Shown here: one piece after another, positions 1-64,000 of the stretch
How the letters are laid out: every line of letters begins with the position of its first letter
Position numbering within the stretch: the first letter of the stretch is position 1
Assembly (NCBI RefSeq): GCF_003614185.1
Contig: NZ_KZ987724.1
Span: forward strand, 321,512 to 385,511
Reading direction: 5' to 3'
DNA from: Paenibacillus aceti
Lineage (GTDB): Bacteria; Bacillota; Bacilli; Paenibacillales; Paenibacillaceae
DNA: 64,000 nucleotides
Program-made: the position numbers and the translations under genes
The notes under the pieces: model-generated
Told to the model about the DNA's origin: nothing
The model's database searches: none
The model's input: the letters and a program-made list of their open reading frames with translations, nothing else

Positions 1-2
1 GA

Positions 3-86
3 GCAAGTCTCTATCTGTATAATACGGAGCAGGATATTGACCGTCTGGCGGAAGCTTTAGTCCAGACAAAGGAGTATTTTGGATAA
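3..86 (+). CDS. sufS: SufS cysteine desulfurase, C-terminal end (partial)
   Basis: Only the last 27 residues of a gene entering from the left are present. The tail includes the segment LYNTEQDIDRLAEAL, which fits the C-terminal helix of SufS-type PLP cysteine desulfurases. These enzymes take sulfur from cysteine and pass it as a persulfide to SufU. The TAA stop overlaps the ATG of sufU (TAATG), so the two genes are translationally coupled. The identification leans on this context, because the catalytic part lies outside the window. Confidence 0.8.
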   Translation, partial: ASLYLYNTEQDIDRLAEALVQTKEYFG

Positions 87-508
87 TGCAACTTGATGAT
101 TTATATCGCCGTGTAATTATGGATCACTATAAAAACCCGCGCAACCGCGGAAAATTCGATGACGATTCGTTAACCGTAGATTTGAATAACCCGACCTGTG
201 GGGATCGTATCTCGCTCCAGCTGAAGCTGGAGGATGGCGTGGTCAAAGATGCCCGCTTCAGCGGAGAGGGCTGCTCGATCAGCATGTCCTCGGCATCGAT
301 GATGACTGAGGCGGTGAAGGGCCGGACCTATGCGGAAGCGATGGAGCTGGCGAACCGTTTCTCTTGCCTGATGCAGGGGAAAGCTGTCGAATTTGATGAG
401 TATGAAGAGCTGGAAGCTCTGTCTGGTGTTAATAAATTCCCTGCCCGGATCAAGTGCGCGACATTGGCGTGGAACGCATTGAAAAAAGGGATTCATGAAG
501 AAGAGTAA
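86..508 (+). CDS. sufU: SufU iron-sulfur cluster assembly sulfurtransferase
   Basis: This 140-residue protein is the zinc-dependent sulfur-transfer partner of SufS in Gram-positive bacteria. It carries the expected cysteines: NPTCGD near residue 38, GEGCSISM near residue 60 and IKCATLAW near the C-terminus, with the aspartate of the CGD triad. Its length matches the family. It starts on the last bases of sufS and lies 46 bp before sufB, consistent with a sufCDSUB operon. It acts in the cytoplasm, passing sulfur to the SufBCD scaffold. Confidence 0.95.
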   Translation: MQLDDLYRRVIMDHYKNPRNRGKFDDDSLTVDLNNPTCGDRISLQLKLEDGVVKDARFSGEGCSISMSSASMMTEAVKGRTYAEAMELANRFSCLMQGKAVEFDEYEELEALSGVNKFPARIKCATLAWNALKKGIHEEE

Positions 509-554
509 ACCTGAGCTTATAAGCTTAATGAAAGTTTAAGGAGGTAATGCAGCC

Positions 555-1952
555 ATGGCCAAGAAAGCACCTGAAATGGAAGAGTATAAGTATGGCTTTC
601 GCGACGAGCATAAGTCAATTTTTCAATCGGGTAAAGGCTTGACTCGCGAGATTGTGACGGAAATTTCCCGAATGAAGAATGAACCGGAGTGGATGCTTAA
701 CTTCCGCCTGAAGTCGCTGGAGCAATTCGAGAAGATGCCGCTGCCGCGCTGGGGCGGAAATCTGGACGATCTTGACTTTAACGAAATTCAATACTATGTC
801 AAGCCATCTGAGAAGCAAGGCAAGACATGGGATGAAGTTCCTGATGAGATCAAAGAGACCTTTGATAAGCTTGGTATTCCGGAAGCGGAGCAGAAGTTCC
901 TGGCCGGGGTATCGGCTCAGTATGAATCCGAGGTAGTATATCACAGCATGCAGAAGGATCTGGAGGATCAAGGCGTTATCTTTATGGATACCGACTCTGC
1001 TCTTAGAGAGCATCCGGAGATCTTCCGTGAATATTTCGGTACGATCGTGCCTCCAGCGGACAATAAATTCGCCGCTTTGAACAGTGCGGTATGGTCTGGC
1101 GGCAGCTTCATTTATGTGCCGAAGGGCGTGAAGTGCGAGATTCCGCTGCAAGCCTACTTCCGTATTAACTCGGAGAATATGGGGCAGTTCGAACGGACGC
1201 TGATCATCGCTGATGAGGACAGCTTCGTACACTATGTAGAGGGCTGTACGGCTCCGATTTACAGCACGAACTCGCTGCACAGTGCTGTCGTGGAGATTAT
1301 CTGTAAGAAGAACGCTCGTGTTCGTTACACGACGATTCAGAACTGGGCGCCGAACATTTATAATCTCGTTACGAAGCGTGCTGTTGCCGAAGAGAATGCA
1401 ACGATGGAATGGGTTGATGGCAACATCGGCTCCAAGCTGACGATGAAATATCCAGCGGTCATCCTGAAGGGACGCGGCGCCAAAGGCAGCGTATTGTCCA
1501 TTGCTGTCGCCGGCAAAGGCCAGCTCCAGGATGCGGGCGCGAAGATGATCCACCTCGCACCGGATACGACTTCGACGATCATCTCGAAGTCGATCAGTAA
1601 GCATGGTGGTAAGGTAACATACCGCGGTCTTGCATCGTTCGGCCGTCAGGCTGAAGGCGCGAAGTCCAATATCAAGTGCGATACGCTGATTCTTGATAAT
1701 GAGTCGACTTCAGATACAATTCCATACAATGAGATCATGAATGATAACATTGTACTAGAGCATGAGGCGACGGTATCGAAGGTGTCGGAGGAGCAGCTCT
1801 TCTACTTGATGAGCCGTGGTCTGACCGAAGAGGAAGCGACGCAGATGATCATCATGGGCTTCATCGAGCCGTTCACGAAGGAACTGCCGATGGAGTACGC
1901 GGTTGAAATGAACAGATTGATAAAATTCGAAATGGAAGGGTCGATCGGTTAA
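555..1952 (+). CDS. sufB: SufB, Fe-S cluster assembly scaffold subunit
   Basis: This 465-residue protein is a full-length SufB, the scaffold subunit of the SufBCD complex. Recognisable segments include [54 protein letters not shown] and [20 protein letters not shown]. The strong AAGGAGGT site sits about ten bases before the ATG. It is the last gene of the suf operon, and a strong hairpin terminator follows directly. A 329-residue open frame on the opposite strand is a coding shadow and is not annotated. Confidence 0.97.
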
Positions 1953-1976
1953 GATCAGACCTTCACAGTGGAAAAA

Positions 1977-2026
1977 GGGCGATCCCCAAAGTCATGACTA
2001 TTGTGACTTGGGGCGCCCTTTTTTAT
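1977..2026 (+). terminator. Rho-independent terminator of the suf operon
   Basis: The hairpin pairs GGGCGATCCCCAAAGTCA with TGACTTGGGGCGCCC and is followed directly by a T-rich run. It lies 25 bp after the sufB stop codon. Confidence 0.9.
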
Positions 2027-2034
2027 TTTTCGAG

Positions 2035-2226
2035 GTTCTAACGAACCTACAGAGCGTTATTTGCTCCGAAACGGGGGCGTTTCGAATCTAACGAAACACC
2101 ATAGCGCTATTTGCGGTAAATGGTGGCTTCAAGCGGCAATTTAGGTGAAATAACGCTCCCCAGTTTCGTTACAGTTTTCACCTGCCGTTTTGGACGCGGA
2201 TAGCGATACCACGTTTCGTTAGAGCT
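2035..2226. repeat. Degenerate inverted-repeat island with TAACGAAAC / GTTTCGTTA words
   Basis: The words TAACGAA(A)C and GTTTCGTTA recur in opposite orientations. For example, TCTAACGAAACACCATAGCGCTA near 2090 is matched on the other strand by the block ending at 2226 that contains ATAGCGATACCACGTTTCGTTAGAG. No gene is seen. A related block lies at 47560-47680. Confidence 0.6.
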
Positions 2227-2254
2227 CACTGTACCGTTGGGGAGTTCGGCAAAG

Positions 2255-2432
2255 CCTGCAAAAATGCAGGAATTTCGCCTGTATCCCGCCTTTCGAGCGT
2301 AAATTCCTGCGAAAAGGCATCTTTTTTCGCTGAAGTGGCCTGATTTCAACGTATAAGGTGTAAATGCCTGCATATTTGCAGGCATTTCCTAAGAACAGCT
2401 AGTTTGGGACCCAAAAGCCTGCATATTTGCAG
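2255..2432. repeat. CTGCA-TGCAG palindrome cluster, copy 1
   Basis: Three palindromes lie in non-coding DNA: CCTGCAAAAATGCAGG (2255-2270), a perfect 11-bp-arm inverted repeat AAATGCCTGCA-TATT-TGCAGGCATTT (2362-2387), and CTGCATATTTGCAG (2419-2432). None has a following T-run, so they are not ordinary terminators. The same family recurs at 31558-31734. Confidence 0.75.
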
Positions 2433-2482
2433 TTATGGAGCTAGTGCGATGGAGTATGGAGTCACCCCACAATGGAAGCACG

Positions 2483-2905
2483 TTAATTCAGCACTTTTTT
2501 CAGAAAATATTGCTTCGCGCCGTCATAAGGGGAGTCGTCCAGGATTCCGAAGATGGTGAAGCCCTGCTTCTTATAGAATTCAGGAGCCTGGAAGCTGAAG
2601 GTCTCCAGCTGGATATAGCGGCAATGGTGCTGTCGGGCAATCTCCTCGGCCTTGGTCAGCAGCTCTGTGCCTTTGTTCTGGCCACGTAGCGACTCGTCAA
2701 CCCAGAGGAAATCAACATGCATCTGCTTCCAATAGATCGAGGCGGTAATGCCCGCCACTAGCTCATCCTGTTCATTCAGGAGTGTGATTTCAACGGTTCC
2801 GACATCATCAGTAAGATCTCCACTTGCTTGTGAAAGGTTAAATTCGACCAGCTTCTTACGTACCGCGCTATCCGTCTTATTAATCCATGATTTATTAAGT
2901 CTCAT
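2483..2905 (-). CDS. GNAT family N-acetyltransferase
   Basis: This 140-residue protein has the GNAT fold signature: a central strand VDFLWVDE followed by the acetyl-CoA loop RGQNKGTELL and a C-terminal FYKKQGFTIFG motif. The substrate cannot be told from sequence. The start is ATG at 2905, with an AGAGAG-type site before it. It is a single-gene unit on the opposite strand from suf, separated from it by repeat DNA. Confidence 0.85.
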   Translation of the reverse strand: MRLNKSWINKTDSAVRKKLVEFNLSQASGDLTDDVGTVEITLLNEQDELVAGITASIYWKQMHVDFLWVDESLRGQNKGTELLTKAEEIARQHHCRYIQLETFSFQAPEFYKKQGFTIFGILDDSPYDGAKQYFLKKVLN

Positions 2906-2988
2906 CGCTCTCTCCTATGTCTATTATTCATGTAAAGTTTGGCGGTGACGGTGGATGCTATCATCTATATCATGTCTATGACGTTATG

Positions 2989-4032
2989 CTACATATAAAC
3001 CTCCGTAATTGTAAGCTCCCGTTCTCTGGATAAGTCGATAAAGCGGGATTCTGTGCGAATCAGCGGACGGAAGAAATCAGAAGGATTGGTCATGACGATA
3101 TCTCCGACTTCACCAGAACTGAGCAAGACGCTCTTGCCGATGAAGTTCGGCAGCAGATGATTAATGAGCGCCTGTGTCGGCTCGGGGCATAATTTGCCAA
3201 AGCTCATGCTATTAAGCTCCTTAAGGACAGAGAACAGCTCCTGCTTCGATTGATAGATCCGGTTGGAGGTCATCGCCGTGTATACATCGGCTACAGCCGT
3301 TATTTTAGCATAAGGGTGAATCTCCTGTTCAGTCAACCTTTGCGGGTATCCACTTCCATCTTCGCGTTCATGATGCTGCAGAGCGATGAGTGCCGACAGC
3401 TCGTCCCCGGTGGAGTTCATAATGATCTCATATCCGTATTGAGTGTGCCGCTTAACCTCTTCAAATTCCTCGGGGGTCAATTTGCCGGGTTTGAACAGGA
3501 TGTTTTCTGGTACTTTACTTTTCCCGATATCAATTAAATAACCGGCTTTACCAACTTTGTAGGCTTCTTCCTTGGAATATCCAAGCCAGCAAGCGATATA
3601 ATAGGATAGCATTCCAACCTGTAAAGAGTGATTATATGTATAATTGTCATTGTTGCTCAGGAGCAGGAGTAATGCAACGACATCCTTCTGATCGTCAAGC
3701 TGCTCGACCATAGGTTCTAATAAACGGTCTACCTTAGAGTCATCGAAGTTTCCATTCGCGAGCGCTTCCAGAAATATGGCTTCAAATCCATCCACGGCTT
3801 CGTTAAATATGGGCTGTATCTTCTGAATGAACTGGGGAGGCGTGGAGGTGTCCGGAATGTCTTCATCCATACGAGGGACGATGTCAACATAGTCTATACC
3901 ATGCTGCATCAGCTTAACGATCGCATTGCTGGACAACTCTTTTTCTTTTTGCAGGACTAATACGCCAAAATGGTTGAATACGTCAGACTGGAGCAGGTCT
4001 CCAGGATTAATGTCCATAATATGTACTTTCAA
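2989..4032 (-). CDS. HD-GYP domain protein with a degenerate HD metal motif
   Basis: This 347-residue protein has an N-terminal domain (about 1-60) followed by an HD-GYP domain, the fold of cyclic-di-GMP phosphodiesterases. The GYP part is intact (HHEREDGSGYP). The diagnostic HDIGK is read here as LIDIGK: the codon for the metal-binding histidine is ATT (Ile). A paralogue of the same architecture at 6084 keeps HDIGK. Loss of this ligand would probably weaken or abolish catalysis, so a ligand-binding or regulatory role is possible. That consequence is inferred; the substitution is seen directly. Confidence 0.85.
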   Translation of the reverse strand: MKVHIMDINPGDLLQSDVFNHFGVLVLQKEKELSSNAIVKLMQHGIDYVDIVPRMDEDIPDTSTPPQFIQKIQPIFNEAVDGFEAIFLEALANGNFDDSKVDRLLEPMVEQLDDQKDVVALLLLLSNNDNYTYNHSLQVGMLSYYIACWLGYSKEEAYKVGKAGYLIDIGKSKVPENILFKPGKLTPEEFEEVKRHTQYGYEIIMNSTGDELSALIALQHHEREDGSGYPQRLTEQEIHPYAKITAVADVYTAMTSNRIYQSKQELFSVLKELNSMSFGKLCPEPTQALINHLLPNFIGKSVLLSSGEVGDIVMTNPSDFFRPLIRTESRFIDLSRERELTITEVYM

Positions 4033-4223
4033 GAAGATGACACCTCAATATTGGGCTTTTTGTTAATCATATCAGGTAATATATGGGTTGACAACGGTAT
4101 CATAGTTCTTAAATGCTATTTACTAGAAATTATCCAGGACTTTAGGGGTTAATATATAGCCCCATGGGCGTCATTTTGCAGTAAAATAGATCACAGAGTA
4201 GAATAAAGACCGATGCTCACGCA

Positions 4224-4472
4224 TCAGCCTCCGGAGACAGGGGGAATCAGAGCAATTTCATCCGTTTCGGCAATGAGGCAGTCGCTCGCTGCATATTCCT
4301 GATTGATAGCCACTAAGCATTCTGAGATCAGCGCAGCTGCTTCAGGATAAGACTCGCTGAGTAGTTGCTTCAGGCGGCCGGCGGTGAGTGGAGATTCACT
4401 ACAGTTGAAGGTTATCCGGGATGTCCCGAGACGGTCGGCTAGCCCGGCGAAGAGGGAAAGGGTTATTTTCAT
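4224..4472 (-). CDS. moaD: MoaD/ThiS-like sulfur-carrier protein
   Basis: This 82-residue ubiquitin-fold protein ends in VSGG, the Gly-Gly tail that is adenylated and thiocarboxylated in MoaD and ThiS carriers. The internal pattern (LFAGLADRLG near the start, DEIALIPPVSGG at the end) is closest to MoaD of molybdopterin synthase. No moaE, moeB or thiamine gene lies next to it, so the pathway is inferred from family resemblance only. Confidence 0.75.
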   Translation of the reverse strand: MKITLSLFAGLADRLGTSRITFNCSESPLTAGRLKQLLSESYPEAAALISECLVAINQEYAASDCLIAETDEIALIPPVSGG

Positions 4473-4612
4473 ATTTATACACCTCGGAATTTATGCTTAA
4501 ATCCCTATAATATATCATATATAAGAAGACAGTGGGCGTTTTCAAGGTATATAATTATATTTATCTTCATTTTTTGCAGGTTTGATGAATAAAAGACAAC
4601 AAGGAGGCATTC

Positions 4613-6064
4613 ATGTTGCCGGATACGGACGAAGAAACATTAACGATTATATATACGAATGATCTACACAGCCATTTCGGCGCCATGAGCAGAATAGCGG
4701 CCATGATCGATGACTTGCGGTCCGAGTCAAAGGGCGAAGCATTGCTCCTTGATATTGGGGATCATATGGATCGGGCTGCGCCGGAGACAGAGGGTACTAT
4801 GGGGCTGGCCAATGTCGATGTGCTTAACCTGACAGGCTACGATGCAATTACTATAGGAAATAATGAGGGCTTGACCTTCACCCCGGAGCAACTGGAGGCA
4901 ACCTATGCGAGTCTGAATTGTCCTGTTATTTGCAATAATATTCTGGATCAAAGAACAGGTCAGCCCCCATCCTGGATGAGAAAGCGACATATTATTCGCC
5001 GGGGCTCGTTCAGCATCGGATTAATCGGCGCTACGGCGGCTTTTTCTGATTTCTACAGTCTGTTGGGGCTGGATGCGCTTGACCCGCTGGAGACGATCCA
5101 ATATGATGTAGAACAACTGCGCCAAGAGGTGGATTTGATTGTGGTCATGTCTCATTTAGGCATTGTGCTCGACAAGCAGCTGGCGGAGAAGGTACCGGAT
5201 ATCGATCTGATCATCGGCGGGCATACGCATCATCTGCTGGAGGAGCCCTTGTTCGTCGGGAAGACGGCGCTTACGGCCGCCGGGAAATTCGGCAGATATC
5301 TGGGCAAAATAAAATACCGCAAGAATCCGACTAACGGTAGGATCGAGCTCTACGACGGGAAGGTGCTTCAGGTTGAGCCTGGAATCGAGAACGAAGTTGT
5401 GCTGCATTCCATTGACATGGATCGGGAAAAGGCTCAAAATCAGTTGAGCCGGACGGTTACGATAACGGAACGGGATTTACCGATCTCGTACCATAATGAA
5501 TCGCCATTCGGTAATTTGCTTGCCCAAGCGGTGAGGCGGTTCACGAATAGCGACTTGTCGATGGTGAACAGCGGACAACTGCTGAGCGGGCTTCCTTCTG
5601 GCGCAATTAGCGAAGGAATGCTGCACGAGCGTTGCCCATCACCGATCAACCCATGCACGATGCGCCTTAAGGGTGAGGATATTCTGTACACGCTGGAACA
5701 ATCGCTACTGCCGGAAATGATGGATAAGGAAATATTCGGCTACGGTTTTCGTGGCAAGGTACTGGGCGGAATTTGTGTCGATGGCCTGGAACTGGTTTAT
5801 AATCCGGATGCGGCGCCATATCAGCAGATTATTGAGGCACGTATAGCCGGGATCCCGCTGGAGCCTACAGTAACGTACACGGTTGGTACACTTGATATGT
5901 TCACTTTCGGAGTGGGCTATGAGCGGTTACAGTATGGGGATGATATGGAATTTATGCTTCCTCTATTTTTACGTGATTTGCTCAGATTGGAATTACAGAC
6001 GACAGAGGCCGTAGATAGCTGCTTCCTCAACAGGTGGAAGATATCTAGACCAAGCGACTTATAA
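4613..6064 (+). CDS. yunD: YunD-like metallophosphatase / 5'-nucleotidase family protein
   Basis: This 483-residue protein has the calcineurin-like metallophosphoesterase domain followed by a 5'-nucleotidase C-terminal domain. Metal motifs are TNDLHSHFG (D17, H19), DIGDH (D50), GNNEG, MSHLG and GGHTHH. There is no signal peptide, unlike secreted UshA enzymes, which fits cytoplasmic B. subtilis YunD. The AAGGAGG site lies just before the ATG. The HD-GYP gene follows 19 bp downstream and may be co-transcribed. The substrate is likely a nucleotide but is not defined. Confidence 0.85.
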   Translation: MLPDTDEETLTIIYTNDLHSHFGAMSRIAAMIDDLRSESKGEALLLDIGDHMDRAAPETEGTMGLANVDVLNLTGYDAITIGNNEGLTFTPEQLEATYASLNCPVICNNILDQRTGQPPSWMRKRHIIRRGSFSIGLIGATAAFSDFYSLLGLDALDPLETIQYDVEQLRQEVDLIVVMSHLGIVLDKQLAEKVPDIDLIIGGHTHHLLEEPLFVGKTALTAAGKFGRYLGKIKYRKNPTNGRIELYDGKVLQVEPGIENEVVLHSIDMDREKAQNQLSRTVTITERDLPISYHNESPFGNLLAQAVRRFTNSDLSMVNSGQLLSGLPSGAISEGMLHERCPSPINPCTMRLKGEDILYTLEQSLLPEMMDKEIFGYGFRGKVLGGICVDGLELVYNPDAAPYQQIIEARIAGIPLEPTVTYTVGTLDMFTFGVGYERLQYGDDMEFMLPLFLRDLLRLELQTTEAVDSCFLNRWKISRPSDL

Positions 6065-6083
6065 ACGAGACGGAAGTGGTTTA

Positions 6084-7181
6084 GTGCGTTTAATAGCCAT
6101 AGATTCCTTGCAGCCAGGAATGAAGCTGGGAAAGAAAATCTACAATGAGGATGGCATCGTCCTCTTATCGGAAAATGCGGAAATAAATGAAGCTATCATT
6201 CGTCGCTTGCGTTATCACGGCCTCGATTATATTTACATTGCTGATCATCGTACAGACGATATCCAGGTCAGCGAAATGATCGAAGAATCCACGCGTCGCC
6301 GCGCGCTGAATGAGATCAGGGTGAACTTCAAGAAGCTGATGGAGCCGGCGATGAAAGGAATGGTCTATCCCTATCTGGGCAAGACCTTCTCAGGTCTGGT
6401 CGAATCGATTATAGATGATCTTAGCTCAAGGGAAGACGCGATGATTATGATGATGAATATCGATAGTATGGATCATTATCTGTATCGCCATTCCTTGAAT
6501 GTATGTATATATACTTTATTGCTGGGCCAGGTTTATGGCTATAGTAAAGAGGATTTGACTGTACTCGGCCTCGGAGCGATGCTGCATGATATCGGTAAGA
6601 CGAAGGTGTCGAAGGAAATCCTGAATAAGCCCGCGCAGTTAACGGAAGAAGAGTTCGCACAGATGAAGCAGCATACAGAGATCGGGTTTAAATTGTTAAA
6701 AGATGAACCGGGGATTCCCCTCAAGGCGGCTCATTGCGCCTTCCAGCATCATGAGCGGATTAATGGGAGCGGCTATCCGCGGGGACTCAAGGGCGACGAG
6801 ATCCATGAATTCGCCCGCTGGGTTGCGATCACCGATGCATTCGACGCGATGACGACTCACCGGGTATATCGCCCGGCGATGCTGCCCCATCAGGCGTTGG
6901 AGGTACTGTATACGGGCTGCGGGGAATGGTATGAGAAGTCGAAGCTGGAGCTGTTCAGAGATCACGTTGCCATTTACCCAATAGGGATGACTGTTGATTT
7001 GAGCACTGGCGAGCGAGGTGTAGTCGCCAAGATTCACAAGGCAATTCCACATCGGCCGATTATCCGGGTACTGACTAATTGTGACGGGGAAGACTTGAAG
7101 GCCCCATTTGAAATCGATTTATCGAGCCATCTCTCGGTTGTGATTACCGGAGTAGATGGTGCCAAGGAAGCTATAAAATAA
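6084..7181 (+). CDS. HD-GYP domain protein, probable c-di-GMP phosphodiesterase
   Basis: This 365-residue protein starts at GTG. An N-terminal domain (1-60) precedes a complete HD-GYP domain with HSLNV, LHDIGKTKV and HHERINGSGYP, so all metal and signature residues are present. The expected role is hydrolysis of cyclic-di-GMP, lowering its level in the cytoplasm. It is a paralogue of the degenerate protein encoded at 2989-4032. It lies between yunD and the YfkAB gene, with gaps of about 20 bp, suggesting one transcript. Confidence 0.9.
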   Translation: MRLIAIDSLQPGMKLGKKIYNEDGIVLLSENAEINEAIIRRLRYHGLDYIYIADHRTDDIQVSEMIEESTRRRALNEIRVNFKKLMEPAMKGMVYPYLGKTFSGLVESIIDDLSSREDAMIMMMNIDSMDHYLYRHSLNVCIYTLLLGQVYGYSKEDLTVLGLGAMLHDIGKTKVSKEILNKPAQLTEEEFAQMKQHTEIGFKLLKDEPGIPLKAAHCAFQHHERINGSGYPRGLKGDEIHEFARWVAITDAFDAMTTHRVYRPAMLPHQALEVLYTGCGEWYEKSKLELFRDHVAIYPIGMTVDLSTGERGVVAKIHKAIPHRPIIRVLTNCDGEDLKAPFEIDLSSHLSVVITGVDGAKEAIK

Positions 7182-7197
7182 ATAAGGTGAGTATAAA

Positions 7198-8334
7198 ATG
7201 AAAATAATGAGTACGAGCAATGAAGATATAAGGCTGATTAGCCCGAGCTATGATCCATGGGATCCGATTGTGTCGCTGAGAGAGCATGGGCGCCATGTAT
7301 TGACTAGTGTAGAGATGACGGTAACTAATCTGTGCAATATGCGCTGCGAGCATTGTGCCGTAGGTGATAGTCTGGTTATGAAGGAGCCGGAGCATATTCC
7401 GCTGGTGACGATGCTTAGGGCGTTGGACGAGGTCGAGCATTTGCAGACGATCAGCATCACGGGCGGTGAGCCTACGTTCAGAAAGCAGACTGTTGACGAA
7501 CTGATCGTTCCATTACTGAAATATGCCAAATCCCGGGGAATTCGTTCCCAGATTAACTCGAACTTAACGTTGGATTATGAGCGCTATGAGAAATTGCTGC
7601 CTTATCTTGATGTTATGCATATTTCCTTCAATTACACGAGCGAGCGCGATTTCCATGAGGTAGGCTTCGCGCGCAGTGGACATCCTGTGAAGGCTGAGGT
7701 CGCCTATCGCATGTATGACAAGATGGTGGAGAATACCCGGCGCTTGAGTGATGCAGGTATGTTCATCTCTGCGGAATCCATGATCAATTACCGGACTCAT
7801 GAGAAGCTGCCAGAGATTCACCGCCTGATTCGGGAAATGGGCTGTAAACGGCATGAGGTTCATCCGATGTATGCGGCTGATTTTGCGGAGGGACTGCCGA
7901 TGCTGTCACTGGATCAAATCCGCGAGTCGATTCATTCCTTGCTGGATGTCCGTGATCCTGAGCTGTGGATGCTGTTCGGAACTCTTCCTTTCTTTGCATG
8001 TAATCCAAATGGAGAGGATGCAGCGCTGCTGCGCCGTCTGCGTCAGGAACCGAATGTGACGGTACGGAATGATCCGGATGGACGCAATCGGGTGAATGTG
8101 AACATGTTCACCGGGGATGTGTTCGTAACTGACTTTGCAGCCATCCCGGCCTTCGGTAATATTGGTGACGCGCGTCTGGATCATATTTTTGAGAAATGGC
8201 TGACCGAGCATCCGCTGAATCAGAAGGTTAATTGCTATTGTCCAGCCGCGAATTGCTGTGGACCTAATCTGCTGGTTGCCGATATGTATTACAAGGATAT
8301 TGATTTCAAACTACGCAAGGCGAATGAGTTATAA
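7198..8334 (+). CDS. yfkAB: YfkAB radical SAM protein
   Basis: This 378-residue protein has the radical SAM CxxxCxxC motif at C46, C50 and C53 (CNMRCEHC), which binds the [4Fe-4S] cluster and SAM. Near the C-terminus it has CYCPAANCC, the CxCxxxxC motif that defines the YfkAB group and probably binds another cluster. The length matches the B. subtilis protein. The reaction is not known. The AAGGTGAG site lies before the ATG. Confidence 0.92.
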   Translation: MKIMSTSNEDIRLISPSYDPWDPIVSLREHGRHVLTSVEMTVTNLCNMRCEHCAVGDSLVMKEPEHIPLVTMLRALDEVEHLQTISITGGEPTFRKQTVDELIVPLLKYAKSRGIRSQINSNLTLDYERYEKLLPYLDVMHISFNYTSERDFHEVGFARSGHPVKAEVAYRMYDKMVENTRRLSDAGMFISAESMINYRTHEKLPEIHRLIREMGCKRHEVHPMYAADFAEGLPMLSLDQIRESIHSLLDVRDPELWMLFGTLPFFACNPNGEDAALLRRLRQEPNVTVRNDPDGRNRVNVNMFTGDVFVTDFAAIPAFGNIGDARLDHIFEKWLTEHPLNQKVNCYCPAANCCGPNLLVADMYYKDIDFKLRKANEL

Positions 8335-8383
8335 TATAAACATATGACATTCTACGTTACTACACAGAAAAGAGGCGTTCATC

Positions 8384-9736
8384 TTGCACACCGATTTTGA
8401 AGTTGGCAAGATTATTCTAAATTTACTCATTGTATTAGTCCTGGTGTTCTTTAACGGGTTCTTCGTGGCTGCAGAGTTCTCGCTCGTTAAGGTGCGCCAA
8501 TCGCGGCTGACCCAGCTTGCCAGCGAGGGAAATCGAAGGGCTTCCTATGCGCTTCGTGTTAATCGGAAGTTGGATGCATACCTGTCCGCTACGCAACTCG
8601 GGATTACACTTGCTTCTCTGGGCTTGGGCTGGGTTGGTGAGCCGGCTGTATCCGAGCTGATCGTCATGCCTATTATGTATAAGCTCGGAGTTACGGATCC
8701 TACGCTGATTTCCACGATTTCCGTAGCTGTAGGCTTTGCGATTATTACATTCCTGCATATCGTGGTCGGGGAACTCGCCCCGAAGTCACTGGCGATCCAG
8801 AAGACGGAAGAGGCCTCTCTATGGCTATCGGCACCGCTGCTGTTCTTCTACAAGCTGTTCCTGCCGGTCATTTGGCTGCTTAATGCGTCTGCGAACGGAT
8901 TGCTGCGTTTAATCGGCATCGAGCCGGCCAATGAGAGCGAGGCAGCGCACTCTGAGGAAGAGATCCGGATCTTGATGAATCAGAGCGCGAAGAGCGGCGT
9001 GATCGATAAAGATGAAATGAAGCTGATGGACAATATTTTTGATTTCTCGGATATGCTTGCCCGCGAGGTTATGCTGCCACGGACGGATATGGATTGCTTG
9101 TACACCAATTTGTCCTGGGAAGAGAACATGAAGATTATCAATGAGACGAAGCATTCACGCTATCCGGTTGCGGTCGAGGATAAAGACCAGATTATCGGAT
9201 TCGTACACATTACGGATCTATTGTTACCTGAACCGGACGGGCCAACGGAGCTGCCCGATATGGTGCGGCCGATCTTGAATGTGCCGGAATCGATGGAGGT
9301 TAGCCATGTTCTGCGGCTAATGCAGAAGCGCCATTCCCAGCTTGCTATTGTCGTGGACGAATATGGCGGGACCGCTGGTCTATTGACGGTGGAGGAAATT
9401 CTGGAAGAGATCGTCGGTGATCTTCATGATGAGTTCGAGGACGAGCGTCCGGAAATTGAGAAGCTGAATGAGGGCGTATATTCCGTCGATGGTCGTCTGC
9501 TGATTGAGGAAGTCAATGATCTGATCGGCAGCGATCTCGAAGACGATGAGGTCGATTCCATCGGCGGCTGGTTGTTCAAGGAGTTGGAAGGAATCCCGGC
9601 CAAAGGGAAGAAGAAGCAGGAGGATAATATTATTTTCGAGGTAGCGGAAGCGAGTCGGCTGCGGATTACCCGGGTCAAGATCATTAAATTACAGGAGCCG
9701 GAAACGTCGGATGATCCATGTGACGATGATGATTAA
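8384..9736 (+). CDS. CorC/HlyC-type membrane protein (DUF21-CBS-CorC_HlyC)
   Basis: This 450-residue protein has an N-terminal DUF21 membrane domain of about four segments (residues 5-190), then paired CBS domains (about 205-340) and a C-terminal CorC_HlyC domain (about 355-440). The family is linked to magnesium or cobalt export and is often mis-named hemolysin. It starts at TTG with AGAGGCG upstream. The tail is very acidic (DDPCDDDD). A strong terminator follows. Confidence 0.9.
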   Translation: MHTDFEVGKIILNLLIVLVLVFFNGFFVAAEFSLVKVRQSRLTQLASEGNRRASYALRVNRKLDAYLSATQLGITLASLGLGWVGEPAVSELIVMPIMYKLGVTDPTLISTISVAVGFAIITFLHIVVGELAPKSLAIQKTEEASLWLSAPLLFFYKLFLPVIWLLNASANGLLRLIGIEPANESEAAHSEEEIRILMNQSAKSGVIDKDEMKLMDNIFDFSDMLAREVMLPRTDMDCLYTNLSWEENMKIINETKHSRYPVAVEDKDQIIGFVHITDLLLPEPDGPTELPDMVRPILNVPESMEVSHVLRLMQKRHSQLAIVVDEYGGTAGLLTVEEILEEIVGDLHDEFEDERPEIEKLNEGVYSVDGRLLIEEVNDLIGSDLEDDEVDSIGGWLFKELEGIPAKGKKKQEDNIIFEVAEASRLRITRVKIIKLQEPETSDDPCDDDD

Positions 9737-9771
9737 ATAAATATAGAGCATTCGCTGCTGTAGAAGGTAAG

Positions 9772-9825
9772 AGCCGTCAGGTCATGCTGTACTTCGTGTA
9801 CGGTGTGATGCTGGCGGTTTTTTGC
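9772..9825 (+). terminator. Rho-independent terminator after the CorC-like gene
   Basis: A long hairpin runs from GCCGTCAGGTCATGC through a TTCG loop to GTGATGCTGGCGG, followed by six Ts. Confidence 0.85.
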
Positions 9826-9863
9826 TGTTTATTCACGCTTTATGGTTCAGAATTTGGGCGAGT

Positions 9864-9890
9864 GTCATATGTTAGAGAATGAGGATATAT
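9864..9890 (+). promoter_or_regulatory. Possible sigma-E-type promoter of cotJABC
   Basis: GTCATAT (9864-9870) and GATATAT (9884-9890), separated by 13 bp, resemble sigma-E -35 and -10 elements. They lie about 65 bp before the TTG start of cotJA. The match is approximate. B. subtilis cotJ is known to be sigma-E controlled. Confidence 0.45.
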
Positions 9891-9954
9891 CGGGATGAAT
9901 TATTGTCCCAGGCCGCAGCAACTTAGTAAATCCGCGTGCAAAGGAGGAATAGAC

Positions 9955-10185
9955 TTGAATTTCACACAGGAAAAGACGTATACCCCCTTCATTGGCCCTT
10001 TTGATCCGTGTCCGCCTATACTGACCAAAACCTTCAGCACCCCACCTCAGTTATATATGCGCTTTCAGCCACCAAATCTGCCGCAGTTCAGTCCGCAGGA
10101 AGCCTTGAGACATGGAACATTATGGCCAGCATTATACAGCCCCTATGAGTCCCGCTGGGGGAAAGGAAGGCAGACGAATGAATGA
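9955..10185 (+). CDS. cotJA: CotJA spore coat-associated protein
   Basis: The 76-residue product contains the typical CotJA core: YTPFIGPFDPCPPI, LYMRFQPPNLPQFSP and LRHGTLWPALYSPY. The start chosen is TTG at 9955, because AAAGGAGG stands eight bases before it. The in-frame ATG at 9895 has no such site. It overlaps cotJB by eight bases. CotJ proteins assemble in the inner spore coat. Confidence 0.9.
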   Translation: MNFTQEKTYTPFIGPFDPCPPILTKTFSTPPQLYMRFQPPNLPQFSPQEALRHGTLWPALYSPYESRWGKGRQTNE

Positions 10186-10453
10186 GGTAATGAAGCCGCA
10201 TTGTGATCAGGAATTCTATGATCTGTTGGAGAAGCTTCAGGCGCTTGATTTCACGCTCGTCGAGTTGAATCTGTATCTGGATACTCATCCGGAGGATTTG
10301 AATGCGATCAAGCAATTTAATCAATTGGCATTGGAGAGACGGAACCTGGCCGATCATTTTCAGAAGTTGTACGGTCCCTTGCAGAATTTCGGGCATTCTT
10401 TCTCCAGGTATCCGTGGGAATGGGTTAATGTCCCATGGCCATGGCAGGTCTAG
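10178..10453 (+). CDS. cotJB: CotJB spore coat protein
   Basis: This 91-residue protein carries the CotJB pattern: FYDLLEKLQALDFTLVELNLYLDTHPED and an aromatic tail (YPWEWVNVPWPWQV). ATG at 10178 follows GGAAGG and overlaps the cotJA stop, which supports it over an ATG 66 bases upstream. It is the middle gene of cotJABC and is expressed in the mother cell during sporulation. Confidence 0.92.
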   Translation: MNEVMKPHCDQEFYDLLEKLQALDFTLVELNLYLDTHPEDLNAIKQFNQLALERRNLADHFQKLYGPLQNFGHSFSRYPWEWVNVPWPWQV

Positions 10454-10547
10454 GCCTGCCTTGATTCTCTGAAGCTTAAGCTTGGTGCTGGAAATGGTTC
10501 TTTTGAACATGTACTTAAGGTGAGCTAAAGGAGGTAAAGCATAGAAA

Positions 10548-11117
10548 ATGTGGGTATACGAGAAGAAGCTGCAATACCCCGTTCGTGTAGGTAAATGCGA
10601 TATCGGAATGGCGAAGCTGTTGCTGGAGCAGTACGGCGGTGCTGATGGGGAGCTTGCTGCTGCACTGCGTTATATGAACCAGAGATACACGATTCCGGAT
10701 AAAGTGATAGGGCTACTTACTGACATCTCCACCGAGGAATTTGCGCATCTAGAGATGATCGCCACCATGGTGTTCAAGCTCACGAAGGATGCTACTGTAG
10801 AGGAGCTTAGAGCTAACGGATTGGCCCCCCATTATGTTGCCCATGATAGCGCACTCTTCTATGAGAATGCCTCGGGGGTGCCGTTCACGGCGGCCTATAT
10901 CCAGGCCAAAGGCGATCCCATCGCTGACCTGTATGAAGATATCGCCGCTGAGGAGAAGGCCCGGGCTACATATCAATGGCTGATTGATATGACCGATGAC
11001 GTGGATCTGCAGGACAGCCTGAAGTTCCTGCGTGAGCGCGAGATCATCCATTCGCTGCGCTTCCGCGAGGCGGTCGAGATCTTGAAGGATGAGCAGGGAA
11101 AGAGGACAGTGTTCTAG
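10548..11117 (+). CDS. cotJC: CotJC, manganese-catalase-like spore coat protein
   Basis: This 189-residue protein matches CotJC and the four-helix manganese catalase family. The start is WVYEKKLQYPVRV. Di-metal ligand motifs are TDISTEEFAHLEM, DIAAEEKARATY and REIIHSLRFREAVE. It closes the spore-coat operon, with AAAGGAGG before the ATG and a terminator right after the stop. Confidence 0.93.
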   Translation: MWVYEKKLQYPVRVGKCDIGMAKLLLEQYGGADGELAAALRYMNQRYTIPDKVIGLLTDISTEEFAHLEMIATMVFKLTKDATVEELRANGLAPHYVAHDSALFYENASGVPFTAAYIQAKGDPIADLYEDIAAEEKARATYQWLIDMTDDVDLQDSLKFLREREIIHSLRFREAVEILKDEQGKRTVF

Positions 11118-11134
11118 CAGGGCGGATTCGGATT

Positions 11135-11165
11135 GAAGGGGCATTCCTTAGGGAGTGTCCTTTTT
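11135..11165 (+). terminator. Terminator of cotJABC
   Basis: AAGGGGCATTCC pairs with GGAGTGTCCTT around a TTAG loop, and a T-run follows. Confidence 0.85.
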
Positions 11166-11445
11166 AGTTGGGATTTGTGGTTAGAAAGTTGGGAGGAAGT
11201 CCAACGATTGCGTTCCGCTGCAGTACCTGGTGGCCGTGGGATGCAAGAAAGGATAGTCCTGCTTATTGTAAGGAATAGGATTACATAATTATGAAATAGA
11301 GGTATAATCATGGTAATATGCATGTGCTGCTTTAAGCTTCTCGGGTTCGTAGATACAACAACGTTATGTTATCTAAAATAAGTGTGGTTTTGAGGATAGA
11401 AAGTGTAAGAAGTATCTGTAGACTATTAATTATAGGAGGTAGTCA
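11166..11445 (+). promoter_or_regulatory. Intergenic region with one possible sigma-A promoter
   Basis: No gene is seen in these 280 bases. TTACAT and TATAAT separated by 16 bp (about 11281-11307) could be a vegetative promoter for the small AT-rich genes downstream. G+C falls sharply in this stretch, marking the border of an accessory segment. Confidence 0.35.
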
Positions 11446-11703
11446 ATGAAAATAAATAAAAGAATTTTGAATTACTCTCTCTGGATATCGCTATTAACAA
11501 TACTTATGTTTCCAGGAAATTTATTTACTGAAGATACAAAAGGTATAAGATATGGTTTTCCATTTCCATTTTTAATACACTATCACCAAGATCATTGGTT
11601 TATTCGCGGTGTAAGTATTAATCTACTATATTATTTAATTGATGTAATAGTCATATATTTCATAATTATTGGTTTAAGAGGGATCTATAGGAGGATAAAA
11701 TGA
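11446..11703 (+). CDS. Small membrane protein of unknown function
   Basis: This 85-residue product has two hydrophobic stretches (about 10-28 and 55-78), a basic C-terminus (RGIYRRIK) and an ATAGGAGG site before the ATG. I do not recognise a family. The base composition is much more AT-rich than the cotJ genes, suggesting acquired DNA. Confidence 0.6.
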   Translation: MKINKRILNYSLWISLLTILMFPGNLFTEDTKGIRYGFPFPFLIHYHQDHWFIRGVSINLLYYLIDVIVIYFIIIGLRGIYRRIK

Positions 11704-11738
11704 TTTGTAATTAATTTTTAGATAAAAAGAGGTTAATT

Positions 11739-11889
11739 ATGGAGATTAAGCAGATGATCAATAAAAACCTCTTGAGATGGAATGGAATTACGGCTATTCA
11801 TGAGAAGTCTGATTTTTTATGATGTCGATGGATTTCTGGAAGGAAACGGCACCTTGAATTGTAACTTAATCGATGCAGCAAAGGATTGA
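11739..11889 (+). pseudogene. Short frameshifted gene remnant
   Basis: An ATG with AGAGG upstream opens MEIKQMINKNLLRWNGIT and stops early just after a run of six Ts. Removing one T continues the frame as DFYDVDGFLEGNGTLNCNLIDAAKD to a stop at 11889. The lesion could be real or a homopolymer sequencing error. The family is unknown. The restored stop overlaps the ribosome site of the next gene. Confidence 0.4.
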
Positions 11890-11893
11890 TATA

Positions 11894-12472
11894 ATGATCA
11901 AATTCAATGCAGAAGAACTAGCAGAACCAATTAGAATAATAGTCGGAGCTTCTTCACAATGCTATCCTGGATGGATACAAACCCAAGAAGACGAATTGAA
12001 TTTATTATCTCGATCGGATTGGGAAAGTAGCTTTAAAGCAAAGAAAATTAGGACGATTCTTGCTGAACATGTATGGGAACATTTGACTTATGAAGAAGGC
12101 ATTGAAGCAGCTAGAAATTGTTTCGCATTCTTGGAACCACAAGGATATATTCGGTGTGCGGTTCCAGATGCTTTTTTTCAAAATGAATGGTATCAGAATA
12201 TAGTTAAAATCGGCGGCCCTGGACCTAAAGATCATCCTGCAGCAAGTCATAAAATCGTTCATAACTATAGAACCCTTTCAAGAATGTTCGAAGAAGCCGG
12301 ATTTAAAGTGAAATTACTAGAATATTGTGATGAAGGCGGAAAATTTCATTTTAATGAATGGGATCCTGAAGAAGGATTTATCTATAGATCTTATCGATTT
12401 GATCATAGAAACAAGAATGGTGAATTGGGATTTGTGTCACTCATAGTAGATGCAGTTAAAGGAATTGATTAG
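11894..12472 (+). CDS. Predicted SAM-dependent methyltransferase-like protein
   Basis: This 192-residue protein resembles the small COG4627-type methyltransferases: AEHVWEHLTYEEG, a following YIRCAVPDA segment, HNYRTLSRMFEEAGF, and LLEYCDEGG near the end. The classical glycine-rich SAM loop is not clear, because the N-terminus (VGASSQCYPGWIQT) is short. ATG at 11894 is preferred over 11873 because AAAGGA precedes it. The substrate is unknown. Confidence 0.6.
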   Translation: MIKFNAEELAEPIRIIVGASSQCYPGWIQTQEDELNLLSRSDWESSFKAKKIRTILAEHVWEHLTYEEGIEAARNCFAFLEPQGYIRCAVPDAFFQNEWYQNIVKIGGPGPKDHPAASHKIVHNYRTLSRMFEEAGFKVKLLEYCDEGGKFHFNEWDPEEGFIYRSYRFDHRNKNGELGFVSLIVDAVKGID

Positions 12473-12554
12473 GTAGTCGAAGAAGCGAGGTTATTACATA
12501 ACATTATATTCACGTGAATAGGGGAAGGGATATAGTGATATAACTACAAGTCAT

Positions 12555-12761
12555 GTGCCCTTTACCGAAAAAAATATTGAATATGAAGAGATTTGGGACT
12601 GGTCTCCAGGTAATAGCTATGCTGTCGGCGTCTATAAATCCAATGAAGATGATTCGTTAAAAAGCTGGGGAATAGGTTTATATAATGATGAAAAAACTGA
12701 CGAAAATACAAAAAAAATTTACTCAAGAATTTTTATGGAAATAGAAGAAATAGATAGTTAG
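12555..12761 (+). CDS. Small hypothetical protein, possibly a fragment
   Basis: This 68-residue acidic product (WDWSPGNSYAVGVYKSNEDD) starts at GTG with a weak site. I do not recognise it. The same frame stays open 36 bases upstream, so it may be the remnant of a longer immunity-type or hypothetical protein. Confidence 0.4.
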   Translation: MPFTEKNIEYEEIWDWSPGNSYAVGVYKSNEDDSLKSWGIGLYNDEKTDENTKKIYSRIFMEIEEIDS

Positions 12762-12797
12762 ACAGAAATTTATGAATAAATAACGGGGGGATATTTG

Positions 12798-13622
12798 GTG
12801 AAGCTGAATAAAAGATTAAACAAGTACTCTGTTCCGGAAGAATTATTATTTATTGCGGAACTAGATAAAGAATACTCAGCAAAGTACAAATATGATAGAC
12901 TGTTGGGCGCTAATATTAATTTTGAAGATTACCGATATTTTGATACACCTTTAGATGTCATTCCTTTTGGATCGACGGGTGGTGATGGTATTCATTTTGG
13001 ATTCCTTACTGATTATAGTAAGTGTGAATCTTTAGATAATGCGTATATTGTTTGTGTTTCTCCTATGGACTTTGATAAACCGATATCTCTTTTGTCTCGT
13101 AATATTAGAGAGTTCTTAGGTCTATGGATTGCTGTAGGTGATCCGAGCTTTATGGACTACTTTAAATACTGCTCTAGTGAAGATCAATTTAATGATTCCT
13201 TAAAGGATCATGAAAAGGATTTGCATGAAAGATCCTTAAAACTAGAACCTTATTTTAATATTGTTAGAAATAAATACAGAATAGAGCCAATCACAAATGT
13301 ATATCAATACTTATTAACCGTTCAACAAAATAGGTATGACGAGGTGGTGCTGACTACTCAAGATGGAATAGGAGTGGTGAGTTACTCAACAAATTCGTGC
13401 AACCATACATCTTACAAGATAACCAGGGATGGGAGATATAATTTGAATGAAATTAGTGAATTTTTGAGTAGCTGTAGTATTGAAAGTAAACTTGCCTTAA
13501 TCCGGGATTTACAACTTAATTATGTTCTAAATGATGAATTTAAGTTGAAGGAAATGATTTATAGAGAATTATTAAAAGACAATTTCGTAGATGAAGCAAG
13601 TAATCTCTTAAGGGAATTGTAA
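12798..13622 (+). CDS. Hypothetical protein, possibly SMI1/KNR4-related
   Basis: This 274-residue product begins at GTG (12798) seven bases after a GGGGGG site. The segment DVIPFGSTGGDGIHFGFLTDY near residue 53 resembles the conserved core of SMI1/KNR4 (SUKH) proteins, which include toxin immunity proteins, but the match is only by eye. No toxin gene is adjacent. The DNA is AT-rich. Confidence 0.55.
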   Translation: MKLNKRLNKYSVPEELLFIAELDKEYSAKYKYDRLLGANINFEDYRYFDTPLDVIPFGSTGGDGIHFGFLTDYSKCESLDNAYIVCVSPMDFDKPISLLSRNIREFLGLWIAVGDPSFMDYFKYCSSEDQFNDSLKDHEKDLHERSLKLEPYFNIVRNKYRIEPITNVYQYLLTVQQNRYDEVVLTTQDGIGVVSYSTNSCNHTSYKITRDGRYNLNEISEFLSSCSIESKLALIRDLQLNYVLNDEFKLKEMIYRELLKDNFVDEASNLLREL

Positions 13623-13630
13623 GTGTCAGT

Positions 13631-13957
13631 TTAGCCCCGCCGTACTCTCCTCCTTACTCTTGTTTTCTTTATTCTTGTGCCCAGTATAATGAAAGCGGCA
13701 TAGATTAAGATGGCAATCGAATCGATTAACGTATTCGTAAGTGCCGAAACATCATAAAATGCAGTTACACTGAGAATGACCATCAGACGAATGAGCAGAA
13801 GTGACACGATCATCCACGCTGCAAACCGGATCTTAGATTTCTCACTTTGGAATGACAGGATAATCAATACTATGCCGAAAACCAGATTCTCAGCGGTGAT
13901 AATATGCCAGACATACGTAAGAGAAAAGTCCGCATACTGCATGATTTGAATATGCAT
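13631..13957 (-). CDS. Small multi-pass membrane protein, unknown function
   Basis: This 108-residue product has three hydrophobic segments and a strongly basic tail (RIKKTRVRRRVRRG), suggesting a cytoplasmic C-terminus. An upstream minus-strand frame (13957-14151) ends on its first base (TGATG). The two may be tandem small genes or one damaged gene. Confidence 0.5.
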   Translation of the reverse strand: MHIQIMQYADFSLTYVWHIITAENLVFGIVLIILSFQSEKSKIRFAAWMIVSLLLIRLMVILSVTAFYDVSALTNTLIDSIAILIYAAFIILGTRIKKTRVRRRVRRG

Positions 13958-14151
13958 CAAATCGACGATGTCGTCCCTAGAATACCTGCGATAAGAATTA
14001 TGTCCCCGAGACGGCGATACGATTCCAATACGGTAAGAAGACGTGTTTGAAATATCACCAAAACTATGTAGACTGCTGTAGATCTGACCTCATGAGGAAC
14101 GCATGGAAAAAGATACGAGAGTATACCCGGTATTAGCATCTCATTGTCCAA
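13957..14151 (-). CDS. Possible small membrane protein or upstream fragment
   Basis: This 64-residue frame starts with TTG and has one or two hydrophobic stretches (AVYIVLVIF, IILIAGILG). No ribosome site is visible. Its main support is the TGATG coupling to the next gene. Confidence 0.3.
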   Translation of the reverse strand: MDNEMLIPGILSYLFPCVPHEVRSTAVYIVLVIFQTRLLTVLESYRRLGDIILIAGILGTTSSI

Positions 14152-14272
14152 CGATGGAAATGGTCATAGAAAAACAGGAGACCACATATCATTAAACTGA
14201 ATTTCGTCGTTCGTGAGAATCAGCTTGAATAGTTCATTTAAGCTCGCAATGTTGGGAAGGAGTTGTGCAAGG

Positions 14273-15814
14273 ATGTCTCTTCAGGAGGAAGGTGTGCTTG
14301 CGATTGGTTCCGGCCGAATCCTGCTCTCTCTTGTTGAATCATGGAATGAATCCGGATTGTCTAATCTTGCGGTTTATGTCACTAACAAGGGATTAACAGA
14401 CATGGGAAAACTCAAAAAACTCCGCAATCCAAATCTAAGCAGTAAGACCGAGACTGCGTTGAAAATTATTGCTACGGCAGGAGATGAGAAGCTGAATTGG
14501 AGGTCGATTGTTCGGCCTTTTCAATTTATTTTATATGTTTCGGAGCATGGCGAATTGGAGGAGCTTCGGAGTGTTCAGCATGCTTGTATAGCAGAAAGGA
14601 AACAGATGCTTCCTGCCATCGCGATAAGAGGAATGGGAATGGCAGGCCCGCTGCTACATCCTGACGGAGATGGACACTGGGAGTCGGCATGGCTGCGAAT
14701 TCATTCGTCCGTCTTTCCCGAGACACGAACACCGGAGGTCCTCCCCACAGCGGGCGCAGGAATACTATCGAATCTTATTGTCCATGAATGGCATAAAGCG
14801 ATTATGGGTGAGCATGAATTGGACCATAGAAATCAATGCTTTTTACTTGACCCTATCACGTTAACCGGAAGCTGGCATTCTTTTCTGCCTCATCCTTTAG
14901 TATCCGGGTATGACGCAGCCCGTCCGATGAAACATATGGAGCTTAACTTAAGCATAGATCATGAACAGGTAAGTCCGGAGGTATGGTTTACTGCCTTCAA
15001 CCAACTGACTTCGACGGTAACAGGCATTTTTCATACATGGGAAGAGGCGGACTTAATCCAGCTTCCGTTGGCACAGTGTCTGGTTCAGCCTACAGATCCT
15101 TTGTCAAAAGAACCTGCACATCTTTTGCCAACCATTGTCCGTAGTGGATTAACGCATGTAGAGGCTCGGCTAGAGTCGGGACTGGCAGGGCTAGAAGCCT
15201 ATTTGGTCCGCATAATCCCACTGCTGTTTGCTGGCTTGCCTCCACATCAGCGAGAAGGAGTCAGCATCGGAGTAGGCCGAGATATAACTGAAGCCGTTGG
15301 GCGGGGAGTTAGGACTTATTTAACTAAAGAGTTAGGCAAGCGGATTTTATCTGAAGAGCCGACTGTTGTTCAAAGTACAGCATGTCCACAAATTGAAGAT
15401 GTCCGTTGCCATTATTATTTACAAGCGTTATCTACCCTAGAGGGGGAACCTCTTATTGCAATAGGTGAGCCGTTGCTTGGTTTTCCAACAGTGTGGGTCT
15501 ATTCGGATTCCTCGTGGTATGGCAGTGCAGACCTTAGTTTCACGCTTGCACTTCGCCAATCCCTACAGAAGGCGTTGAGTAAGTCCGGGCGCACTACGGT
15601 TTCACCTGTTCTTCAGAAGGATCATGAAGTGCAAAACATTACAATTTCTGATAGCGATCCTCTAAGATATAGTTCTTTGATGTCAACAGCCATTGAGACT
15701 ATGAAGCAATGCGATAAGCATCTTGAGGTGTTTGAACTGAACGGTGAATCTTTGTGGGGTAAAGGGCCGTTTGTAGCATACGGAGTAGTTCTCGGAGAGG
15801 AGGAATCCCCTTGA
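14273..15814 (+). CDS. Putative thiazole-containing bacteriocin maturation protein (ThiF-like, TOMM)
   Basis: This 513-residue protein matches the ThiF-like maturation protein family found with TOMM (thiazole/oxazole-modified microcin) clusters in Bacillus. The nucleotide-fold start VLAIGSGRILLSLVES stands almost at the N-terminus. From memory, family members have about 100 further residues before this, so the protein looks N-terminally short. ATG at 14273 is chosen for its GGAAGGAG site; the frame extends back to GTG at 14213 with no site. The stop overlaps the start of the cyclodehydratase gene by four bases (ATGA-type), indicating co-translation. Confidence 0.75.
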   Translation: MSLQEEGVLAIGSGRILLSLVESWNESGLSNLAVYVTNKGLTDMGKLKKLRNPNLSSKTETALKIIATAGDEKLNWRSIVRPFQFILYVSEHGELEELRSVQHACIAERKQMLPAIAIRGMGMAGPLLHPDGDGHWESAWLRIHSSVFPETRTPEVLPTAGAGILSNLIVHEWHKAIMGEHELDHRNQCFLLDPITLTGSWHSFLPHPLVSGYDAARPMKHMELNLSIDHEQVSPEVWFTAFNQLTSTVTGIFHTWEEADLIQLPLAQCLVQPTDPLSKEPAHLLPTIVRSGLTHVEARLESGLAGLEAYLVRIIPLLFAGLPPHQREGVSIGVGRDITEAVGRGVRTYLTKELGKRILSEEPTVVQSTACPQIEDVRCHYYLQALSTLEGEPLIAIGEPLLGFPTVWVYSDSSWYGSADLSFTLALRQSLQKALSKSGRTTVSPVLQKDHEVQNITISDSDPLRYSSLMSTAIETMKQCDKHLEVFELNGESLWGKGPFVAYGVVLGEEESP

Positions 15815-17745
15815 ATACTGTTGCTATTATTGGGGAGGGGATGCTTGCGGATGCCGTGTATAAGCGCCTGTCAGGGTTCTCACTTGTTCGAAGAAAGGAC
15901 TTCAGTGAAGATATACCCGCTGTAGACTTGGTATTGGTGCTGCAGGATGAGGATAACTCCTCCTATTATCTTGAAGCTGAACAGATGCTACGACCACGTG
16001 ATATTCCCTGGTTGTGTGCCTATGTCTCCTTGGGAGAAGGAATCATAGGGCCACTGGTCGTTCCGGGAACGACTGGATGCTTCCAATGTGCAGAAGCTAG
16101 GGTTTCTTTGGCAGGGAGCAATCGCAAAGAAGTCAAGGATTTGCTTATGAGGCTCGTGTCTGATGATTCTGTACCCCATCATACTGCTGAAATATCTCCG
16201 ACAGGGGCTGGTTATATGGCGCATATTATCTCAGCGGAAACGGATAAGGTGCTGCGGGGCGACAGAGCGAGTACGGAAGAGCATCTCTATTTGATCAACT
16301 TGAGTAATTTGAACAGCACAATCCATTATGTCATGCCGCTTGGGACTTGCTCGGTTTGTGGGCAATTGCCGGATGATTCACCGAAATTAGCGGAGATATC
16401 ACTACAGAAGTGTCTAAAACGGAGCAACAGCTATCGCTGCCGCGGGGTGAGTGATTTGAAGGAGGTTCTGCTCAGAGATTATTGGGACAGTCGTACCGGA
16501 ATCTTTAATGATAAGAAGTGGGGGCTTGACACTACCTTTGCCAGTGCCGCTATAAATCTTCCTTTGGGTTTCTACGATGAGATCACAGGGGGGCATTCTC
16601 ACTCATATGTAGATAGCGAGCTCGCGGGGATATTAGAAGGGCTGGAGCGTTATTGCGGTGTGGCTCCACATGGTAAACAAACGATCGTGCAGGGCAGTTA
16701 TTCCCAATTTAAGGGTACTGCGCTGGACCCGTCTATGGTAGGGCTTCATGCAGAGGAGCAATACGAGCAACCTGACTTTCCCTTCACCCCGTATGATCCT
16801 GATTCTCTAATGGAATGGGTCTGGGGATATTCGTTCCTACAGGCACGTCCGATTCTGGTTCCCAAACTGTTGGCTTATTACAGTCTGGGCGAAGGAGAGG
16901 GCTTTGTATATGAAACCTCTAACGGGTGCGCACTGGGAGGAAGCTTAGAGGAAGCCATCTTGTACGGGATTTTCGAGGTGGTTGAGCGGGACTCCTTTCT
17001 GTTGACCTGGTATGCAAGACTACAGGTTCCACGGCTTGACTATAGTTCATCGGGGGATTCGGAGCTGATCCTGATGATCCAACGTTTAAAAGCAGTTACG
17101 GGTTATGAAGTGAACTTGTACAATACCACGATGGAAAATGGGATTCCGAGCATATGGGCATTAGCAAAAGTAGGGACGAAAGGCAGCGTGAACCTCATCT
17201 GCGCTGCTGGAGCTCATCTCGATCCGATTCGGGCAGCCAAGAGCGCCATACATGAGCTGGCGGGCATGATCCCGATGGCTGAAAGGAGATTGAAGGAACG
17301 CAGACTAGAAGCTGAAGCTATGCTTGATGACTCGTTCCTTGTGCAGCAAATGGAAGATCACTCCTTGCTCTATAGCTTGCCACAGGCAGAGGAACGGCTT
17401 CACTTCTTATTAGACGAGGGAAACCCTGTCCGTACTTTTGCAGAGGAGTTCCATTCACTGACATGGCAAGAAGATTTAACAGAGGATTTAAAACAAATCC
17501 TTCGGGCTTTCCTCGGTCTTAAGATGGATGTCATTGTAGTTGACCAATCATCAAGTGAGACGCTCCGCAACGGGCTGCGTTGTGTGAAGGTGCTCATACC
17601 AGGAATGCTACCCATGACATTCGGACATCATCTTACCCGGCTCACTGGTCTGAATAGGGTACTGGATGTACCGATGAAGCTAGGTTACGCAAATCACAGG
17701 CTGACTCCGCAGGAGCTTAATCCTTATCCGCATCCATTTCCGTAA
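15811..17745 (+). CDS. Fused TOMM leader-binding/YcaO cyclodehydratase
   Basis: This 644-residue protein joins an N-terminal E1-like ocin-ThiF domain to a YcaO domain. Cys pairs CFQC (near residue 89) and CSVC (near residue 183) look like the zinc-binding pairs of cyclodehydratase C-proteins. The YcaO ATP-binding region includes ALGGSLEEAILYGIFEVVERDSF, with the Glu and Arg residues typical of the family. The sequence ends NPYPHPFP, the PxPxP tail seen in azoline-forming YcaO enzymes. The expected reaction is ATP-dependent cyclodehydration of Cys, Ser or Thr in a precursor peptide to azolines. No dehydrogenase (SagB-like) gene is in the window. Confidence 0.9.
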   Translation: MNTVAIIGEGMLADAVYKRLSGFSLVRRKDFSEDIPAVDLVLVLQDEDNSSYYLEAEQMLRPRDIPWLCAYVSLGEGIIGPLVVPGTTGCFQCAEARVSLAGSNRKEVKDLLMRLVSDDSVPHHTAEISPTGAGYMAHIISAETDKVLRGDRASTEEHLYLINLSNLNSTIHYVMPLGTCSVCGQLPDDSPKLAEISLQKCLKRSNSYRCRGVSDLKEVLLRDYWDSRTGIFNDKKWGLDTTFASAAINLPLGFYDEITGGHSHSYVDSELAGILEGLERYCGVAPHGKQTIVQGSYSQFKGTALDPSMVGLHAEEQYEQPDFPFTPYDPDSLMEWVWGYSFLQARPILVPKLLAYYSLGEGEGFVYETSNGCALGGSLEEAILYGIFEVVERDSFLLTWYARLQVPRLDYSSSGDSELILMIQRLKAVTGYEVNLYNTTMENGIPSIWALAKVGTKGSVNLICAAGAHLDPIRAAKSAIHELAGMIPMAERRLKERRLEAEAMLDDSFLVQQMEDHSLLYSLPQAEERLHFLLDEGNPVRTFAEEFHSLTWQEDLTEDLKQILRAFLGLKMDVIVVDQSSSETLRNGLRCVKVLIPGMLPMTFGHHLTRLTGLNRVLDVPMKLGYANHRLTPQELNPYPHPFP

Positions 17746-17837
17746 ATATTCGCCGATTTTTCTAGACGAGAGTCCAATCCATAAGTCGTCTACAATCATA
17801 CAATTTAGAATAAACAGGTGAAGGGAGGAATATCGCG

Positions 17838-17954
17838 ATGGGAGAACTGGGGGGAATCGGAAGCTGTAGCTGTGGTGGTGGCTTGTTTACAAGTACGGGT
17901 GTAATCCTCGTTTTATTCATTTTGTTGGTTATTATTAGTCGTACATTTATTTGA
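17838..17954 (+). CDS. Tiny Cys/Gly-containing membrane peptide (YjcZ-like)
   Basis: This 38-residue product has AAGGGAGG nine bases before its ATG. The sequence has a short Gly/Cys head (GGIGSCSCGGG) followed by a single hydrophobic segment (VILVLFILLVIIS). That layout resembles the YjcZ/tiny-TM family of sporulation-associated peptides. It lies 92 bp after the YcaO gene. It could also be considered as a TOMM substrate, but two cysteines before a membrane segment is not a usual core. Confidence 0.65.
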   Translation: MGELGGIGSCSCGGGLFTSTGVILVLFILLVIISRTFI

Positions 17955-18026
17955 ATAGCAGCATATATACTATCGAGCTCTGTGTTTAACTTCCTTGATA
18001 TTCGTTCTCGGATTTTGCTCTAGTCT

Positions 18027-18062
18027 AAAAAGCTTAAGTGGAGTTCCCGCTTGAGCTTTTTT
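18027..18062. terminator. Bidirectional terminator after the TOMM locus
   Basis: AAAAAGCTTAAGTGG pairs with CCCGCTTGAGCTTTTT around a short AGTT loop. A-runs and T-runs flank both sides. Confidence 0.8.
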
Positions 18063-18191
18063 ATTTCTATAAATAAGAATCTCGATAACACCGTATTCAC
18101 GCATCGAGACTATCGCCCCCTGGTTGTCCGTTGTATAATCATGGAAGGAGCTTAGATAACATACGACCCAGCCTGAGCAGCAGACGGCCAT

Positions 18192-18384
18192 GCATCCATT
18201 AGAAACGACTTTCGATTTCTTCTCCACAGGACGCGTCAGCTTTATAGAAAAGATAAGCGAGAATACGGAGTGAAAATCAAATATGTGAACCTGGATAAAG
18301 AACCATTTTAATGAACTGGAAACGGGATTACGAGAATATGAAACGAAGGTTAATCCTGTGACGAACAGGGGGGTAAACAATCAT
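18192..18384 (+). pseudogene. Decayed remnant of an unidentified gene
   Basis: Three successive frames read as one protein-like text: HPLETTFDFFSTGRVSFIEK, then GVKIKYVNLDKEPF, then NELETGLREYETKVNPVTN. Each break is a simple frame change. This suggests an old coding sequence with two frameshifts. The family is not recognised. The rest of 17955-18384 holds only the terminator. Confidence 0.35.
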
Positions 18385-18936
18385 ATGAGCCGCTTGGTCA
18401 TTATGACGGTTGGGAAGACGCATAGTGGAAAAACAACCTTTGCTAAAGAATTAGAAGCCGTATTGCAACAAGCAATTGTAATTGATCAGGATAATCATGC
18501 TGAATTTATTAACTGCCATTATAAAAAACTACGCCCTACAGAGGGTCCTAATACTTTGAAATACTCTATAACTAACGCAATTGTTAATTATGCTGCGGAG
18601 CAAAGTAATTTCCATATCATTTTAAGCAATTCCAATCTAAATAAAACAGGGAGAACCAATGTACTCCGCTATTTTCATGATAAAGGATTTGAAAGTATTA
18701 TCGTTTACTTTGATTTATCTATGGATTTACTGAAAGAACGTGTGAAGCAAACCCAAAGAAGTAACGTAATATTTAGAAGTGCTTCAAGCTTTTTGGAGGT
18801 ATTGGAGAAGCAAGAAAATTCGACCGAAATACAAGTACCTAGCGAGGATGAAGCTAATTACCTGTTCACCATTAAGGATCCCATTCATACTGCGGATATT
18901 ATTCAGCAAATAAGGGCATTAGTGGGGGGGATCTAA
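18385..18936 (+). CDS. P-loop kinase-like ATP-binding protein
   Basis: This 183-residue protein has a Walker A motif, GKTHSGKTTFAKEL, near its N-terminus, an acidic Walker-B-like strand AIVIDQDNH and a lid-like basic region (KERVKQTQRSN). This fits a small nucleotide or small-molecule kinase (AAA_33 type). ATG at 18385 follows AGGGGGG. No substrate can be assigned. Confidence 0.75.
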   Translation: MSRLVIMTVGKTHSGKTTFAKELEAVLQQAIVIDQDNHAEFINCHYKKLRPTEGPNTLKYSITNAIVNYAAEQSNFHIILSNSNLNKTGRTNVLRYFHDKGFESIIVYFDLSMDLLKERVKQTQRSNVIFRSASSFLEVLEKQENSTEIQVPSEDEANYLFTIKDPIHTADIIQQIRALVGGI

Positions 18937-18997
18937 CTAAGAGGTAGTAATGTGGCCGGGAAAATAACTACATTAAGTTCGCTAAACTCCCATGGGT

Positions 18998-19342
18998 TTA
19001 CTTTCTTAGTTTACTTGGTATCGGTATATGCCTAATGGACTCAATTGGATGATACAGTAGCATCCATGGACCTGAAAAACGCATAACTTCCTTAATTCTT
19101 TGACGGTAATCTGGTTTGTAACAATGGATAGGGCACTTTGCACAAGCTGTTTTATCTTCACCAAATTGGCAGAGCGATAGTCTTTTCATCGCATAATGAT
19201 TTAAGTCCTGACATTCCTCGCATAACTCTTTATGATGATGTTTTTTCTTACAATATAGACGAATCATTTTTGAAATAATATCTTTTTCTTTTCGAATTTT
19301 AGGACCATTATTCAACTGCCTTTTTTTTGCTTCTGTAATCAT
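18998..19342 (-). CDS. YgbA-type 'nitrous oxide-stimulated promoter' family protein
   Basis: This 114-residue protein has the cysteine pattern of the YgbA_NO family: LYCKKKHHH, LCEECQDLNHYAMKRL, CQFGEDKTACAKCPIHCY and MRFSGPWMLLYHP. Cysteine clusters suggest metal or Fe-S binding. Family members respond to nitrosative stress in enterobacteria; the function here is unproven. Confidence 0.85.
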   Translation of the reverse strand: MITEAKKRQLNNGPKIRKEKDIISKMIRLYCKKKHHHKELCEECQDLNHYAMKRLSLCQFGEDKTACAKCPIHCYKPDYRQRIKEVMRFSGPWMLLYHPIESIRHIPIPSKLRK

Positions 19343-19581
19343 ATATTAAGACCTCTTTCGATATATAAAAATTAATAAGTGTAATATATATTAACAATAT
19401 CATCTATTCATTTAATATGCCCATCTTCTTCTTACACTATAGATATTACTGAGAGAACGGGAAGCTTATATCTACAAAAAGATTATATCAAGCAAGGGGA
19501 AGCTTTGAATCGAATTTTAATGGACTAGTGGAATGGGTGATAACTTCATGAAGTTTCATTAAAACATCTCTACATAATGGA
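19343..19581. other. Non-coding AT-rich gap
   Basis: No gene, repeat or terminator was recognised in this stretch between the YgbA-like gene and the DUF5316 fragment. Confidence 0.4.
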
Positions 19582-19701
19582 GTGATTCGAATAAAAACTT
19601 TAATTATCGGGATAGTTCTTGGCGTTTGTTCCGCTTTGCTGTTTGGGTTATTTATGAATTGGGATATGGCGATAAAGGTAACAGGAGGAATAGATGAATA
19701 G
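19582..19701 (+). pseudogene. N-terminal fragment of a DUF5316-like membrane protein
   Basis: The 39-residue reading KTLIIGIVLGVCSALLFGLF followed by NWDMAIKVTGGID looks like the start of DUF5316 membrane proteins. The natural start codon seems to be ATA at 19591 (after GGAG), so either GTG at 19582 is used or the start is mutated. The frame ends inside the start of the broken kinase gene, where the rest of the protein has been lost. Confidence 0.45.
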
Positions 19702-20583
19702 TAGCTATTTTACTTATCATATTAATGAAGTAACATTTCAGCTTAAGGACCGAGTCGATATCAGCTGGCTCCAGGAGCTGGGCACTGTTTTTGCAGTATT
19801 TGATCAACAGGATTCAGGAAATATTTGTTTTGGAGTTAAGCAAGAGGGGCAGAAAAAGTTTGTTAAATACGCTGGTGCTAGGCCCATGGACTATCAAGGA
19901 GATCCTGCCGAAGCGGTATCGAGATTAAGAAATGCAATTCCTATTTACTACGAACTGAAACATCCCAATTTAATAGATATCGTAGACCATTTTAGCGTTA
20001 AGGAGGGCCATGTGGCAGTATTTCAATGGTTTAATGGTGAATGCCTCCATTCGCACTGGTCGTATCCTCCTCCAGCAAAATACACGGACCCCAATTCCCC
20101 TTTTTATAAGTATAAACATCTAACGATCTAGCAAAGATTGAATTCCATCAACAGTATTCTTAAATTCCATGTATTTGTGGAAGAGAAGGACTATGTGGCT
20201 GTTGATTTTTATGATGAAAGTATCCTGTATGATTTTACAAATCATGAAACAAGGATCTGCGATATAGATTATTATCAAAAAAAGCCATTTCGAAATAATA
20301 TGGGCAGACTTTGGGGATCCTCGCGGTTCATGTCTCCGGAAGAGTTCAAATTAGGAGCTGATATTGATAGTCGAACGAATGTCTACAATATGGGTGCCAT
20401 TATATATGGGTGCCATTATATTTGGATTATTAGGTGGAGAGCTTGATCGATCCTTTGAGAAGTGAGAAGCTTTATAAAGTTGCTTGCAAAGCAATTAATG
20501 AGAATAAGCAGGAAAGGTATCAGTCTATTAGTGATTTCTATATTGCTTGGAGTATGGCAGCAACCCTCAAGCAAACTATTTAA
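19694..20583 (+). pseudogene. Broken protein-kinase-like gene
   Basis: A kinase-like sequence is interrupted three times. The N-lobe text (FVKYAGARPMDYQGDPAEAV, LKHPNLIDIVDHF) leads to an in-frame TAG at 20129. The same frame resumes with FVEEKDYVAVDFYDESILYD and the C-lobe text WGSSRFMSPEEFKLGADID. A 16-bp tandem duplication at 20388-20419 then shifts the frame within VYNMGAIIFG. A further frame change near 20460 precedes YKVACKAINENKQERY. An intact version would be about 290 residues. It resembles Bacillus protein-kinase-family proteins. Confidence 0.8.
20388..20419. repeat. 16-bp perfect tandem duplication
   Basis: The unit ATATGGGTGCCATTAT occurs twice in direct succession inside the kinase remnant. 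It shifts the frame by one base. Confidence 0.9.
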
Positions 20584-20770
20584 ATTTGCAAATATACAAA
20601 ATACAATTAAAGATGTAAAATAACATTACTTGAGGCTTCTGGGCGGGCATATGAATTGTGTGCAGCATGACTTGTGAATTAAAACGCAAAGTTCCGGAAG
20701 ATGTCTCAGGTGAAGAGGGCACATTGCTATGCCAATTCTATATAGAACAGATAGAGGAGATGGGAGAACC

Positions 20771-21754
20771 ATGAAGTTTAAGACAACTAGAAAAATGATG
20801 ATGCTGATGGCGTTGGTGCTTGTCGTTAGTATAGTAGGCGTGGCATGTGGGAGTAAGACGAATAATGCCAATACAAGTGGTGCGGGGAGTACAGCAGCTG
20901 AACTGCCGGAGTTAACGTTGGGCCTATTGCCCTCGATTGATGAGATTCCGTTCGTTATTGCCCATGAGCAGGGCTTTGATCAGAAGCATGGGGTGAATCT
21001 GAACATCCAGACATTCAAAAGCGCTAAAGACCGCGATGTGGCTTTTCAGGCGGGGAAGGTTGACGGGATAAGCGCCGATCTGGTTGCGATTTCGATCTAT
21101 AATGAAGCAGGATTAGATGTAAAAATCACAAGTACAACCTTTGGGGAATTTGATTTGTTGACCGGAAATAACGAAATTCAGGATGTGAAGGATTTGAAGG
21201 GCAAAAACGTAATTTTGTCCAAGAATACCTCCACGCAGTACACTGTTGCCATGATGCTGAAGCAGGCTGGACTAACGGAGGAAGATATCCATATCACGGA
21301 AGTACCGCAAATTCCAACCCGGCTTGAGCTGCTGAAAAATAATAAATCGGACGCCGCAATTCTGCCGGAGCCGTTCGTTACAATGGGGAAAGCGGCGGGC
21401 TTACGGGTGCTTAGCTCCACGCATCAGGCTCAGGTGAATCCGTTCGTGCTGGCCTTCCCGCAGAGTGTGATTGATGCTAAGCCAGAGGCGATCCGCGCAA
21501 TGTATGCAGCCTATGATGAGGCGGTTGCCTACATGCAATCCCATGATCAGAAGGATTATATTGACCTGGTGATCAAGGAAGTGGGCTATCCGGAAACCTT
21601 GAAGGACCAGATTGAGGTACCGGCTTACATTCCAGCTAATCAGGTCGATGTGAAAGAGGTCGAGTCGGCATTTGCTTGGGCTCGCGAGCAAGGTCTGCTG
21701 ACGAAAGACATCACCCCTGAAGAGGTAATATCCGATGTCCAGTTCAAGAAATAA
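20771..21754 (+). CDS. ABC transporter substrate-binding lipoprotein (SsuA/ThiY-like)
   Basis: This 327-residue protein has a lipoprotein signal (hydrophobic LMALVLVVSIVGVACG with the lipobox cysteine) followed by an NMT1/SsuA-type binding domain: LTLGLLPSIDEIPFVIAHEQG near 55, and ILSKNTSTQYTVAMMLKQAG. ATG at 20771 follows a purine-rich site; the frame extends upstream to 20729 without one. It overlaps the ATPase gene by 20 bases. Substrate candidates are alkanesulfonates, pyrimidines or similar small molecules. Confidence 0.88.
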   Translation: MKFKTTRKMMMLMALVLVVSIVGVACGSKTNNANTSGAGSTAAELPELTLGLLPSIDEIPFVIAHEQGFDQKHGVNLNIQTFKSAKDRDVAFQAGKVDGISADLVAISIYNEAGLDVKITSTTFGEFDLLTGNNEIQDVKDLKGKNVILSKNTSTQYTVAMMLKQAGLTEEDIHITEVPQIPTRLELLKNNKSDAAILPEPFVTMGKAAGLRVLSSTHQAQVNPFVLAFPQSVIDAKPEAIRAMYAAYDEAVAYMQSHDQKDYIDLVIKEVGYPETLKDQIEVPAYIPANQVDVKEVESAFAWAREQGLLTKDITPEEVISDVQFKK

Positions 21755-22511
21755 CGGACTGTGCGTAAAGGAGCTTGAAGTTGAATACAAGAGCGGGGAG
21801 CTGGCGCTTGGGAGAGTGGATTTCACCTTGCCAGAGCACGGGATTTACACCATTCTCGGGCCATCCGGGAGCGGGAAATCCACGTTACTGCGCGCTGTGT
21901 CTGGCCTCCTGCTGGAATTTCGGGGAGAGCTGTTGTTCAATGGACAGTCTCTGCGCGAGCAGGACATTCTGATTGGTCTGGTGCCGCAAAATTACGGTCT
22001 CCTGCCCTGGAAGACAGTCAAGTCCAACATCAGGGTGGCCATGAAGATTGCCCATCCTAAGGGGCAGGATCGGAGGTCCCAGGAGGCGCAAATTGATCGC
22101 TGGCTGTCGGCGATGGGCATCCAGGAGCTAGCAGACCGTTATCCGCTGTCGCTAAGCGGGGGGCAGCAGCAGCGGGTTGCCATTGCGCGGGCATTTGCGA
22201 TTATGCCCTCTATTTTATTGCTGGACGAGCCGTTCTCAGCGCTAGATGCCATTACGCGAGAAGCGCTGCAGCAATTGTTCCTGGAGCACTGGCAGGCGAA
22301 CCCGACCACAGCGCTGTTCGTGACACATGATGTGGATGAGGCCATTCTGCTAGGGCAGAAGATTATTGTACTCCCGTCGAACAAGCGTGATGCGCCGGAG
22401 ATTATTGACAATGGGACGGTATTCGGGCTGGAGCATGGGGAGAAGCGGTCCAGTGATGCCTTTTTTGCCCAGATCAAGAGAATCAGAAAGGTAATGCAGG
22501 CAAAATGGTGA
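21735..22511 (+). CDS. ABC transporter ATP-binding protein (SsuB/ThiZ-like)
   Basis: This 258-residue ATPase has Walker [13 protein letters not shown]-loop LVPQNYGLLPW, signature LSGGQQQRVAIARA, Walker B ILLLDEPFSALD and the switch histidine VTHDVDE. It belongs to the nitrate/sulfonate/taurine importer group. It is co-translated with the binding protein and overlaps the permease start by seven bases. Confidence 0.93.
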   Translation: MSSSRNNGLCVKELEVEYKSGELALGRVDFTLPEHGIYTILGPSGSGKSTLLRAVSGLLLEFRGELLFNGQSLREQDILIGLVPQNYGLLPWKTVKSNIRVAMKIAHPKGQDRRSQEAQIDRWLSAMGIQELADRYPLSLSGGQQQRVAIARAFAIMPSILLLDEPFSALDAITREALQQLFLEHWQANPTTALFVTHDVDEAILLGQKIIVLPSNKRDAPEIIDNGTVFGLEHGEKRSSDAFFAQIKRIRKVMQAKW

Positions 22512-23257
22512 TTAAACGACGACTCAACTATATTTCAAGATTATTACTAGTATTCTTCGGGATGCATGTAGTCTGGTACGCGTTGTATCTGCTGGTGCAT
22601 CATCCAATGCTGCCCAGTCCGCTGAGGGTCTATCAGGCAATGGGACAGCTCGGCGTTGGGAATATTGTGGTGAATGTCGGTTATAGTCTGATGCGGATAT
22701 TTGCTGGAGTTCTGTTAGCGCTGATCATCGGTCTGCTGATCGGACTTCTGATGGGACGTTCGTCGCTTTGGAACAAGCTACTGGACCCAGTGGTGTATTT
22801 GACATATCCGGTACCCAAAATCGCCTTGCTTCCCGTGGTTATGCTATTCTTCGGGCTTGGCGAAACCTCCAAGATTCTTATGATAATGCTGATCCTGATT
22901 TTCCAGATAATAATATCCGTACGGGACGGAATAAAAGCCATTCCAGAGAATACCTATGATGTGCTGACAAGCATTGGCGCAGGGCCTGGTCAGAAGTTCT
23001 GGCATGTCACCCTGCCCGGCGCGTTGTCTGTGATCCTCAGCACGATCCGCATCTCGCTGGGTACGGCTATATCGGTTCTGTTTTTTACGGAAATCTATGG
23101 CACTGAGCATGGTATGGGCTTCTTCATTATGGATGCTTGGCTCAGACTGGATTATCCGCAAATGTACGCCGGGATCCTGCTATTTAGCCTGGTCGGCTTC
23201 ATTCTGTTTCTGCTGGTGGATCTGCTGGATTACCGATTCATGAAGTGGCGGAAGTAG
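22505..23257 (+). CDS. ABC transporter permease (SsuC/ThiX-like)
   Basis: This 250-residue integral membrane protein has about six hydrophobic segments and the EAA-type loop DVLTSIGAGPGQKFWHVTLPGAL that contacts the ATPase. It completes the importer. The hairpin terminator 26 bp downstream ends the operon. Confidence 0.92.
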   Translation: MVIKRRLNYISRLLLVFFGMHVVWYALYLLVHHPMLPSPLRVYQAMGQLGVGNIVVNVGYSLMRIFAGVLLALIIGLLIGLLMGRSSLWNKLLDPVVYLTYPVPKIALLPVVMLFFGLGETSKILMIMLILIFQIIISVRDGIKAIPENTYDVLTSIGAGPGQKFWHVTLPGALSVILSTIRISLGTAISVLFFTEIYGTEHGMGFFIMDAWLRLDYPQMYAGILLFSLVGFILFLLVDLLDYRFMKWRK

Positions 23258-23282
23258 GGTGAGACGCAGAAGAAGCCCAGAT

Positions 23283-23334
23283 AACAAACGCCCTAGCCAT
23301 AGATAAGAGCTATCTATGGTTGGGGCGTTTGTTT
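23283..23334. terminator. Bidirectional terminator between importer and AraC gene
   Basis: AACAAACGCCCTAGCCATAGATA pairs almost perfectly with TATCTATGGTTGGGGCGTTTGTT. The hairpin serves the two converging genes. Confidence 0.92.
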
Positions 23335-23347
23335 GGTTACACATTAC

Positions 23348-24196
23348 TCATCGCCCAAGCCCCATAGATTGACGATAAGTCACGGGGGATATGCCAGTAA
23401 TGTCTTTGAAAACCCGGTAGAAGGTTGGCAAGCTTTGAAAGCCACATTCAAATGCGATTTCGGTTACTGCTTTATCTGTCCCCGTCAATGCTTGCTTAGC
23501 GGCTTGGACGCGTAACAAAGACAGGTAATCAGAGAAGCGGTATCCGGTCGTTTCCAGAAATGCACGGCTGAGGCGCGATGCACTTATGCCCAGCTCATCC
23601 GCCACCCCCACTAAACTCAGCGGTTCATGAAACCGCCGCTCCACCAAAGTGGCTAACGATTGTGCTTGACGAACCGTTTGTACCATCACCTGCCGCTCGT
23701 CATCACTAAGCCGCTCGTTATAATGTCTAAGCAGGCGGCCGCATAATTGAATAAGCGAGCTTTTCGCCATCGCCAAATAGCCGGGCGATTTCTCGCGAAG
23801 CTCCTTCGCTATTGCGAGGATCCAGGGCGTAAGCTCCCTTGCGAGGGGCGAGCTGCCGGCAATATGATTGCAAAAATGAGTAGAACGATAGGAGAAGGGC
23901 AATAAAAGACCTGGCTCCTCCGCCAACAGCAGCGCAGGATCAAAGTTAATAAACAGGTAGCGGCTTGGATCCTCCAGGTCAGATTGAGCGATATGATGCT
24001 CCTCGTTGTTGACGATAAATAAGTCGCCAGGACTGGCCGTATAGCGTTTGCTGCCGAAGAAGAAGCAGCCTTTGCCTGACAGGCAGAGGCCGACTTCCAG
24101 ACTTGAATGCATATGGGGCGACTGTCGATTCGTAGCTGGCGTCCATTCGAAAGCGTTGATCGGAATCGGATGATCGTATGTGATATGCAGCTTCAT
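23348..24196 (-). CDS. AraC family transcriptional regulator
   Basis: This 282-residue protein has an N-terminal cupin-like sensor domain (HMHSSLEVGLCLSGKG, GDLFIVNNEEHH) and a C-terminal double helix-turn-helix (GVADELGISASRLSRAFLETTG, then VTEIAFECGFQSLPTFYRVFKDITGISP, split here in description). ATG at 24196 follows AGGGGGCG on the coding strand; the frame continues upstream without a site. It lies downstream of the ADP-ribosylglycohydrolase gene on the same strand and may control it. Confidence 0.9.
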   Translation of the reverse strand: MKLHITYDHPIPINAFEWTPATNRQSPHMHSSLEVGLCLSGKGCFFFGSKRYTASPGDLFIVNNEEHHIAQSDLEDPSRYLFINFDPALLLAEEPGLLLPFSYRSTHFCNHIAGSSPLARELTPWILAIAKELREKSPGYLAMAKSSLIQLCGRLLRHYNERLSDDERQVMVQTVRQAQSLATLVERRFHEPLSLVGVADELGISASRLSRAFLETTGYRFSDYLSLLRVQAAKQALTGTDKAVTEIAFECGFQSLPTFYRVFKDITGISPVTYRQSMGLGR

Positions 24197-24292
24197 TTGC
24201 CATCGCCCCCTGACATGAATCATGGTATAAGGCAAGTATACAATAAGAGCTGCTTTTCTTATAGTCGTTCCTCGTCGGTACAACAGACATGT

Positions 24293-25675
24293 TTACTGCT
24301 GAAGTTTCCGGAAAACATGATAGCTTCTTTGAGCACATTCTGAGATGGCAATCGGGTGGAAGCCGCTGATATCTGCATATAAAGTATCGTTCAGTGGCGT
24401 AATCCAGCTTTCAGGCAGCACAGACGCTCCAAGCGAAGCGCCAAGGATGGATCCGATGGTGGCACCATTGCAATCGGTGTCCCAGCCACCAAGAACGGCT
24501 GTAGTAATCCCTTTTTCAAAATCACCGCCGGAATGAATGAGCGCAGCCGCGCATAATGCGGCATTATTATTCGTATGAACACAGTGATAGTGCTTAAAGG
24601 CATCCCAAATTTTCTCTACCAGTTCAAGCTGATCTGGGGTTTCCTCAGCAATTTGAACCGCCAGTGCAATATCTTCGGCCAGACGGCTGTGCTGCGGAAT
24701 TTCACTTAGCCCAATCTCAACAATCCGCTTCACATCACTCTCAACGAATGCGGCTGCAATCATCGCCGAGCAGAACATGGCACCGTAGATCCCATTTTTC
24801 ACATGAGAGAAAGAGGCATCTCGCCAAGCAAGCTCAGCAGCAAGCTGAGGCTGGCCAGCAGCGCCATATGCATAGCCGTCTACGCGGATTTGAGCACCGA
24901 TCCATTCCCGGAAAGGGTTCAAATAGGAACGTACCCACTGGATATGCTTCTCCCAGTCATCGGGCTGATCGCCGCTAATATGCGAAGTGACTCGGGCAAA
25001 ATTCAGGTATGCCTGTGCTTCAGCCGTGAACACCTGACCGAAGGATAGGCGATGGTGCCACATCTTGCCGACATCCCAGGAGTTAAACTCAAGACCGCGC
25101 TCCTCAAGCATGAGCAATCCCAGCACGGTGTAACGAATATCATCATCCGTCTCCATAAAGCGGATATGGTCTCGGCAGCTGGCCAGACTGCTCCAGTGGG
25201 CAATTTCGATGTCATATTGAGCCTCTGCGGTCGATTTGCTTGGTGTGTAGTGGCGTATTGGCCATTGCTCGGCGCCTTCGAACCAGAGCTTAATATTATG
25301 CCAGCCGGGTCTGCCTGCTGATCCCTGCATGAAGGATGGAGCCTCCAAGGGCTTGCCCAATGCACAACCGACTGCACGGCCAAGCCAGGCACCATAAAAC
25401 TTGTCTTGCCACACTTCGTCGTCCCAATCTCGATGAATCGTACGCGGTCCTTCAGGGCGTTCATCACGAATCGCTTCCAAATCTGATGGCTCGATATACT
25501 TAAACTCAGGGCTTATTTCCAGTGCCATTAATTCATGATATAGCTCCATAATTTGAGCTTCATCCATATCGACTGCTTCCAGTCGTTCCATGAAACCTGC
25601 TACATGGCAGCCTTCCTCTCCACGCTGCTGTATTTCGTGCCGGACAAGCTCTCGCAGTCCAATCCATTTCGTCAT
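24293..25675 (-). CDS. ADP-ribosylglycohydrolase family protein
   Basis: This 460-residue protein has the ADP-ribosylglycohydrolase fold. The first conserved segment is GAWLGRAVGCALGKPLEA, and the metal-binding aspartates lie in GGWDTDCNGATIGSILGA near the C-terminus. The family removes ADP-ribose from proteins or small molecules. An N-terminal region of about 110 residues precedes the fold. ATG at 25675 follows TGGAGGA, which favours it over 25714. Confidence 0.88.
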   Translation of the reverse strand: MTKWIGLRELVRHEIQQRGEEGCHVAGFMERLEAVDMDEAQIMELYHELMALEISPEFKYIEPSDLEAIRDERPEGPRTIHRDWDDEVWQDKFYGAWLGRAVGCALGKPLEAPSFMQGSAGRPGWHNIKLWFEGAEQWPIRHYTPSKSTAEAQYDIEIAHWSSLASCRDHIRFMETDDDIRYTVLGLLMLEERGLEFNSWDVGKMWHHRLSFGQVFTAEAQAYLNFARVTSHISGDQPDDWEKHIQWVRSYLNPFREWIGAQIRVDGYAYGAAGQPQLAAELAWRDASFSHVKNGIYGAMFCSAMIAAAFVESDVKRIVEIGLSEIPQHSRLAEDIALAVQIAEETPDQLELVEKIWDAFKHYHCVHTNNNAALCAAALIHSGGDFEKGITTAVLGGWDTDCNGATIGSILGASLGASVLPESWITPLNDTLYADISGFHPIAISECAQRSYHVFRKLQQ

Positions 25676-25974
25676 AACGGATTCCTCCATAATGTTTGTA
25701 AATTTCTTTATCACTGATTATAGCCAGCATTGTCGCTTACGACTTCTTAAAAAATGAAAGCGATATTCTCATTTTTTGCGTACTAGCATAGTTCGAGATC
25801 CTGTTTGCATAACATTCTGTTGACTGGTACGCTTGGAGAAGCTCAGACAACACAAGACCCAGCCTAGGATAGGAGAAATCTAATGGCAGGGTCTTATTTG
25901 TGAATAGAACAATGTTATTAGAAATTGACGTAAAGCATAAGAACATAAAATCATAAGACCAGGAGCTGAATGAC

Positions 25975-26139
25975 TTGAAAATTATCGAGGAAAAATTCAA
26001 TTGCTATGGAGAAGAAGATTATGATGCTTCATATATCAATTGGGGATTTGATGATTTGGATTCAGGCATTTTTAGGGTCAAGGAAGCTGAAGGAAGAACT
26101 ACTTCAAATTGTGAGAGAAGGACTATAGTGGGGGAATAA
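25975..26139 (+). CDS. Small hypothetical protein or fragment
   Basis: This 54-residue acidic product starts at TTG behind AGGAGC and includes YINWGFDDLDSGIFRVKEAEG. It lies just before the NUDIX remnant. The family is unknown. It may be the surviving part of a larger gene. Confidence 0.4.
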   Translation: MKIIEEKFNCYGEEDYDASYINWGFDDLDSGIFRVKEAEGRTTSNCERRTIVGE

Positions 26140-26142
26140 TAA

Positions 26143-26430
26143 ATGAGACAATGGTATGAATTAAATGAAATCAATCACGAACTCCTGAAGTTTGCTGTTA
26201 TGATCGCGAAATACAACAACCAGTTTATATGAAGAGACAGGCGCAGTAAGATTTGAATTAACGCCATTTGGAATTTACCAATTGAACGGAAGCTTTGGAA
26301 TAGTGTTCTTCGCAGAGGTTGAAGAGATGAGCACCTACAGATGCCTTGCTAACATGATCGCACGTATCAAGCGGTCAAAAATGACCGTTAGAGCAACGAA
26401 AAAACAACTTGGCTCTTCTAACGGACAATT
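26143..26430 (+). pseudogene. NUDIX hydrolase gene with an internal deletion
   Basis: The 5' part reads MRQWYELNEINHELLKFAV then MIAKYNNQFI and stops. The next frame resumes at YEETGAVRFELTPFGIYQL followed by FGIVFFAEVEEM. These are the N-terminus and the post-Nudix-box part of one NUDIX protein. The segment that should hold most of the Nudix box (before EETG) is missing. The 3' end runs into the CGGTCA/TGACCG repeat island. Confidence 0.7.
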
Positions 26431-26547
26431 TTGACCATTAGAAGCAAAAAATATGGTTTTTGCGACCTAATCCCCTTGTAACGGACATTGTTGTCCGTTA
26501 CAAGGGCGACATTCCAAAGAATCAACTCTAACGGTCAAAAGTGTCCG
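26372..26547. repeat. AACGGACA / TGTCCGTT palindrome island
   Basis: Four inverted repeats follow each other: CGGTCAAAAATGACCG (26372-26387), a CTTCTAACGG...CCATTAGAAG repeat (26415-26444), a perfect 15-bp-arm repeat CCCTTGTAACGGACA/TGTCCGTTACAAGGG (26473-26506) and an imperfect CGGTCAAAAGTGTCCG (26532-26547). None ends in a T-run. Confidence 0.8.
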
Positions 26548-26592
26548 AGTAGCAGATCAAAGTAGGGGGGGCAACATTTTGACCCTCACAAA

Positions 26593-26640
26593 AGGGGGCG
26601 TCCCCAAGTTGGTACATCAACTTTTGAAGAGCAGCCCCCT
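26593..26640 (-). terminator. Terminator of the ABC exporter operon
   Basis: Nested arms AGGGGGC/GCAGCCCCCT and AAGTTG/CAACTT flank a short loop. On the minus strand the hairpin is followed by TTTT. It stands just after the ATPase stop. Confidence 0.75.
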
Positions 26641-26648
26641 CTTAAGCT

Positions 26649-27320
26649 TTATTTCTGTTTCATCTGCGCTAGTTTCCCCTCGCTCATCCCGTAAATGACA
26701 TCAGCTATGGTGGTTACCTTCTTGGAGTGGGTAACGATGATGACACATTTTCCTTCCTGATGAGCAAGCGAAGTGAAGATATCCAAGATAGCTTCCTCTG
26801 TTGTACTATCCAGATTGCCTGTCGGCTCGTCGGCGATGATAATATCGGGATTATGTGAAATTGCCCGGGCAATACCAACACGCTGCTGTTCGCCACCGGA
26901 TAACCTCAGTATTTTTCTGTCCGCCGTTTCTCTGTCGATGCCGACCTTTTCAAGTAAAGCATAAGCATAGGCTTTTTTATCCTTCTCGGGGCTTCCGTTA
27001 ATATTCATGGACAGCACAATGTTCTCTATGGCGGTTGCATTGGTAAGGAGATTGAAGCTCTGAAATACAACCCCAATTCCTTTAGCTCTGTACTCGTCAC
27101 GGTCGAGCTTTTTCAAGTCCTGATCGTTATGCATAATGGCTCCATCGGTGCATACATCAAGCCCGGAAATCAAAGAAAGCAAAGTCGACTTACCGGATCC
27201 AGACTTGCCGACGATGGTATGGACCTTTCCAGGTTCAAAAGAGGCATTCACTCCTTTGAGAACATTCTTCTTCGTACCTTCATATCTGTAGAAGACATTT
27301 TTTACTGTAAGTACGCTCAT
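26649..27320 (-). CDS. ABC transporter ATP-binding protein (MacB/LolD type)
   Basis: This 223-residue ATPase has Walker [14 protein letters not shown], signature [14 protein letters not shown], Walker [14 protein letters not shown] and the switch VTHSKKV. The TGNLDS extension marks the MacB/LolD exporter group. It is paired with the FtsX-like permease 11 bp upstream. Export of an antimicrobial or cell-envelope signal is likely. Confidence 0.92.
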
Positions 27321-27331
27321 TGGACTATCAC

Positions 27332-28879
27332 CTAATTCCTTTCCATGAGTATTTTGATGGGCTCATACTTTGTGATTTTACTGATGGAGACTAAGCCGGC
27401 AAATGAAGCCAGTAGAATGGAAATGGCGATAATCTCCGAGATCGTAACCAGGTCGAGTGAAATTTTCATTTCGGATAGCGGCATTGCACTCGTCTGTGCT
27501 CCTCCAAGCTGTGCACCGCCTAATTGCATCCCTCCAGGGCCCATCATCATATTTCCTCCGCTATCTGCTTGCGAAGCCGCTTCAGCTTGATTTTGCAGGA
27601 GCATGTCGGATACAGGCTGTGCAGCTACCGTACCCACACCTAATCCTATGACGAGACAAAAACAGGTGATGGTGAGAATTTCAAACCAGAGTCCAAGGGC
27701 CACCTTCGCTTTTTTCATCCCCATAGCACGAAGCACACCAATTTCATACTTGCGTTCCCTGATCGAGATCGAGGCCAGCAATAGAAGAATAATCGAGCCG
27801 AGAATGATGACGACGACCATAAATGTGATGGAAATGCTCTTTAATCCCTCTACAGGCTTTACTACTTTTTCATAGGATGCTGTGTCCGTATTCACATTGA
27901 AAAGCTCAGAAAGTCCCTTTTCCCTAACCTCTGCTTCAAATGGCTCCAGCATATCAGGGCTTTTCAGATAATAGGTCACATTCACATTAACTCCGGTCTC
28001 ATTAGCCTGGCGTTGGTCAATTAATGTGTCGAGTGTCGTCAGCACCTCGTTGCGCCTGTTAAATCCTGCGGATTTAGGCATATTGTCATTGGCATATTCA
28101 TCGGTCATGTCATTATAAACACCGACAACGGTTAATGGATAAGACACTTCACGTTGTAAACGGACAGTTCCCATTCCCGATAGAGACACGGTATATTCCA
28201 TCCCCTCCACGGTTACCTTATCGCCTTCTTGAACATTGTCGGAGTTCAGATCAGAGGGCGGTTCAACGCTCATATTGGCCGTAAAAGTTATTGCATCCCC
28301 GAGGTTAATGTTGTTGCGGTCACGAAGCTCGCCACTGATTACAGCCTCGCCGTTCGCTTCTGGTAATCTGCCGCTTTCAAGGCTTCGGAGTCCTTCGTTA
28401 AATTCCTCCCAGCTATCTCCCATCAGCTTGTAATTCCCATTCATTCCGGGACCTTTCATCATGCCGCCTCCACCGACAATAGATGTAGTGCCTGCCCCCG
28501 ATGAATTAGAGTCATCCTGGTCAATCGCTTCAATCTCAGAGGTATTTGCTGCAACCGAACCTGTTGCAAGACTTTCCTTGAGATACTCCGAGCTGGCGAA
28601 TTGCAATAGCTGCTCTGAAGGAATCTCAGGCTTTTTGACCATGACTCTGCCGTCCGAAGAGTTTTTCTGTGCTTCTTCCATGACCTTCTGCATATCGGGC
28701 GTAATATACACCTCTGAGGCAAAACGCTCCTTGTAATCCTCAATCACTGCCGAAGAGGTATTGTTAATAATTAAAGACACAACGGTTGTCAAAATGATGA
28801 AAAAAATAATCGCGCCGATCATCAGGTTTCTACCTTTGTTTCGCACCAAATTTTTTAGTGCATTTTGCAAGATATACAT
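27332..28879 (-). CDS. FtsX/MacB-like ABC transporter permease
   Basis: This 515-residue permease has one N-terminal segment (residues 18-40), a large extracellular domain (about 45-350), then three C-terminal segments with the REKYEIGVLRAMGMKKAKV coupling motif near residue 395. A Gly/Met-rich stretch (GGNMMMGPGGMQLGG) sits between the last two segments. It belongs with the ATPase as a MacB-type machine controlled by the adjacent two-component system. Confidence 0.88.
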   Translation of the reverse strand: MYILQNALKNLVRNKGRNLMIGAIIFFIILTTVVSLIINNTSSAVIEDYKERFASEVYITPDMQKVMEEAQKNSSDGRVMVKKPEIPSEQLLQFASSEYLKESLATGSVAANTSEIEAIDQDDSNSSGAGTTSIVGGGGMMKGPGMNGNYKLMGDSWEEFNEGLRSLESGRLPEANGEAVISGELRDRNNINLGDAITFTANMSVEPPSDLNSDNVQEGDKVTVEGMEYTVSLSGMGTVRLQREVSYPLTVVGVYNDMTDEYANDNMPKSAGFNRRNEVLTTLDTLIDQRQANETGVNVNVTYYLKSPDMLEPFEAEVREKGLSELFNVNTDTASYEKVVKPVEGLKSISITFMVVVIILGSIILLLLASISIRERKYEIGVLRAMGMKKAKVALGLWFEILTITCFCLVIGLGVGTVAAQPVSDMLLQNQAEAASQADSGGNMMMGPGGMQLGGAQLGGAQTSAMPLSEMKISLDLVTISEIIAISILLASFAGLVSISKITKYEPIKILMERN

Positions 28880-28905
28880 GCTTTACAAGCTCCTTTTTGC
28901 ACTTT

Positions 28906-29295
28906 TTATTTTTCAGGTTCTGCATCGATAACTTCAAATTCTTCAAATAAATCATCCAGCTCGTCGTTCGCCGAAGCATTGGGCTGGAATGGCCAGGACA
29001 TATTACGACGAGGGTCGGATGGCTGATTCGCAGCAAGTCTTAAGTGAAGCATACCAGCAGTAAATAAAACCGCTGCAAAGCCAAGAAAGGTAATGGCATA
29101 AGTCAGCACCTGAGGTATAAACTCATGCCAGTAGTAATCGGATGTTTGTTCCGCTGTAGCGCCCTGTGTAACGGCATTGTCCAGCATTTCCAGCTGTGGC
29201 GGGATGTACAGGATGAGCTGCCAGATGCCCAAAGCTAGAATAATAGCGGACAGTATAAAGATCATGACGCTAGTAAGATTTTTTTTCACTATCAA
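28906..29295 (-). CDS. Small two-pass membrane protein of the exporter operon
   Basis: This 129-residue product has hydrophobic segments at about 9-30 and 66-88 and an acidic tail (DELDDLFEEFEVIDAE). The start follows an AAGGAGG site. It is the first gene after the second AAGGTT operator and precedes the permease by 26 bp, so it probably assists or regulates the transporter. The family is not recognised. Confidence 0.75.
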   Translation of the reverse strand: MIVKKNLTSVMIFILSAIILALGIWQLILYIPPQLEMLDNAVTQGATAEQTSDYYWHEFIPQVLTYAITFLGFAAVLFTAGMLHLRLAANQPSDPRRNMSWPFQPNASANDELDDLFEEFEVIDAEPEK

Positions 29296-29335
29296 ATTTC
29301 CTCCTTATTGAATTCATATTGATTATTTAAAAGGA

Positions 29336-29360
29336 CGAACCTTTAACCAACCTTAAATCG
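29336..29360 (-). promoter_or_regulatory. Response-regulator box upstream of the exporter genes
   Basis: On the minus strand the box reads TTAAGGTTGGTTAAAGGTTCG: two AAGGTT half-sites 11 bp apart. The same arrangement stands before the response-regulator gene (31429-31449). A TAAATAAT -10-like element follows closely, as expected for an OmpR-type activator acting near -35. Confidence 0.7.
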
Positions 29361-29373
29361 TAAATACAGGCAA

Positions 29374-29406
29374 CAAAAAAACCCCCGGATCACGATCCGA
29401 AGGCTA
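29374..29406 (-). terminator. Terminator of the two-component genes
   Basis: On the minus strand CCTTCGGATC pairs with GATCCGGGGG and is followed by seven Ts. It separates the kinase transcript from the exporter transcript. Confidence 0.88.
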
Positions 29407-29423
29407 TGCAAGAGTATATTCTT

Positions 29424-30719
29424 CTAATTCAATTCAAAAACAAAGGTCGTGCTTTCTCCTTCAACGCTTGAGGCATAGATTTTTCCACCTGCATTTTCTA
29501 TGATGGCTTTCGCAATGGATAGTCCAAGACCATAACCCCCGTCATGAGCCCTGGAAGGGTCAATACGATAAAAACGATCGAACAGCTTCGGCAGACTCTC
29601 CTTCGGAATGCCGCGCCCTGTATTTTTCACAGAAAAGAGTATATGATTTCGGGATTTTCTCAGCGTCACATTGATACTCCCGTTTTCATTTACATACTTT
29701 ACGGCATTATCCAGCAGTATGATGACGACTTGCTTAATTTTATCAGGAACTCCGTTGGCGATGAGATCAGGCTCAATGTTCTGGGAGAGGGTTATTCCTT
29801 TTTCAAAAACAACAGCTTCCATCGCGAGTAGCACATCGGTAACGACATGGCAGATATTAAAAGGGGCAAGCTCACGATTTACAGCTTCACTGTCGGTTTT
29901 AGCTAGATACAATAGGTCACTGACGAGTTTTCCCATTCGATCGGTCTCGGCGGTGATATAATCCAGCCATTTCTGCTGGCTCTCGACCGTTGCTGTTTTA
30001 TTGGCATACAAAGCCTCGGCATTGGCATGAATGACAGCGATCGGTGTTTTCAGCTCGTGCGAAGCGTCTGCGATAAACTGCTTTTGTTTCTCATAGGCGA
30101 CTTCTACAGGTCTAATGGCACGGCGGGCAAAAAACAGGCTTATACCGAAAATGACAAACAGCATTACGATGCTGATAGCGCCAAAGGTGAGCAAAAGCTG
30201 GGAAAGGATGTTGTATGATTCAGTTACATCCATGAAATAAATCTGTTCTAATACGGGTGCTTGGGTGACACCGCTCTTTCCCCGGATAATAAGGTTGGCA
30301 TTCATCGCATTGATTTTGAAAAGCCAACGTTGGCCATCGATCGAGATTACTGCGCTTTCTTTATTCGAAGCGGTGGCAAGCTGGGTTGCCTGTGCATAGA
30401 TCCCTTCGGGTAAATCCAGATAAGAGTGAACATTCAGTAATTGGTTATCCTCACCGACTAAGACACTGAAAGTGGAAGCATAATCATTCGGTATTTTCCC
30501 GACAAATACCCTGCTGGTGTTGCTATCATCTGATTTCACCAGTGAATTCATCATGATCGGGGACACCGCGATATTAGTCAGTTTGATTTGGTTCTCATTC
30601 TGAATATTACTGTAGGTGATCATGTAAATGATCGCGAAGGCTGAGATCATGACGATCGTGATGATTGTCATATTCAGTAGGATAAATTTGTTCCGTAATC
30701 GCTTAAACATGTCTATCAC
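29424..30719 (-). CDS. Sensor histidine kinase
   Basis: This 431-residue kinase has an N-terminal segment (about 12-33), an extracellular sensor of about 140 residues, a second segment (about 178-200), the H-box DASHELKTPIAV, an N-box LLDNAVKYV and G-boxes GRGIPKE and GGYGLGLSIAKA. Its start overlaps the end of the response-regulator gene, so the pair is co-translated. The ligand is unknown. Confidence 0.93.
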   Translation of the reverse strand: MIDMFKRLRNKFILLNMTIITIVMISAFAIIYMITYSNIQNENQIKLTNIAVSPIMMNSLVKSDDSNTSRVFVGKIPNDYASTFSVLVGEDNQLLNVHSYLDLPEGIYAQATQLATASNKESAVISIDGQRWLFKINAMNANLIIRGKSGVTQAPVLEQIYFMDVTESYNILSQLLLTFGAISIVMLFVIFGISLFFARRAIRPVEVAYEKQKQFIADASHELKTPIAVIHANAEALYANKTATVESQQKWLDYITAETDRMGKLVSDLLYLAKTDSEAVNRELAPFNICHVVTDVLLAMEAVVFEKGITLSQNIEPDLIANGVPDKIKQVVIILLDNAVKYVNENGSINVTLRKSRNHILFSVKNTGRGIPKESLPKLFDRFYRIDPSRAHDGGYGLGLSIAKAIIENAGGKIYASSVEGESTTFVFELN

Positions 30720-31392
30720 CTTGAGATTTCAACACATAGCCGACCCCGCGCATCGTGTGGATCGAGGTTTCAGATTGAATATGATTTAGTTTTTTTCGCA
30801 AAAAAGAAATATAGACCTCCACGTTATTATCTTCAGCTTCGCCGTCGAATCCCCACAGCTTTTCAATAATGGTATTCTTGGATACAACCATGCCTCTCAT
30901 ATGGATAAGCAGCTCTAGTAGCTGGAATTCTTTCAAAGTGAGCTTGTACGATTTACTGCCGCAAAATAATTCGAGTGAATTGGGATTAATGTCAATATCT
31001 CCGTAAGACAATGTACCATCCTGGATCAACTCGCCCTTGCGACGGCTAAGCGCCCGGAGGCGAGCAAGCAGCTCCTCGGACTTGAATGGCTTGGCAATAT
31101 AATCATCCGCACCGCTATCTAACCCGTTTACAGTATCCTCTGTCTCTCCCTTTGCGGTTAGAAGAACCACAGGAACAGAGATCCCCTGCTTTCTGATTTT
31201 TTTGAGGATCGTGATACCGTCTATTTTCGGAAGCATAATATCAAGAATGATGAAGTCGTAAATGGCCGATATCGCGCAGTCCAGCCCATATTCACCGTCA
31301 TAAGCTAAATCGACTGTATAATTGTTCTTTCTGAGAACCTGGGCTACGGCTTCAGCCAGAGGCTTCTCATCTTCGACGATCAGTATTCTCAC
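30703..31392 (-). CDS. OmpR-family response regulator
   Basis: This 229-residue regulator has a receiver domain with EDE near residue 8, the phosphorylation aspartate in FIILDIMLP and a KPF switch. A winged-helix DNA-binding domain ends VEVYISFLRKKL and MRGVGYVLK. It starts at GTG behind AGGAGGT. It likely binds the AAGGTT-N5-AAGGTT boxes before its own gene and before the exporter. Confidence 0.94.
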   Translation of the reverse strand: MRILIVEDEKPLAEAVAQVLRKNNYTVDLAYDGEYGLDCAISAIYDFIILDIMLPKIDGITILKKIRKQGISVPVVLLTAKGETEDTVNGLDSGADDYIAKPFKSEELLARLRALSRRKGELIQDGTLSYGDIDINPNSLELFCGSKSYKLTLKEFQLLELLIHMRGMVVSKNTIIEKLWGFDGEAEDNNVEVYISFLRKKLNHIQSETSIHTMRGVGYVLKSQGDRHV

Positions 31393-31428
31393 GCATCTAC
31401 CTCCTTGTTCTCCTCTATCTTAACAACC

Positions 31429-31449
31429 GAACCTTTAATTAACCTTAAT
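31429..31449 (-). promoter_or_regulatory. Response-regulator box upstream of the regulator gene
   Basis: On the minus strand TTAAGGTTAATTAAAGGTTCG holds two AAGGTT half-sites at 11-bp spacing, 37 bp before the GTG start. It matches the box at 29336-29360, suggesting autoregulation. Confidence 0.7.
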
Positions 31450-31557
31450 TGTATGCGGGAAGATTCATCCAGGGTTTCAGGAGGGGAGGGTATTATGACC
31501 TCCTCTTTGAACATTTCTTCTTGCTTTTATCTCTGATTAGCCTAAAACACCCCAAAA

Positions 31558-31734
31558 CTGCAAAAATGCAGGCTTTTAGCTCAAAAATACATGTTTCGAG
31601 GAAATTCCTGCAAAAGTGCAGGCTTTTCACCCATTTCAGTAGAAATCTAGCTAATTCAGAGAAAAAGCCTGCATTTACGCAGGAATTTACTCCCTTGGTG
31701 GAGGATAATTGCTAAATTCCTGCATTTTTGCAGG
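31558..31734. repeat. CTGCA-TGCAG palindrome cluster, copy 2
   Basis: Four palindromes occur in 177 bases: CTGCAAAAATGCAG (31558), CCTGCAAAAGTGCAGG (31607), CCTGCATTTACGCAGG (31668) and CCTGCATTTTTGCAGG (31719). Each is flanked by AAATT on one side and GCTTTT on the other. The family also occurs at 2255-2432. Confidence 0.8.
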
Positions 31735-31799
31735 CTTTTCAATTGTCCTAACAGAATAATTAATTCACAGTCAGTAGCGAAACAAAAATTCTTTAGTTC

Positions 31800-31836
31800 C
31801 CTCAGTTCAATTAACATAGAGCTGAGGTTTTTTTCT
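31800..31836 (+). terminator. Hairpin with T-run, orphan terminator
   Basis: CCTCAG and CTGAGG flank a 16-base loop and are followed by seven Ts. No gene ends nearby on the plus strand, so it may belong to a lost transcript. Confidence 0.5.
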
Positions 31837-32132
31837 GCTTTTGATAAACACTATTCAACAAAAGGTGACAAAACTAGACATATTACGCTATTCTCTTTTA
31901 ATTGCAAGCATACTACACTTGGTACATTGGTATTATTTTTTGCTTTATGACGAGTGATCCAGGTCGTAAGACATGATTCTAAGTATCTAATAATGATATT
32001 GTTATTCTGGTTTTTGTAAAAACATGGAATGTAGTCAGAGGTGAAGTATTGAACTCAATTAAAGAAAAGCAGAAACAGAAAAGTTCCCTCAGTTATTAGG
32101 CTTAAATATTAGAGACTCATGGGGAATGTTGC
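31837..32132. other. Non-coding AT-rich gap
   Basis: No gene is seen. A short word AGTTCCCTCAGTT occurs near 31795 and again near 32083, the only visible internal repeat. Confidence 0.4.
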
Positions 32133-32214
32133 CCTATGAGAACAAAGAAGTCATGGCCGTAATTTGAAGAAGCATTTCGGTAAATTAGCAATAGATCAAA
32201 ACGTCTAAAAGGAG
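32133..32214 (+). pseudogene. 3' end remnant of the duplicated P-loop gene
   Basis: CCTATGAGAACAAAGAAGTCATGG and the following bases to GTCTAAAAGGAG match 36890-36969 with few differences. In the second copy this is the end of the P-loop gene and the ribosome site of the secreted-protein gene. Here it is cut off by the insertion sequence. Confidence 0.75.
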
Positions 32215-32253
32215 CCATTCCTGTAATGAATTAATTTGAGGTTTGAATAAAAA

Positions 32254-32320
32254 GAGCGTCTCCTGTATGCTGGGTTCCGAATGGTCGACATTCATTCCCT
32301 AAGTTAGAAGGAGGACGCTC
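32254..32320 (+). promoter_or_regulatory. Hairpin that hides the transposase ribosome site
   Basis: GAGCGTCTCCT (32254-32264) is complementary, with one bulged base, to AGGAGGACGCTC (32309-32320), which contains the transposase Shine-Dalgarno sequence. A smaller hairpin, GAATG-GTCGA-CATTC, lies in the loop. Such folds limit transposase translation from read-through transcripts. Confidence 0.65.
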
Positions 32321-32323
32321 AAT

Positions 32324-33619
32324 ATGAAGTATAAACAATCTAAGAAACAGAATCAACGTATTGAACAAATTACCGAAAATACACTGGTTATCGGTGCAGA
32401 CATCGCCAAAGAAACCCATGTAGCACGCGGGATCGATTTTCGTGGGATCGAATTGGGAAAAGATTGTGTATTTAAAAACGACCGTTCAGGTTTGTTAAAA
32501 CTAGTATCGTGGATGAAGGAACTTCAACGGCAACATGCCAAGACTGACGTCATCTTCGGCATCGAACCAACCGGACACTACTGGTTTACCCTGGCTGAGT
32601 TTCTACAGCATGAGGGCATTAAACTAGTTATCGTAAACCCTCATCATGTTAGCAAGAGTAAAGAACTTGAAGACAATTCACCAACGAAAAACGACTACAA
32701 GGATGCCAAGGTTATTGCAGATCTCGTTCGTAACGGCCATTATTCGGAGCCCCGGCTTCCAAAGAGCGTTTATGCGGATTTACGCATCCTCATGAATCAT
32801 CGAGAAAAGGTTATGTTAAACCTGGGTCAAGTCCAAAGACGGATTCAAAATTGGCTCGACCGGTTCTTTCCTGAATATCAAAACGTGTTTGCTGACTGGG
32901 AAGGAAAAGCCTCTCTCATCACGCTTGCAGAATTTCCTACCCCGCAAGAAATTGTAACACTTGGAGCTTTCACAGTTTTGAAACGGTGGAAACAAGAGGT
33001 TAAACGGGCGGTTGGCATGAAGCGAGCAGAGAAACTGGTTCAAGCAGCTCAGGACTCTATCGGCCTCACAGAGGGTTTAATGGCAGCCAAGATTGAATTG
33101 AAGAACTTGCTGGAGCAGCATACTTTGTTTACTCGGCAGATAGACGACATCATGAGACAGGTGGTAGAACTGCTTGAACAGATCCCTGGTTCGGAAGAAA
33201 TGCTAACGGTTCCTGGGGTTGGAGTCGTAACATTGGCTGGATTTCTGGCCGAGGTAGGCGATCTCAAAGGATATAATCATAGTCAGCAGATTATACGGCT
33301 TGCGGGCTTTAATCTAAGGGAGAACAGTTCTGGGAAGAAGAAAGGGAAGTCCACGATTACCAAACGGGGACGGTCTCGACTTCGAGCTTTACTGTTCCGT
33401 GCGATGATGCCCATGGTGGCAAAAAATACAGAATTTAAAGCGCTGCATCACTATTACACGAAACGAGCCCAGAACCCGCTAAAGAAGAAACAATCTATTG
33501 TAGCCTTATGTGGAAAACTCATTCGAGTATTGCATACGTTGGGAACAAAACAGATACGCTACAATGCAAATGACGTATTGGGACCGGTACGCCAGTCTCA
33601 GCTACAGATGGTTGCTTAA
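32324..33619 (+). CDS. IS110-family transposase (DEDD recombinase)
   Basis: This 431-residue protein has a RuvC-like N-terminal domain with the DEDD set: D26 (VIGADIAKE), E81 (FGIEPTGHYW), D124 and D127 (NDYKDAK). The C-terminal Tnp_20 domain contains a helix-hairpin-helix (VPGVGVVTLAGFLAEVGD) and the serine region RENSSGKKKGKS. The length is complete and the frame is unbroken, so the enzyme may be active. Confidence 0.95.
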   Translation: MKYKQSKKQNQRIEQITENTLVIGADIAKETHVARGIDFRGIELGKDCVFKNDRSGLLKLVSWMKELQRQHAKTDVIFGIEPTGHYWFTLAEFLQHEGIKLVIVNPHHVSKSKELEDNSPTKNDYKDAKVIADLVRNGHYSEPRLPKSVYADLRILMNHREKVMLNLGQVQRRIQNWLDRFFPEYQNVFADWEGKASLITLAEFPTPQEIVTLGAFTVLKRWKQEVKRAVGMKRAEKLVQAAQDSIGLTEGLMAAKIELKNLLEQHTLFTRQIDDIMRQVVELLEQIPGSEEMLTVPGVGVVTLAGFLAEVGDLKGYNHSQQIIRLAGFNLRENSSGKKKGKSTITKRGRSRLRALLFRAMMPMVAKNTEFKALHHYYTKRAQNPLKKKQSIVALCGKLIRVLHTLGTKQIRYNANDVLGPVRQSQLQMVA

Positions 33620-34013
33620 TTCAAACATTAACGATTCATCTTGCTTCACAGTGCTTAGACTTCAAACGCGACAAACAGAAGCACGGAGTAGCCGCAGATT
33701 TTTCATCATAAGGGCAACGACCCAGTAAAGGAGCAAGAAGCGGCATCCACCCCTTGAGAGGTAGAACGAAGGAATGTGAGGGCATAGACCCAGTGTGACA
33801 TGGGAGGGTAAACCGTCGAGGGAATTGTGGATATCCAAGGTGCGATCATAGGTACCATCCACAGATTGGAAAATGTGTTCCAGGCTTTATTCCCGTCACC
33901 GGTTCCTCGAGAAAAATATGTCATAACAGCATGATATCCCCATCTCTTGAGAACATCGTGTTTGAGATTCTAAGAAAACGTGAGCAAATGAAAGAAAACA
34001 TTAATTTATAGTG
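33620..34013 (+). ncRNA. Long non-coding right end, candidate bridge RNA region
   Basis: No open frame of note follows the transposase for 394 bases. IS110-family elements encode a bridge RNA in a non-coding end; in the IS1111 group this is on the transposase 3' side. The words AAAGGAG (33727) and TGGGAG (33802) echo the insertion target and the element junction, as guide loops might. This is an inference from layout; no fold was computed. Confidence 0.4.
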
Positions 34014-34028
34014 GGAGATGTGATAAAT

Positions 34029-35171
34029 ATGTTTAAGAAAACGTTGATGGCAATTATTGTTGGTACCACTGTATTTACCTCTGCTGGAGTAGCAAGTGCA
34101 GCGACTTCTTTACCTGAAGTACGGAAACCGTCCCTAGCAATTGATCTCATTGTAGATGGTAAGAGAGTTACTCTACCAGATACAGAGCCGTATATTGACG
34201 ATGCTGGTAATACGATGGTTCCTATCCGTTTCGTGAGTGAGAAGCTAGGGGCCGATGTTAAGTGGGATAATGGAAAACAAATCGTAACTATTATTCATAA
34301 GGGGAATACGATTGTAATGCCAGTAGGATCGAAAAAGGTCACTGTGAATGGCAGCGAAATCACTCTCGATACAATGGCGATTAAGAAAGAGAGTCGTGTT
34401 GTAGTTCCTCTTCGTTTTGTGAGTGAAACTCTCAATACCGAAGTTAAATGGGATGGAGCTTGGAGTGCGGTAAATATCGTAAGTCCAGAGTATCAAAGTA
34501 AGATTGATAATGGTGCTGTAACACTAGATCGCTGGGGTCGTGAGCTTAGAGCTAACCAAAACTCTGATGAATGGATTCTTATGAGTGATACTCCTGATAA
34601 TGTGTATAAGATTGGAAAGTATAAGATTACCCATACGGACACACAGAGACCAGCAAAGGATTATTATAATTTATTCAGTAAAGAAGATCTAGACCGCATA
34701 GTGAAGAATATAAAGGAGTACTATAGGTTAGCTCTGAACGTAGATTTTAGGTCCATTAATCCTACCAACTACTTCCAGCAATCCTTTAAACTTCAAGGTA
34801 GTAATGGATATTTAAATCCTACCCCTTTCACGAACACAGCAAACTTTATTAAACAAAATAAAGTTATATCAGAAGGATATGCATATCCAGATCCTACTAC
34901 TTTATATTACTTTCATGGCACGGTCTTCATGAGAACTAAGTTTAAGTTCAGAGTATTAAATGCAAATGATTATAGTCAGTTTAACATGGATAGTATTGAT
35001 CCATCTGCTAGTTCAGAATCTCCTAAATGGGTTAAGAAAGGTCAATGGTACGAAACTTATTCTGATGTATCTTTATTTACTAACCATCAAGATTTCCAAT
35101 CTACTTTAAAAATAGGATCTACAGAAAATATGTTTGTAAAGGAGTATTATGTTCACAAGGAGTTGAAGTAA
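34029..35171 (+). CDS. Secreted copper-amine-oxidase N-terminal domain protein, copy A
   Basis: This 380-residue product has a signal peptide ending near ASAAT, then a copper amine oxidase N-terminal-like domain (about 30-160) with the repeated pattern MVPIRFVSEKLGADVKWD and VVPLRFVSETLNTEVKWD. A C-terminal domain of about 200 residues is not recognised. It is highly similar to copy B at 36982. The IS sits immediately upstream but leaves GGAG as a ribosome site. It is probably an extracellular or wall-associated protein. Confidence 0.85.
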   Translation: MFKKTLMAIIVGTTVFTSAGVASAATSLPEVRKPSLAIDLIVDGKRVTLPDTEPYIDDAGNTMVPIRFVSEKLGADVKWDNGKQIVTIIHKGNTIVMPVGSKKVTVNGSEITLDTMAIKKESRVVVPLRFVSETLNTEVKWDGAWSAVNIVSPEYQSKIDNGAVTLDRWGRELRANQNSDEWILMSDTPDNVYKIGKYKITHTDTQRPAKDYYNLFSKEDLDRIVKNIKEYYRLALNVDFRSINPTNYFQQSFKLQGSNGYLNPTPFTNTANFIKQNKVISEGYAYPDPTTLYYFHGTVFMRTKFKFRVLNANDYSQFNMDSIDPSASSESPKWVKKGQWYETYSDVSLFTNHQDFQSTLKIGSTENMFVKEYYVHKELK

Positions 35172-35852
35172 TTGTATAAGAAGATATTAAACATATTGCT
35201 TTGCATAATTCTCATAATCAGTACTTTAACGAATACGGTATATGGAGCATCTGGAGGATCTAATAATGGGGAATCTGGAACAGGATCGCTAGGTCTGAGT
35301 TTTATAAAGGATCCAAACGATCCAAAATATGGAGACCTGCATTATGAAGCTCTCGACACCACTGGTATACGCTACGTATCGGTAGGATGGATTATAAGAA
35401 AAGATTAGAAGTGTGACGATCATGGTGGTAATCCTAAGCCCCTTACAGCTAAATGTAATCCTATGTCAGGTAAGAAGGAAGTAGAATATATTCAGTTAGA
35501 TTTAGAGCAGATGCTTAAAGAAAAGAAGATGACGAAGACAAGTAAATCTGAAGGAACAAAAACTAGAACTATCTATGAGATGGAGGCCAAATACATCCAA
35601 GATATCCTTAAGGCACGGGATATCTTTAAGGATATTAAAGAGGGCGATCCAGTCTTTTTTTCAGCTTACTTCAATGTAACTTCTGGAGGTAAGAAGAAAA
35701 GTGGTCCTCATTACAGTTTGGAAGAAATACGAGATGCTGAGTGGTGGAAAGATAAAAGTGGATTTCGGCAATACTTCGATCAGAAGGTATACTTCTACGG
35801 TACATTAAAAGTCACTGCAGAAAGATACGATTCTACGCGAGTTGATGGTTGA
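35172..35852 (+). pseudogene. Secreted protein gene interrupted by a TAG codon
   Basis: A TTG start, right after the copy A stop and behind AAGGAG, opens a signal peptide (KKILNILLCIILIISTLTNTV) and the text SGTGSLGLSFIKDPNDPKYG. An in-frame TAG stands at 35406-35408. The same frame then continues through CDDHGGNPKPL, EYIQLDLEQMLKEKKM and VFFSAYFNVTSGGKKKSG to a stop at 35852. A single base change would restore about 226 residues. The family is unknown. A shortened copy lies at 38124. Confidence 0.7.
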
Positions 35853-36939
35853 GAATACGCAATACGCGAGTCTGATGAAGATGCTGGAACTGCTCGATCA
35901 ACAGATTATCGATGTCTTCAAGAATACATCGCTCACAGCAGAAGAACGATTTGGGAGCTCATGGAATTATCGAAGGGAATCATCGAAGTCTATCAAGCGA
36001 TGGATCAGAGCGTGAATGGATTGCTCGAACAATTCGAAGAGGAGCTGCCGTCGAACAATGACTATATTAATGCGGTGATGAATCCGCTGAAACCAATCTT
36101 CACCCCTTCGAATATTGGAGCGCTGACGACGAAGATATTAGGAGACTTGCAGCAGAATCGCGTATCGTTGTCCATTATGGAAGAGAAGATTAAGAGCCAG
36201 ATCAATCTTGTGTTCAAGCTATGTGAGGAAGATGCGACGATTATCGAATATCAGCAGAATCAATTTGCTCTTATCGCAGCGTGTGGAAGATGTGGTGATC
36301 GTAGATAGTATCATCAAAAATTCTCTGCGGATCTTCGTTGGACCTGAGGATACGGGTCGTACGGCTACAGCATTAACGTGGGCGGGCGTAGTATCGCGCC
36401 GTCAGAATACACTGTTGCTCGACCTCACTGGGGATTCAAAGTTACGGCAGTATGGCGTGGAGCCGATGGCACTGGATACATTCTTGGAGCAGCGGCTGGA
36501 GCAGCAATTGGTCTGTGTTGAAGGGAATCTGAATCAGACGTTGGAGCGTGTCGATGAGGTCGTCGCTGAATTGAAGACGCGATTGAATTATTATGCGCAT
36601 ATTCATGTAATTCTAGATGCAGGACAATCGGAGTTACTCAGTCATCTTGCACCTTCCGCACTGTCTGTTCATTTCATCACAGATGGCACGACACGGGGAA
36701 CGAAGTTATTGAAGCAGACCATCGAATCTTTCACGGAAGAGAATATTGCGAAGAAAGTGATTCTCATCGATCCGCCGATTGATCCGGTACGCATGATGTA
36801 CGACCTATCAATCGATCCGTTACTTGCGAAACTAATTATTATTCCGCATATCCCGCATATTCGCGCATGTGCATACAATCATACAAAGCCTTATGAGAAC
36901 AAAGAAGTCATGGCCGTATTCGAAGAAGTATTTCGGTAA
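35853..36939 (+). pseudogene. Frameshifted P-loop (ParA/MinD-like) gene, N-terminally truncated
   Basis: Three reading frames join into one protein: YASLMKMLELLDQQIIDVF, then SKGIIEVYQAMDQSVNGLLE, then VEDVVIVDSIIKNSLRIFVG. Frame changes fall near 35950 and 36280. The last part has a P-loop-like GPEDTGRTATAL, with Arg in place of the usual Lys, and LLLDLTGDSKLRQYG. The fold suggests a ParA/MinD-like ATPase. The start is lost at the junction with the preceding gene. Confidence 0.65.
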
Positions 36940-36981
36940 ATTAGCAATAGATCAAAACGTCTAAAAGGAGATGTGATAAAT

Positions 36982-38130
36982 ATGTTTAAGAAAACGTTGA
37001 TGGCAATTATTGTTGGTACCACCGTATTTACCTCTGTTGGTGTGGCGAGTGCAGCGACTTTGCCGCCTGTACAAAAGCCTTCTTTGGCTATTGATCTTAT
37101 CGTAGATGGTAAGAGGGTTACTCTACCAGATACAGAGCCGTATATCGACAATGCTGGTAACACAATGGTTCCTATTCGTTTCGTTAGTGAGAAGCTAGGG
37201 GCCGATGTTAAGTGGGATAATGAGAAACAGATCGTAACTATCATTCATAAGGGAAATACGATTGTTATGCCGGTTGGCTCGAAGAAGGTTACGGTGAACG
37301 GTAGTGAAATCATCCTCGATACGATGGCTATTAAAAAAGAAGGACGTGTAGTAGTTCCTCTTCGCTTTGTGAGTGAAACTCTCAATGCTGAAGTTAAGTG
37401 GGACGGTGCATGGAGTGCGGTGAATATCACTAGCCCAGATTATCAAAGTAAGATTGATAATGGCACTGTGACACTAGATCGCTGGGGCCGAGAGTTGCGT
37501 GCTAATCAAAACTCTGACGAATGGATTCTTATGAGTGATACTCCTGATAATGTGTATAAGATTGGAAAGTATAAGATCTATCATATGACAAGTACTTCGC
37601 CAGCTACAGAGTTTGGAGACAGATTTACAAAAGACGAGTTAGATCGAATTGTGAAGAATGTAAAAGAGTATTACAAGCTAGCTCTTAATGTTGATTATAG
37701 AACTTTTAACTATAGCATATATTTCAATAATCTATTTAAGTTGCTTGGACACAATGGTTACATTAACCCTGCAGGTTCTCAAAAATATACGAGTTTTGTA
37801 AAAGAAAATAAATTAATTGTTGAAGGGTATGCATTCCCAGACCCTACAACAATCTATGATTATTATGGTACCAGTTTCATCAGAACTAAATTTAAGTTCC
37901 GGGTATTAAATGCCACAGATCCCAGTCAGTTTAGCAGGGATAGCTTCGATCCTTCCGAAGTGTCAGAATCCCCCGAATGGGTGAAAGTGGGTCAGTGGTA
38001 TGAGACCTATTCTGACGTATCCCTATTTACAAATAGTCAAGATTACCGTGCTACACTTAAGACTGGTAATACAGAAAATATGTTTCGGAAAGGGTTTTAT
38101 GTGCATAAGGAGTTGACCATAATTGTATAA
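36982..38130 (+). CDS. Secreted copper-amine-oxidase N-terminal domain protein, copy B
   Basis: This 382-residue paralogue of copy A has the same signal peptide and N-domain (MVPIRFVSEKLGADVKWDNE) and the same segment ANQNSDEWILMSDTPDNVYKI (wording shortened). The C-terminal half diverges more. The AAAAGGAG ribosome site is intact here. It represents the state of copy A before the IS insertion. Confidence 0.85.
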   Translation: MFKKTLMAIIVGTTVFTSVGVASAATLPPVQKPSLAIDLIVDGKRVTLPDTEPYIDNAGNTMVPIRFVSEKLGADVKWDNEKQIVTIIHKGNTIVMPVGSKKVTVNGSEIILDTMAIKKEGRVVVPLRFVSETLNAEVKWDGAWSAVNITSPDYQSKIDNGTVTLDRWGRELRANQNSDEWILMSDTPDNVYKIGKYKIYHMTSTSPATEFGDRFTKDELDRIVKNVKEYYKLALNVDYRTFNYSIYFNNLFKLLGHNGYINPAGSQKYTSFVKENKLIVEGYAFPDPTTIYDYYGTSFIRTKFKFRVLNATDPSQFSRDSFDPSEVSESPEWVKVGQWYETYSDVSLFTNSQDYRATLKTGNTENMFRKGFYVHKELTIIV

Positions 38131-38240
38131 GAAAATAGTAAACGTATTGCTATGGAGTATCTACTAACTGTAGTCCAATGTCAGGTACGAAAGATGTAGT
38201 TAGATTTAGAGCAGATGCTTAAAGAAAAGAACCGATATTT
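38124..38240 (+). pseudogene. Deleted second copy of the secreted protein gene
   Basis: TTGTATAAGAAAATAGTAAACG repeats the beginning of the gene at 35172. About 35 bases later the text CAATGTCAGGTACGAAAGATG... to GCAGATGCTTAAAGAAAAG repeats 35460-35525. Roughly 240 bases between these two points in copy A are absent here, and similarity ends near 38231. Confidence 0.75.
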
Positions 38241-38260
38241 TTGACTGGGACGTGATAGAA

Positions 38261-38668
38261 ATGGAACAAATCAAAGCGATAAAAACCGAATTAGGTGAAA
38301 TCTATGGTAGAGACGCAATCTACCTTGATGATATTCAATTTAATTATCCAAAGAATGAGGTTACATTAATTGGAGAAATTAATGGACTATTATGTACGGA
38401 ATCAGATGATGATGAGTTTATAGGATATGAGCTGCTATTCAAGAAAGTTTATTATTTTAATATGATTGAGTTAGATGTAAGTTTAGAAATGTTTGATACC
38501 TCATACAATGAAAGTAGCAGCTTTGCGGAGATATCCAATACAAAAATACTTAAAGATATAAAGAAGGCAAGAGGTCTGGAGTTAAAGCAATATGTCATAT
38601 ATACATATGACGAGGTTTTCGTTATCGCATGTCAAGAATTTGAATTAAGTTTGGGATCGAAGAAATGA
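38261..38668 (+). CDS. Hypothetical acidic protein
   Basis: This 135-residue product is rich in Asp and Glu (TESDDDEFIGYELLF) and mixed strand/helix in character, like cytoplasmic immunity-type proteins. No family was recognised. The start is ATG at 38261, with GTG at 38252 as an alternative; the ribosome site is weak. Confidence 0.6.
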   Translation: MEQIKAIKTELGEIYGRDAIYLDDIQFNYPKNEVTLIGEINGLLCTESDDDEFIGYELLFKKVYYFNMIELDVSLEMFDTSYNESSSFAEISNTKILKDIKKARGLELKQYVIYTYDEVFVIACQEFELSLGSKK

Positions 38669-38757
38669 AGTCGAGAAAGTTGCATCTTAGCGATATTCTC
38701 GCTAAATATTAATCTGGACGACATGATAGGGTATTCTTGTTGTGGAGGTGCTAGATT

Positions 38758-38892
38758 ATGAGCAATATCCTGGGACAACTTTATTTTGGAGATATCAGAC
38801 CTGAAGAAGTATCTAACGCCGTAGAACATCTCAAAAAAGGACTTACTTCTCCCAGTTTCAAGTTGTATAATCATGGAAGAAGCTCACATAAC
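38758..38892 (+). pseudogene. Truncated DUF6809-like gene
   Basis: Behind a good GGAGGTG site the reading MSNILGQLYFGDIRPEEVSN resembles the start of DUF6809 proteins, which should be about 90-100 residues. After about 45 residues the frame runs into a terminator and then antisense to the next gene, so the natural C-terminus is lost. Confidence 0.45.
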
Positions 38893-38939
38893 AAAAAGCC
38901 TCAGTCTAAGATAAAGAGCGATCTCAGGCTGGGGCTTTT
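38893..38939. terminator. Hairpin terminator, usable from both sides
   Basis: AAAAAGCCTCAG pairs with CTCAGGCTGGGGCTTTT around a purine-rich loop. Confidence 0.7.
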
Positions 38940-38970
38940 CGCGAAGATAAGGATATCTTCATATCTTACT

Positions 38971-39267
38971 CTACTCATTTGTAGAAGGCACTTTAAAATA
39001 AGATCTAGATTGGCGTTTTCTAGTTTCTGGAGAAGGCAATTCAATGAGTTCAATAAATTCATTTCCGGTATAGAACACATAGATTTCTCGGGCAGGATCT
39101 GATGAATGGAATTTCCTGTAGGAGGACCACGCGTGTATGGGGTTGCCGTATTCGGCGATTAGAGACATTTCGTCAATAGTTCTCTTTTGATTATTTGATT
39201 GAGTAGCCAGAGCTTCCACTAGAACCCAACGGTTGGGACAGATCTCACGGATATTAGTCCATTTCAT
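38971..39267 (-). CDS. Hypothetical protein of a widespread Bacillales family
   Basis: This 98-residue product begins KWTNIREICPNRWVLVEALA, a start seen in many small Firmicute hypothetical proteins. A perfect GGAGGTG site on the minus strand (39274-39280) precedes the ATG by seven bases. That fixes this strand as coding and places the site inside the apparent start of the divergent plus-strand frame. Confidence 0.75.
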   Translation of the reverse strand: MKWTNIREICPNRWVLVEALATQSNNQKRTIDEMSLIAEYGNPIHAWSSYRKFHSSDPAREIYVFYTGNEFIELIELPSPETRKRQSRSYFKVPSTNE

Positions 39268-39269
39268 GT

Positions 39270-39751
39270 ATGCACACCTCCGGAAAAGAACTTATAAATT
39301 TATTGTACAACCCTGCTGAAAAACAAGCAATGATGATGAATTTCATGAAAGTAGGCGAAAGTGTGAACACTGATGTCATTATTGTCCACGGATCACCTGG
39401 GACTGGAAAGACAACATTATCCAGGAAAATGCATGATTATTTTAAATCACCTTATTTTGAATTTGGCTGGATTCCGGAATTTCGTTCTTTAACACCTTCC
39501 ATTGAGATTATACAAAGACAGGAAGAGCAGTTGACTTTCGAGAACCTAATCTTGGTAGCGAAGAACTATAATCGACATGGTTTTAAGAATCTTATAATTA
39601 CGGACCTTGACGATGTTCGAATGCGCTCATTCGAAGACGGAGCACACTTCCAAACGAGTATCGTGTATTGAATTCTACGGATGACGTTGAAGCTACATTC
39701 CAAGAGTTATTAAGGCTACTAGAGTGTCATGTTCCGTGGGTGAGCTTATGA
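39270..39751 (+). pseudogene. P-loop kinase-like gene, frameshifted
   Basis: The text VIIVHGSPGTGKTTLSRKM (Walker A) continues through FEFGWIPEFRSLTPSIEI and NLIITDLDDVRM to an early stop at 39671. One frame over, VLNSTDDVEATFQELLRLLE continues to a TGA that overlaps the ATG of the acetyltransferase gene. That ATGA coupling supports the second frame as the true 3' end. A middle segment after LDDVRM also seems missing compared with related kinases. The natural start is unclear. Confidence 0.6.
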
Positions 39752-40596
39752 ATACGACAGATATCCGCTACGAACGGTTCAATGAAAGGGATTTTACCAC
39801 TGTCAAAGAACTATTAAGCTATGATGTTGTTGCGGGGGAAGACCTTCTTCGGGTTCTTGCTCAAGCTCCGGAATTGTTCATTACCGCATATATGGAGGAT
39901 AAACTGGTTGGACTTGCCCAAGTGAACGAGCCTGTACCTCAGTCATACCTGAATGTGTATGTAGCTCCACAGTTTCGAAGGCAGGGCATCGGTTCTGCAA
40001 TTGTAGAGTATGCGGAAGGCGAATTAAGGGCGGGCGGAACCCAAAAAGTCAGAAGTTCCTTTCGCGCCGATCACCCATCCTCTTTAGCATTTGCGCGCAA
40101 GCTGGGTTATGGGGAATACTTTTCATCAGCTTTAATGCAGCGGAGTGGTGAGCTGTTCCCTGTAGAGGAGCTTCCAGTGAGGACGTATACGGATGAAGAT
40201 TATTTGGCTAGTCATCCTTTGTATGCTACGGCTTTTCATGAAATGAGGGTTCGTGTTGGATGTTTCCCAGACTCTGTGATTGCCCAGCCCAGCGAAAAAG
40301 AGCGAAAAGAATGGCAAAAGGATGCGGAAGATCGCTTTGTCTATGAAATAAACGGGGAAATCGTTGCCTATAGCCATCTCTCTGGGAATGAACTCAGCAG
40401 CATATCTGTCCGTACAGACCTTCAGGGACGCGGGATTGGCAGGAAAATGGTTATGCACTTATGCAACCTTATCTATCAGCGTGGTAATGAAACCGTTGAA
40501 CTGTCGTGTGTTGTTGGGAATGAAGCCAGAAAGCTATATGACAGTCTTGGCTTTGAAGAGAAGTATATCAGGGATTTTGTGCGGAAAACACTATAG
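39748..40596 (+). CDS. Two-domain GNAT acetyltransferase
   Basis: This 282-residue protein has two GNAT modules. The first has VAPQFRRQGIGSAIVEYAE near 80 and LAFARKLGYGEY. The second has VRTDLQGRGIGRKMVMHLC near 220 and ARKLYDSLGFEEKY. ATG at 39748 overlaps the stop of the upstream kinase remnant. The substrate is unknown. Confidence 0.85.
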   Translation: MNTTDIRYERFNERDFTTVKELLSYDVVAGEDLLRVLAQAPELFITAYMEDKLVGLAQVNEPVPQSYLNVYVAPQFRRQGIGSAIVEYAEGELRAGGTQKVRSSFRADHPSSLAFARKLGYGEYFSSALMQRSGELFPVEELPVRTYTDEDYLASHPLYATAFHEMRVRVGCFPDSVIAQPSEKERKEWQKDAEDRFVYEINGEIVAYSHLSGNELSSISVRTDLQGRGIGRKMVMHLCNLIYQRGNETVELSCVVGNEARKLYDSLGFEEKYIRDFVRKTL

Positions 40597-40696
40597 TGAT
40601 TCTGTGCCAAGTACGGACGCTGTAGCACTAAGAGAAACTGCTAGATCGAAAAAAGAGTACGGTCTTTAGTCAATTCAATAATCTGGAGGGGATAGT

Positions 40697-40906
40697 ATGT
40701 CATGGAAAGCGAAGCTAATAGCAATTATGATTGCGTTTTTGATCTGCTTTGCAGGCTATGGTTTGATCTTTAGATTCAAATCAGATTATTTGATTTATGC
40801 CATCTTATTCTCCATCATTCCAATACTAAGCATACTGGCATTCGATTCCGGGACAAAAGTGGAAGAGAAACGGTACAATGACAAGAATAATTATTGGAAT
40901 ACATAG
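40697..40906 (+). CDS. Small two-pass membrane protein
   Basis: This 69-residue product follows a strong GGAGGGG site. It has hydrophobic stretches at about 7-26 and 32-48 and a charged tail (KVEEKRYNDKNN). The family is not recognised. Confidence 0.6.
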   Translation: MSWKAKLIAIMIAFLICFAGYGLIFRFKSDYLIYAILFSIIPILSILAFDSGTKVEEKRYNDKNNYWNT

Positions 40907-40913
40907 CTAAATC

Positions 40914-40959
40914 AAAAAGGATATAGGTTTCCTTAGAGAAGAAAATTCTACATCCTTTA
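40914..40959. terminator. Bidirectional terminator
   Basis: AAAAAGGATATAG pairs with CTACATCCTTTA. It lies between the small membrane protein gene and the converging udk gene. Confidence 0.7.
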
Positions 40960-40968
40960 TTACTTCAT

Positions 40969-41604
40969 TTATTGACAGTTAAAATTCTCTCCACTGATCA
41001 AATACTTCTCAGTTAGTGTAGTAAGCAGTTGAATGCCAACTTCATTATGTCCACCCTCGGGGATGATGAGGTCAGCGTACTTTTTGGAAGGTTCGATGAA
41101 GGCTTCATGCATAGGTTTAACGGTTCTTAAGTATTGGTCATATACCGACCGAATGGAACGATCACGTTCTTCTATATCTCGGAGTACCCGTCGCAGTATG
41201 CGTACATCAGGATCTGTATCGACGAACACTTTAATGTCCAGCAAGGCTCGAAGATTTTCATCGTAGAGGACGTGGAGACCTTCAAGAATAATAATATTGT
41301 TCGGTTTCAACTCAAGCGATTGTGAAGTAGAACGTGCATGAACCGTGAAGTCATATACAGGGGCGTGGACGGTCTTGCCTTCCACTAAATTTTGAATATG
41401 TTCGACTAAGAGCTCATTGTCAAAAGCAAAAGGATGATCATAGTTAATCTTCTCCCGCTCGGCAAAGCTAAGATGGGAATGATCTTTATAATAGTTATCT
41501 TGAGATATAAAGGTGACTTTGTCTGAACCAAGCCGGTCAATGACGGAATGGGCGACGGTGGTTTTACCTGATCCGGTACCGCCGGAAATACCAATAATCA
41601 GCAT
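40969..41604 (-). CDS. udk: Uridine kinase
   Basis: This 211-residue protein is a full-length uridine/cytidine kinase. It has a P-loop GISGGTGSGKTT, the SQDNYYKDHSHL motif, NYDHPFAFD, IILEGLHVLYD and RRVLRDIEERDRS. It phosphorylates uridine and cytidine to UMP and CMP in nucleoside salvage. It is monocistronic, with a shared terminator downstream. Confidence 0.95.
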   Translation of the reverse strand: MLIIGISGGTGSGKTTVAHSVIDRLGSDKVTFISQDNYYKDHSHLSFAEREKINYDHPFAFDNELLVEHIQNLVEGKTVHAPVYDFTVHARSTSQSLELKPNNIIILEGLHVLYDENLRALLDIKVFVDTDPDVRILRRVLRDIEERDRSIRSVYDQYLRTVKPMHEAFIEPSKKYADLIIPEGGHNEVGIQLLTTLTEKYLISGENFNCQ

Positions 41605-41802
41605 ATTGATCCAAAATCCTTCCTAGTCTGATAGTGTATACAATTTTAATATTGTAGCATAGAGGTCGTCTTTTTTCACCATGAAACAATAGTATAGTTT
41701 AGCAATAATTAAGATTTCCCTTCATTTTTTGTCGGAATATGGGTAAGGTTTATGTAGGAACTATTCCGAGCGAGAGCCTGGATAACCAGAAAGGGAGTAT
41801 TT

Positions 41803-42237
41803 ATGATTACACTAAAAGAGATCGATCGAGACAATTTCTACGATATCATTGACCTGAGTGTGGCTAAGGAGCAAAAAGAGTTTGTAGCGTCGAATATGTA
41901 TTCGCTGGCGCAGGCTAAGGCATTTCCAGAGTGCATCTGCTTAGCTATTTATCATGATGAAATTCCAGTCGGATTTACGATGTATTGTATAGATGAAGAG
42001 GATCGCGAGTATTGGATTTACCGCTTAATGATAGATGCTAAATATCAGTCGATGGGATACGGAAAGGCTGCGATGGAACTGCTTATTAACAGGATTAAAG
42101 AAGACCCTGGGCATCGGATGATCTACATCAGCTTTGAACCGGAGAATATCGGGGCTAAACATTTATATGAACAATTGGGCTTTAAAGCAGACGGCCGGGT
42201 GATTGAAGGGGAAGTGGTGTATAAGCTGGAATATTAA
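41803..42237 (+). CDS. BltD/PaiA-like diamine N-acetyltransferase
   Basis: This 144-residue GNAT matches the spermine/spermidine acetyltransferase group: VASNMYSLAQAKAFPEC near 31, YRLMIDAKYQSMGYGKAAMELL with the acetyl-CoA loop, and SFEPENIGAKHLYEQLGF. The likely substrates are polyamines, by family resemblance. An AAAGGGAG site precedes the ATG. Confidence 0.85.
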   Translation: MITLKEIDRDNFYDIIDLSVAKEQKEFVASNMYSLAQAKAFPECICLAIYHDEIPVGFTMYCIDEEDREYWIYRLMIDAKYQSMGYGKAAMELLINRIKEDPGHRMIYISFEPENIGAKHLYEQLGFKADGRVIEGEVVYKLEY

Positions 42238-42260
42238 TTCAGAAACGGTTCTTGAACGGT

Positions 42261-42308
42261 AAAAAAGGACATAGAGCTTTCCCAGGGGGAGAAAACGCTA
42301 TATCCTTT
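42261..42308. terminator. Bidirectional terminator
   Basis: AAAAAAGGACATAGAGCTTTCCC pairs with GGGAGAAAACGCTATATCCTTT. It separates two converging genes. Confidence 0.85.
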
Positions 42309-42339
42309 GTCGATTCCACTTGTGATGGTTGGTCAACAG

Positions 42340-42765
42340 TTATTCATTTTCATGACTAAATTGCCACTCAATTCCGAATTTGTCCTGCAGGTTGCCGTAA
42401 CATTTGCTCCAGAACGTTTCTTGCAGCTCCATTTTAACCGTGCCGCCATCCTTCAGCTTGTTAAAACAGCTTGTGATGTGATCGAGGTCCTTGCTTACAT
42501 AAGCGAGGCCGATGTTATTTCCTTGAATAAATGGCGAACCCAGAAACATATCAGAGAACATGATATTGCTGTCATTGATGTTAAGTCGCGAGTGCATGAC
42601 TAAATTTTTGGCTTCTTCAGGAAGAGGGTATTCAGGATTAGGCGGGGTATCCCCGTATGTCATAATTTGCGGTTGCTCTGTTCCGAATACTTCTGCATAA
42701 TACGTTACAGCCTCACGACAGTTTCCATTAAAGTACAGATATACATCAACAGCCACTAACCTCAC
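42340..42765 (-). CDS. VOC family protein (PhnB-like)
   Basis: This 141-residue protein has the PhnB/glyoxalase-like pattern: VYLYFNGNCREAVTYYAEVFG near residue 7, the ISFSD-like segment SNIMFSDMFLG, and the terminal FGIEWQFS. The VOC fold binds a metal and small substrates; the activity cannot be given. Confidence 0.88.
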   Translation of the reverse strand: MRLVAVDVYLYFNGNCREAVTYYAEVFGTEQPQIMTYGDTPPNPEYPLPEEAKNLVMHSRLNINDSNIMFSDMFLGSPFIQGNNIGLAYVSKDLDHITSCFNKLKDGGTVKMELQETFWSKCYGNLQDKFGIEWQFSHENE

Positions 42766-42892
42766 TCCTCATCGTGGTTTTATCCGTTGCTTCAAAATTA
42801 TATCATGTAAATTTGAAGGATCAAAATGTGGTGAAATTTAGCCTGAAATACACTTATTTTTCGCAAAACTTAGCTTGAAGTCAGGAATAGAT

Positions 42893-43017
42893 GTGCATAT
42901 ACAACTATTTCCTTACTAAATCGTGGGATTGAAGGACAAATCATGCAAATAGTTGCACAACTGCAATTATATCTCCTGTTGAGGGCATAAAGAGGGCAAA
43001 TAGTTGCAGATATGCAC
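42893..43017. repeat. Inverted-repeat island with AAATAGTTGCA words
   Basis: GTGCATATACAACTATTT (42893) faces AAATAGTTGCAGATATGCAC (42998-43017) as inverted arms, with GCAAATAGTTGCA (42945) between them. The rest of 42766-43117 shows no gene. Related words occur at 55238-55376. Confidence 0.65.
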
Positions 43018-43117
43018 TTAAGGATTAGATTTAAATGTATAAGGTTACTAGATAGATATATTTTGGTGTGCTGAGAACTGCTTTTGGTCATACTTTGAAA
43101 CCGAAGGGGGAGGCAGA

Positions 43118-44866
43118 ATGGAGCAAGGTATAAGAAAGCCTTGGAAGTCATCAGTGCTTTTAATTGTATTGTTTATTTTCATGATTGCAGGATGCTCTCC
43201 TTCACAAGAGGCTCAACAGCTCGGGAGAGAGAAGGATCAGGAATTTGACCAAGGAAGTGGAATGGAATTTACCAGCCTGTCTGAACAAAAAATCACGGAT
43301 CTTGCCAAGCTCAGTAAGGTATGGGGTGTGGTGAAATATTATCATCCCAAGGTGGTATCTGGAGATGTAAATTGGGATTATGAGCTGTTTCGGGTGATGC
43401 CCTCTATTTTAGAAGAAGATTCGGATGCTAATTCAATTCTATATAGTTGGGTTCATTCATTAGGCAGCGAGTCTATTCCTGGAGAGCTTGAGCAGCAATT
43501 CCAATTTTCCGAAGAGTCCATACAGTTTAGGTCATCAACAGATTGGTGCAAGGATGCGGAATATCTCGGAACGGATTTGAGTCTCGAGTTATCGAAGCTT
43601 CTGGATTCCAATATTTCCGCACGAGATAATGCATATGTCAATTTTAAGTCTGATCCAATTTTACCGTCTATGGACAATGAAAATCCATACCCAAATATGA
43701 ATTTCAATGATACGGGCTACAGATTGTTAAGTTTATTCCGCTACTGGAATATTATCGAATATTATTATCCATATAAAGATGTGATCGGTGAGGATTGGGA
43801 TCAGGTGCTGCTGGAGTTTATCCCCAAGATGATCGAAGGATCGGATTATGATTCCTATTTCACGACCTTAGCAGAGCTGACTACTAGAATCCATGATTCC
43901 CATGCTTTTTTGATAGGCAAAAATAAAGAGACAATTACCGATGATTTAGGAACTTACCGGCTCCCTGTAAACTTTATCGAGATAGACAATCAGATCGTGA
44001 TCAGCAAAGTCATTAACCCGTGTGGACTTGAAGTCGGAGACATTGTATTAAAAATAGACGGCAAAAATATAGATGAGTTATTAGAAAGTAGAAGAACATA
44101 CATCTCGCAGTCTCGAGAAGACACGGCTAGCTTATTTTATTTAGATTTATTTCGAACTCAACAGAAGAATACGGATGTTACTGTAATCCGGCAGGGGAAG
44201 ACGATGGACATTAGTGCAGTAGGCAGTCAACAGGATATTCAGTTCCAGGTTGATACGAAATCACAAGCCATGGAGAACGATGAGATCTACTATATCAATG
44301 CGGGTCTCTTAAAAGATGGCGAGATTGATAAAATCATGAAGAAATGGTGGAACACCAAAGGATTGATTGTAGACCTTAGGAATTACCCCTCTAGCTCACT
44401 TACTTATGAATTAGCCCAATATCTGATTCCTTCTGAAAAGGAGTTTGCATTTGTGTCAGCTCCCAATCATGCCATACCGGGTGAATTTTATTATCTTGAG
44501 CCCCTTGTCTCAGGAGGATCCAAAGCCACCAATAATGAGGTCTACAAGGGGAAATTAGTGATTCTAATCAATGAACATACGATTAGCCAGGCAGAATTTG
44601 CGACGATGTCGCTCAGAAATACAGACAACTCCATCGTTCTTGGCAGACCGTCTGCCGGCACCGATGGTAATATGCGTGTCATTGTACTTCCAGGAAACAT
44701 AAAGACGGCCATAAGTGGAATCGGCATATTTCATCCGGACAAATCCCCAACGCAAAGAATAGGATTACAGCCGGATATTCGCCTTGATCCGACCCTTGAA
44801 GGAATCGTGGAAGGTAGAGACGAGTATATTGAGAGAGCTGTGGAATTGATTAAAGAGGGGGATTAA
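43118..44866 (+). CDS. S41 family peptidase, lipoprotein
   Basis: This 582-residue protein has a lipoprotein signal (LLIVLFIFMIAGC) and an N-terminal region of about 200 residues. A tail-specific-protease-like region follows, with a PDZ-like segment (NPCGLEVGDIVLKIDGKN near 305). The S41 core includes GLIVDLRNYPS and the nucleophile region HTISQAEFATM, followed by LGRPSAGTDG. It is anchored outside the membrane and probably processes peptides. Confidence 0.85.
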   Translation: MEQGIRKPWKSSVLLIVLFIFMIAGCSPSQEAQQLGREKDQEFDQGSGMEFTSLSEQKITDLAKLSKVWGVVKYYHPKVVSGDVNWDYELFRVMPSILEEDSDANSILYSWVHSLGSESIPGELEQQFQFSEESIQFRSSTDWCKDAEYLGTDLSLELSKLLDSNISARDNAYVNFKSDPILPSMDNENPYPNMNFNDTGYRLLSLFRYWNIIEYYYPYKDVIGEDWDQVLLEFIPKMIEGSDYDSYFTTLAELTTRIHDSHAFLIGKNKETITDDLGTYRLPVNFIEIDNQIVISKVINPCGLEVGDIVLKIDGKNIDELLESRRTYISQSREDTASLFYLDLFRTQQKNTDVTVIRQGKTMDISAVGSQQDIQFQVDTKSQAMENDEIYYINAGLLKDGEIDKIMKKWWNTKGLIVDLRNYPSSSLTYELAQYLIPSEKEFAFVSAPNHAIPGEFYYLEPLVSGGSKATNNEVYKGKLVILINEHTISQAEFATMSLRNTDNSIVLGRPSAGTDGNMRVIVLPGNIKTAISGIGIFHPDKSPTQRIGLQPDIRLDPTLEGIVEGRDEYIERAVELIKEGD

Positions 44867-44908
44867 GTTTACTAAGAAGAGTTACTAACAGAAGGGGAGG
44901 ATCGTTCG

Positions 44909-46366
44909 ATGAACGGAGTTCTTGGAGCACTGGAAGATTTCAATACTTATATGGAGCAGCAATTGAATGTATGGAAAGTTCCCGGGGCAGCGGTTGCTAT
45001 CATTAAGGATCAAGAGATCATTCTGGCGAACGGATATGGATATCGGGATAAGGAATCAGGGCTTAAGGTTACGCCCAATACGTTGTTTGCGATTGCGTCG
45101 TGTACGAAGGCATTCACGGCTATGGTAGCGGAGCAATTAGCAGATGAGGGTATGTTAGATTTAGATGCGCCAATCAAAAATTATATGCCACATTTTAAAA
45201 TGTATGATTCTTTTGCGACGGAACGAATTACGATACGAGATATGCTTTGTCATCGTTCAGGGCTGCCAAGACATGATGCCATTTGGTATAATTCTAAGCT
45301 TACTCGGGAGGAGATCATAGAACGGCTTGAGTATTTAGAGCCTAATCAGGACTTTCGAGCGAAGGGGCAGTATCAAAATATAATGTACATGGTTGCAGGT
45401 TATCTCGTTGGGAAGCTAGCCGGATCCTCATGGGAACAGAGAGTTCAGGAACGAATTTTTGCTCCTTTGCATATGAAGTCCAGTTGTTTTTCAGTAGATG
45501 AGATGCAGCTTCGAGATGATTATGCACTGGCTTATATTGATAAAAACGGCGAGACTCAGCAAATCCCTTTTCGGAATATGGATAGTATTGGTCCGGCTGG
45601 TTCGATCAATAGTAATATTATCGATATGGCTAACTGGATTATGCTGCATCTTAATAGAGGCATGTTAGATGGAAAGCAGATCGTGTCGGAAGGTAGATTG
45701 GACGATATGCATACTCCGCATATCCCATGTGAGCCAAGCTTATGGGGGAAGAAGGAACTGCCATTAAGTTGCTATGGCCTTGGCTGGTGCATTGAACCCT
45801 ACCGCGGACATCAAATGCTTCATCATAGTGGGGGGATAGACGGATTCACGTCGTTGGTGTCTTTTTTGCCGCATGATAATATCGGTATTGTCATTCTTAC
45901 TAATAAGCTCGCATCCCATTTGCCTAAGGTCGTTACCTATAATATTGTGGATCGACTATTAGGACTTAAGGAAATCGATTGGAGTGGACAAATACAGAAG
46001 GATCAAGAGAAATGGGAAGAACAGCTTAATAAGCAGCATGATAGTAATGAGCCGTCTATTAACAATATTGAATCGAATCCTCCTCATCCTCTGATAGAGT
46101 ATATTGGAACGTATAAACATCCAGGCTATGGAACAATGTATGTCGAGCTTGAAAAGGAACACCTGCAATTTAGATATAATTCTATGACTTTACCCGTGAC
46201 CCACATCCAGGGAGATCTGTTCGAAACACTTTATGAATTACCTATGAAACTAAAAGCTTCATTTCATGCAGATTCGAATGGAAATATACATAGTTTATCG
46301 TTACCACTCAATATGGAAGTAGGGGCGAAGGAAACAGTATTTGCGAAAATGTTTGCAGATCGTTGA
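44909..46366 (+). CDS. Serine hydrolase of the class C beta-lactamase family
   Basis: This 485-residue protein has the SxxK motif SCTK (in FAIASCTKAFTAM, near residue 65), the YxN motif YQN and the HSGG triad (LHHSGGIDGF). A C-terminal DUF3471-like domain follows (from about 390). There is no signal peptide, so it is likely cytoplasmic: an esterase or D-aminopeptidase type enzyme and not a resistance enzyme. The start follows GGGGAGG. Confidence 0.9.
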   Translation: MNGVLGALEDFNTYMEQQLNVWKVPGAAVAIIKDQEIILANGYGYRDKESGLKVTPNTLFAIASCTKAFTAMVAEQLADEGMLDLDAPIKNYMPHFKMYDSFATERITIRDMLCHRSGLPRHDAIWYNSKLTREEIIERLEYLEPNQDFRAKGQYQNIMYMVAGYLVGKLAGSSWEQRVQERIFAPLHMKSSCFSVDEMQLRDDYALAYIDKNGETQQIPFRNMDSIGPAGSINSNIIDMANWIMLHLNRGMLDGKQIVSEGRLDDMHTPHIPCEPSLWGKKELPLSCYGLGWCIEPYRGHQMLHHSGGIDGFTSLVSFLPHDNIGIVILTNKLASHLPKVVTYNIVDRLLGLKEIDWSGQIQKDQEKWEEQLNKQHDSNEPSINNIESNPPHPLIEYIGTYKHPGYGTMYVELEKEHLQFRYNSMTLPVTHIQGDLFETLYELPMKLKASFHADSNGNIHSLSLPLNMEVGAKETVFAKMFADR

Positions 46367-46377
46367 AAGGGATACAA

Positions 46378-46661
46378 ATGACCAAGTATACTCATCTAGG
46401 TGTCTATGGAATTCTCATTGAAGCTGGAAAAATATTGCTCATAAAAAAGTCCAGAGGTCCACATAAAGGCAAGTGGGACTTACCCGGGGGAACAATTGAA
46501 TTCGGAGAAGAACCTTATGAAGCATTAATTAGAGAGTTTCACGAGGAGACGGGACTGACGGTGATGGACAAGATGCATTAGAAGCTAGATGGATACCAAT
46601 AGGGGAATTAGAAGGCCTCGAGGTAACCCCATTTGTTAATGAGATTTTTAAACAGTTCTAA
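46378..46661 (+). pseudogene. NUDIX hydrolase gene with an internal deletion
   Basis: The 5' part is intact through a complete Nudix box (GGTIEFGEEPYEALIREF then HEETGL) and reaches a stop at 46581. Shifting frame from about 46556, the text DGDGQDALEARWIPIGELEG continues to VNEIFKQF and a stop at 46661. Together they are the first 65 and last 34 residues of a NUDIX protein of about 145; the middle is missing. Confidence 0.75.
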
Positions 46662-46943
46662 TTACTGTCTACTAAATTTCTCGAAATCTGACTCCAACCG
46701 AAATACACGCTTGTTCAGAGCGGCAATCTCGGAATCTTTATCTAAAATATTATTATGAATCCTGTCTAGAAGTGCAGAAATATCTTCTGGCTGGCTATCT
46801 CCAATACGCAAAACAGCTTGAAGGATATTGTCAATCTGGAGAGACATATGCTTCTGGTTTTCACTCAATAATAGTTGGTTCTGGTTTAATTGTCGGATAT
46901 CACTCTTTATAGATTTAATTTCTTGAAGAATCTGGCTTAGCAT
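46662..46943 (-). CDS. Small coiled-coil protein
   Basis: This 93-residue product is almost entirely helical with heptad-like repeats (ILQEIKSIKSDIRQLNQ, AALNKRVFRLESDFEKF). ATG at 46943 has GAGG nine bases before it, and a TATAAT element stands 20 bases further upstream, so the longer frame starting at 47099 is unlikely. The function is unknown. Confidence 0.6.
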   Translation of the reverse strand: MLSQILQEIKSIKSDIRQLNQNQLLLSENQKHMSLQIDNILQAVLRIGDSQPEDISALLDRIHNNILDKDSEIAALNKRVFRLESDFEKFSRQ

Positions 46944-47025
46944 TTGTTCCAACCTCATCATGAGGATATTATAGCATAATTTCTGGCTTACAAGAGGCGT
47001 AAGTCCACCAACAAGGAGGCTTGTT

Positions 47026-47532
47026 ATGAGCAATAATCTTAAACTATCTTTAGTCGAAAAAGAACCCGATGTAACGATCTTTTGGGAGTTATTTAACAAT
47101 TACATTAATGAGCTATCTCTTAACGTGTCTTTAGGGGATGAGTTTGATTTAGATTACTTCTATTCTGATGAATATAGAGGTGCAATCGAGGAACTAAGAA
47201 TAAGGAATATAAACCCACTAAGAATATTATTTATACAGGAAGAGGCTATTATTGGCTTTATCATGTATGTTACTTATTTTGATGAAGGCGGAAAGTGTTT
47301 TTTAATGGAATACTATATTGAACCGAAATACCGCAACCAGGGCTATGGCAAATCAGCTTATCTAAGGGCCGAACAGTATATTAGGCATGAAGGAGCTCTA
47401 TACATCGAATTAACACCCACGAACGAAGCTAACGAAAGGTTCTGGAGCAGCGTTGGATTAGAGAAATCAACAGATATGGATGAGGATAACAAGCACTATT
47501 ACAGAAAATCACTTGAAAGGTCAGGCTGTTGA
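47026..47532 (+). CDS. GNAT family N-acetyltransferase
   Basis: This 168-residue protein has YYIEPKYRNQGYGKSAYLRAE near residue 100, with the acetyl-CoA loop, and IELTPTNEANERFWSSVGLE at the C-terminal end. An AAGGAGG site lies eight bases before the ATG. The substrate is unknown. Confidence 0.82.
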   Translation: MSNNLKLSLVEKEPDVTIFWELFNNYINELSLNVSLGDEFDLDYFYSDEYRGAIEELRIRNINPLRILFIQEEAIIGFIMYVTYFDEGGKCFLMEYYIEPKYRNQGYGKSAYLRAEQYIRHEGALYIELTPTNEANERFWSSVGLEKSTDMDEDNKHYYRKSLERSGC

Positions 47533-47559
47533 AAAAGCACCAGCAAGTCTCCCGAGCTC

Positions 47560-47680
47560 TACGAAACATATTTCGGTAAAAATACGCCATTTAGCCCCTT
47601 ATGTGCAACAATAACGATACCTAGTTTCGTCAGAGTATGAAATGCCTCCTTTTGACGCAAATAACGATACCTGGTTACAT
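47560..47680. repeat. ATAACGATACC / GTTTCGT repeat island
   Basis: AATAACGATACCTAGTTTCGTCAGAG (near 47611) is repeated as AATAACGATACCTGGTTACATTACA (near 47661). Both resemble ATAGCGATACCACGTTTCGTTAGAG at 2201-2226. No gene is seen. Confidence 0.6.
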
Positions 47681-47762
47681 TACAACGTAGAGCTTCCCTT
47701 AGAGCATCCTCTCTTTTATATACAGATCAGCCTATACCGACTTCCCAAGCGAGGTGATGAAG

Positions 47763-48833
47763 ATGTCAAAGCGGATATTGTTTACCGGCGGGGGCTCTGC
47801 AGGTCATGTGACGGTGAACATGGCTTTAATTCCTAAGTTTATGGAAATGGGCTGGGATGTTAAATATATGGGCTCGAAGCAAGGCATTGAAGCAGAGTTA
47901 ATTCAGAATATGGATCATGTGGAATACATCGGAATATCAACGGGAAAGCTGAGGCGATATCTGGATTGGGAAAACCTGAAAGACCCTTTTCGTACGATTA
48001 AGGGAGTTCTGCAAGCCTATCGATTGATAAGAAGAATGAAGCCGAATGTCGTATTCTCAAAAGGTGGCTTTGTTTCCGTCCCTGTAGTTATAGGAGCTTG
48101 GCTAAATCGCATCCCTATTATCATTCATGAATCTGATATCACCCCTGGGTTGGCCAACAAAATTTCTATTCGTTTTGCCTCGAAGATCTGCGTAACATTC
48201 CCCGAGACATTAGAACATATCAACAATGACAAGGTATTACATATTGGTGCCATTGTACGTGAACAATTCATGCATGGCAGTGTACTTAGAGGATTGAACC
48301 TGTGCCATTTTACAAGACATAAACCGGTAATTGTCTGTATGGGAGGAAGTTTGGGGTCCCAGCGGATTAATGAGGTGCTTCGAAGAAATTTGCATCCATT
48401 GATGGATAAGTTCCAGATAGTTCATATATGCGGTAAAGGACAAATCGATCCATCCTATGCTAATTACCGTGGATACAAGCAATTTGAATACGTACATGGA
48501 GATTTGGTTGATATTTTGGCCATGGCGGACATCGTAATTTCGCGAGCAGGCTCGAATTCAATATTCGAGTTCCTATCCCTAAAAAAGCCCATGCTACTGA
48601 TCCCCCTTTCCAAAGAAGCGAGTAGGGGCGATCAAATACTAAATGCTCTATCGTTTAAGTCATCGGGCTACTGCGAGGTTTTATTTGAAGAAGACATGAA
48701 TGACAATTCTTTTATAGACGCTATTAATAAATTATATGACAATAGACACGAAATTATTGATAAAATGGAAAATAGAAGTAATAAGGGAACTCTCAGAAAA
48801 ATGATTGATTTGATTGAAAGTACGTCCATATAG
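47763..48833 (+). CDS. MurG-like UDP-GlcNAc transferase
   Basis: This 356-residue protein has the MurG pattern: glycine-rich [18 protein letters not shown] at the start, [43 protein letters not shown] and [14 protein letters not shown] near 265. MurG adds GlcNAc to lipid I in peptidoglycan synthesis. It stands alone outside a division cluster, so it is likely a second, accessory copy. ATG at 47763 is preferred for its spacing to GAGGTG. Confidence 0.88.
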
Positions 48834-48864
48834 GGTTAAGAGGTGTCGCTAGGGGGGGGATGAG

Positions 48865-49371
48865 TTGAGGAAGTATTTTGTAATTATTGCTCTATCCGTA
48901 ATGCTTGTTGCTTGCAATTCTGGACCCAATAACAATCATAAACCGACGGATTCATCACACTCCAAATTGTATTTCCTACAGGCCAAAAAACAGGGCTATG
49001 TCGTTGCAGGGCCCCCTGGTTTAGCGAATGTGGATAAACTTGAGAAATTCTATGAGGAGTATTTGAATCAGATAAGTAGCACTGTTGCACTTGCTCATTA
49101 CACTGATGAAGGCGATCCAATATATGTCGATCTTGAATTTAATGGAGAAGAGATTCTATATACGTATGATAACTCTTGGGATGGGTTCGGAGGACAGAAT
49201 AAAGGAGTACGGAAAACGACCTGTACACAAATGAATAAACGTACCGGGCCGCGAGGAGATCGTAATGGAACAGAATATTACTTAACCTCTTGTAAGGAAG
49301 ACATTGGTTATAGCGATCCAGACCGTGAAGAGTATTTCCTGATGTTCATCGATGATAAGGAAAGAGAATAA
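48865..49371 (+). CDS. DUF4362-like lipoprotein
   Basis: This 168-residue product starts at TTG behind a GGGGGG site. It has a lipobox (ALSVMLVAC) and a domain with VAHYTDEGDPIYVDLEFNGEEI and YTYDNSWDGFGGQ, characteristic of DUF4362 lipoproteins. It is exported and membrane-anchored; the role is unknown. It follows the MurG-like gene by 31 bp and may share its transcript. Confidence 0.8.
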   Translation: MRKYFVIIALSVMLVACNSGPNNNHKPTDSSHSKLYFLQAKKQGYVVAGPPGLANVDKLEKFYEEYLNQISSTVALAHYTDEGDPIYVDLEFNGEEILYTYDNSWDGFGGQNKGVRKTTCTQMNKRTGPRGDRNGTEYYLTSCKEDIGYSDPDREEYFLMFIDDKERE

Positions 49372-49493
49372 TCAAAAAGGTAGAGAACTACGACAGGTGG
49401 AGGCCGACATATTGTGATGAATATAAATACTTATGATGTGTTACATGTTTATGACACGATCGATTTATACTTAGCCAGGAGTAAGGTGACGAT

Positions 49494-49946
49494 ATGAAAG
49501 AATACATGAAAGAAATGAGAAAGCTAGTGGGAACTCGTCCCATCATCATGTGCGGCTCGAGTGTAATTATTAATAATCCAGCTAGGGAAGTTCTAATGAT
49601 CCATAGAACGGATAATGACACTTGGTGCTTTCCGGGAGGGGCCGTGGAGTTAGGCGAGAAGGTTGAGGATACGGCGGCAAGGGAAGTGTTCGAAGAAACT
49701 GGATTAATTCTAGATAGCTTGAATTTGTTCGGTGTCTTTTCCGGAGAAGATCTGCACTATAAATACCCGAACGGAGATGAAGTGTATATCGTGGATATTG
49801 TATACCAGAGTGACTCCTATAAAGGTGAAGTAAAATTGAACGATGAAGGAAAGGACATCAGGTTCTTCAAAATAAATGAGCTGCCCGAGAGAATCAGTCC
49901 TCCCGTGCGGCCGGTCGTTGAGGCGTTAAGAAACAGAAGAAGCTAG
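49494..49946 (+). CDS. NUDIX hydrolase
   Basis: This 150-residue protein has a complete Nudix box: GGAVELGEKVEDTAAREVF followed by EETGL. It likely hydrolyses a nucleoside diphosphate-linked compound. Unlike the two NUDIX remnants in this window, it is intact. The AGGAGTAAGG site precedes the ATG. Confidence 0.9.
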   Translation: MKEYMKEMRKLVGTRPIIMCGSSVIINNPAREVLMIHRTDNDTWCFPGGAVELGEKVEDTAAREVFEETGLILDSLNLFGVFSGEDLHYKYPNGDEVYIVDIVYQSDSYKGEVKLNDEGKDIRFFKINELPERISPPVRPVVEALRNRRS

Positions 49947-49972
49947 AGAACAAGAAGAATTGAGGTGCTGGT

Positions 49973-50178
49973 TTGCAGAAACCTTTTGAAGAAATCTTGT
50001 CTTCAGAAGCCGAGATCAGAGATCTCCTGGGTTCCCCCAGTGAGATGGTCATGAAAAAAGTCATACATCACTTGGACGCTCATTGTCGAAATTAAAGGAT
50101 CATGTGAATTCATCTGAATATACGGAAGAGGTTATACGGAAAGGGTTAGAGGAGAGCTACGAGAAGAGATTATATTGA
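49973..50178 (+). pseudogene. FMN-dependent PPOX-class gene with a large internal deletion
   Basis: A TTG start behind GAGGTG opens MQKPFEEILSSEAEIRDLLG followed by SEMVMKKVIHHLDAHCR, the start of the pyridoxamine-phosphate-oxidase-like family. After a frame break the text LKDHVNSSEYTEEVIRKGLE then SYEKRLY follows to the stop, like the family C-terminus. The roughly 130 residues between them, including the FMN-binding barrel, are gone. Confidence 0.65.
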
Positions 50179-50202
50179 ATTAAGTCATTAACCGGAGGAG
50201 AC

Positions 50203-50604
50203 ATGATTATGATCACATATTCAGATGTCAAAGAACAAAATGCCCACGATGTAGCTGAAGTCTTTAGAAATTCTGGAATCAAGCGACCTTATGAAGATGT
50301 TGAGAGAATCCAAAGTATGATCGACCATTCAGATATTATGATTACCGCTTGGTCTGACGGTAAAATGGTTGGGGTTGCCAGAGCGATAACTGACTATTCG
50401 TTTTGCTGTTATTTATCTGATCTGGCGGTGGACCAAAGATATCAGAAACAGGGAATTGGAAAAGAACTGGTACAACTTGTACGGACAAAAATAGAGGATC
50501 AATGTTCATTAATACTAATTTCCGCCCCAACAGCAGTTGAATATTATCCTAGTTTAGGATTTGAACGATCGGATAAAGCATTTTTGATAAGAAGAGACCG
50601 GTGA
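50203..50604 (+). CDS. GNAT family N-acetyltransferase
   Basis: This 133-residue protein has YLSDLAVDQRYQKQGIGKEL near 70, the acetyl-CoA loop, and EYYPSLGFERSDKAF at the end. It is of the short YhbS-like GNAT type. The GGAGGAG site lies before the ATG. Confidence 0.85.
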   Translation: MIMITYSDVKEQNAHDVAEVFRNSGIKRPYEDVERIQSMIDHSDIMITAWSDGKMVGVARAITDYSFCCYLSDLAVDQRYQKQGIGKELVQLVRTKIEDQCSLILISAPTAVEYYPSLGFERSDKAFLIRRDR

Positions 50605-50698
50605 GCAAATCAAAGTGTTGATATCCAGAAACATATCAAGTGCTCCTACATATTCATGAATTACTGAACGTATCCAACGTTAAGGAAGGGGAAGAGTG

Positions 50699-51094
50699 AT
50701 GGAGGCAGGCTTTTTGATTAGACTTGGAGCCACGTTATTAGACGCAATTCTCATTGGAATTGCTATTGCCATTGTTTCTTATATTATTACGGGTGATCCG
50801 GATAGTGGGCTAGTAAGAGACATGTTGAGGCTTTTATACGGATTATTGGTTCCTATTCTTTGGGGAGGATATACGGTCGGAAAGCGTATCTGTGGCATTA
50901 AAATAAGAAAGGTCGATGATTACTCTCCCCCTGGACTTGGAACCATGCTGTTACGCAACATTGTTGCAGGAGTAGTTTATACCCTGACTCTTGGTATTGG
51001 TCTGATCATCAGTGCATTTATGGTGGGTATGCGGGAGGATCGGAGAGCGATCCATGATTTTATTGCGGGAACAGAAGTTGTATATGATAAATAA
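50699..51094 (+). CDS. RDD family membrane protein
   Basis: This 131-residue protein has about three hydrophobic segments. The first holds the RDD-type residues GFLIRLGATLLDAILIG, and the conserved GKRICGIKIRKVD and RAIHDFIAGTEVVY lie further on. The family includes small ion or Na+/H+ transporters and membrane proteins of unknown role. ATG at 50699 is preferred over GTG at 50696. Confidence 0.88.
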   Translation: MEAGFLIRLGATLLDAILIGIAIAIVSYIITGDPDSGLVRDMLRLLYGLLVPILWGGYTVGKRICGIKIRKVDDYSPPGLGTMLLRNIVAGVVYTLTLGIGLIISAFMVGMREDRRAIHDFIAGTEVVYDK

Positions 51095-51159
51095 ACCAGA
51101 TTACACTAAACCATCATGAGCCCCGATTTTAAAAATTATGATGAAGGAGGATGCCCTTT

Positions 51160-51507
51160 TTGCTGAAACCAAAAAACAATGTAAGAGTCGGGTGGATATG
51201 GGTTACTGCTTGCTTAATGATAATAATACTTGGCAGTAATCACTTGTATGGCTACTCATTCATAGACAGCTTCTTGGATGGTATTGGGATTGGAAGCTGG
51301 ACTAAAGAGGGGAAGCTAGGCTTGCACATATCAGCAGTCATTGCGCTCCCCCTGCTATTGTTTTGCTTCATTCAATCAGTACGCTATATGAAGAAAAGAT
51401 ATCCCAACATCGCTATAACTTTGTTTATTGGTATCTTCGTGCTAAGTAGCATATATCCAAAAATAACAGAACATGTTGTCAGATTCAGTGAATTTTTAAT
51501 CGGGTAG
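51160..51507 (+). CDS. Three-pass membrane protein, unknown function
   Basis: The AAGGAGG site touches an in-frame ATG at 51151, which is too close for initiation. TTG at 51160 has normal spacing and is chosen. This gives 115 residues with hydrophobic segments at about 13-30, 53-70 and 85-100. The family is not recognised. Confidence 0.6.
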   Translation: MLKPKNNVRVGWIWVTACLMIIILGSNHLYGYSFIDSFLDGIGIGSWTKEGKLGLHISAVIALPLLLFCFIQSVRYMKKRYPNIAITLFIGIFVLSSIYPKITEHVVRFSEFLIG

Positions 51508-51532
51508 AATAAGTGGCAAAGAGGGGATGATG

Positions 51533-52159
51533 ATGCAGCACTCCATTTTTAGGCTATTGACGGATCATATACTTTTTACGGGAGATTTACAGCAAGATAT
51601 CCAATCGTTTTTAACTGCAAATCAGTGTGAAGACATTGCAAAGCACTGTATGGAGGTTGGGAATGAAGCAAAAAGAATTGCATTGATGTTCGGGGCTGAT
51701 CCTGGTTCAGCAGAAATTGCAGGCTGGTTGCATGATATCAGTGCTGTGTATCCAAACCATGAAAGAATAGAAGTAGCGAAACAATTACAGATTGAAATAT
51801 ATCCCGAAGAGGAGATATTTCCAATGATTATCCATCAGCGACTATCAAAGGTTATGGCTAGTGAAATCTTTAAAATTGATGATCAGGAAATATTAGATGC
51901 AATAGGATGCCATACGACGCTGAGATCAGATGCAACATTATTGGATCAAGTATTGTTCGTCGCGGATAAAATTTCATGGGACCAGAATGGAACTCCTCCT
52001 TACTTAGAGAAGCTTAATTGTAATCTGGAAGTATCACTAACTCATGGAGCATTTGCTTATGTCCATTTTTTGTGGACACAGAGAGAGAACTTGAAAGTAA
52101 TTCATCCTTGGTTAAGAGAGGCATATGAAGACTTAAAGGGTAAAGTTCAGTTAGTGTAG
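51533..52159 (+). CDS. HD domain phosphohydrolase (YqeK-like)
   Basis: This 208-residue protein has the HD pattern: KHCMEVGNEAKRIA near 40, WLHDISAVYP near 65 with the HD pair, and HTTLRSDATLLDQVLFVADKI near 140. This resembles YqeK, a diadenosine tetraphosphatase, and related HD enzymes. Three ATG codons in a row occur; the third (51533) has the best spacing to GAGGGG. Confidence 0.8.
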   Translation: MQHSIFRLLTDHILFTGDLQQDIQSFLTANQCEDIAKHCMEVGNEAKRIALMFGADPGSAEIAGWLHDISAVYPNHERIEVAKQLQIEIYPEEEIFPMIIHQRLSKVMASEIFKIDDQEILDAIGCHTTLRSDATLLDQVLFVADKISWDQNGTPPYLEKLNCNLEVSLTHGAFAYVHFLWTQRENLKVIHPWLREAYEDLKGKVQLV

Positions 52160-52181
52160 AACTAATCTACAACCACTATAA

Positions 52182-52481
52182 TTAAGGAAGATCTCCAGAC
52201 TGTTTACAAGACAATAGTTTAAGGAGTTGAGCTCCATCCTTTAAGCCTTGTTTATAGATAAAATCCTGAGAAATCGAATGAAGATAATTCACAAGGTCTT
52301 CATATTGGAATAACAAATCATGGGCATCTTCCGGTAAGGTTGTTTTTAAGATGTTGAAATAATCCGTACATTTATGGGACAATGTTTTAAATTGATCATG
52401 GTGTGATTTTAGGTATGTGCTAATATGATTTGATCGTTCATCAGTAAGTTGTTGAAGTGTATTTTCTAGAGTATTCATCAT
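52182..52481 (-). CDS. Small helical protein divergent from the XRE regulator
   Basis: This 99-residue product (LTDERSNHISTYLKSHHDQF, then YEDLVNYLHSISQDFIYKQGL) has the helical build and 'YKQGLKDG' end of small DUF6809-like proteins. An AGAGGTG site precedes the ATG. It faces the XRE gene across a palindromic operator and is probably controlled by it. Confidence 0.65.
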   Translation of the reverse strand: MMNTLENTLQQLTDERSNHISTYLKSHHDQFKTLSHKCTDYFNILKTTLPEDAHDLLFQYEDLVNYLHSISQDFIYKQGLKDGAQLLKLLSCKQSGDLP

Positions 52482-52502
52482 ATTCACCTCTTTAATTTAA
52501 CT

Positions 52503-52529
52503 CTATAAGGTTATTATATAACCCTATAG
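52503..52529. promoter_or_regulatory. Near-perfect 27-bp palindrome, likely XRE operator
   Basis: CTATAAGGTTATTATATAACCCTATAG reads almost the same on both strands. It lies midway between the two divergent starts at 52481 and 52579. This is the expected place and form for a binding site of the neighbouring Cro/C1-type regulator. Confidence 0.75.
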
Positions 52530-52578
52530 GGTCAAAGTAAAGATTTTTTTAGAATGCAACAATAGAGGAGAGAATAGC

Positions 52579-52803
52579 ATGGTAAAGTGTCATTTGAGAA
52601 GGCTTATGGCAGATCACAAAATTGATGATATTACGCAGCTTATGAAGTTATCTGGTCTAAGTCGCAATGCAATTAATAAATTATATAGAGAAGAAAATAT
52701 AGAAACAATCAAAATGGAAACTCTCTTTAAATTATGCGACACTTTCAATTGCAGTTTATCGGATCTTGTTGAATACATACCGAAATCAGAGGCTAACAAG
52801 TGA
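52579..52803 (+). CDS. Cro/C1-type helix-turn-helix regulator
   Basis: This 74-residue protein is a single XRE domain: HLRRLMADHKIDDITQLM, the recognition region LSGLSRNAINKLYREEN and LFKLCDTFNCSLSDLVEY. It has no further domain. It likely binds the palindrome just upstream and represses itself and the divergent gene. Confidence 0.9.
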   Translation: MVKCHLRRLMADHKIDDITQLMKLSGLSRNAINKLYREENIETIKMETLFKLCDTFNCSLSDLVEYIPKSEANK

Positions 52804-52940
52804 GGGAGGCTCCCAAGGAATTATTGCTAGTGATTGAGATAACTAAGAATTTTGAGATTATTCAAGGGAGCATTTTGGATCATAGCAGTATGAAGAACGT
52901 TTATGCTCCTGCAAGCAGCGTAGACTCACTAAAAAAATAG
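52800..52940 (+). CDS. Possible small ORF after the XRE gene
   Basis: A GTG overlapping the XRE stop opens 46 residues (ELLLVIEITKNFEIIQGSIL). There is no clear ribosome site apart from coupling. It may be a remnant of a longer gene. A terminator follows 10 bp later. Confidence 0.3.
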   Translation: MREAPKELLLVIEITKNFEIIQGSILDHSSMKNVYAPASSVDSLKK

Positions 52941-52949
52941 GTCATCCCC

Positions 52950-52990
52950 AACCCAGTCGAGATAAAAGCTGTCTAAGGCTGGGTTGTTTT
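52950..52990 (+). terminator. Terminator
   Basis: AACCCAG and CTGGGTT flank a 22-base loop, followed by GTTTT. Confidence 0.65.
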
Positions 52991-53057
52991 CATAGAATGG
53001 GAAGGAGAATATTTCAAAATCGATCACAAAATATAGGAACGTACATTCCCTTTTATG

Positions 53058-53066
53058 TGGTATAAT
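53058..53066 (+). promoter_or_regulatory. Extended -10 promoter of the DinB-like gene
   Basis: TGGTATAAT is an extended -10 element 28 bases before the ATG at 53094. No good -35 is visible. Its position inside the longer open frame argues against the upstream start at 53055. Confidence 0.55.
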
Positions 53067-53093
53067 TTCCCCATGGATTATAGGAGGGAAAAT

Positions 53094-53558
53094 ATGAAGC
53101 AATCGTTGATTTCTGAATTAGAGGGATTTATCGGCTTTGTCAAAACTTTGGACGCCTTATCAGATGAAATTTGGGATGCGCCACTAAGCAAAGGTAAATG
53201 GAGTATTCATGACATGATTACGCACATTATGAGATGGGACGAGTATTTCAATAATTTTACATTTCCGATGCTAACCGAGACTGAGCTTTCTGAACTTCGA
53301 GAACACCCGGATTATTTAGCATTCAATGAACAGTCTATTAGATATGGAAAGGGAAGAACCAAGAATGAAATTATCGAGGAAGCCATTAGGAATCGCCAGC
53401 TGATGGTATCTAATCTGAGCAAGCTCGAGGACAGTAAGTTTTCCGTGGTCTATCCAGGAGATCGGGGATTCACGATTGAATCCTACTTGACGGAGTTTTT
53501 CGTGTCGCATGACAAGCACCATATGGAACAAATCCAAGCTTATCTTATGAAAAAATGA
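53094..53558 (+). CDS. DinB-like (DinB_2) protein
   Basis: This 154-residue four-helix protein has the metal-binding pattern of the DinB/YfiT superfamily: KGKWSIHDMITHIMRWDEYF near 35 and FVSHDKHHMEQIQAYL near the end, which supply three histidines. The AGGAGGG site precedes the ATG. Members include thiol transferases; the role here is unknown. Confidence 0.87.
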   Translation: MKQSLISELEGFIGFVKTLDALSDEIWDAPLSKGKWSIHDMITHIMRWDEYFNNFTFPMLTETELSELREHPDYLAFNEQSIRYGKGRTKNEIIEEAIRNRQLMVSNLSKLEDSKFSVVYPGDRGFTIESYLTEFFVSHDKHHMEQIQAYLMKK

Positions 53559-53579
53559 TATAGAATCAAGGGAGTAGGG

Positions 53580-54095
53580 ATGAAGAAAATAATTATTGTT
53601 TTAGCGAGTGTTTTTCTACTTTCGAATGCGATTTGGGGATTTATGTATTTTAAAGAAGCCAAGGAACCCTTAAACACAAATGTGCAAATTTATAGCTTGA
53701 GTGGTGAGGGGGAGAATTGGGATGTGATCAATTACAAAATTATTGTCTCGTCGACTAGCATTCTACGTGGACATGGAAGCTTGGTATATAAAGGGGAGCC
53801 CCAGAATATCGAGAATAGCTCTTATTATATGTTCGAAGCTCAAGAAAAAAACAAGGACAATATCTACCAAACGGTCTATGTAAAAGAGGTAATATCCAAT
53901 AACGGTTCAGTATCCATTCTGAACAATATTAATGATATAGGTTCTATGACAAGTGTGTATTCCTATGATGAATTGGAGAAGGATAGACAGAATTATGCAA
54001 GCTCTACCTTAACCATTACCTGGAATGATAATGAAGGCAAGCTTCACTCGGAAACAGTTGATCTTGATATTGATAATGAGATATTTCTAAAATAA
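53580..54095 (+). CDS. Membrane-anchored hypothetical protein
   Basis: This 171-residue product has an N-terminal anchor or signal (KIIIVLASVFLLSNAIWGF) and a beta-rich exported domain (SSTLTITWNDNEGKLHSETV). Its TG start follows the DinB-like gene by 21 bases. The family is not recognised. Confidence 0.65.
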   Translation: MKKIIIVLASVFLLSNAIWGFMYFKEAKEPLNTNVQIYSLSGEGENWDVINYKIIVSSTSILRGHGSLVYKGEPQNIENSSYYMFEAQEKNKDNIYQTVYVKEVISNNGSVSILNNINDIGSMTSVYSYDELEKDRQNYASSTLTITWNDNEGKLHSETVDLDIDNEIFLK

Positions 54096-54245
54096 TGCCG
54101 GGATGATCCCTGAAATCAAATGGGCTGGGAAGCAATTAACATAACGGAGTGATTAAAGCTCGAACATATCAACAATAAATGCGTCAGTACGTCTGAGGTT
54201 GCAACAAGGAAATTAATTTAAGCCCCCCTTAAATAGGAGGAGACC

Positions 54246-54650
54246 ATGCCAAATCATAGAGTTGTCACGATTGAAGAAATTAATAAGCTAGTTGGTTATC
54301 TTGAATATTTTCAGGATCCGAACCGTGTTTTGTTCACTGAGGTCAATGGATATATCCTTGAAAGTGAAGAAGTAAGCAAATTTCGCCGAGATCTGGATGA
54401 TACAGGATTTCTAGTAGTTTTTGACTGGACTAGCTGGATTAATGACAATGAGGTATTCAGGGATATAGATAACAATATTCAAGAGCATATCAGGAATGCA
54501 GATCTGGATACCCTTAGACAATTAATGACTAGTTATATACGCGGAGACAGGTTTAATGAGGGGTTATTTATTCATGTGATTCAAAAGGGACATATATCAA
54601 ATATATTATTAAGACTTCAGGAATTAGGGAGATATAACGATGAACTCTAA
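54246..54650 (+). CDS. DUF6508-like protein
   Basis: This 134-residue cytoplasmic protein ends in the DUF6508 pattern LMTSYIRGDRFNEGLFIHVI and GHISNILLRL. AGGAGG precedes the ATG. It overlaps the following acetyltransferase gene by 11 bases, so the two are co-translated. Confidence 0.75.
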   Translation: MPNHRVVTIEEINKLVGYLEYFQDPNRVLFTEVNGYILESEEVSKFRRDLDDTGFLVVFDWTSWINDNEVFRDIDNNIQEHIRNADLDTLRQLMTSYIRGDRFNEGLFIHVIQKGHISNILLRLQELGRYNDEL

Positions 54651-55170
54651 ACCAATGACAATTAATGATTATCTGAACAGCGTAGACAAGTATGAGAAGG
54701 AGGCATCGATAAGAGATTTTAATGTGAGACCGCTTACACGTAGCAACTGGGAAGAAGCCGTTAAAATAACTCTGGAGGATCAACAGCGACAGTTTGTCCC
54801 TTCGGTAATGGAGGGAATCGCCTATGCCTATCTTAAGCCATGGGATGAAGCGCTCGATCCCTATGTATTAGAGCTGGAAGGAGAAATCATCGGATTTTTC
54901 TATTTAAGCTATACTCCAGACAGTACAGATAATTATTGGATTGGCGGCTTTCAAATTGATAAGTTCTATCAAGGTAGGGGCTACGGGAAGCAAGCCGTGG
55001 GAGCCATGATCGACTTCATCATTGAGCGGCATCCCAAGTGTGAAGTTATTTCATTAACCGTTGAACCGGAAAATATTAAAGCTCAGAATCTGTATAGGAG
55101 TATGCTGTTCACGAGTGAGAACGAGACTAATCAGAATAACGAGATCATATACAGACTGCAGGTGAAATGA
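54640..55170 (+). CDS. GNAT family N-acetyltransferase
   Basis: This 176-residue protein has IGGFQIDKFYQGRGYGKQAV near 107, the acetyl-CoA loop, and LTVEPENIKAQNLYRSMLF. This resembles BltD-like polyamine acetyltransferases but has about 30 extra N-terminal residues. It is coupled to the DUF6508-like gene. Confidence 0.85.
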   Translation: MNSKPMTINDYLNSVDKYEKEASIRDFNVRPLTRSNWEEAVKITLEDQQRQFVPSVMEGIAYAYLKPWDEALDPYVLELEGEIIGFFYLSYTPDSTDNYWIGGFQIDKFYQGRGYGKQAVGAMIDFIIERHPKCEVISLTVEPENIKAQNLYRSMLFTSENETNQNNEIIYRLQVK

Positions 55171-55237
55171 GGGGCGCCAGAGCGACCGATTTAGTGCTTA
55201 TATGCAATTATATTCGTCCTTTACGGCCTGTATTGAG

Positions 55238-55376
55238 AAAATAGCTGCTTTTATACAATTATTCGGATGGTTTTCCGGTAAACGGGGGCTTAGATCAAGG
55301 AATAGTTGTATTTTTGCAGCTATTTTCAAATTTCGGGCTATTTTCCTGGGAATAGGTGTATTTCTGCAACTATCGG
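55238..55376. repeat. Inverted repeats of the ATAGCTGC / GCAGCTAT family
   Basis: AAAATAGCTGCTTTTATACAATTATTC (55238) and GAATAGTTGTATTTTTGCAGCTATTTTC (55300) are inverted copies of about 27 bases. A third, direct copy, GAATAGGTGTATTTCTGCAACTATCGG, lies at 55350. No gene occupies 55171-55387. Confidence 0.75.
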
Positions 55377-55387
55377 TCACCAGCCAA

Positions 55388-56350
55388 CTATCGGCCATCC
55401 CCCTTCCTCCTAAAAATATATACGGCATGATCCTCGGATGGAGGCAGGATAAGTGACGAGAGTCGCTCGTTATATTCCATCGTGAACTCCTCATTGTCCG
55501 CATTTTGATAGGCTTCGAAATCCCCGGTAACTGCCGGGTTCTTCGTTCCAATGACGATGTATAGCTGAACGGAGCTTGTCTTGAAGACATGTTTCTCATA
55601 TGTATTTTTGGCGACGGGCCAAGAGCAGATTACGACCTCGGGCGAGTATTTTCGCAGGGCTGTTTTGGCGTCCGCTTTTTCTACGAAATCCGGATAAGAG
55701 ATATAATGCTGCCAGCTATAATCGTCAGTAGCTATACAGTTGCCATCAACCCGGCTCTCATTCAGAAATTTGCTTAATGTACCGTCTCCGGCGGCAATTT
55801 CAAGGCACTTCCTTCCGCCAATCAGGCTCGACAGCTCCTGAATCAACGGCTTGGAGTAGAAGCAATAGATCCCTTTCTGATTCACGAGCGGCATTAGCCT
55901 GTTCTTATGTCTCACCAACCTCCACCACAGCTTGAAAGCTCTTAAGGATACCGGCTTCCGCTGCAAATCCTGCTGGAATAGCAGCCTCTGCAGGATGGCT
56001 CCATCCCAGAGGTTAAGCTTCAACGGCTTGGCCGTATTTTCTGCAGCAGCGGCAATCGCAACTTGTTCCAGTAGATAAATGGCAAATCGCGATTTTATAA
56101 TCACCGGCAAAAAGGTTTCTATCGTTTTTTCATTCATACCACTCTTATGTATTTTGGTGCTGGCCAGCTTGGCATTGGACGTATACTTTGCGATAATCGC
56201 ATCGACTAGTTTGCCTTCTTGATTGCTCTTCAGTAAAGCGAGTTCTTTCAGCACTTCATCCTTGTACTCTGGATACCTCTGCAATAGAGATTCTACGTGA
56301 ATTTCATTCGCAAGAATTTGCTGTGCCTCCCGCTTGGAGAAATAAGCCAT
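55388..56350 (-). CDS. SAM-dependent methyltransferase-like protein
   Basis: This 320-residue protein has a helical N-terminal half and a class I methyltransferase fold in the C-terminal half: motif I CLEIAAGDGTLSKFL near 190, then CIATDDYSWQHYISYP and VVICSWPVAKNTYE. ATG at 56350 follows GGGG. The substrate is unknown. Confidence 0.75.
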   Translation of the reverse strand: MAYFSKREAQQILANEIHVESLLQRYPEYKDEVLKELALLKSNQEGKLVDAIIAKYTSNAKLASTKIHKSGMNEKTIETFLPVIIKSRFAIYLLEQVAIAAAAENTAKPLKLNLWDGAILQRLLFQQDLQRKPVSLRAFKLWWRLVRHKNRLMPLVNQKGIYCFYSKPLIQELSSLIGGRKCLEIAAGDGTLSKFLNESRVDGNCIATDDYSWQHYISYPDFVEKADAKTALRKYSPEVVICSWPVAKNTYEKHVFKTSSVQLYIVIGTKNPAVTGDFEAYQNADNEEFTMEYNERLSSLILPPSEDHAVYIFRRKGDGR

Positions 56351-56595
56351 GAACATCCCCAACCTATCATGTAATTTAGATAGTATTATATCCCCTAAAT
56401 AGTTCCAGTAAAGTGATGAAGATTACATTTCGTAGAGGGTTTGCGCAGGCAACAACATGAATTTAACAGGAAAATTAAACAAAACTTAAACTACGCCCTC
56501 TTGTAAATTAACCTTTTTACTCTAGAATCAGAAGGGTAGATTGAGGGATGTTCCCATGAATGTCCAATGAATCAGCATGATAGGGGAGACATAAA

Positions 56596-58827
56596 ATGTA
56601 CAAGCAATCCAATTTCAGCAGGTATAACAAGCATAGACTATGGAAGCAACTGGTGGCCGGGGGGCTCGTCTTCACGATGACGATGGCACCTGTTCTGTAT
56701 GATGGGGCGGCGGTAGCGTCGGCAGCCTCAGGAACTGGGCAGCTGAACCAGCAGCAGAATAATTCGGCCGCAGCCACAAATCAAGTCAGCCATAGTCCGC
56801 TGAAATATGAAATCAAGGCCAGCCTTGATGAGAAAAAGATGATACTCCAAGGGCAAGAGACCGTTATATATAAAAACCGTTCGAATGATCCATTGAAGGA
56901 AATCGTATTCCATACGTATGCAGATGCGAATCGTTCTGAAGATACACAGCCGGAAATGTTCAAAAAGACGAACGAACAAATCAAACAAGAGAGTCCGGAG
57001 CGGACAGCGCAGGATTTCTTGGGAGGTATTGATGTTAAGGAAGTGCATATTTCCGGGAAATCCGCTTCATTTAACAATCAGAGCCAGGCTCTGACGGTTA
57101 AGCTGGACCAAGCACTGGAACCGGGCCAATCGATCACCCTGCAGCTCCAATTTGAGGTGAAGCTTCCTTATGGCTCACAGCGCCTGTCCTATTATAAGGA
57201 CATTATAAACGGAGCGCATTGGTTCCCGGTGCTGTCTGTCTATGATGCTAACCAACACGTCTGGGATACGAAGCCGTACAGCACGACCTTTGAATCGGAC
57301 TACTATGAGTCCTCAGATTATCAGGTGACATTGAACGTTCCGGACAATTATACGGTGTCCATGCCAGGTAAATTGACCGAACAGCCGGCGGAATCAGGGC
57401 GCAAGACGGTGACAACGACAGCCGATAATACCCGTGAATTCGTCTTCTTTGCCAGTCCGAACCTGAAGTTGGAGAGCGTTACCCGGGATGGTTTAACAGT
57501 AGAGTTTTATTATTTTGACGATAGATCAGGCAAGAAGCAGCAAATCGATCAATATATCGATCAGGCCTTTAAAGCGATTGAATTCTTCAGTGAAAAATAT
57601 GGAAAATACCCGTACCCTGAATTTAGAATTGTGGAGTCCTATGTCAAGGGAGTGGCTGTGGAGTTCTCCCGGGTCATTCAGCTGGGATTACTGGAGGAGA
57701 ATCGAAGCGCTGGGAGCGACAGCACCTTCATTCATGAGATCGCCCATCAATGGTTCCATGCGCTGATCGGCAATGATTCGGAGACGGAGTCCTTCTTGGA
57801 TGAAGCCTTTGCTGATTTCTCCATGACGTATTTCTTCGAGCATTCCGAGGATAAATCGAATGGCTTCAAGGCGGTACAGCTGGATGAAGGCAGCATGGAT
57901 ATTGCGATTGATTCTCCTAACGATACCGTTAAGGACTTATGGGATGCCGTCTATTACAAGAAAGGGCGCCAAGTGATCTATGAACTCTATCGCATGCTTG
58001 GAGAAGAGAAGTTCGATCAGGCGATGCAGGCCTATTTTCAGGAATTCGTATATAAAAATGCTACCATCGACGGGTTATTGCAGGTGGTCGGAGAGCAGGC
58101 AGGGGACGAGGCCAGAGCTTCGCTTGCGAAGAATCTGCGTGAACCGGGCTATACCCTTAAGCCGGAATACGGAATGAGCGACGAAGAGAAGGACGCTTAT
58201 ATGAGAGAGCAGTTCAAGAATATCTATCATGGAATATTCCAGGATAATACGGTAGCTCCCTCCGAGACGATGAGCCGGCTCATCGACAAGGCGCTTCAGG
58301 GCGAGCCGCTCGCGATTGTGTTAAGTGATCAGGGCTCCAAGGAAGCGATGAAGCAGCAGGAAGAGCTGGCTACACAGCTGACAGTATACCTGCAAATGCT
58401 GGGCGCTGAGCCGACTATACTCAAGGATCGTAAGGACGTAAAGAGCAAGCTGGAGACCGAATTGGCCAAGAGTAATGTAATCGTGCTCGGACGGGCCGCT
58501 AACAATCCGTTCGTACAAGCGTTGAAACCAGGGATCATTAAGCAAGCTTCAGCGATTAATTTCCCATGGCAGAAGATGATGGGTATCAAGGATCAATCCG
58601 GTGCTTATGTTATCAAGCATCCTTATAATCAGCAGCGTCTGGTGCTCCATTACTATTGGACGGAAGATCAGCTGAACATCAAATCCGCAGATGCATTTAA
58701 CGGACACATTATGCAGTCTTTATCTTTCAGCAGCAGCTTCTATCAATATTATGTACTGGATGGTAACGGTAAACTGAGCCAAGAGAAGATGGTGAAAAAT
58801 CCAATCTCCGAAGCATTTGGGGAGTAA
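56596..58827 (+). CDS. Secreted M1 family metallopeptidase
   Basis: This 743-residue protein has a signal peptide (residues about 1-45, ending ASAAS). An N-terminal beta domain is followed by a gluzincin catalytic domain with HEIAHQWFH (H380, E381, H384) and the third zinc ligand E403 in FLDEAFADF. The usual GxMEN motif is replaced by KGVAVEF. A C-terminal domain of about 190 residues is unassigned. It is probably an extracellular aminopeptidase. Confidence 0.88.
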   Translation: MYKQSNFSRYNKHRLWKQLVAGGLVFTMTMAPVLYDGAAVASAASGTGQLNQQQNNSAAATNQVSHSPLKYEIKASLDEKKMILQGQETVIYKNRSNDPLKEIVFHTYADANRSEDTQPEMFKKTNEQIKQESPERTAQDFLGGIDVKEVHISGKSASFNNQSQALTVKLDQALEPGQSITLQLQFEVKLPYGSQRLSYYKDIINGAHWFPVLSVYDANQHVWDTKPYSTTFESDYYESSDYQVTLNVPDNYTVSMPGKLTEQPAESGRKTVTTTADNTREFVFFASPNLKLESVTRDGLTVEFYYFDDRSGKKQQIDQYIDQAFKAIEFFSEKYGKYPYPEFRIVESYVKGVAVEFSRVIQLGLLEENRSAGSDSTFIHEIAHQWFHALIGNDSETESFLDEAFADFSMTYFFEHSEDKSNGFKAVQLDEGSMDIAIDSPNDTVKDLWDAVYYKKGRQVIYELYRMLGEEKFDQAMQAYFQEFVYKNATIDGLLQVVGEQAGDEARASLAKNLREPGYTLKPEYGMSDEEKDAYMREQFKNIYHGIFQDNTVAPSETMSRLIDKALQGEPLAIVLSDQGSKEAMKQQEELATQLTVYLQMLGAEPTILKDRKDVKSKLETELAKSNVIVLGRAANNPFVQALKPGIIKQASAINFPWQKMMGIKDQSGAYVIKHPYNQQRLVLHYYWTEDQLNIKSADAFNGHIMQSLSFSSSFYQYYVLDGNGKLSQEKMVKNPISEAFGE

Positions 58828-58864
58828 ATCAGTTTATAGTAGAGGCGCTATACAAAAGCCATAG

Positions 58865-58912
58865 GCAAAGAGGCAGCCAAGAACATTTCTGTTCTAGCTG
58901 CCTCTTTGCTTT
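58865..58912. terminator. Bidirectional terminator between M1 peptidase and acyltransferase
   Basis: GCAAAGAGGCAGCCAAGAACA pairs with TGTTCTAGCTGCCTCTTTGC around a TTTC loop. It serves two converging genes. Confidence 0.92.
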
Positions 58913-58929
58913 GTTCAATGGCCAGGCTC

Positions 58930-60957
58930 CTATTTGCTCATAGAACTTAACGTACCAGCAATGAGCTGAGCATAAGCCTCGGAACCGGCCTTGGTCAGAT
59001 GCACACCGTCCTTGGCGAAATATTCATCATGGTTCTCGCTGGCACTGTACCAGTCGATCAATGTGCTGCCAGGCAGCTTTCTAGCGAGCTCGGCCAGCAG
59101 CTTATTGACCTGTCCCTCCCACTTGCGAGGGACGCGGGTATTGATTAGAACGATATGATCGACATTCTCTAGCGAGCCCAGACATTTCTCCAACTGTTTC
59201 TTGTTGAATGCCCCGTTCGTGCCCAAGCCGACCATGACGGTGCTGCCCAGCTTGTGCCGTCGCTGCAGCTGCGACAATAGCTTGGAGCCCGCGGACATCT
59301 GCCGTCCTATTTCGGCATCGACCTTGATGCCGGGCAGCAATTCCTCCAGATAAGGCTTACCATCCAGCATGACGGAGTCTCCAAGAGCTGTAACCTGACT
59401 CCAGTCGGACTTGGATGCTCTGACCGTCTTGGTAGTAGGAGCCTTCTGATCGGTCTTGGACTCGGCTGCAGGAGCCTCTTGTTTAGTAGATGTAGACTTA
59501 TTTCCGGATTCCGCCCCGGCCTTCGCTGTCTCCGTTTTCTTCGCCGGCTTCGAGCTGTCTGCGCCCGCCGCTTCATCTTCCTGCTCCGCCGACTGTCCAT
59601 CCGAAGCAGAAGAGGACTCAGAGGTGCTAGTCTGCTGCTTGGCAGCAGGAGAAATCGGTAGCTTCTCTTCCTCATGATTCTCAGACTGAGCCAAGGCGGG
59701 CTCGGAGACCACTTCCTCTGCTATGGAGGCGGTAGCTGGTACATGCAGCAGCATCCCAGATACGAACAGAATTACAATCGTTGCAGAGAAAGTGCTAATA
59801 GCCCAACCTTTTACAGATAGCTGTCGCAGGGACCGAGGATATTTCAGCAGCCGCTTGAGAGCAGAAGCAAGCTGTCCGCGGCGAATCGGTTCCTCGACAT
59901 ATTTATACGACAAGGCTGCAAGAATAACACTAGCAACGACCTGCATCACGGCCAGCTTCCAATTGTAGGCGCCTGTGTTCACCGCTGGCTTGGTCAGTAC
60001 GATAATCGGATAATGCCATAGATAAATGCCATAGGAGCGCATGCCGATCCAGCGCAAGGGTCTGAGGCTGAACAGCTTGCTGATCCAAGTGAACGGATGA
60101 ACGAGCGCGATAATGACCATCGCCGTGGCTACAGCCGCCAGTGCGAACCCGCCGCGATAGAGGAAGTCATCGAACTCGCTGATCTGCAGCAGTAAGGTGA
60201 CTATGATAGCTAGGCCAAGCCAGCCGATCCATTCAATGGCTTGCCGGGTGCGCAGCGTAGGATTCGTGATCACTCCAGTGCTCGGCATAATAAGAGCCAG
60301 TGTCGCTCCAATGAGCAAGGCAAAGACACGTGTATCGGTGCCATAATATACTCGGCTCGGATCGCTGCCCGATTGATATAACAGAGCCATGGCCAGCATC
60401 GAAGCTAAAGCCAGTAACAGAGTGATCGTGACCATCTGAATCCGTTTGGGTGTGAAGCGCAAGCCCAGAGACAATAATAATGGCCATAGTATGTAGAATT
60501 GTCCTTCCACTGACAAGGACCAGAGATGAATCAAAGGTGTCGGTGTACTATACTGCTCGAAGTAGGAGACTTGATGGAAGATAAGCCGCCAGTTATTCGC
60601 GTAGACCATCGCGGAACCCACATCGCCGCGCAGGGATTGCAGCAGGCTGCGGTCGAACAGCGTCGTCCAAGCGACGAGAACCATTAACATACAGATGAGA
60701 GCGGGAAACAGTCTTCGGAAGCGCCGCAGCCAGAAGCCGGATAAGTCAAGCTTATGCCTGAGCTTGCGTCGTCCGATGAGTAGATTCGTGACCAGATACC
60801 CCGATAGGACGAAGAAAATATCGACGCCGAGGAATCCCCCCGAGATCCGGGTAATATCCAAATGATATGCGATTACTGCGATGATAGCCAGGGCGCGTAG
60901 TCCGTCCAGCCCGGCGATATAGCGGCCTTTTCCAGCTTCTAGCGGCTTAGACATCAT
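58930..60957 (-). CDS. oatA: OatA-like membrane O-acyltransferase
   Basis: This 675-residue protein has an N-terminal acyltransferase_3 domain of about 10-11 membrane segments (residues 12-400, with AYHLDITRISGGFLGVDIFF), a low-complexity Ser/Ala/Lys linker (about 425-520) and an extracytoplasmic SGNH domain. The SGNH motifs are ALGDSVMLDG, GLGTNG and DGVHLT. OatA proteins O-acetylate peptidoglycan and raise lysozyme resistance. Related enzymes modify teichoic acid or polysaccharide. Confidence 0.88.
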   Translation of the reverse strand: MMSKPLEAGKGRYIAGLDGLRALAIIAVIAYHLDITRISGGFLGVDIFFVLSGYLVTNLLIGRRKLRHKLDLSGFWLRRFRRLFPALICMLMVLVAWTTLFDRSLLQSLRGDVGSAMVYANNWRLIFHQVSYFEQYSTPTPLIHLWSLSVEGQFYILWPLLLSLGLRFTPKRIQMVTITLLLALASMLAMALLYQSGSDPSRVYYGTDTRVFALLIGATLALIMPSTGVITNPTLRTRQAIEWIGWLGLAIIVTLLLQISEFDDFLYRGGFALAAVATAMVIIALVHPFTWISKLFSLRPLRWIGMRSYGIYLWHYPIIVLTKPAVNTGAYNWKLAVMQVVASVILAALSYKYVEEPIRRGQLASALKRLLKYPRSLRQLSVKGWAISTFSATIVILFVSGMLLHVPATASIAEEVVSEPALAQSENHEEEKLPISPAAKQQTSTSESSSASDGQSAEQEDEAAGADSSKPAKKTETAKAGAESGNKSTSTKQEAPAAESKTDQKAPTTKTVRASKSDWSQVTALGDSVMLDGKPYLEELLPGIKVDAEIGRQMSAGSKLLSQLQRRHKLGSTVMVGLGTNGAFNKKQLEKCLGSLENVDHIVLINTRVPRKWEGQVNKLLAELARKLPGSTLIDWYSASENHDEYFAKDGVHLTKAGSEAYAQLIAGTLSSMSK

Positions 60958-61324
60958 TCAGATCCCCCAAACCGCTTCGCCATAATATGCTCAATCATTA
61001 ACAGATGCTGCTTGGGATCCTGCTTATATAATAATAACCTTAATATTTGCTGTGAATTTGTACATCTTACTCTGTTTTGCCTCACTTACGACTCATCCTC
61101 TCAAGTAGCTGTCACAGTTGCTGTATTGTCATTATAAAACCTTGTGGAACGTGTTTAATTACAATCAGATTACGATTGGAATTCAAAATTTTAACACAAT
61201 TGCGTGCATTTTTTTACAGGAAAGTTCAGGATAAACTGTGGCGATAATTTGACAGCCGCTACTTGTAGCTCGATCCACACAAATTCCACATAAATGCGCA
61301 TTACAATTTGAAGTGGAGGTGGAG
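60958..61324. other. Divergent intergenic region
   Basis: This 367-bp AT-rich region separates the acyltransferase gene (minus) from the small secreted-protein operon (plus). It must hold the promoters of both, but no strong consensus promoter, operator or repeat was recognised. Confidence 0.4.
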
Positions 61325-61609
61325 ATGACGATGAAGTCAAAAATAGTGATAGGTTTAGGTGTTGTTGTATTAACACTCGGGATTGGAACGGCGGCGTATG
61401 CGGCAGGAGGCGGTCAGAGCTGGGGGTCAACCTTCCGTGACCTGCTTCCTCATATGAGACAGGTCCATCCCGATCTATCCGATCGGCAGTTAGAGCAAAT
61501 GTATCAGAATTGCCACGGCAACTCGGGACAGAATAACTCAGGCTGGGACGGGCAAGGCATGATGCGCTCGGATAATGGGATGCAGTCCGGCGGAATGATG
61601 GGATTCTAA
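61325..61609 (+). CDS. Small secreted Met-rich protein
   Basis: This 94-residue product has a signal peptide (KIVIGLGVVVLTLGIGTAAYAA) and a mature part with PHMRQVHPDLSDRQLEQMY and a Met/Gly/Asn-rich tail (GQGMMRSDNGMQSGGMMGF). Met and His clusters suggest metal contact, by analogy only. The ATG follows GGAGGTGG. It starts an operon with the next three genes. Confidence 0.7.
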   Translation: MTMKSKIVIGLGVVVLTLGIGTAAYAAGGGQSWGSTFRDLLPHMRQVHPDLSDRQLEQMYQNCHGNSGQNNSGWDGQGMMRSDNGMQSGGMMGF

Positions 61610-61636
61610 TCAAAGGTAGAAGAGAGGTTCTGCAAC

Positions 61637-61858
61637 ATGGAATGGTCCTGGTTAATCTTATTGATCTGTCCATTAATGATGATCTTCATGATGTTCGGTA
61701 TGAAGGGCTCACATGGACATGGCGATGGGCACGGGCATGATTATGGTCACGCTGTGAATGCAATGGATCAGGGAGTACAGCAGCAGTTACGAGAGCTGAG
61801 AGCGCAGAATGAACAATTGCGGAGAGAGGTTGACCATCTGTCCCGGAGTGCCAGATAA
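61637..61858 (+). CDS. Small His-rich membrane protein
   Basis: This 73-residue product has one membrane segment (LILLICPLMMIFMMFGM), a histidine-rich stretch (GSHGHGDGHGHDYGH) that looks metal-binding, and a coiled-coil tail (LRELRAQNEQLRREVDHL). It resembles small DUF2933-like proteins found near metal-resistance genes. It precedes a two-component system by 100 bp. Confidence 0.7.
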   Translation: MEWSWLILLICPLMMIFMMFGMKGSHGHGDGHGHDYGHAVNAMDQGVQQQLRELRAQNEQLRREVDHLSRSAR

Positions 61859-61957
61859 GAGAGTATTCATCCGATTCGAAGCTCGAAGCCATCCGAACAC
61901 AGATGAATAGCGCTATACTATAATAGGAATAGCTAGGCGTAAGGGATGGTGAGGCTG

Positions 61958-62674
61958 ATGTCCAAATTACAAGTATTAGTCGTTGACGATGAATGGAATA
62001 TGCGTAATTTATTGCGGATTTATTTGACGAAGGAGGGCTTTGAGGTCAAGGAGGCATCCAGTGGCCACGAAGCTCTCTCCATGATAGAGAAGCATACTAT
62101 TGATCTCGTGGTGCTAGATGTGATGATGCCGGATATGGACGGCTGGCAGGTCTGCAAAGAGATTCGCAAGCAGGATAATGTTGCGATATTGATGCTTACA
62201 GCCCGCTCCGAGACGAAGGATAAAGTGTATGGCCTGGGGATCGGCGCGGATGACTATTTAACGAAGCCATTTGAGCCGGAGGAGCTGATCGCCAGAGTCT
62301 TCTCGTTAATTCGCCGCTCGGTCATTACCCAATCTTCCGCACAACAAGAGCAGGTAATGGATTTTCCTGATTTTCGAATTTTGCCGGATGCTCGTGAGGT
62401 CTATATCCATAATCAGTTAGTGGAGTTCACTCCGAAGGAGTTCGATTTGATTATCGCCCTGGCCGGGAATCAGCATCGGGCATACAGCCGCGAGGATCTG
62501 GTCAATCTGATCTGGGGCTATGATTATGACGGAGATTACCGCTCGGTCGATACCCATGTGAAGAATATCCGCGAGAAGCTGCAGAAGGCAGGACTATCCT
62601 ATAGTCCTATTCAGACTGTATGGGGAGTAGGCTATAAATTCAATGCAGCCGGAGCAGTCCATGATAAGAAATAA
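61958..62674 (+). CDS. OmpR-family response regulator
   Basis: This 238-residue regulator has a receiver domain with VVDDEWN, the phosphoacceptor aspartate in LVVLDVMMPDMDG, TARSETKDKV and LTKPFEPEELIARV. The winged-helix domain contains EFTPKEFDLI, DTHVKNIREKL and VWGVGYKF. ATG at 61958 follows GGTGAGG. It overlaps the kinase start by 14 bases. Confidence 0.94.
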   Translation: MSKLQVLVVDDEWNMRNLLRIYLTKEGFEVKEASSGHEALSMIEKHTIDLVVLDVMMPDMDGWQVCKEIRKQDNVAILMLTARSETKDKVYGLGIGADDYLTKPFEPEELIARVFSLIRRSVITQSSAQQEQVMDFPDFRILPDAREVYIHNQLVEFTPKEFDLIIALAGNQHRAYSREDLVNLIWGYDYDGDYRSVDTHVKNIREKLQKAGLSYSPIQTVWGVGYKFNAAGAVHDKK

Positions 62675-64000
62675 ATTAGGCATGAAGTTAGGGCTAGTCA
62701 TTATCGCCGTCTTTATCATTGTGCTGAGTACCTTGGGGTTTACGATCGATCGCATGTTTACAAACTTCTATAATACTGAGATGAGCATTGAGGTGGATGA
62801 ATTAGCGACGCATTTTGCCATGATGGCGGAGTCCCCGGATGCGCCGACAGAACAAATGCTGCTCAAGTTTGCTGATTTCTCGAATGTCAGTATTTTCTAT
62901 GTGAATGAACAAGGGCAGGTGCAGGCTTATTCCGGCGCGGATGAACTGGCCGGGGCCTCTTTTATAGAACAGACGGATGTATCGGCGATCTTCTCTGGCC
63001 AGACCGTGCGGCTGAAATATGAAGCTGCGAGTGGCAATCGGTATATCATTACTGCCAAGCCGATTATCGATCAGCGGACGGAGGACAATCAGATCCAATC
63101 AGCGCTCTATGTGCTGTCCTCGTCGAAGCATATGGATGATTCTATCGTAGCGATGCGCAAACTGCTCGTCTTATCGGGAGTCGGCGCCTTTCTGCTTGCG
63201 CTGGGAATTACCTGGATCATTGCCCACTTGCTATCGAAGCCGCTCGTCCAAATGCAGCAGGCGACTCGCAAGATTGCCGTCGGCGAATTAGAGACCAGAC
63301 TGGAAATACCGCGCAATGATGAGATTGGCTCTCTGGCCGCGGCGATTAACAATTTAGCGGAGGAACTGCAGCAGTATAGGGACACAAGACAGGAATTCTT
63401 CGCTAATATTTCTCATGAGCTACGCACACCGATTACCTATCTGGAAGGATACTCCAAGGTCATTAAGGAGGGGCTGTACAGCACGGAGGAGGAGCGGGAT
63501 CAATACCTGGATGTACTCCATCAGGAGGCCAAGCGGCTTCAGCATCTGGTGGACGATCTATTCGAGCTGTCGAAGATGGAGGAGGGCAAGGTCAGTCTTT
63601 CACTGGAATGGGTTGATCTGGCCGAGGTGATTGATAATGCGGTCCAGAAGGTCGATTTAAAGGCGCGGGATAAGGGCCTAACCCTGACTGCTTCCTTGAA
63701 TCGGGGCTCAGCCTGGATATATGGAGATGGGCTGCGGATCGAACAGGTGATCATCAATTTGCTGGAGAACAGTGTCCGTTATACAGAGCAAGGTGGCATT
63801 AGCATTACTTTGGATCAGACAGATCGCTTTGTCTATGTGATCGTGCAGGACACCGGCATAGGTATTGCTGAAGAGGAGCTGCCCTATGTTTTTGATCGAT
63901 TCTATAGAGTAGAGAAATCCCGTTCCAGGCAGTATGGAGGCACCGGGCTAGGACTTTCCATCGCCAAGAAGCTGGTGGAGCTGCAGGGCGGGGAAATATT
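62661..64000 (+). CDS. Sensor histidine kinase (3' end beyond window)
   Basis: About 446 residues are visible. The first membrane segment (LGLVIIAVFIIVLSTLGF) is followed by an extracellular sensor of about 140 residues and a second segment (LLVLSGVGAFLLALGITWII). Then come HAMP (SKPLVQMQQATRKIAVGEL), the H-box NISHELRTPITYLEGY, N-box NLLENSVRYTE, DTGIGIAEEE and the G2-box GGTGLGLSIAKK. Only the last few residues are missing. It pairs with the upstream regulator. Confidence 0.93.
   Translation, partial: MIRNKLGMKLGLVIIAVFIIVLSTLGFTIDRMFTNFYNTEMSIEVDELATHFAMMAESPDAPTEQMLLKFADFSNVSIFYVNEQGQVQAYSGADELAGASFIEQTDVSAIFSGQTVRLKYEAASGNRYIITAKPIIDQRTEDNQIQSALYVLSSSKHMDDSIVAMRKLLVLSGVGAFLLALGITWIIAHLLSKPLVQMQQATRKIAVGELETRLEIPRNDEIGSLAAAINNLAEELQQYRDTRQEFFANISHELRTPITYLEGYSKVIKEGLYSTEEERDQYLDVLHQEAKRLQHLVDDLFELSKMEEGKVSLSLEWVDLAEVIDNAVQKVDLKARDKGLTLTASLNRGSAWIYGDGLRIEQVIINLLENSVRYTEQGGISITLDQTDRFVYVIVQDTGIGIAEEELPYVFDRFYRVEKSRSRQYGGTGLGLSIAKKLVELQGGEI

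Follow-up and report, generated by a model that had tools for sequence, protein, structure and literature searches.

In the window, the whole stretch of 64,000 nucleotides that was analysed, a locus on the plus strand is probably a minimal F-dependent cyclodehydratase with changed clients: an F protein and a fused YcaO protein, without an RRE domain or a dehydrogenase, that would set thiazolines at the Ser-Cys sites of leaderless sporulation membrane peptides. Across the sequences compared, three linked differences separate such loci from those of the heterocycloanthracin type: F carries no intact RRE, there is no dehydrogenase of the locus's own, and a Ser-Cys peptide is present. Ser-Cys forms of this hydrophobic-tailed tiny peptide accompany the candidate enzyme pair, both adjacent to it and dispersed. 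An earlier note on this DNA had described the F gene, the YcaO gene with its CxxC pairs and PHPFP tail, and a tiny gene, all of which we find as it described them. Its view that no precursor is recognisable stands in that none of the TIGR03601 type was convincingly found. The precursor is probably not missing, the tiny gene being that precursor. The note's fallback, an unusual peptide at the locus, was its better half, and the tiny Cys/Gly gene together with its dispersed paralogues are the likely substrates.

The F gene (14273..15814, plus strand) encodes a ThiF-like maturation protein of the TIGR03693 type minus its N-terminal domain. We prefer the ATG at 14273 as start, with GGAAGGAG at 14255-14262; the longest open reading frame opens at a GTG at 14213. 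The product scores 371 bits against TIGR03693, below the cut-off of 561.9, and covers the profile only from position 130. A six-frame profile search of the window locus gave no match to an RRE, and the protein is in this respect not the RRE-bearing TIGR03693 F protein of heterocycloanthracin clusters. An RRE model found no domain of the F type in the organism's own genome and returned E values below 1e-66 in three positive-control genomes; on this search we rejected an RRE acting in trans. A truncated or frameshifted F gene is likewise rejected, since members of the genus normally carry the short form, with a start codon of its own.

The YcaO gene (15811..17745, plus strand) encodes a truncated C domain fused to a cyclodehydratase. 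The protein matches TIGR03604 over the full profile length (residues 261-644, 391.8 bits, cut-off 219.25). PF02624 scores 275 bits, and TIGR03882, aligned to residues 65-232, scores 113 bits. Its CxxC pairs are CFQC at 90-93 and CSVC at 180-183, its C-terminal end is NPYPHPFP, and the four Cys and the PHPF are invariant in an alignment (n = 14). The closest solved structures in the PDB are LynD, MusD and TruD, and the LynD alignment reaches LynD's last residues. This is a SagD-type protein with the proline-rich C-terminus of azoline-forming YcaO proteins (the TOMM/LAP D protein), and there is support for reading the two genes as a TOMM pair of the azoline type, whose YcaO belongs with the peptide cyclodehydratases. 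The protein also corresponds to the fused C-D cyclodehydratase of heterocycloanthracin clusters, which an excerpt of the source defines as lacking the N-terminal ~100 aa (PMC4603692).

The candidate substrate is encoded behind the pair (17838..17954, plus strand), with GGGAGG before the start. Its product, MGELGGIGSCSCGGGLFTSTGVILVLFILLVIISRTFI, is a 38-aa Gly/Cys peptide with a variable Ser-Cys core and a conserved hydrophobic tail, in which no canonical leader is seen. It is no chance open reading frame, because its start, core and tail are found again next to the pair in related loci. The peptide resembles the YjcZ sporulation peptides (TIGR01732/PF09680), which are likewise tiny, begin Gly-rich and end in one hydrophobic tail. 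The profile matches are weak, below both curated cut-offs (12.3 bits against 21.35 for TIGR01732, 14.2 against 21 for PF09680), and unlike the YjcZ family it has a Ser-Cys core tied to the enzyme pair; we call it YjcZ-like. In a literature search of titles and the opening of abstracts, modification of the YjcZ family was not mentioned.

We compared 33 RRE-less loci with 55 RRE-bearing loci of the heterocycloanthracin type over stretches of 12-20 kb. The RRE, which matches the PbtF structure 8t19 in a profile search (E 7e-12), was found in 54 of the 55; 31 of the RRE-less loci encode their own F protein, which shows no trace of it in 29 and retains fragments in two (profile positions 94-125 in L157; 1-37 and 79-125 in L163). 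A SagB-type B protein is present in 54/55 RRE-bearing loci and in 3/33 RRE-less ones, where it always follows the YcaO that belongs to a further, complete cluster. Conversely, a tiny peptide with an [ST]C core occurs in 30 of the 33 RRE-less loci, some of the pair-adjacent cores having a single Cys; L143, L144 and L201 have no such peptide within the stretch examined. The gene lies about 70-130 bp behind YcaO, or divergently upstream of YcaO or F; in L140, L157 and L163 it sits a few kb from the pair, and other RRE-less loci hold several copies. Similar peptides appear in 2 of the 55 RRE-bearing loci (4 with a laxer tail), all of them Cys-free. Among the matches listed, YcaO proteins of the RRE-bearing loci share 54-58% identity with the query set. 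Grouping all RRE-less rows is not rejected (p-AU 0.48), in a tree that is rough because of long branches (L053, outgroups), and the RRE may have been lost once or several times; of five outgroup proteins, two match the RRE and three do not, including the F candidate of L453.

The same association holds for the dispersed paralogues. Where the pair is intact, [ST]C occurs in 24 of 78 dispersed copies and in 12 of 13 genomes, against none of 106 copies in 25 genomes without the pair (Fisher 1e-10 for copies); the majority of dispersed copies in the pair genomes (54/78) have no [ST]C. Gly-Cys, taken as a control, does not differ (16/78 against 20/106, P 0.85). Any Cys gives a weaker signal (46/78 against 36/106, P 0.0009), Cys in other contexts occurring also in those 36 copies where the pair is absent, and was set aside as a signature in favour of the sharp one, [ST]C. 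These counts required only an upstream Met and took distinct peptides per genome, with no ribosome-site filter; an earlier filtered count had dropped some copies, such as those of L074, L093 and L095. The 13 intact-pair genomes gave 78 dispersed and 17 adjacent distinct peptides from 109 matches, and the 26 pair-free genomes gave 106 from 164, one of them (G027) yielding none. Copies were fetched blind to the core, part of them having been ranked by likeness to pair-adjacent peptides. Six phylogenetically independent contrasts run in the same direction 5.7 times on average and never in the opposite one, a result that is barely significant (median P 0.031; 0.0625 with G004 under a stricter filter); G004 was scored 1 by hand (L095, with which the filter-free count agrees) and G023 was excluded. 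In G014, where a stop interrupts F and YcaO is truncated, there is no adjacent peptide copy and [ST]C is found in 0/7 copies; its GGCGCGG copy is the apparent counterpart of GGCSCSCGAG in the sister genome G024. G023 has a frameshifted YcaO yet retains two [ST]C copies, and in G006 the dispersed copies lack [ST]C save for an M-S-C start.

Both the enzyme operon and the peptide genes bear putative mother-cell-like, sporulation-type -10 elements. A putative sigmaE-like promoter of the operon, TCATAGA-N14-CATATCAT, lies at 14164..14192 on the plus strand, judged by the sigmaE consensus. CATANNNT stands no more than 130 nt ahead of the conserved F start in 20 of the 24 RRE-less loci counted, against a mean of 2.9 and a maximum of 7 in 200 shuffles. 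For the peptide gene, a putative promoter of sigmaK/sigmaE-like form, GTCCAATC-N17-CATACAAT, lies at 17772..17804 on the plus strand, and a similar element precedes many pair-adjacent copies; upstream of the peptide family CATANNNT is found in 127 of 206 stretches (shuffles: mean 17.1, maximum 29). Both sets of shuffles were mononucleotide, preserving single-base content and not dinucleotide content.

These elements also bear on the strongest alternative, in which the tiny peptide would be a sporulation peptide of the ordinary sort, adjacent because both are sporulation genes, while the pair modifies some other mother-cell target. The sporulation-like -10 element is common to family members, and the family has 4-16 members in each of all 41 genus genomes, with or without the pair. 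We nonetheless think this unlikely: the adjacency is kept across differing arrangements, distant copies carry [ST]C only in genomes that have the pair or once had it, and no other flanking gene recurs as widely in this way, the largest further sense-like cluster reaching 12 of 33 RRE-less loci.

The earlier note's main inference was a heterocycloanthracin-like bacteriocin locus with a Cys-Xaa-Xaa precursor encoded elsewhere. The enzyme families are identical, and distal precursors are known in that group from the excerpted reports (PMC2674419; PMC4603692). The genome-wide search that it proposed for such a precursor produced nothing convincing: the best TIGR03601 match in the organism's own genome scores 15.1 bits, where the cut-off is 35, and contains an internal stop, and we reject a distal precursor on a search in which none of 14 control genomes rose above the cut-off, so that it had no positive control at that level. 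The RRE is lost from F, and neither an exporter nor a dehydrogenase was seen among the neighbours, as had been claimed, whether by eye among the open reading frames, in profile scans or, for the B protein that heterocycloanthracin clusters carry and 54/55 RRE-bearing relatives have, in a dedicated search at the locus. We regard this reading as very improbable.

YcaO proteins catalyse several reactions, and the pair might install another change, such as a thioamide or macroamidine, or form thiazoles with a dehydrogenase acting in trans. The genome's SagB matches fall under the cut-off and lie away from the locus, near its second YcaO, so oxidation in trans is possible. Azoline formers are the closest structures, however, TIGR03604 exceeds its cut-off, and Cys after Ser/Thr co-varies with the pair, which makes such chemistry a poor prospect. 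That the pair is a functionless decaying relic, as in the truncated G014 and frameshifted G023 copies, is scarcely credible, given that dN/dS against six relatives is 0.22-0.34 in the F gene and 0.11-0.23 in the YcaO gene, values that indicate purifying selection on both, and that the YcaO frame is intact in 13 of the 15 genus genomes that possess YcaO.

In the preferred reading, a minimal cyclodehydratase acting on YjcZ-like peptides, YcaO would spend ATP to cyclise Cys after Ser/Thr into thiazolines, and in some copies perhaps also Cys that follows Ala or Gly. The thiazolines would remain unoxidised because a dedicated dehydrogenase is absent. Recognition would pass through the conserved peptide itself and not an N-terminal leader, the options being the [F/W]TSTGxILVLFILLVI tail, serving as a 'follower' at the C-terminus, the membrane, and the start of the peptide with its many Gly residues; the tail is found in pair-free genomes too, so its conservation is no proof of recognition. 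An excerpt of one report places B. subtilis yjcZ in the sigmaK regulon (PMC517825). Because of this control and the promoter-like elements, we suggest that the enzymes may be produced in the mother cell, before or together with the peptides, and that the modified peptides may reside in the forespore or coat membrane. Whether this amounts to a developmental leaderless system, in which a pair without the leader-binding domain sets thiazolines on dispersed spore-programme membrane micropeptides in the mother cell, guided by tail or membrane, as a structural or chemical modification of the spore and not an antibiotic, seems to us an evenly balanced question.

Known systems share parts of this design. 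Heterocycloanthracin and other F-dependent linear azoline clusters of Bacillales have the TIGR03693 F protein and the fused YcaO with a truncated C domain; the window locus differs in its RRE-less F, its lack of a B dehydrogenase and of a TIGR03601 precursor in our search, and its pairing with leaderless hydrophobic-tailed peptides. The thiopeptide F and YcaO proteins of Streptomyces L452 and Lactobacillus L454 follow a similar two-protein logic, but their candidate F proteins carry an RRE, and lantibiotic-type dehydratases stand alongside, with a pyridine synthase in L452 and an annotated thiazolyl-peptide precursor in L454. Microcin B17 has a modified Gly/Ser/Cys-rich core that resembles that of the tiny peptide, and differs in its long N-terminal leader, separate B, C and D enzymes, exporter and immunity. 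Azoline enzymes are chiefly known for making antibiotics, from substrates found via an N-terminal leader and RRE domain. If our reading is right, this branch would miss RRE, dehydrogenase and leader together and be tied to spore-type micropeptides; an F-dependent cyclodehydratase would then choose its substrates independently of an RRE, YjcZ-like peptides would be proposed to undergo post-translational modification, and the impression that such Paenibacillus loci have no precursor would be accounted for.

The azoline locus in the window consists of three genes. An earlier note had described a ThiF-like gene, a fused YcaO gene and a tiny Cys/Gly gene in one direction, and this arrangement holds in strand and position: an F protein (ThiF-like; 14273, an ATG, to 15814), a fused YcaO cyclodehydratase whose start overlaps the F gene stop (15811-17745), and, 93 bp past YcaO, a tiny 38-codon gene (17838-17954) encoding MGELGGIGSCSCGGGLFTSTGVILVLFILLVIISRTFI, all on the + strand. 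TIGR03693 matches the F protein at 371 bits (cut-off 561.9), and the alignment begins only at profile position 130. YcaO matches TIGR03604 at full length, TIGR03882 at residues 65-232, and PF02624; its top PDB relatives are LynD, MusD, and TruD. The enzymes belong to the F-dependent azoline family. The tiny protein shows weak similarity to the YjcZ family, with profile matches below the cut-offs. Since the closest named YcaO among the matches listed is that of P. macquariensis (87%), the genome belongs with Paenibacillus. Directly upstream of the F gene, two adjoining ORFs in different frames (13631-14151, - strand) resemble parts of one membrane protein and are possibly a single frameshifted gene. 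Farther upstream, three small genes (9895-11117), the last a manganese catalase match under its cut-off, resemble the cotJ spore-coat operon.

The association of pair and tiny peptide recurs in relatives. YcaO is found in 15 of 41 Paenibacillus genomes; its frame is intact in 13 and broken in two, frameshifted in G023 and truncated in G014. Next to nearly every one is a tiny gene whose product shares the hydrophobic tail but varies in its Cys core, for example GSCSCGGG, GSCSCSCGG, GSCHG, or GGCSCAG. The tiny gene lies behind YcaO in the window and most genus loci, runs divergently from YcaO in three loci (L049-L051) or from F in another (L058), and occurs in five copies flanking both sides in L053. 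Loci L049-L051 also have the order YcaO, then F, and their F proteins (646-662 aa) align to the F profile in three separated segments, as though inserts interrupted them.

We compared 88 loci: the window, 7 genus loci, and the 80 best among the matches listed for named genomes, some being identical or sister strains. Of these 88, 33 are without an intact leader-binding domain (RRE) on F, including two (L160 and L166) in which the pair's own F was not seen, and the other 55 are of the RRE-bearing heterocycloanthracin type. A tiny peptide with Cys after Ser or Thr ([ST]C) occurs within the stretch examined in 30 of the 33 RRE-less loci listed, the exceptions being L143, L144, and L201. A similar peptide accompanies 2 of the 55 RRE-bearing loci listed, or 4 by laxer criteria (L154, L174, L198, and L202), in every case without Cys. 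In P. sp. NAIST15-1 (L143) and P. alvei (L144), the tiny Ser-Cys peptide was not found in the ~18 kb stretch that contains the RRE-less pair, and the substrate may be encoded elsewhere. P. ferrarius (L160) carries YcaO and two tiny Ser-Cys peptides, with no F protein found within 8 kb flanks.

The RRE itself was traced with a profile built from 45 long F proteins, using the first 125 residues of each. It matches 54 of the 55 RRE-bearing loci listed, the exception (L203) having an F fragment of only 43 residues. A six-frame search of whole stretches gave no match in the window nor in most of the 33 loci. The matches in L134, L201, and L166 lie in a second, complete cluster; L157 retains a fragment (profile 94-125), L163 two fragments (1-37 and 79-125), and L144 a match at E 0.085 away from the pair. 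The L163 F gene (- strand, from ~7570) has an RRE without its middle (profile 38-78), as after in-frame deletion, and may represent a stage on the way to losing the domain. No RRE was found in the own genome, G037, or G025 (searched to E 10); three positive-control genomes match at E < 1e-66. Against the PDB, an alignment of the F N-terminal domain matches the 86-residue PbtF chain 8t19 (E 7e-12), which is the PbtF RRE. Among five outgroup proteins, two candidate F proteins gave an RRE match, one from a thiopeptide-type cluster in Streptomyces (L452, E 2.5e-11) and one from a cluster in Lactobacillus (L454, E 3e-6); the other three, including the F candidate of L453, gave no match. The simpler reading is that the RRE was lost within the RRE-less group, in one or more events. 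PMC7470986 and PMC4603692 describe an RRE fused to this F family in heterocycloanthracin and thiopeptide clusters, with F binding the leader.

The dehydrogenase shows a similar distribution. With a SagB-type B protein from L203 as query, relatives appear in 54 of the 55 RRE-bearing loci listed (exception L192); PMC4603692 reports a B protein in all heterocycloanthracin clusters that it compared. Among the 33 RRE-less loci listed, B occurs only in L134, L166, and L201, behind the YcaO of the second cluster. In the window no dehydrogenase adjoins the pair, as the earlier note had stated. Because RRE-less pairs have no B of their own, we infer that the simplest product is a thiazoline rather than a thiazole. 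The locus differs from heterocycloanthracin clusters in three of four tested defining features. In P. filicis (L134), P. piri (L201), and P. hemerocallicola (L166), a complete heterocycloanthracin-type cluster (RRE-bearing F, YcaO, B) adjoins an RRE-less pair or lone YcaO, so both types coexist. The rest of the own genome yields three SagB matches, all below cut-off, two of them around a second YcaO. This second azoline-type cluster (G000:C1 ~4933100-4942100; L055:7113-16083) holds a nitroreductase-like protein, a ThiF-like C protein, a YcaO ending SPHPFS, a protein upstream of a ComQ-like polyprenyl synthase that overlaps the best SagB match, and finally a sensor kinase and response regulator; its proteins are named from translations and SagB matches rather than family search, and the whole resembles a cluster for a modified signalling peptide.

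The proposed link between enzyme and peptide was tested genome-wide. Tiny-peptide paralogues occur in all 41 genus genomes, at 4-16 per genome. We read 78 distinct dispersed copies from the 13 genomes with an intact pair and 106 from 25 genomes that lack it. The core contains [ST]C in 24/78 copies with an intact pair versus 0/106 without (Fisher 1.0e-10), and such copies occur in 12 of the 13 intact-pair genomes, G006 being the exception. The control motif Gly-Cys does not differ (16/78 versus 20/106, P 0.85); any Cys does (46/78 versus 36/106, P 0.0009). On a gyrB tree the pair state changes at least 7 times; of six independent contrasts, an average of 5.7 show [ST]C varying in step with the pair and none show the opposite (sign test P 0.031 as the median, with a range of 0.031-0.0625; the median is 0.0625 with G004 under a stricter filter). 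G014 has a broken pair and has lost the adjoining copy; [ST]C occurs in 0/7 of its copies, one of which reads GGCGCGG where its apparent counterpart in the sister genome G024 has GGCSCSCGAG. G023, with its frameshifted YcaO, keeps two [ST]C copies, one adjoining and one dispersed; the break could be recent or a sequencing error, but this genome does not support the model. Some pair-bearing species (G008, G031, G003, and G024) have expanded families of 11-16 matches each, where GSC-repeat number varies between similar copies (GSCGSC versus GSCGSCGSC).

Upstream of many pair-adjoining copies, a GTCCAATC-like block precedes CATACAAT or a variant by ~17 nt. CATANNNT lies within 70 nt upstream of 127/206 family members (shuffles mean 17.1, max 29) and within 130 nt before the F gene in 20/24 loci (mean 2.9, max 7); the window's F gene has TCATAGA-N14-CATATCAT at 14164-14192. 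The elements of both F and peptide genes fit the consensus letters of mother-cell sporulation sigma factors. This is an indication, not proof, that pair and peptides are expressed in sporulation. B. subtilis yjcZ is assigned to the sigmaK regulon in PMC517825.

By analogy with heterocycloanthracins, for which PMC4603692 reports an F-YcaO complex, F and YcaO would form a complex. Lacking the RRE, they would not have the standard means of reading an N-terminal leader, and no leader is present on the candidate substrates. Because the C-terminal hydrophobic tail is their most conserved part, we propose follower-like or membrane-guided recognition; the tail is conserved in genomes without the pair too, so it has its own job and its conservation alone is no sign of recognition. 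The ring site would likely be the Cys after Ser or Thr. Heterocycloanthracins, where one enzyme set serves distantly encoded peptides (PMC2674419), offer a precedent for a pair acting on dispersed peptides. Our search of open-access literature, by title and abstract start, returned nothing on YcaO azoline enzymes modifying YjcZ-like or spore peptides. As guesses, thiazolines in the spore might serve as masked thiols, or in metal- or oxidant-related coat chemistry.
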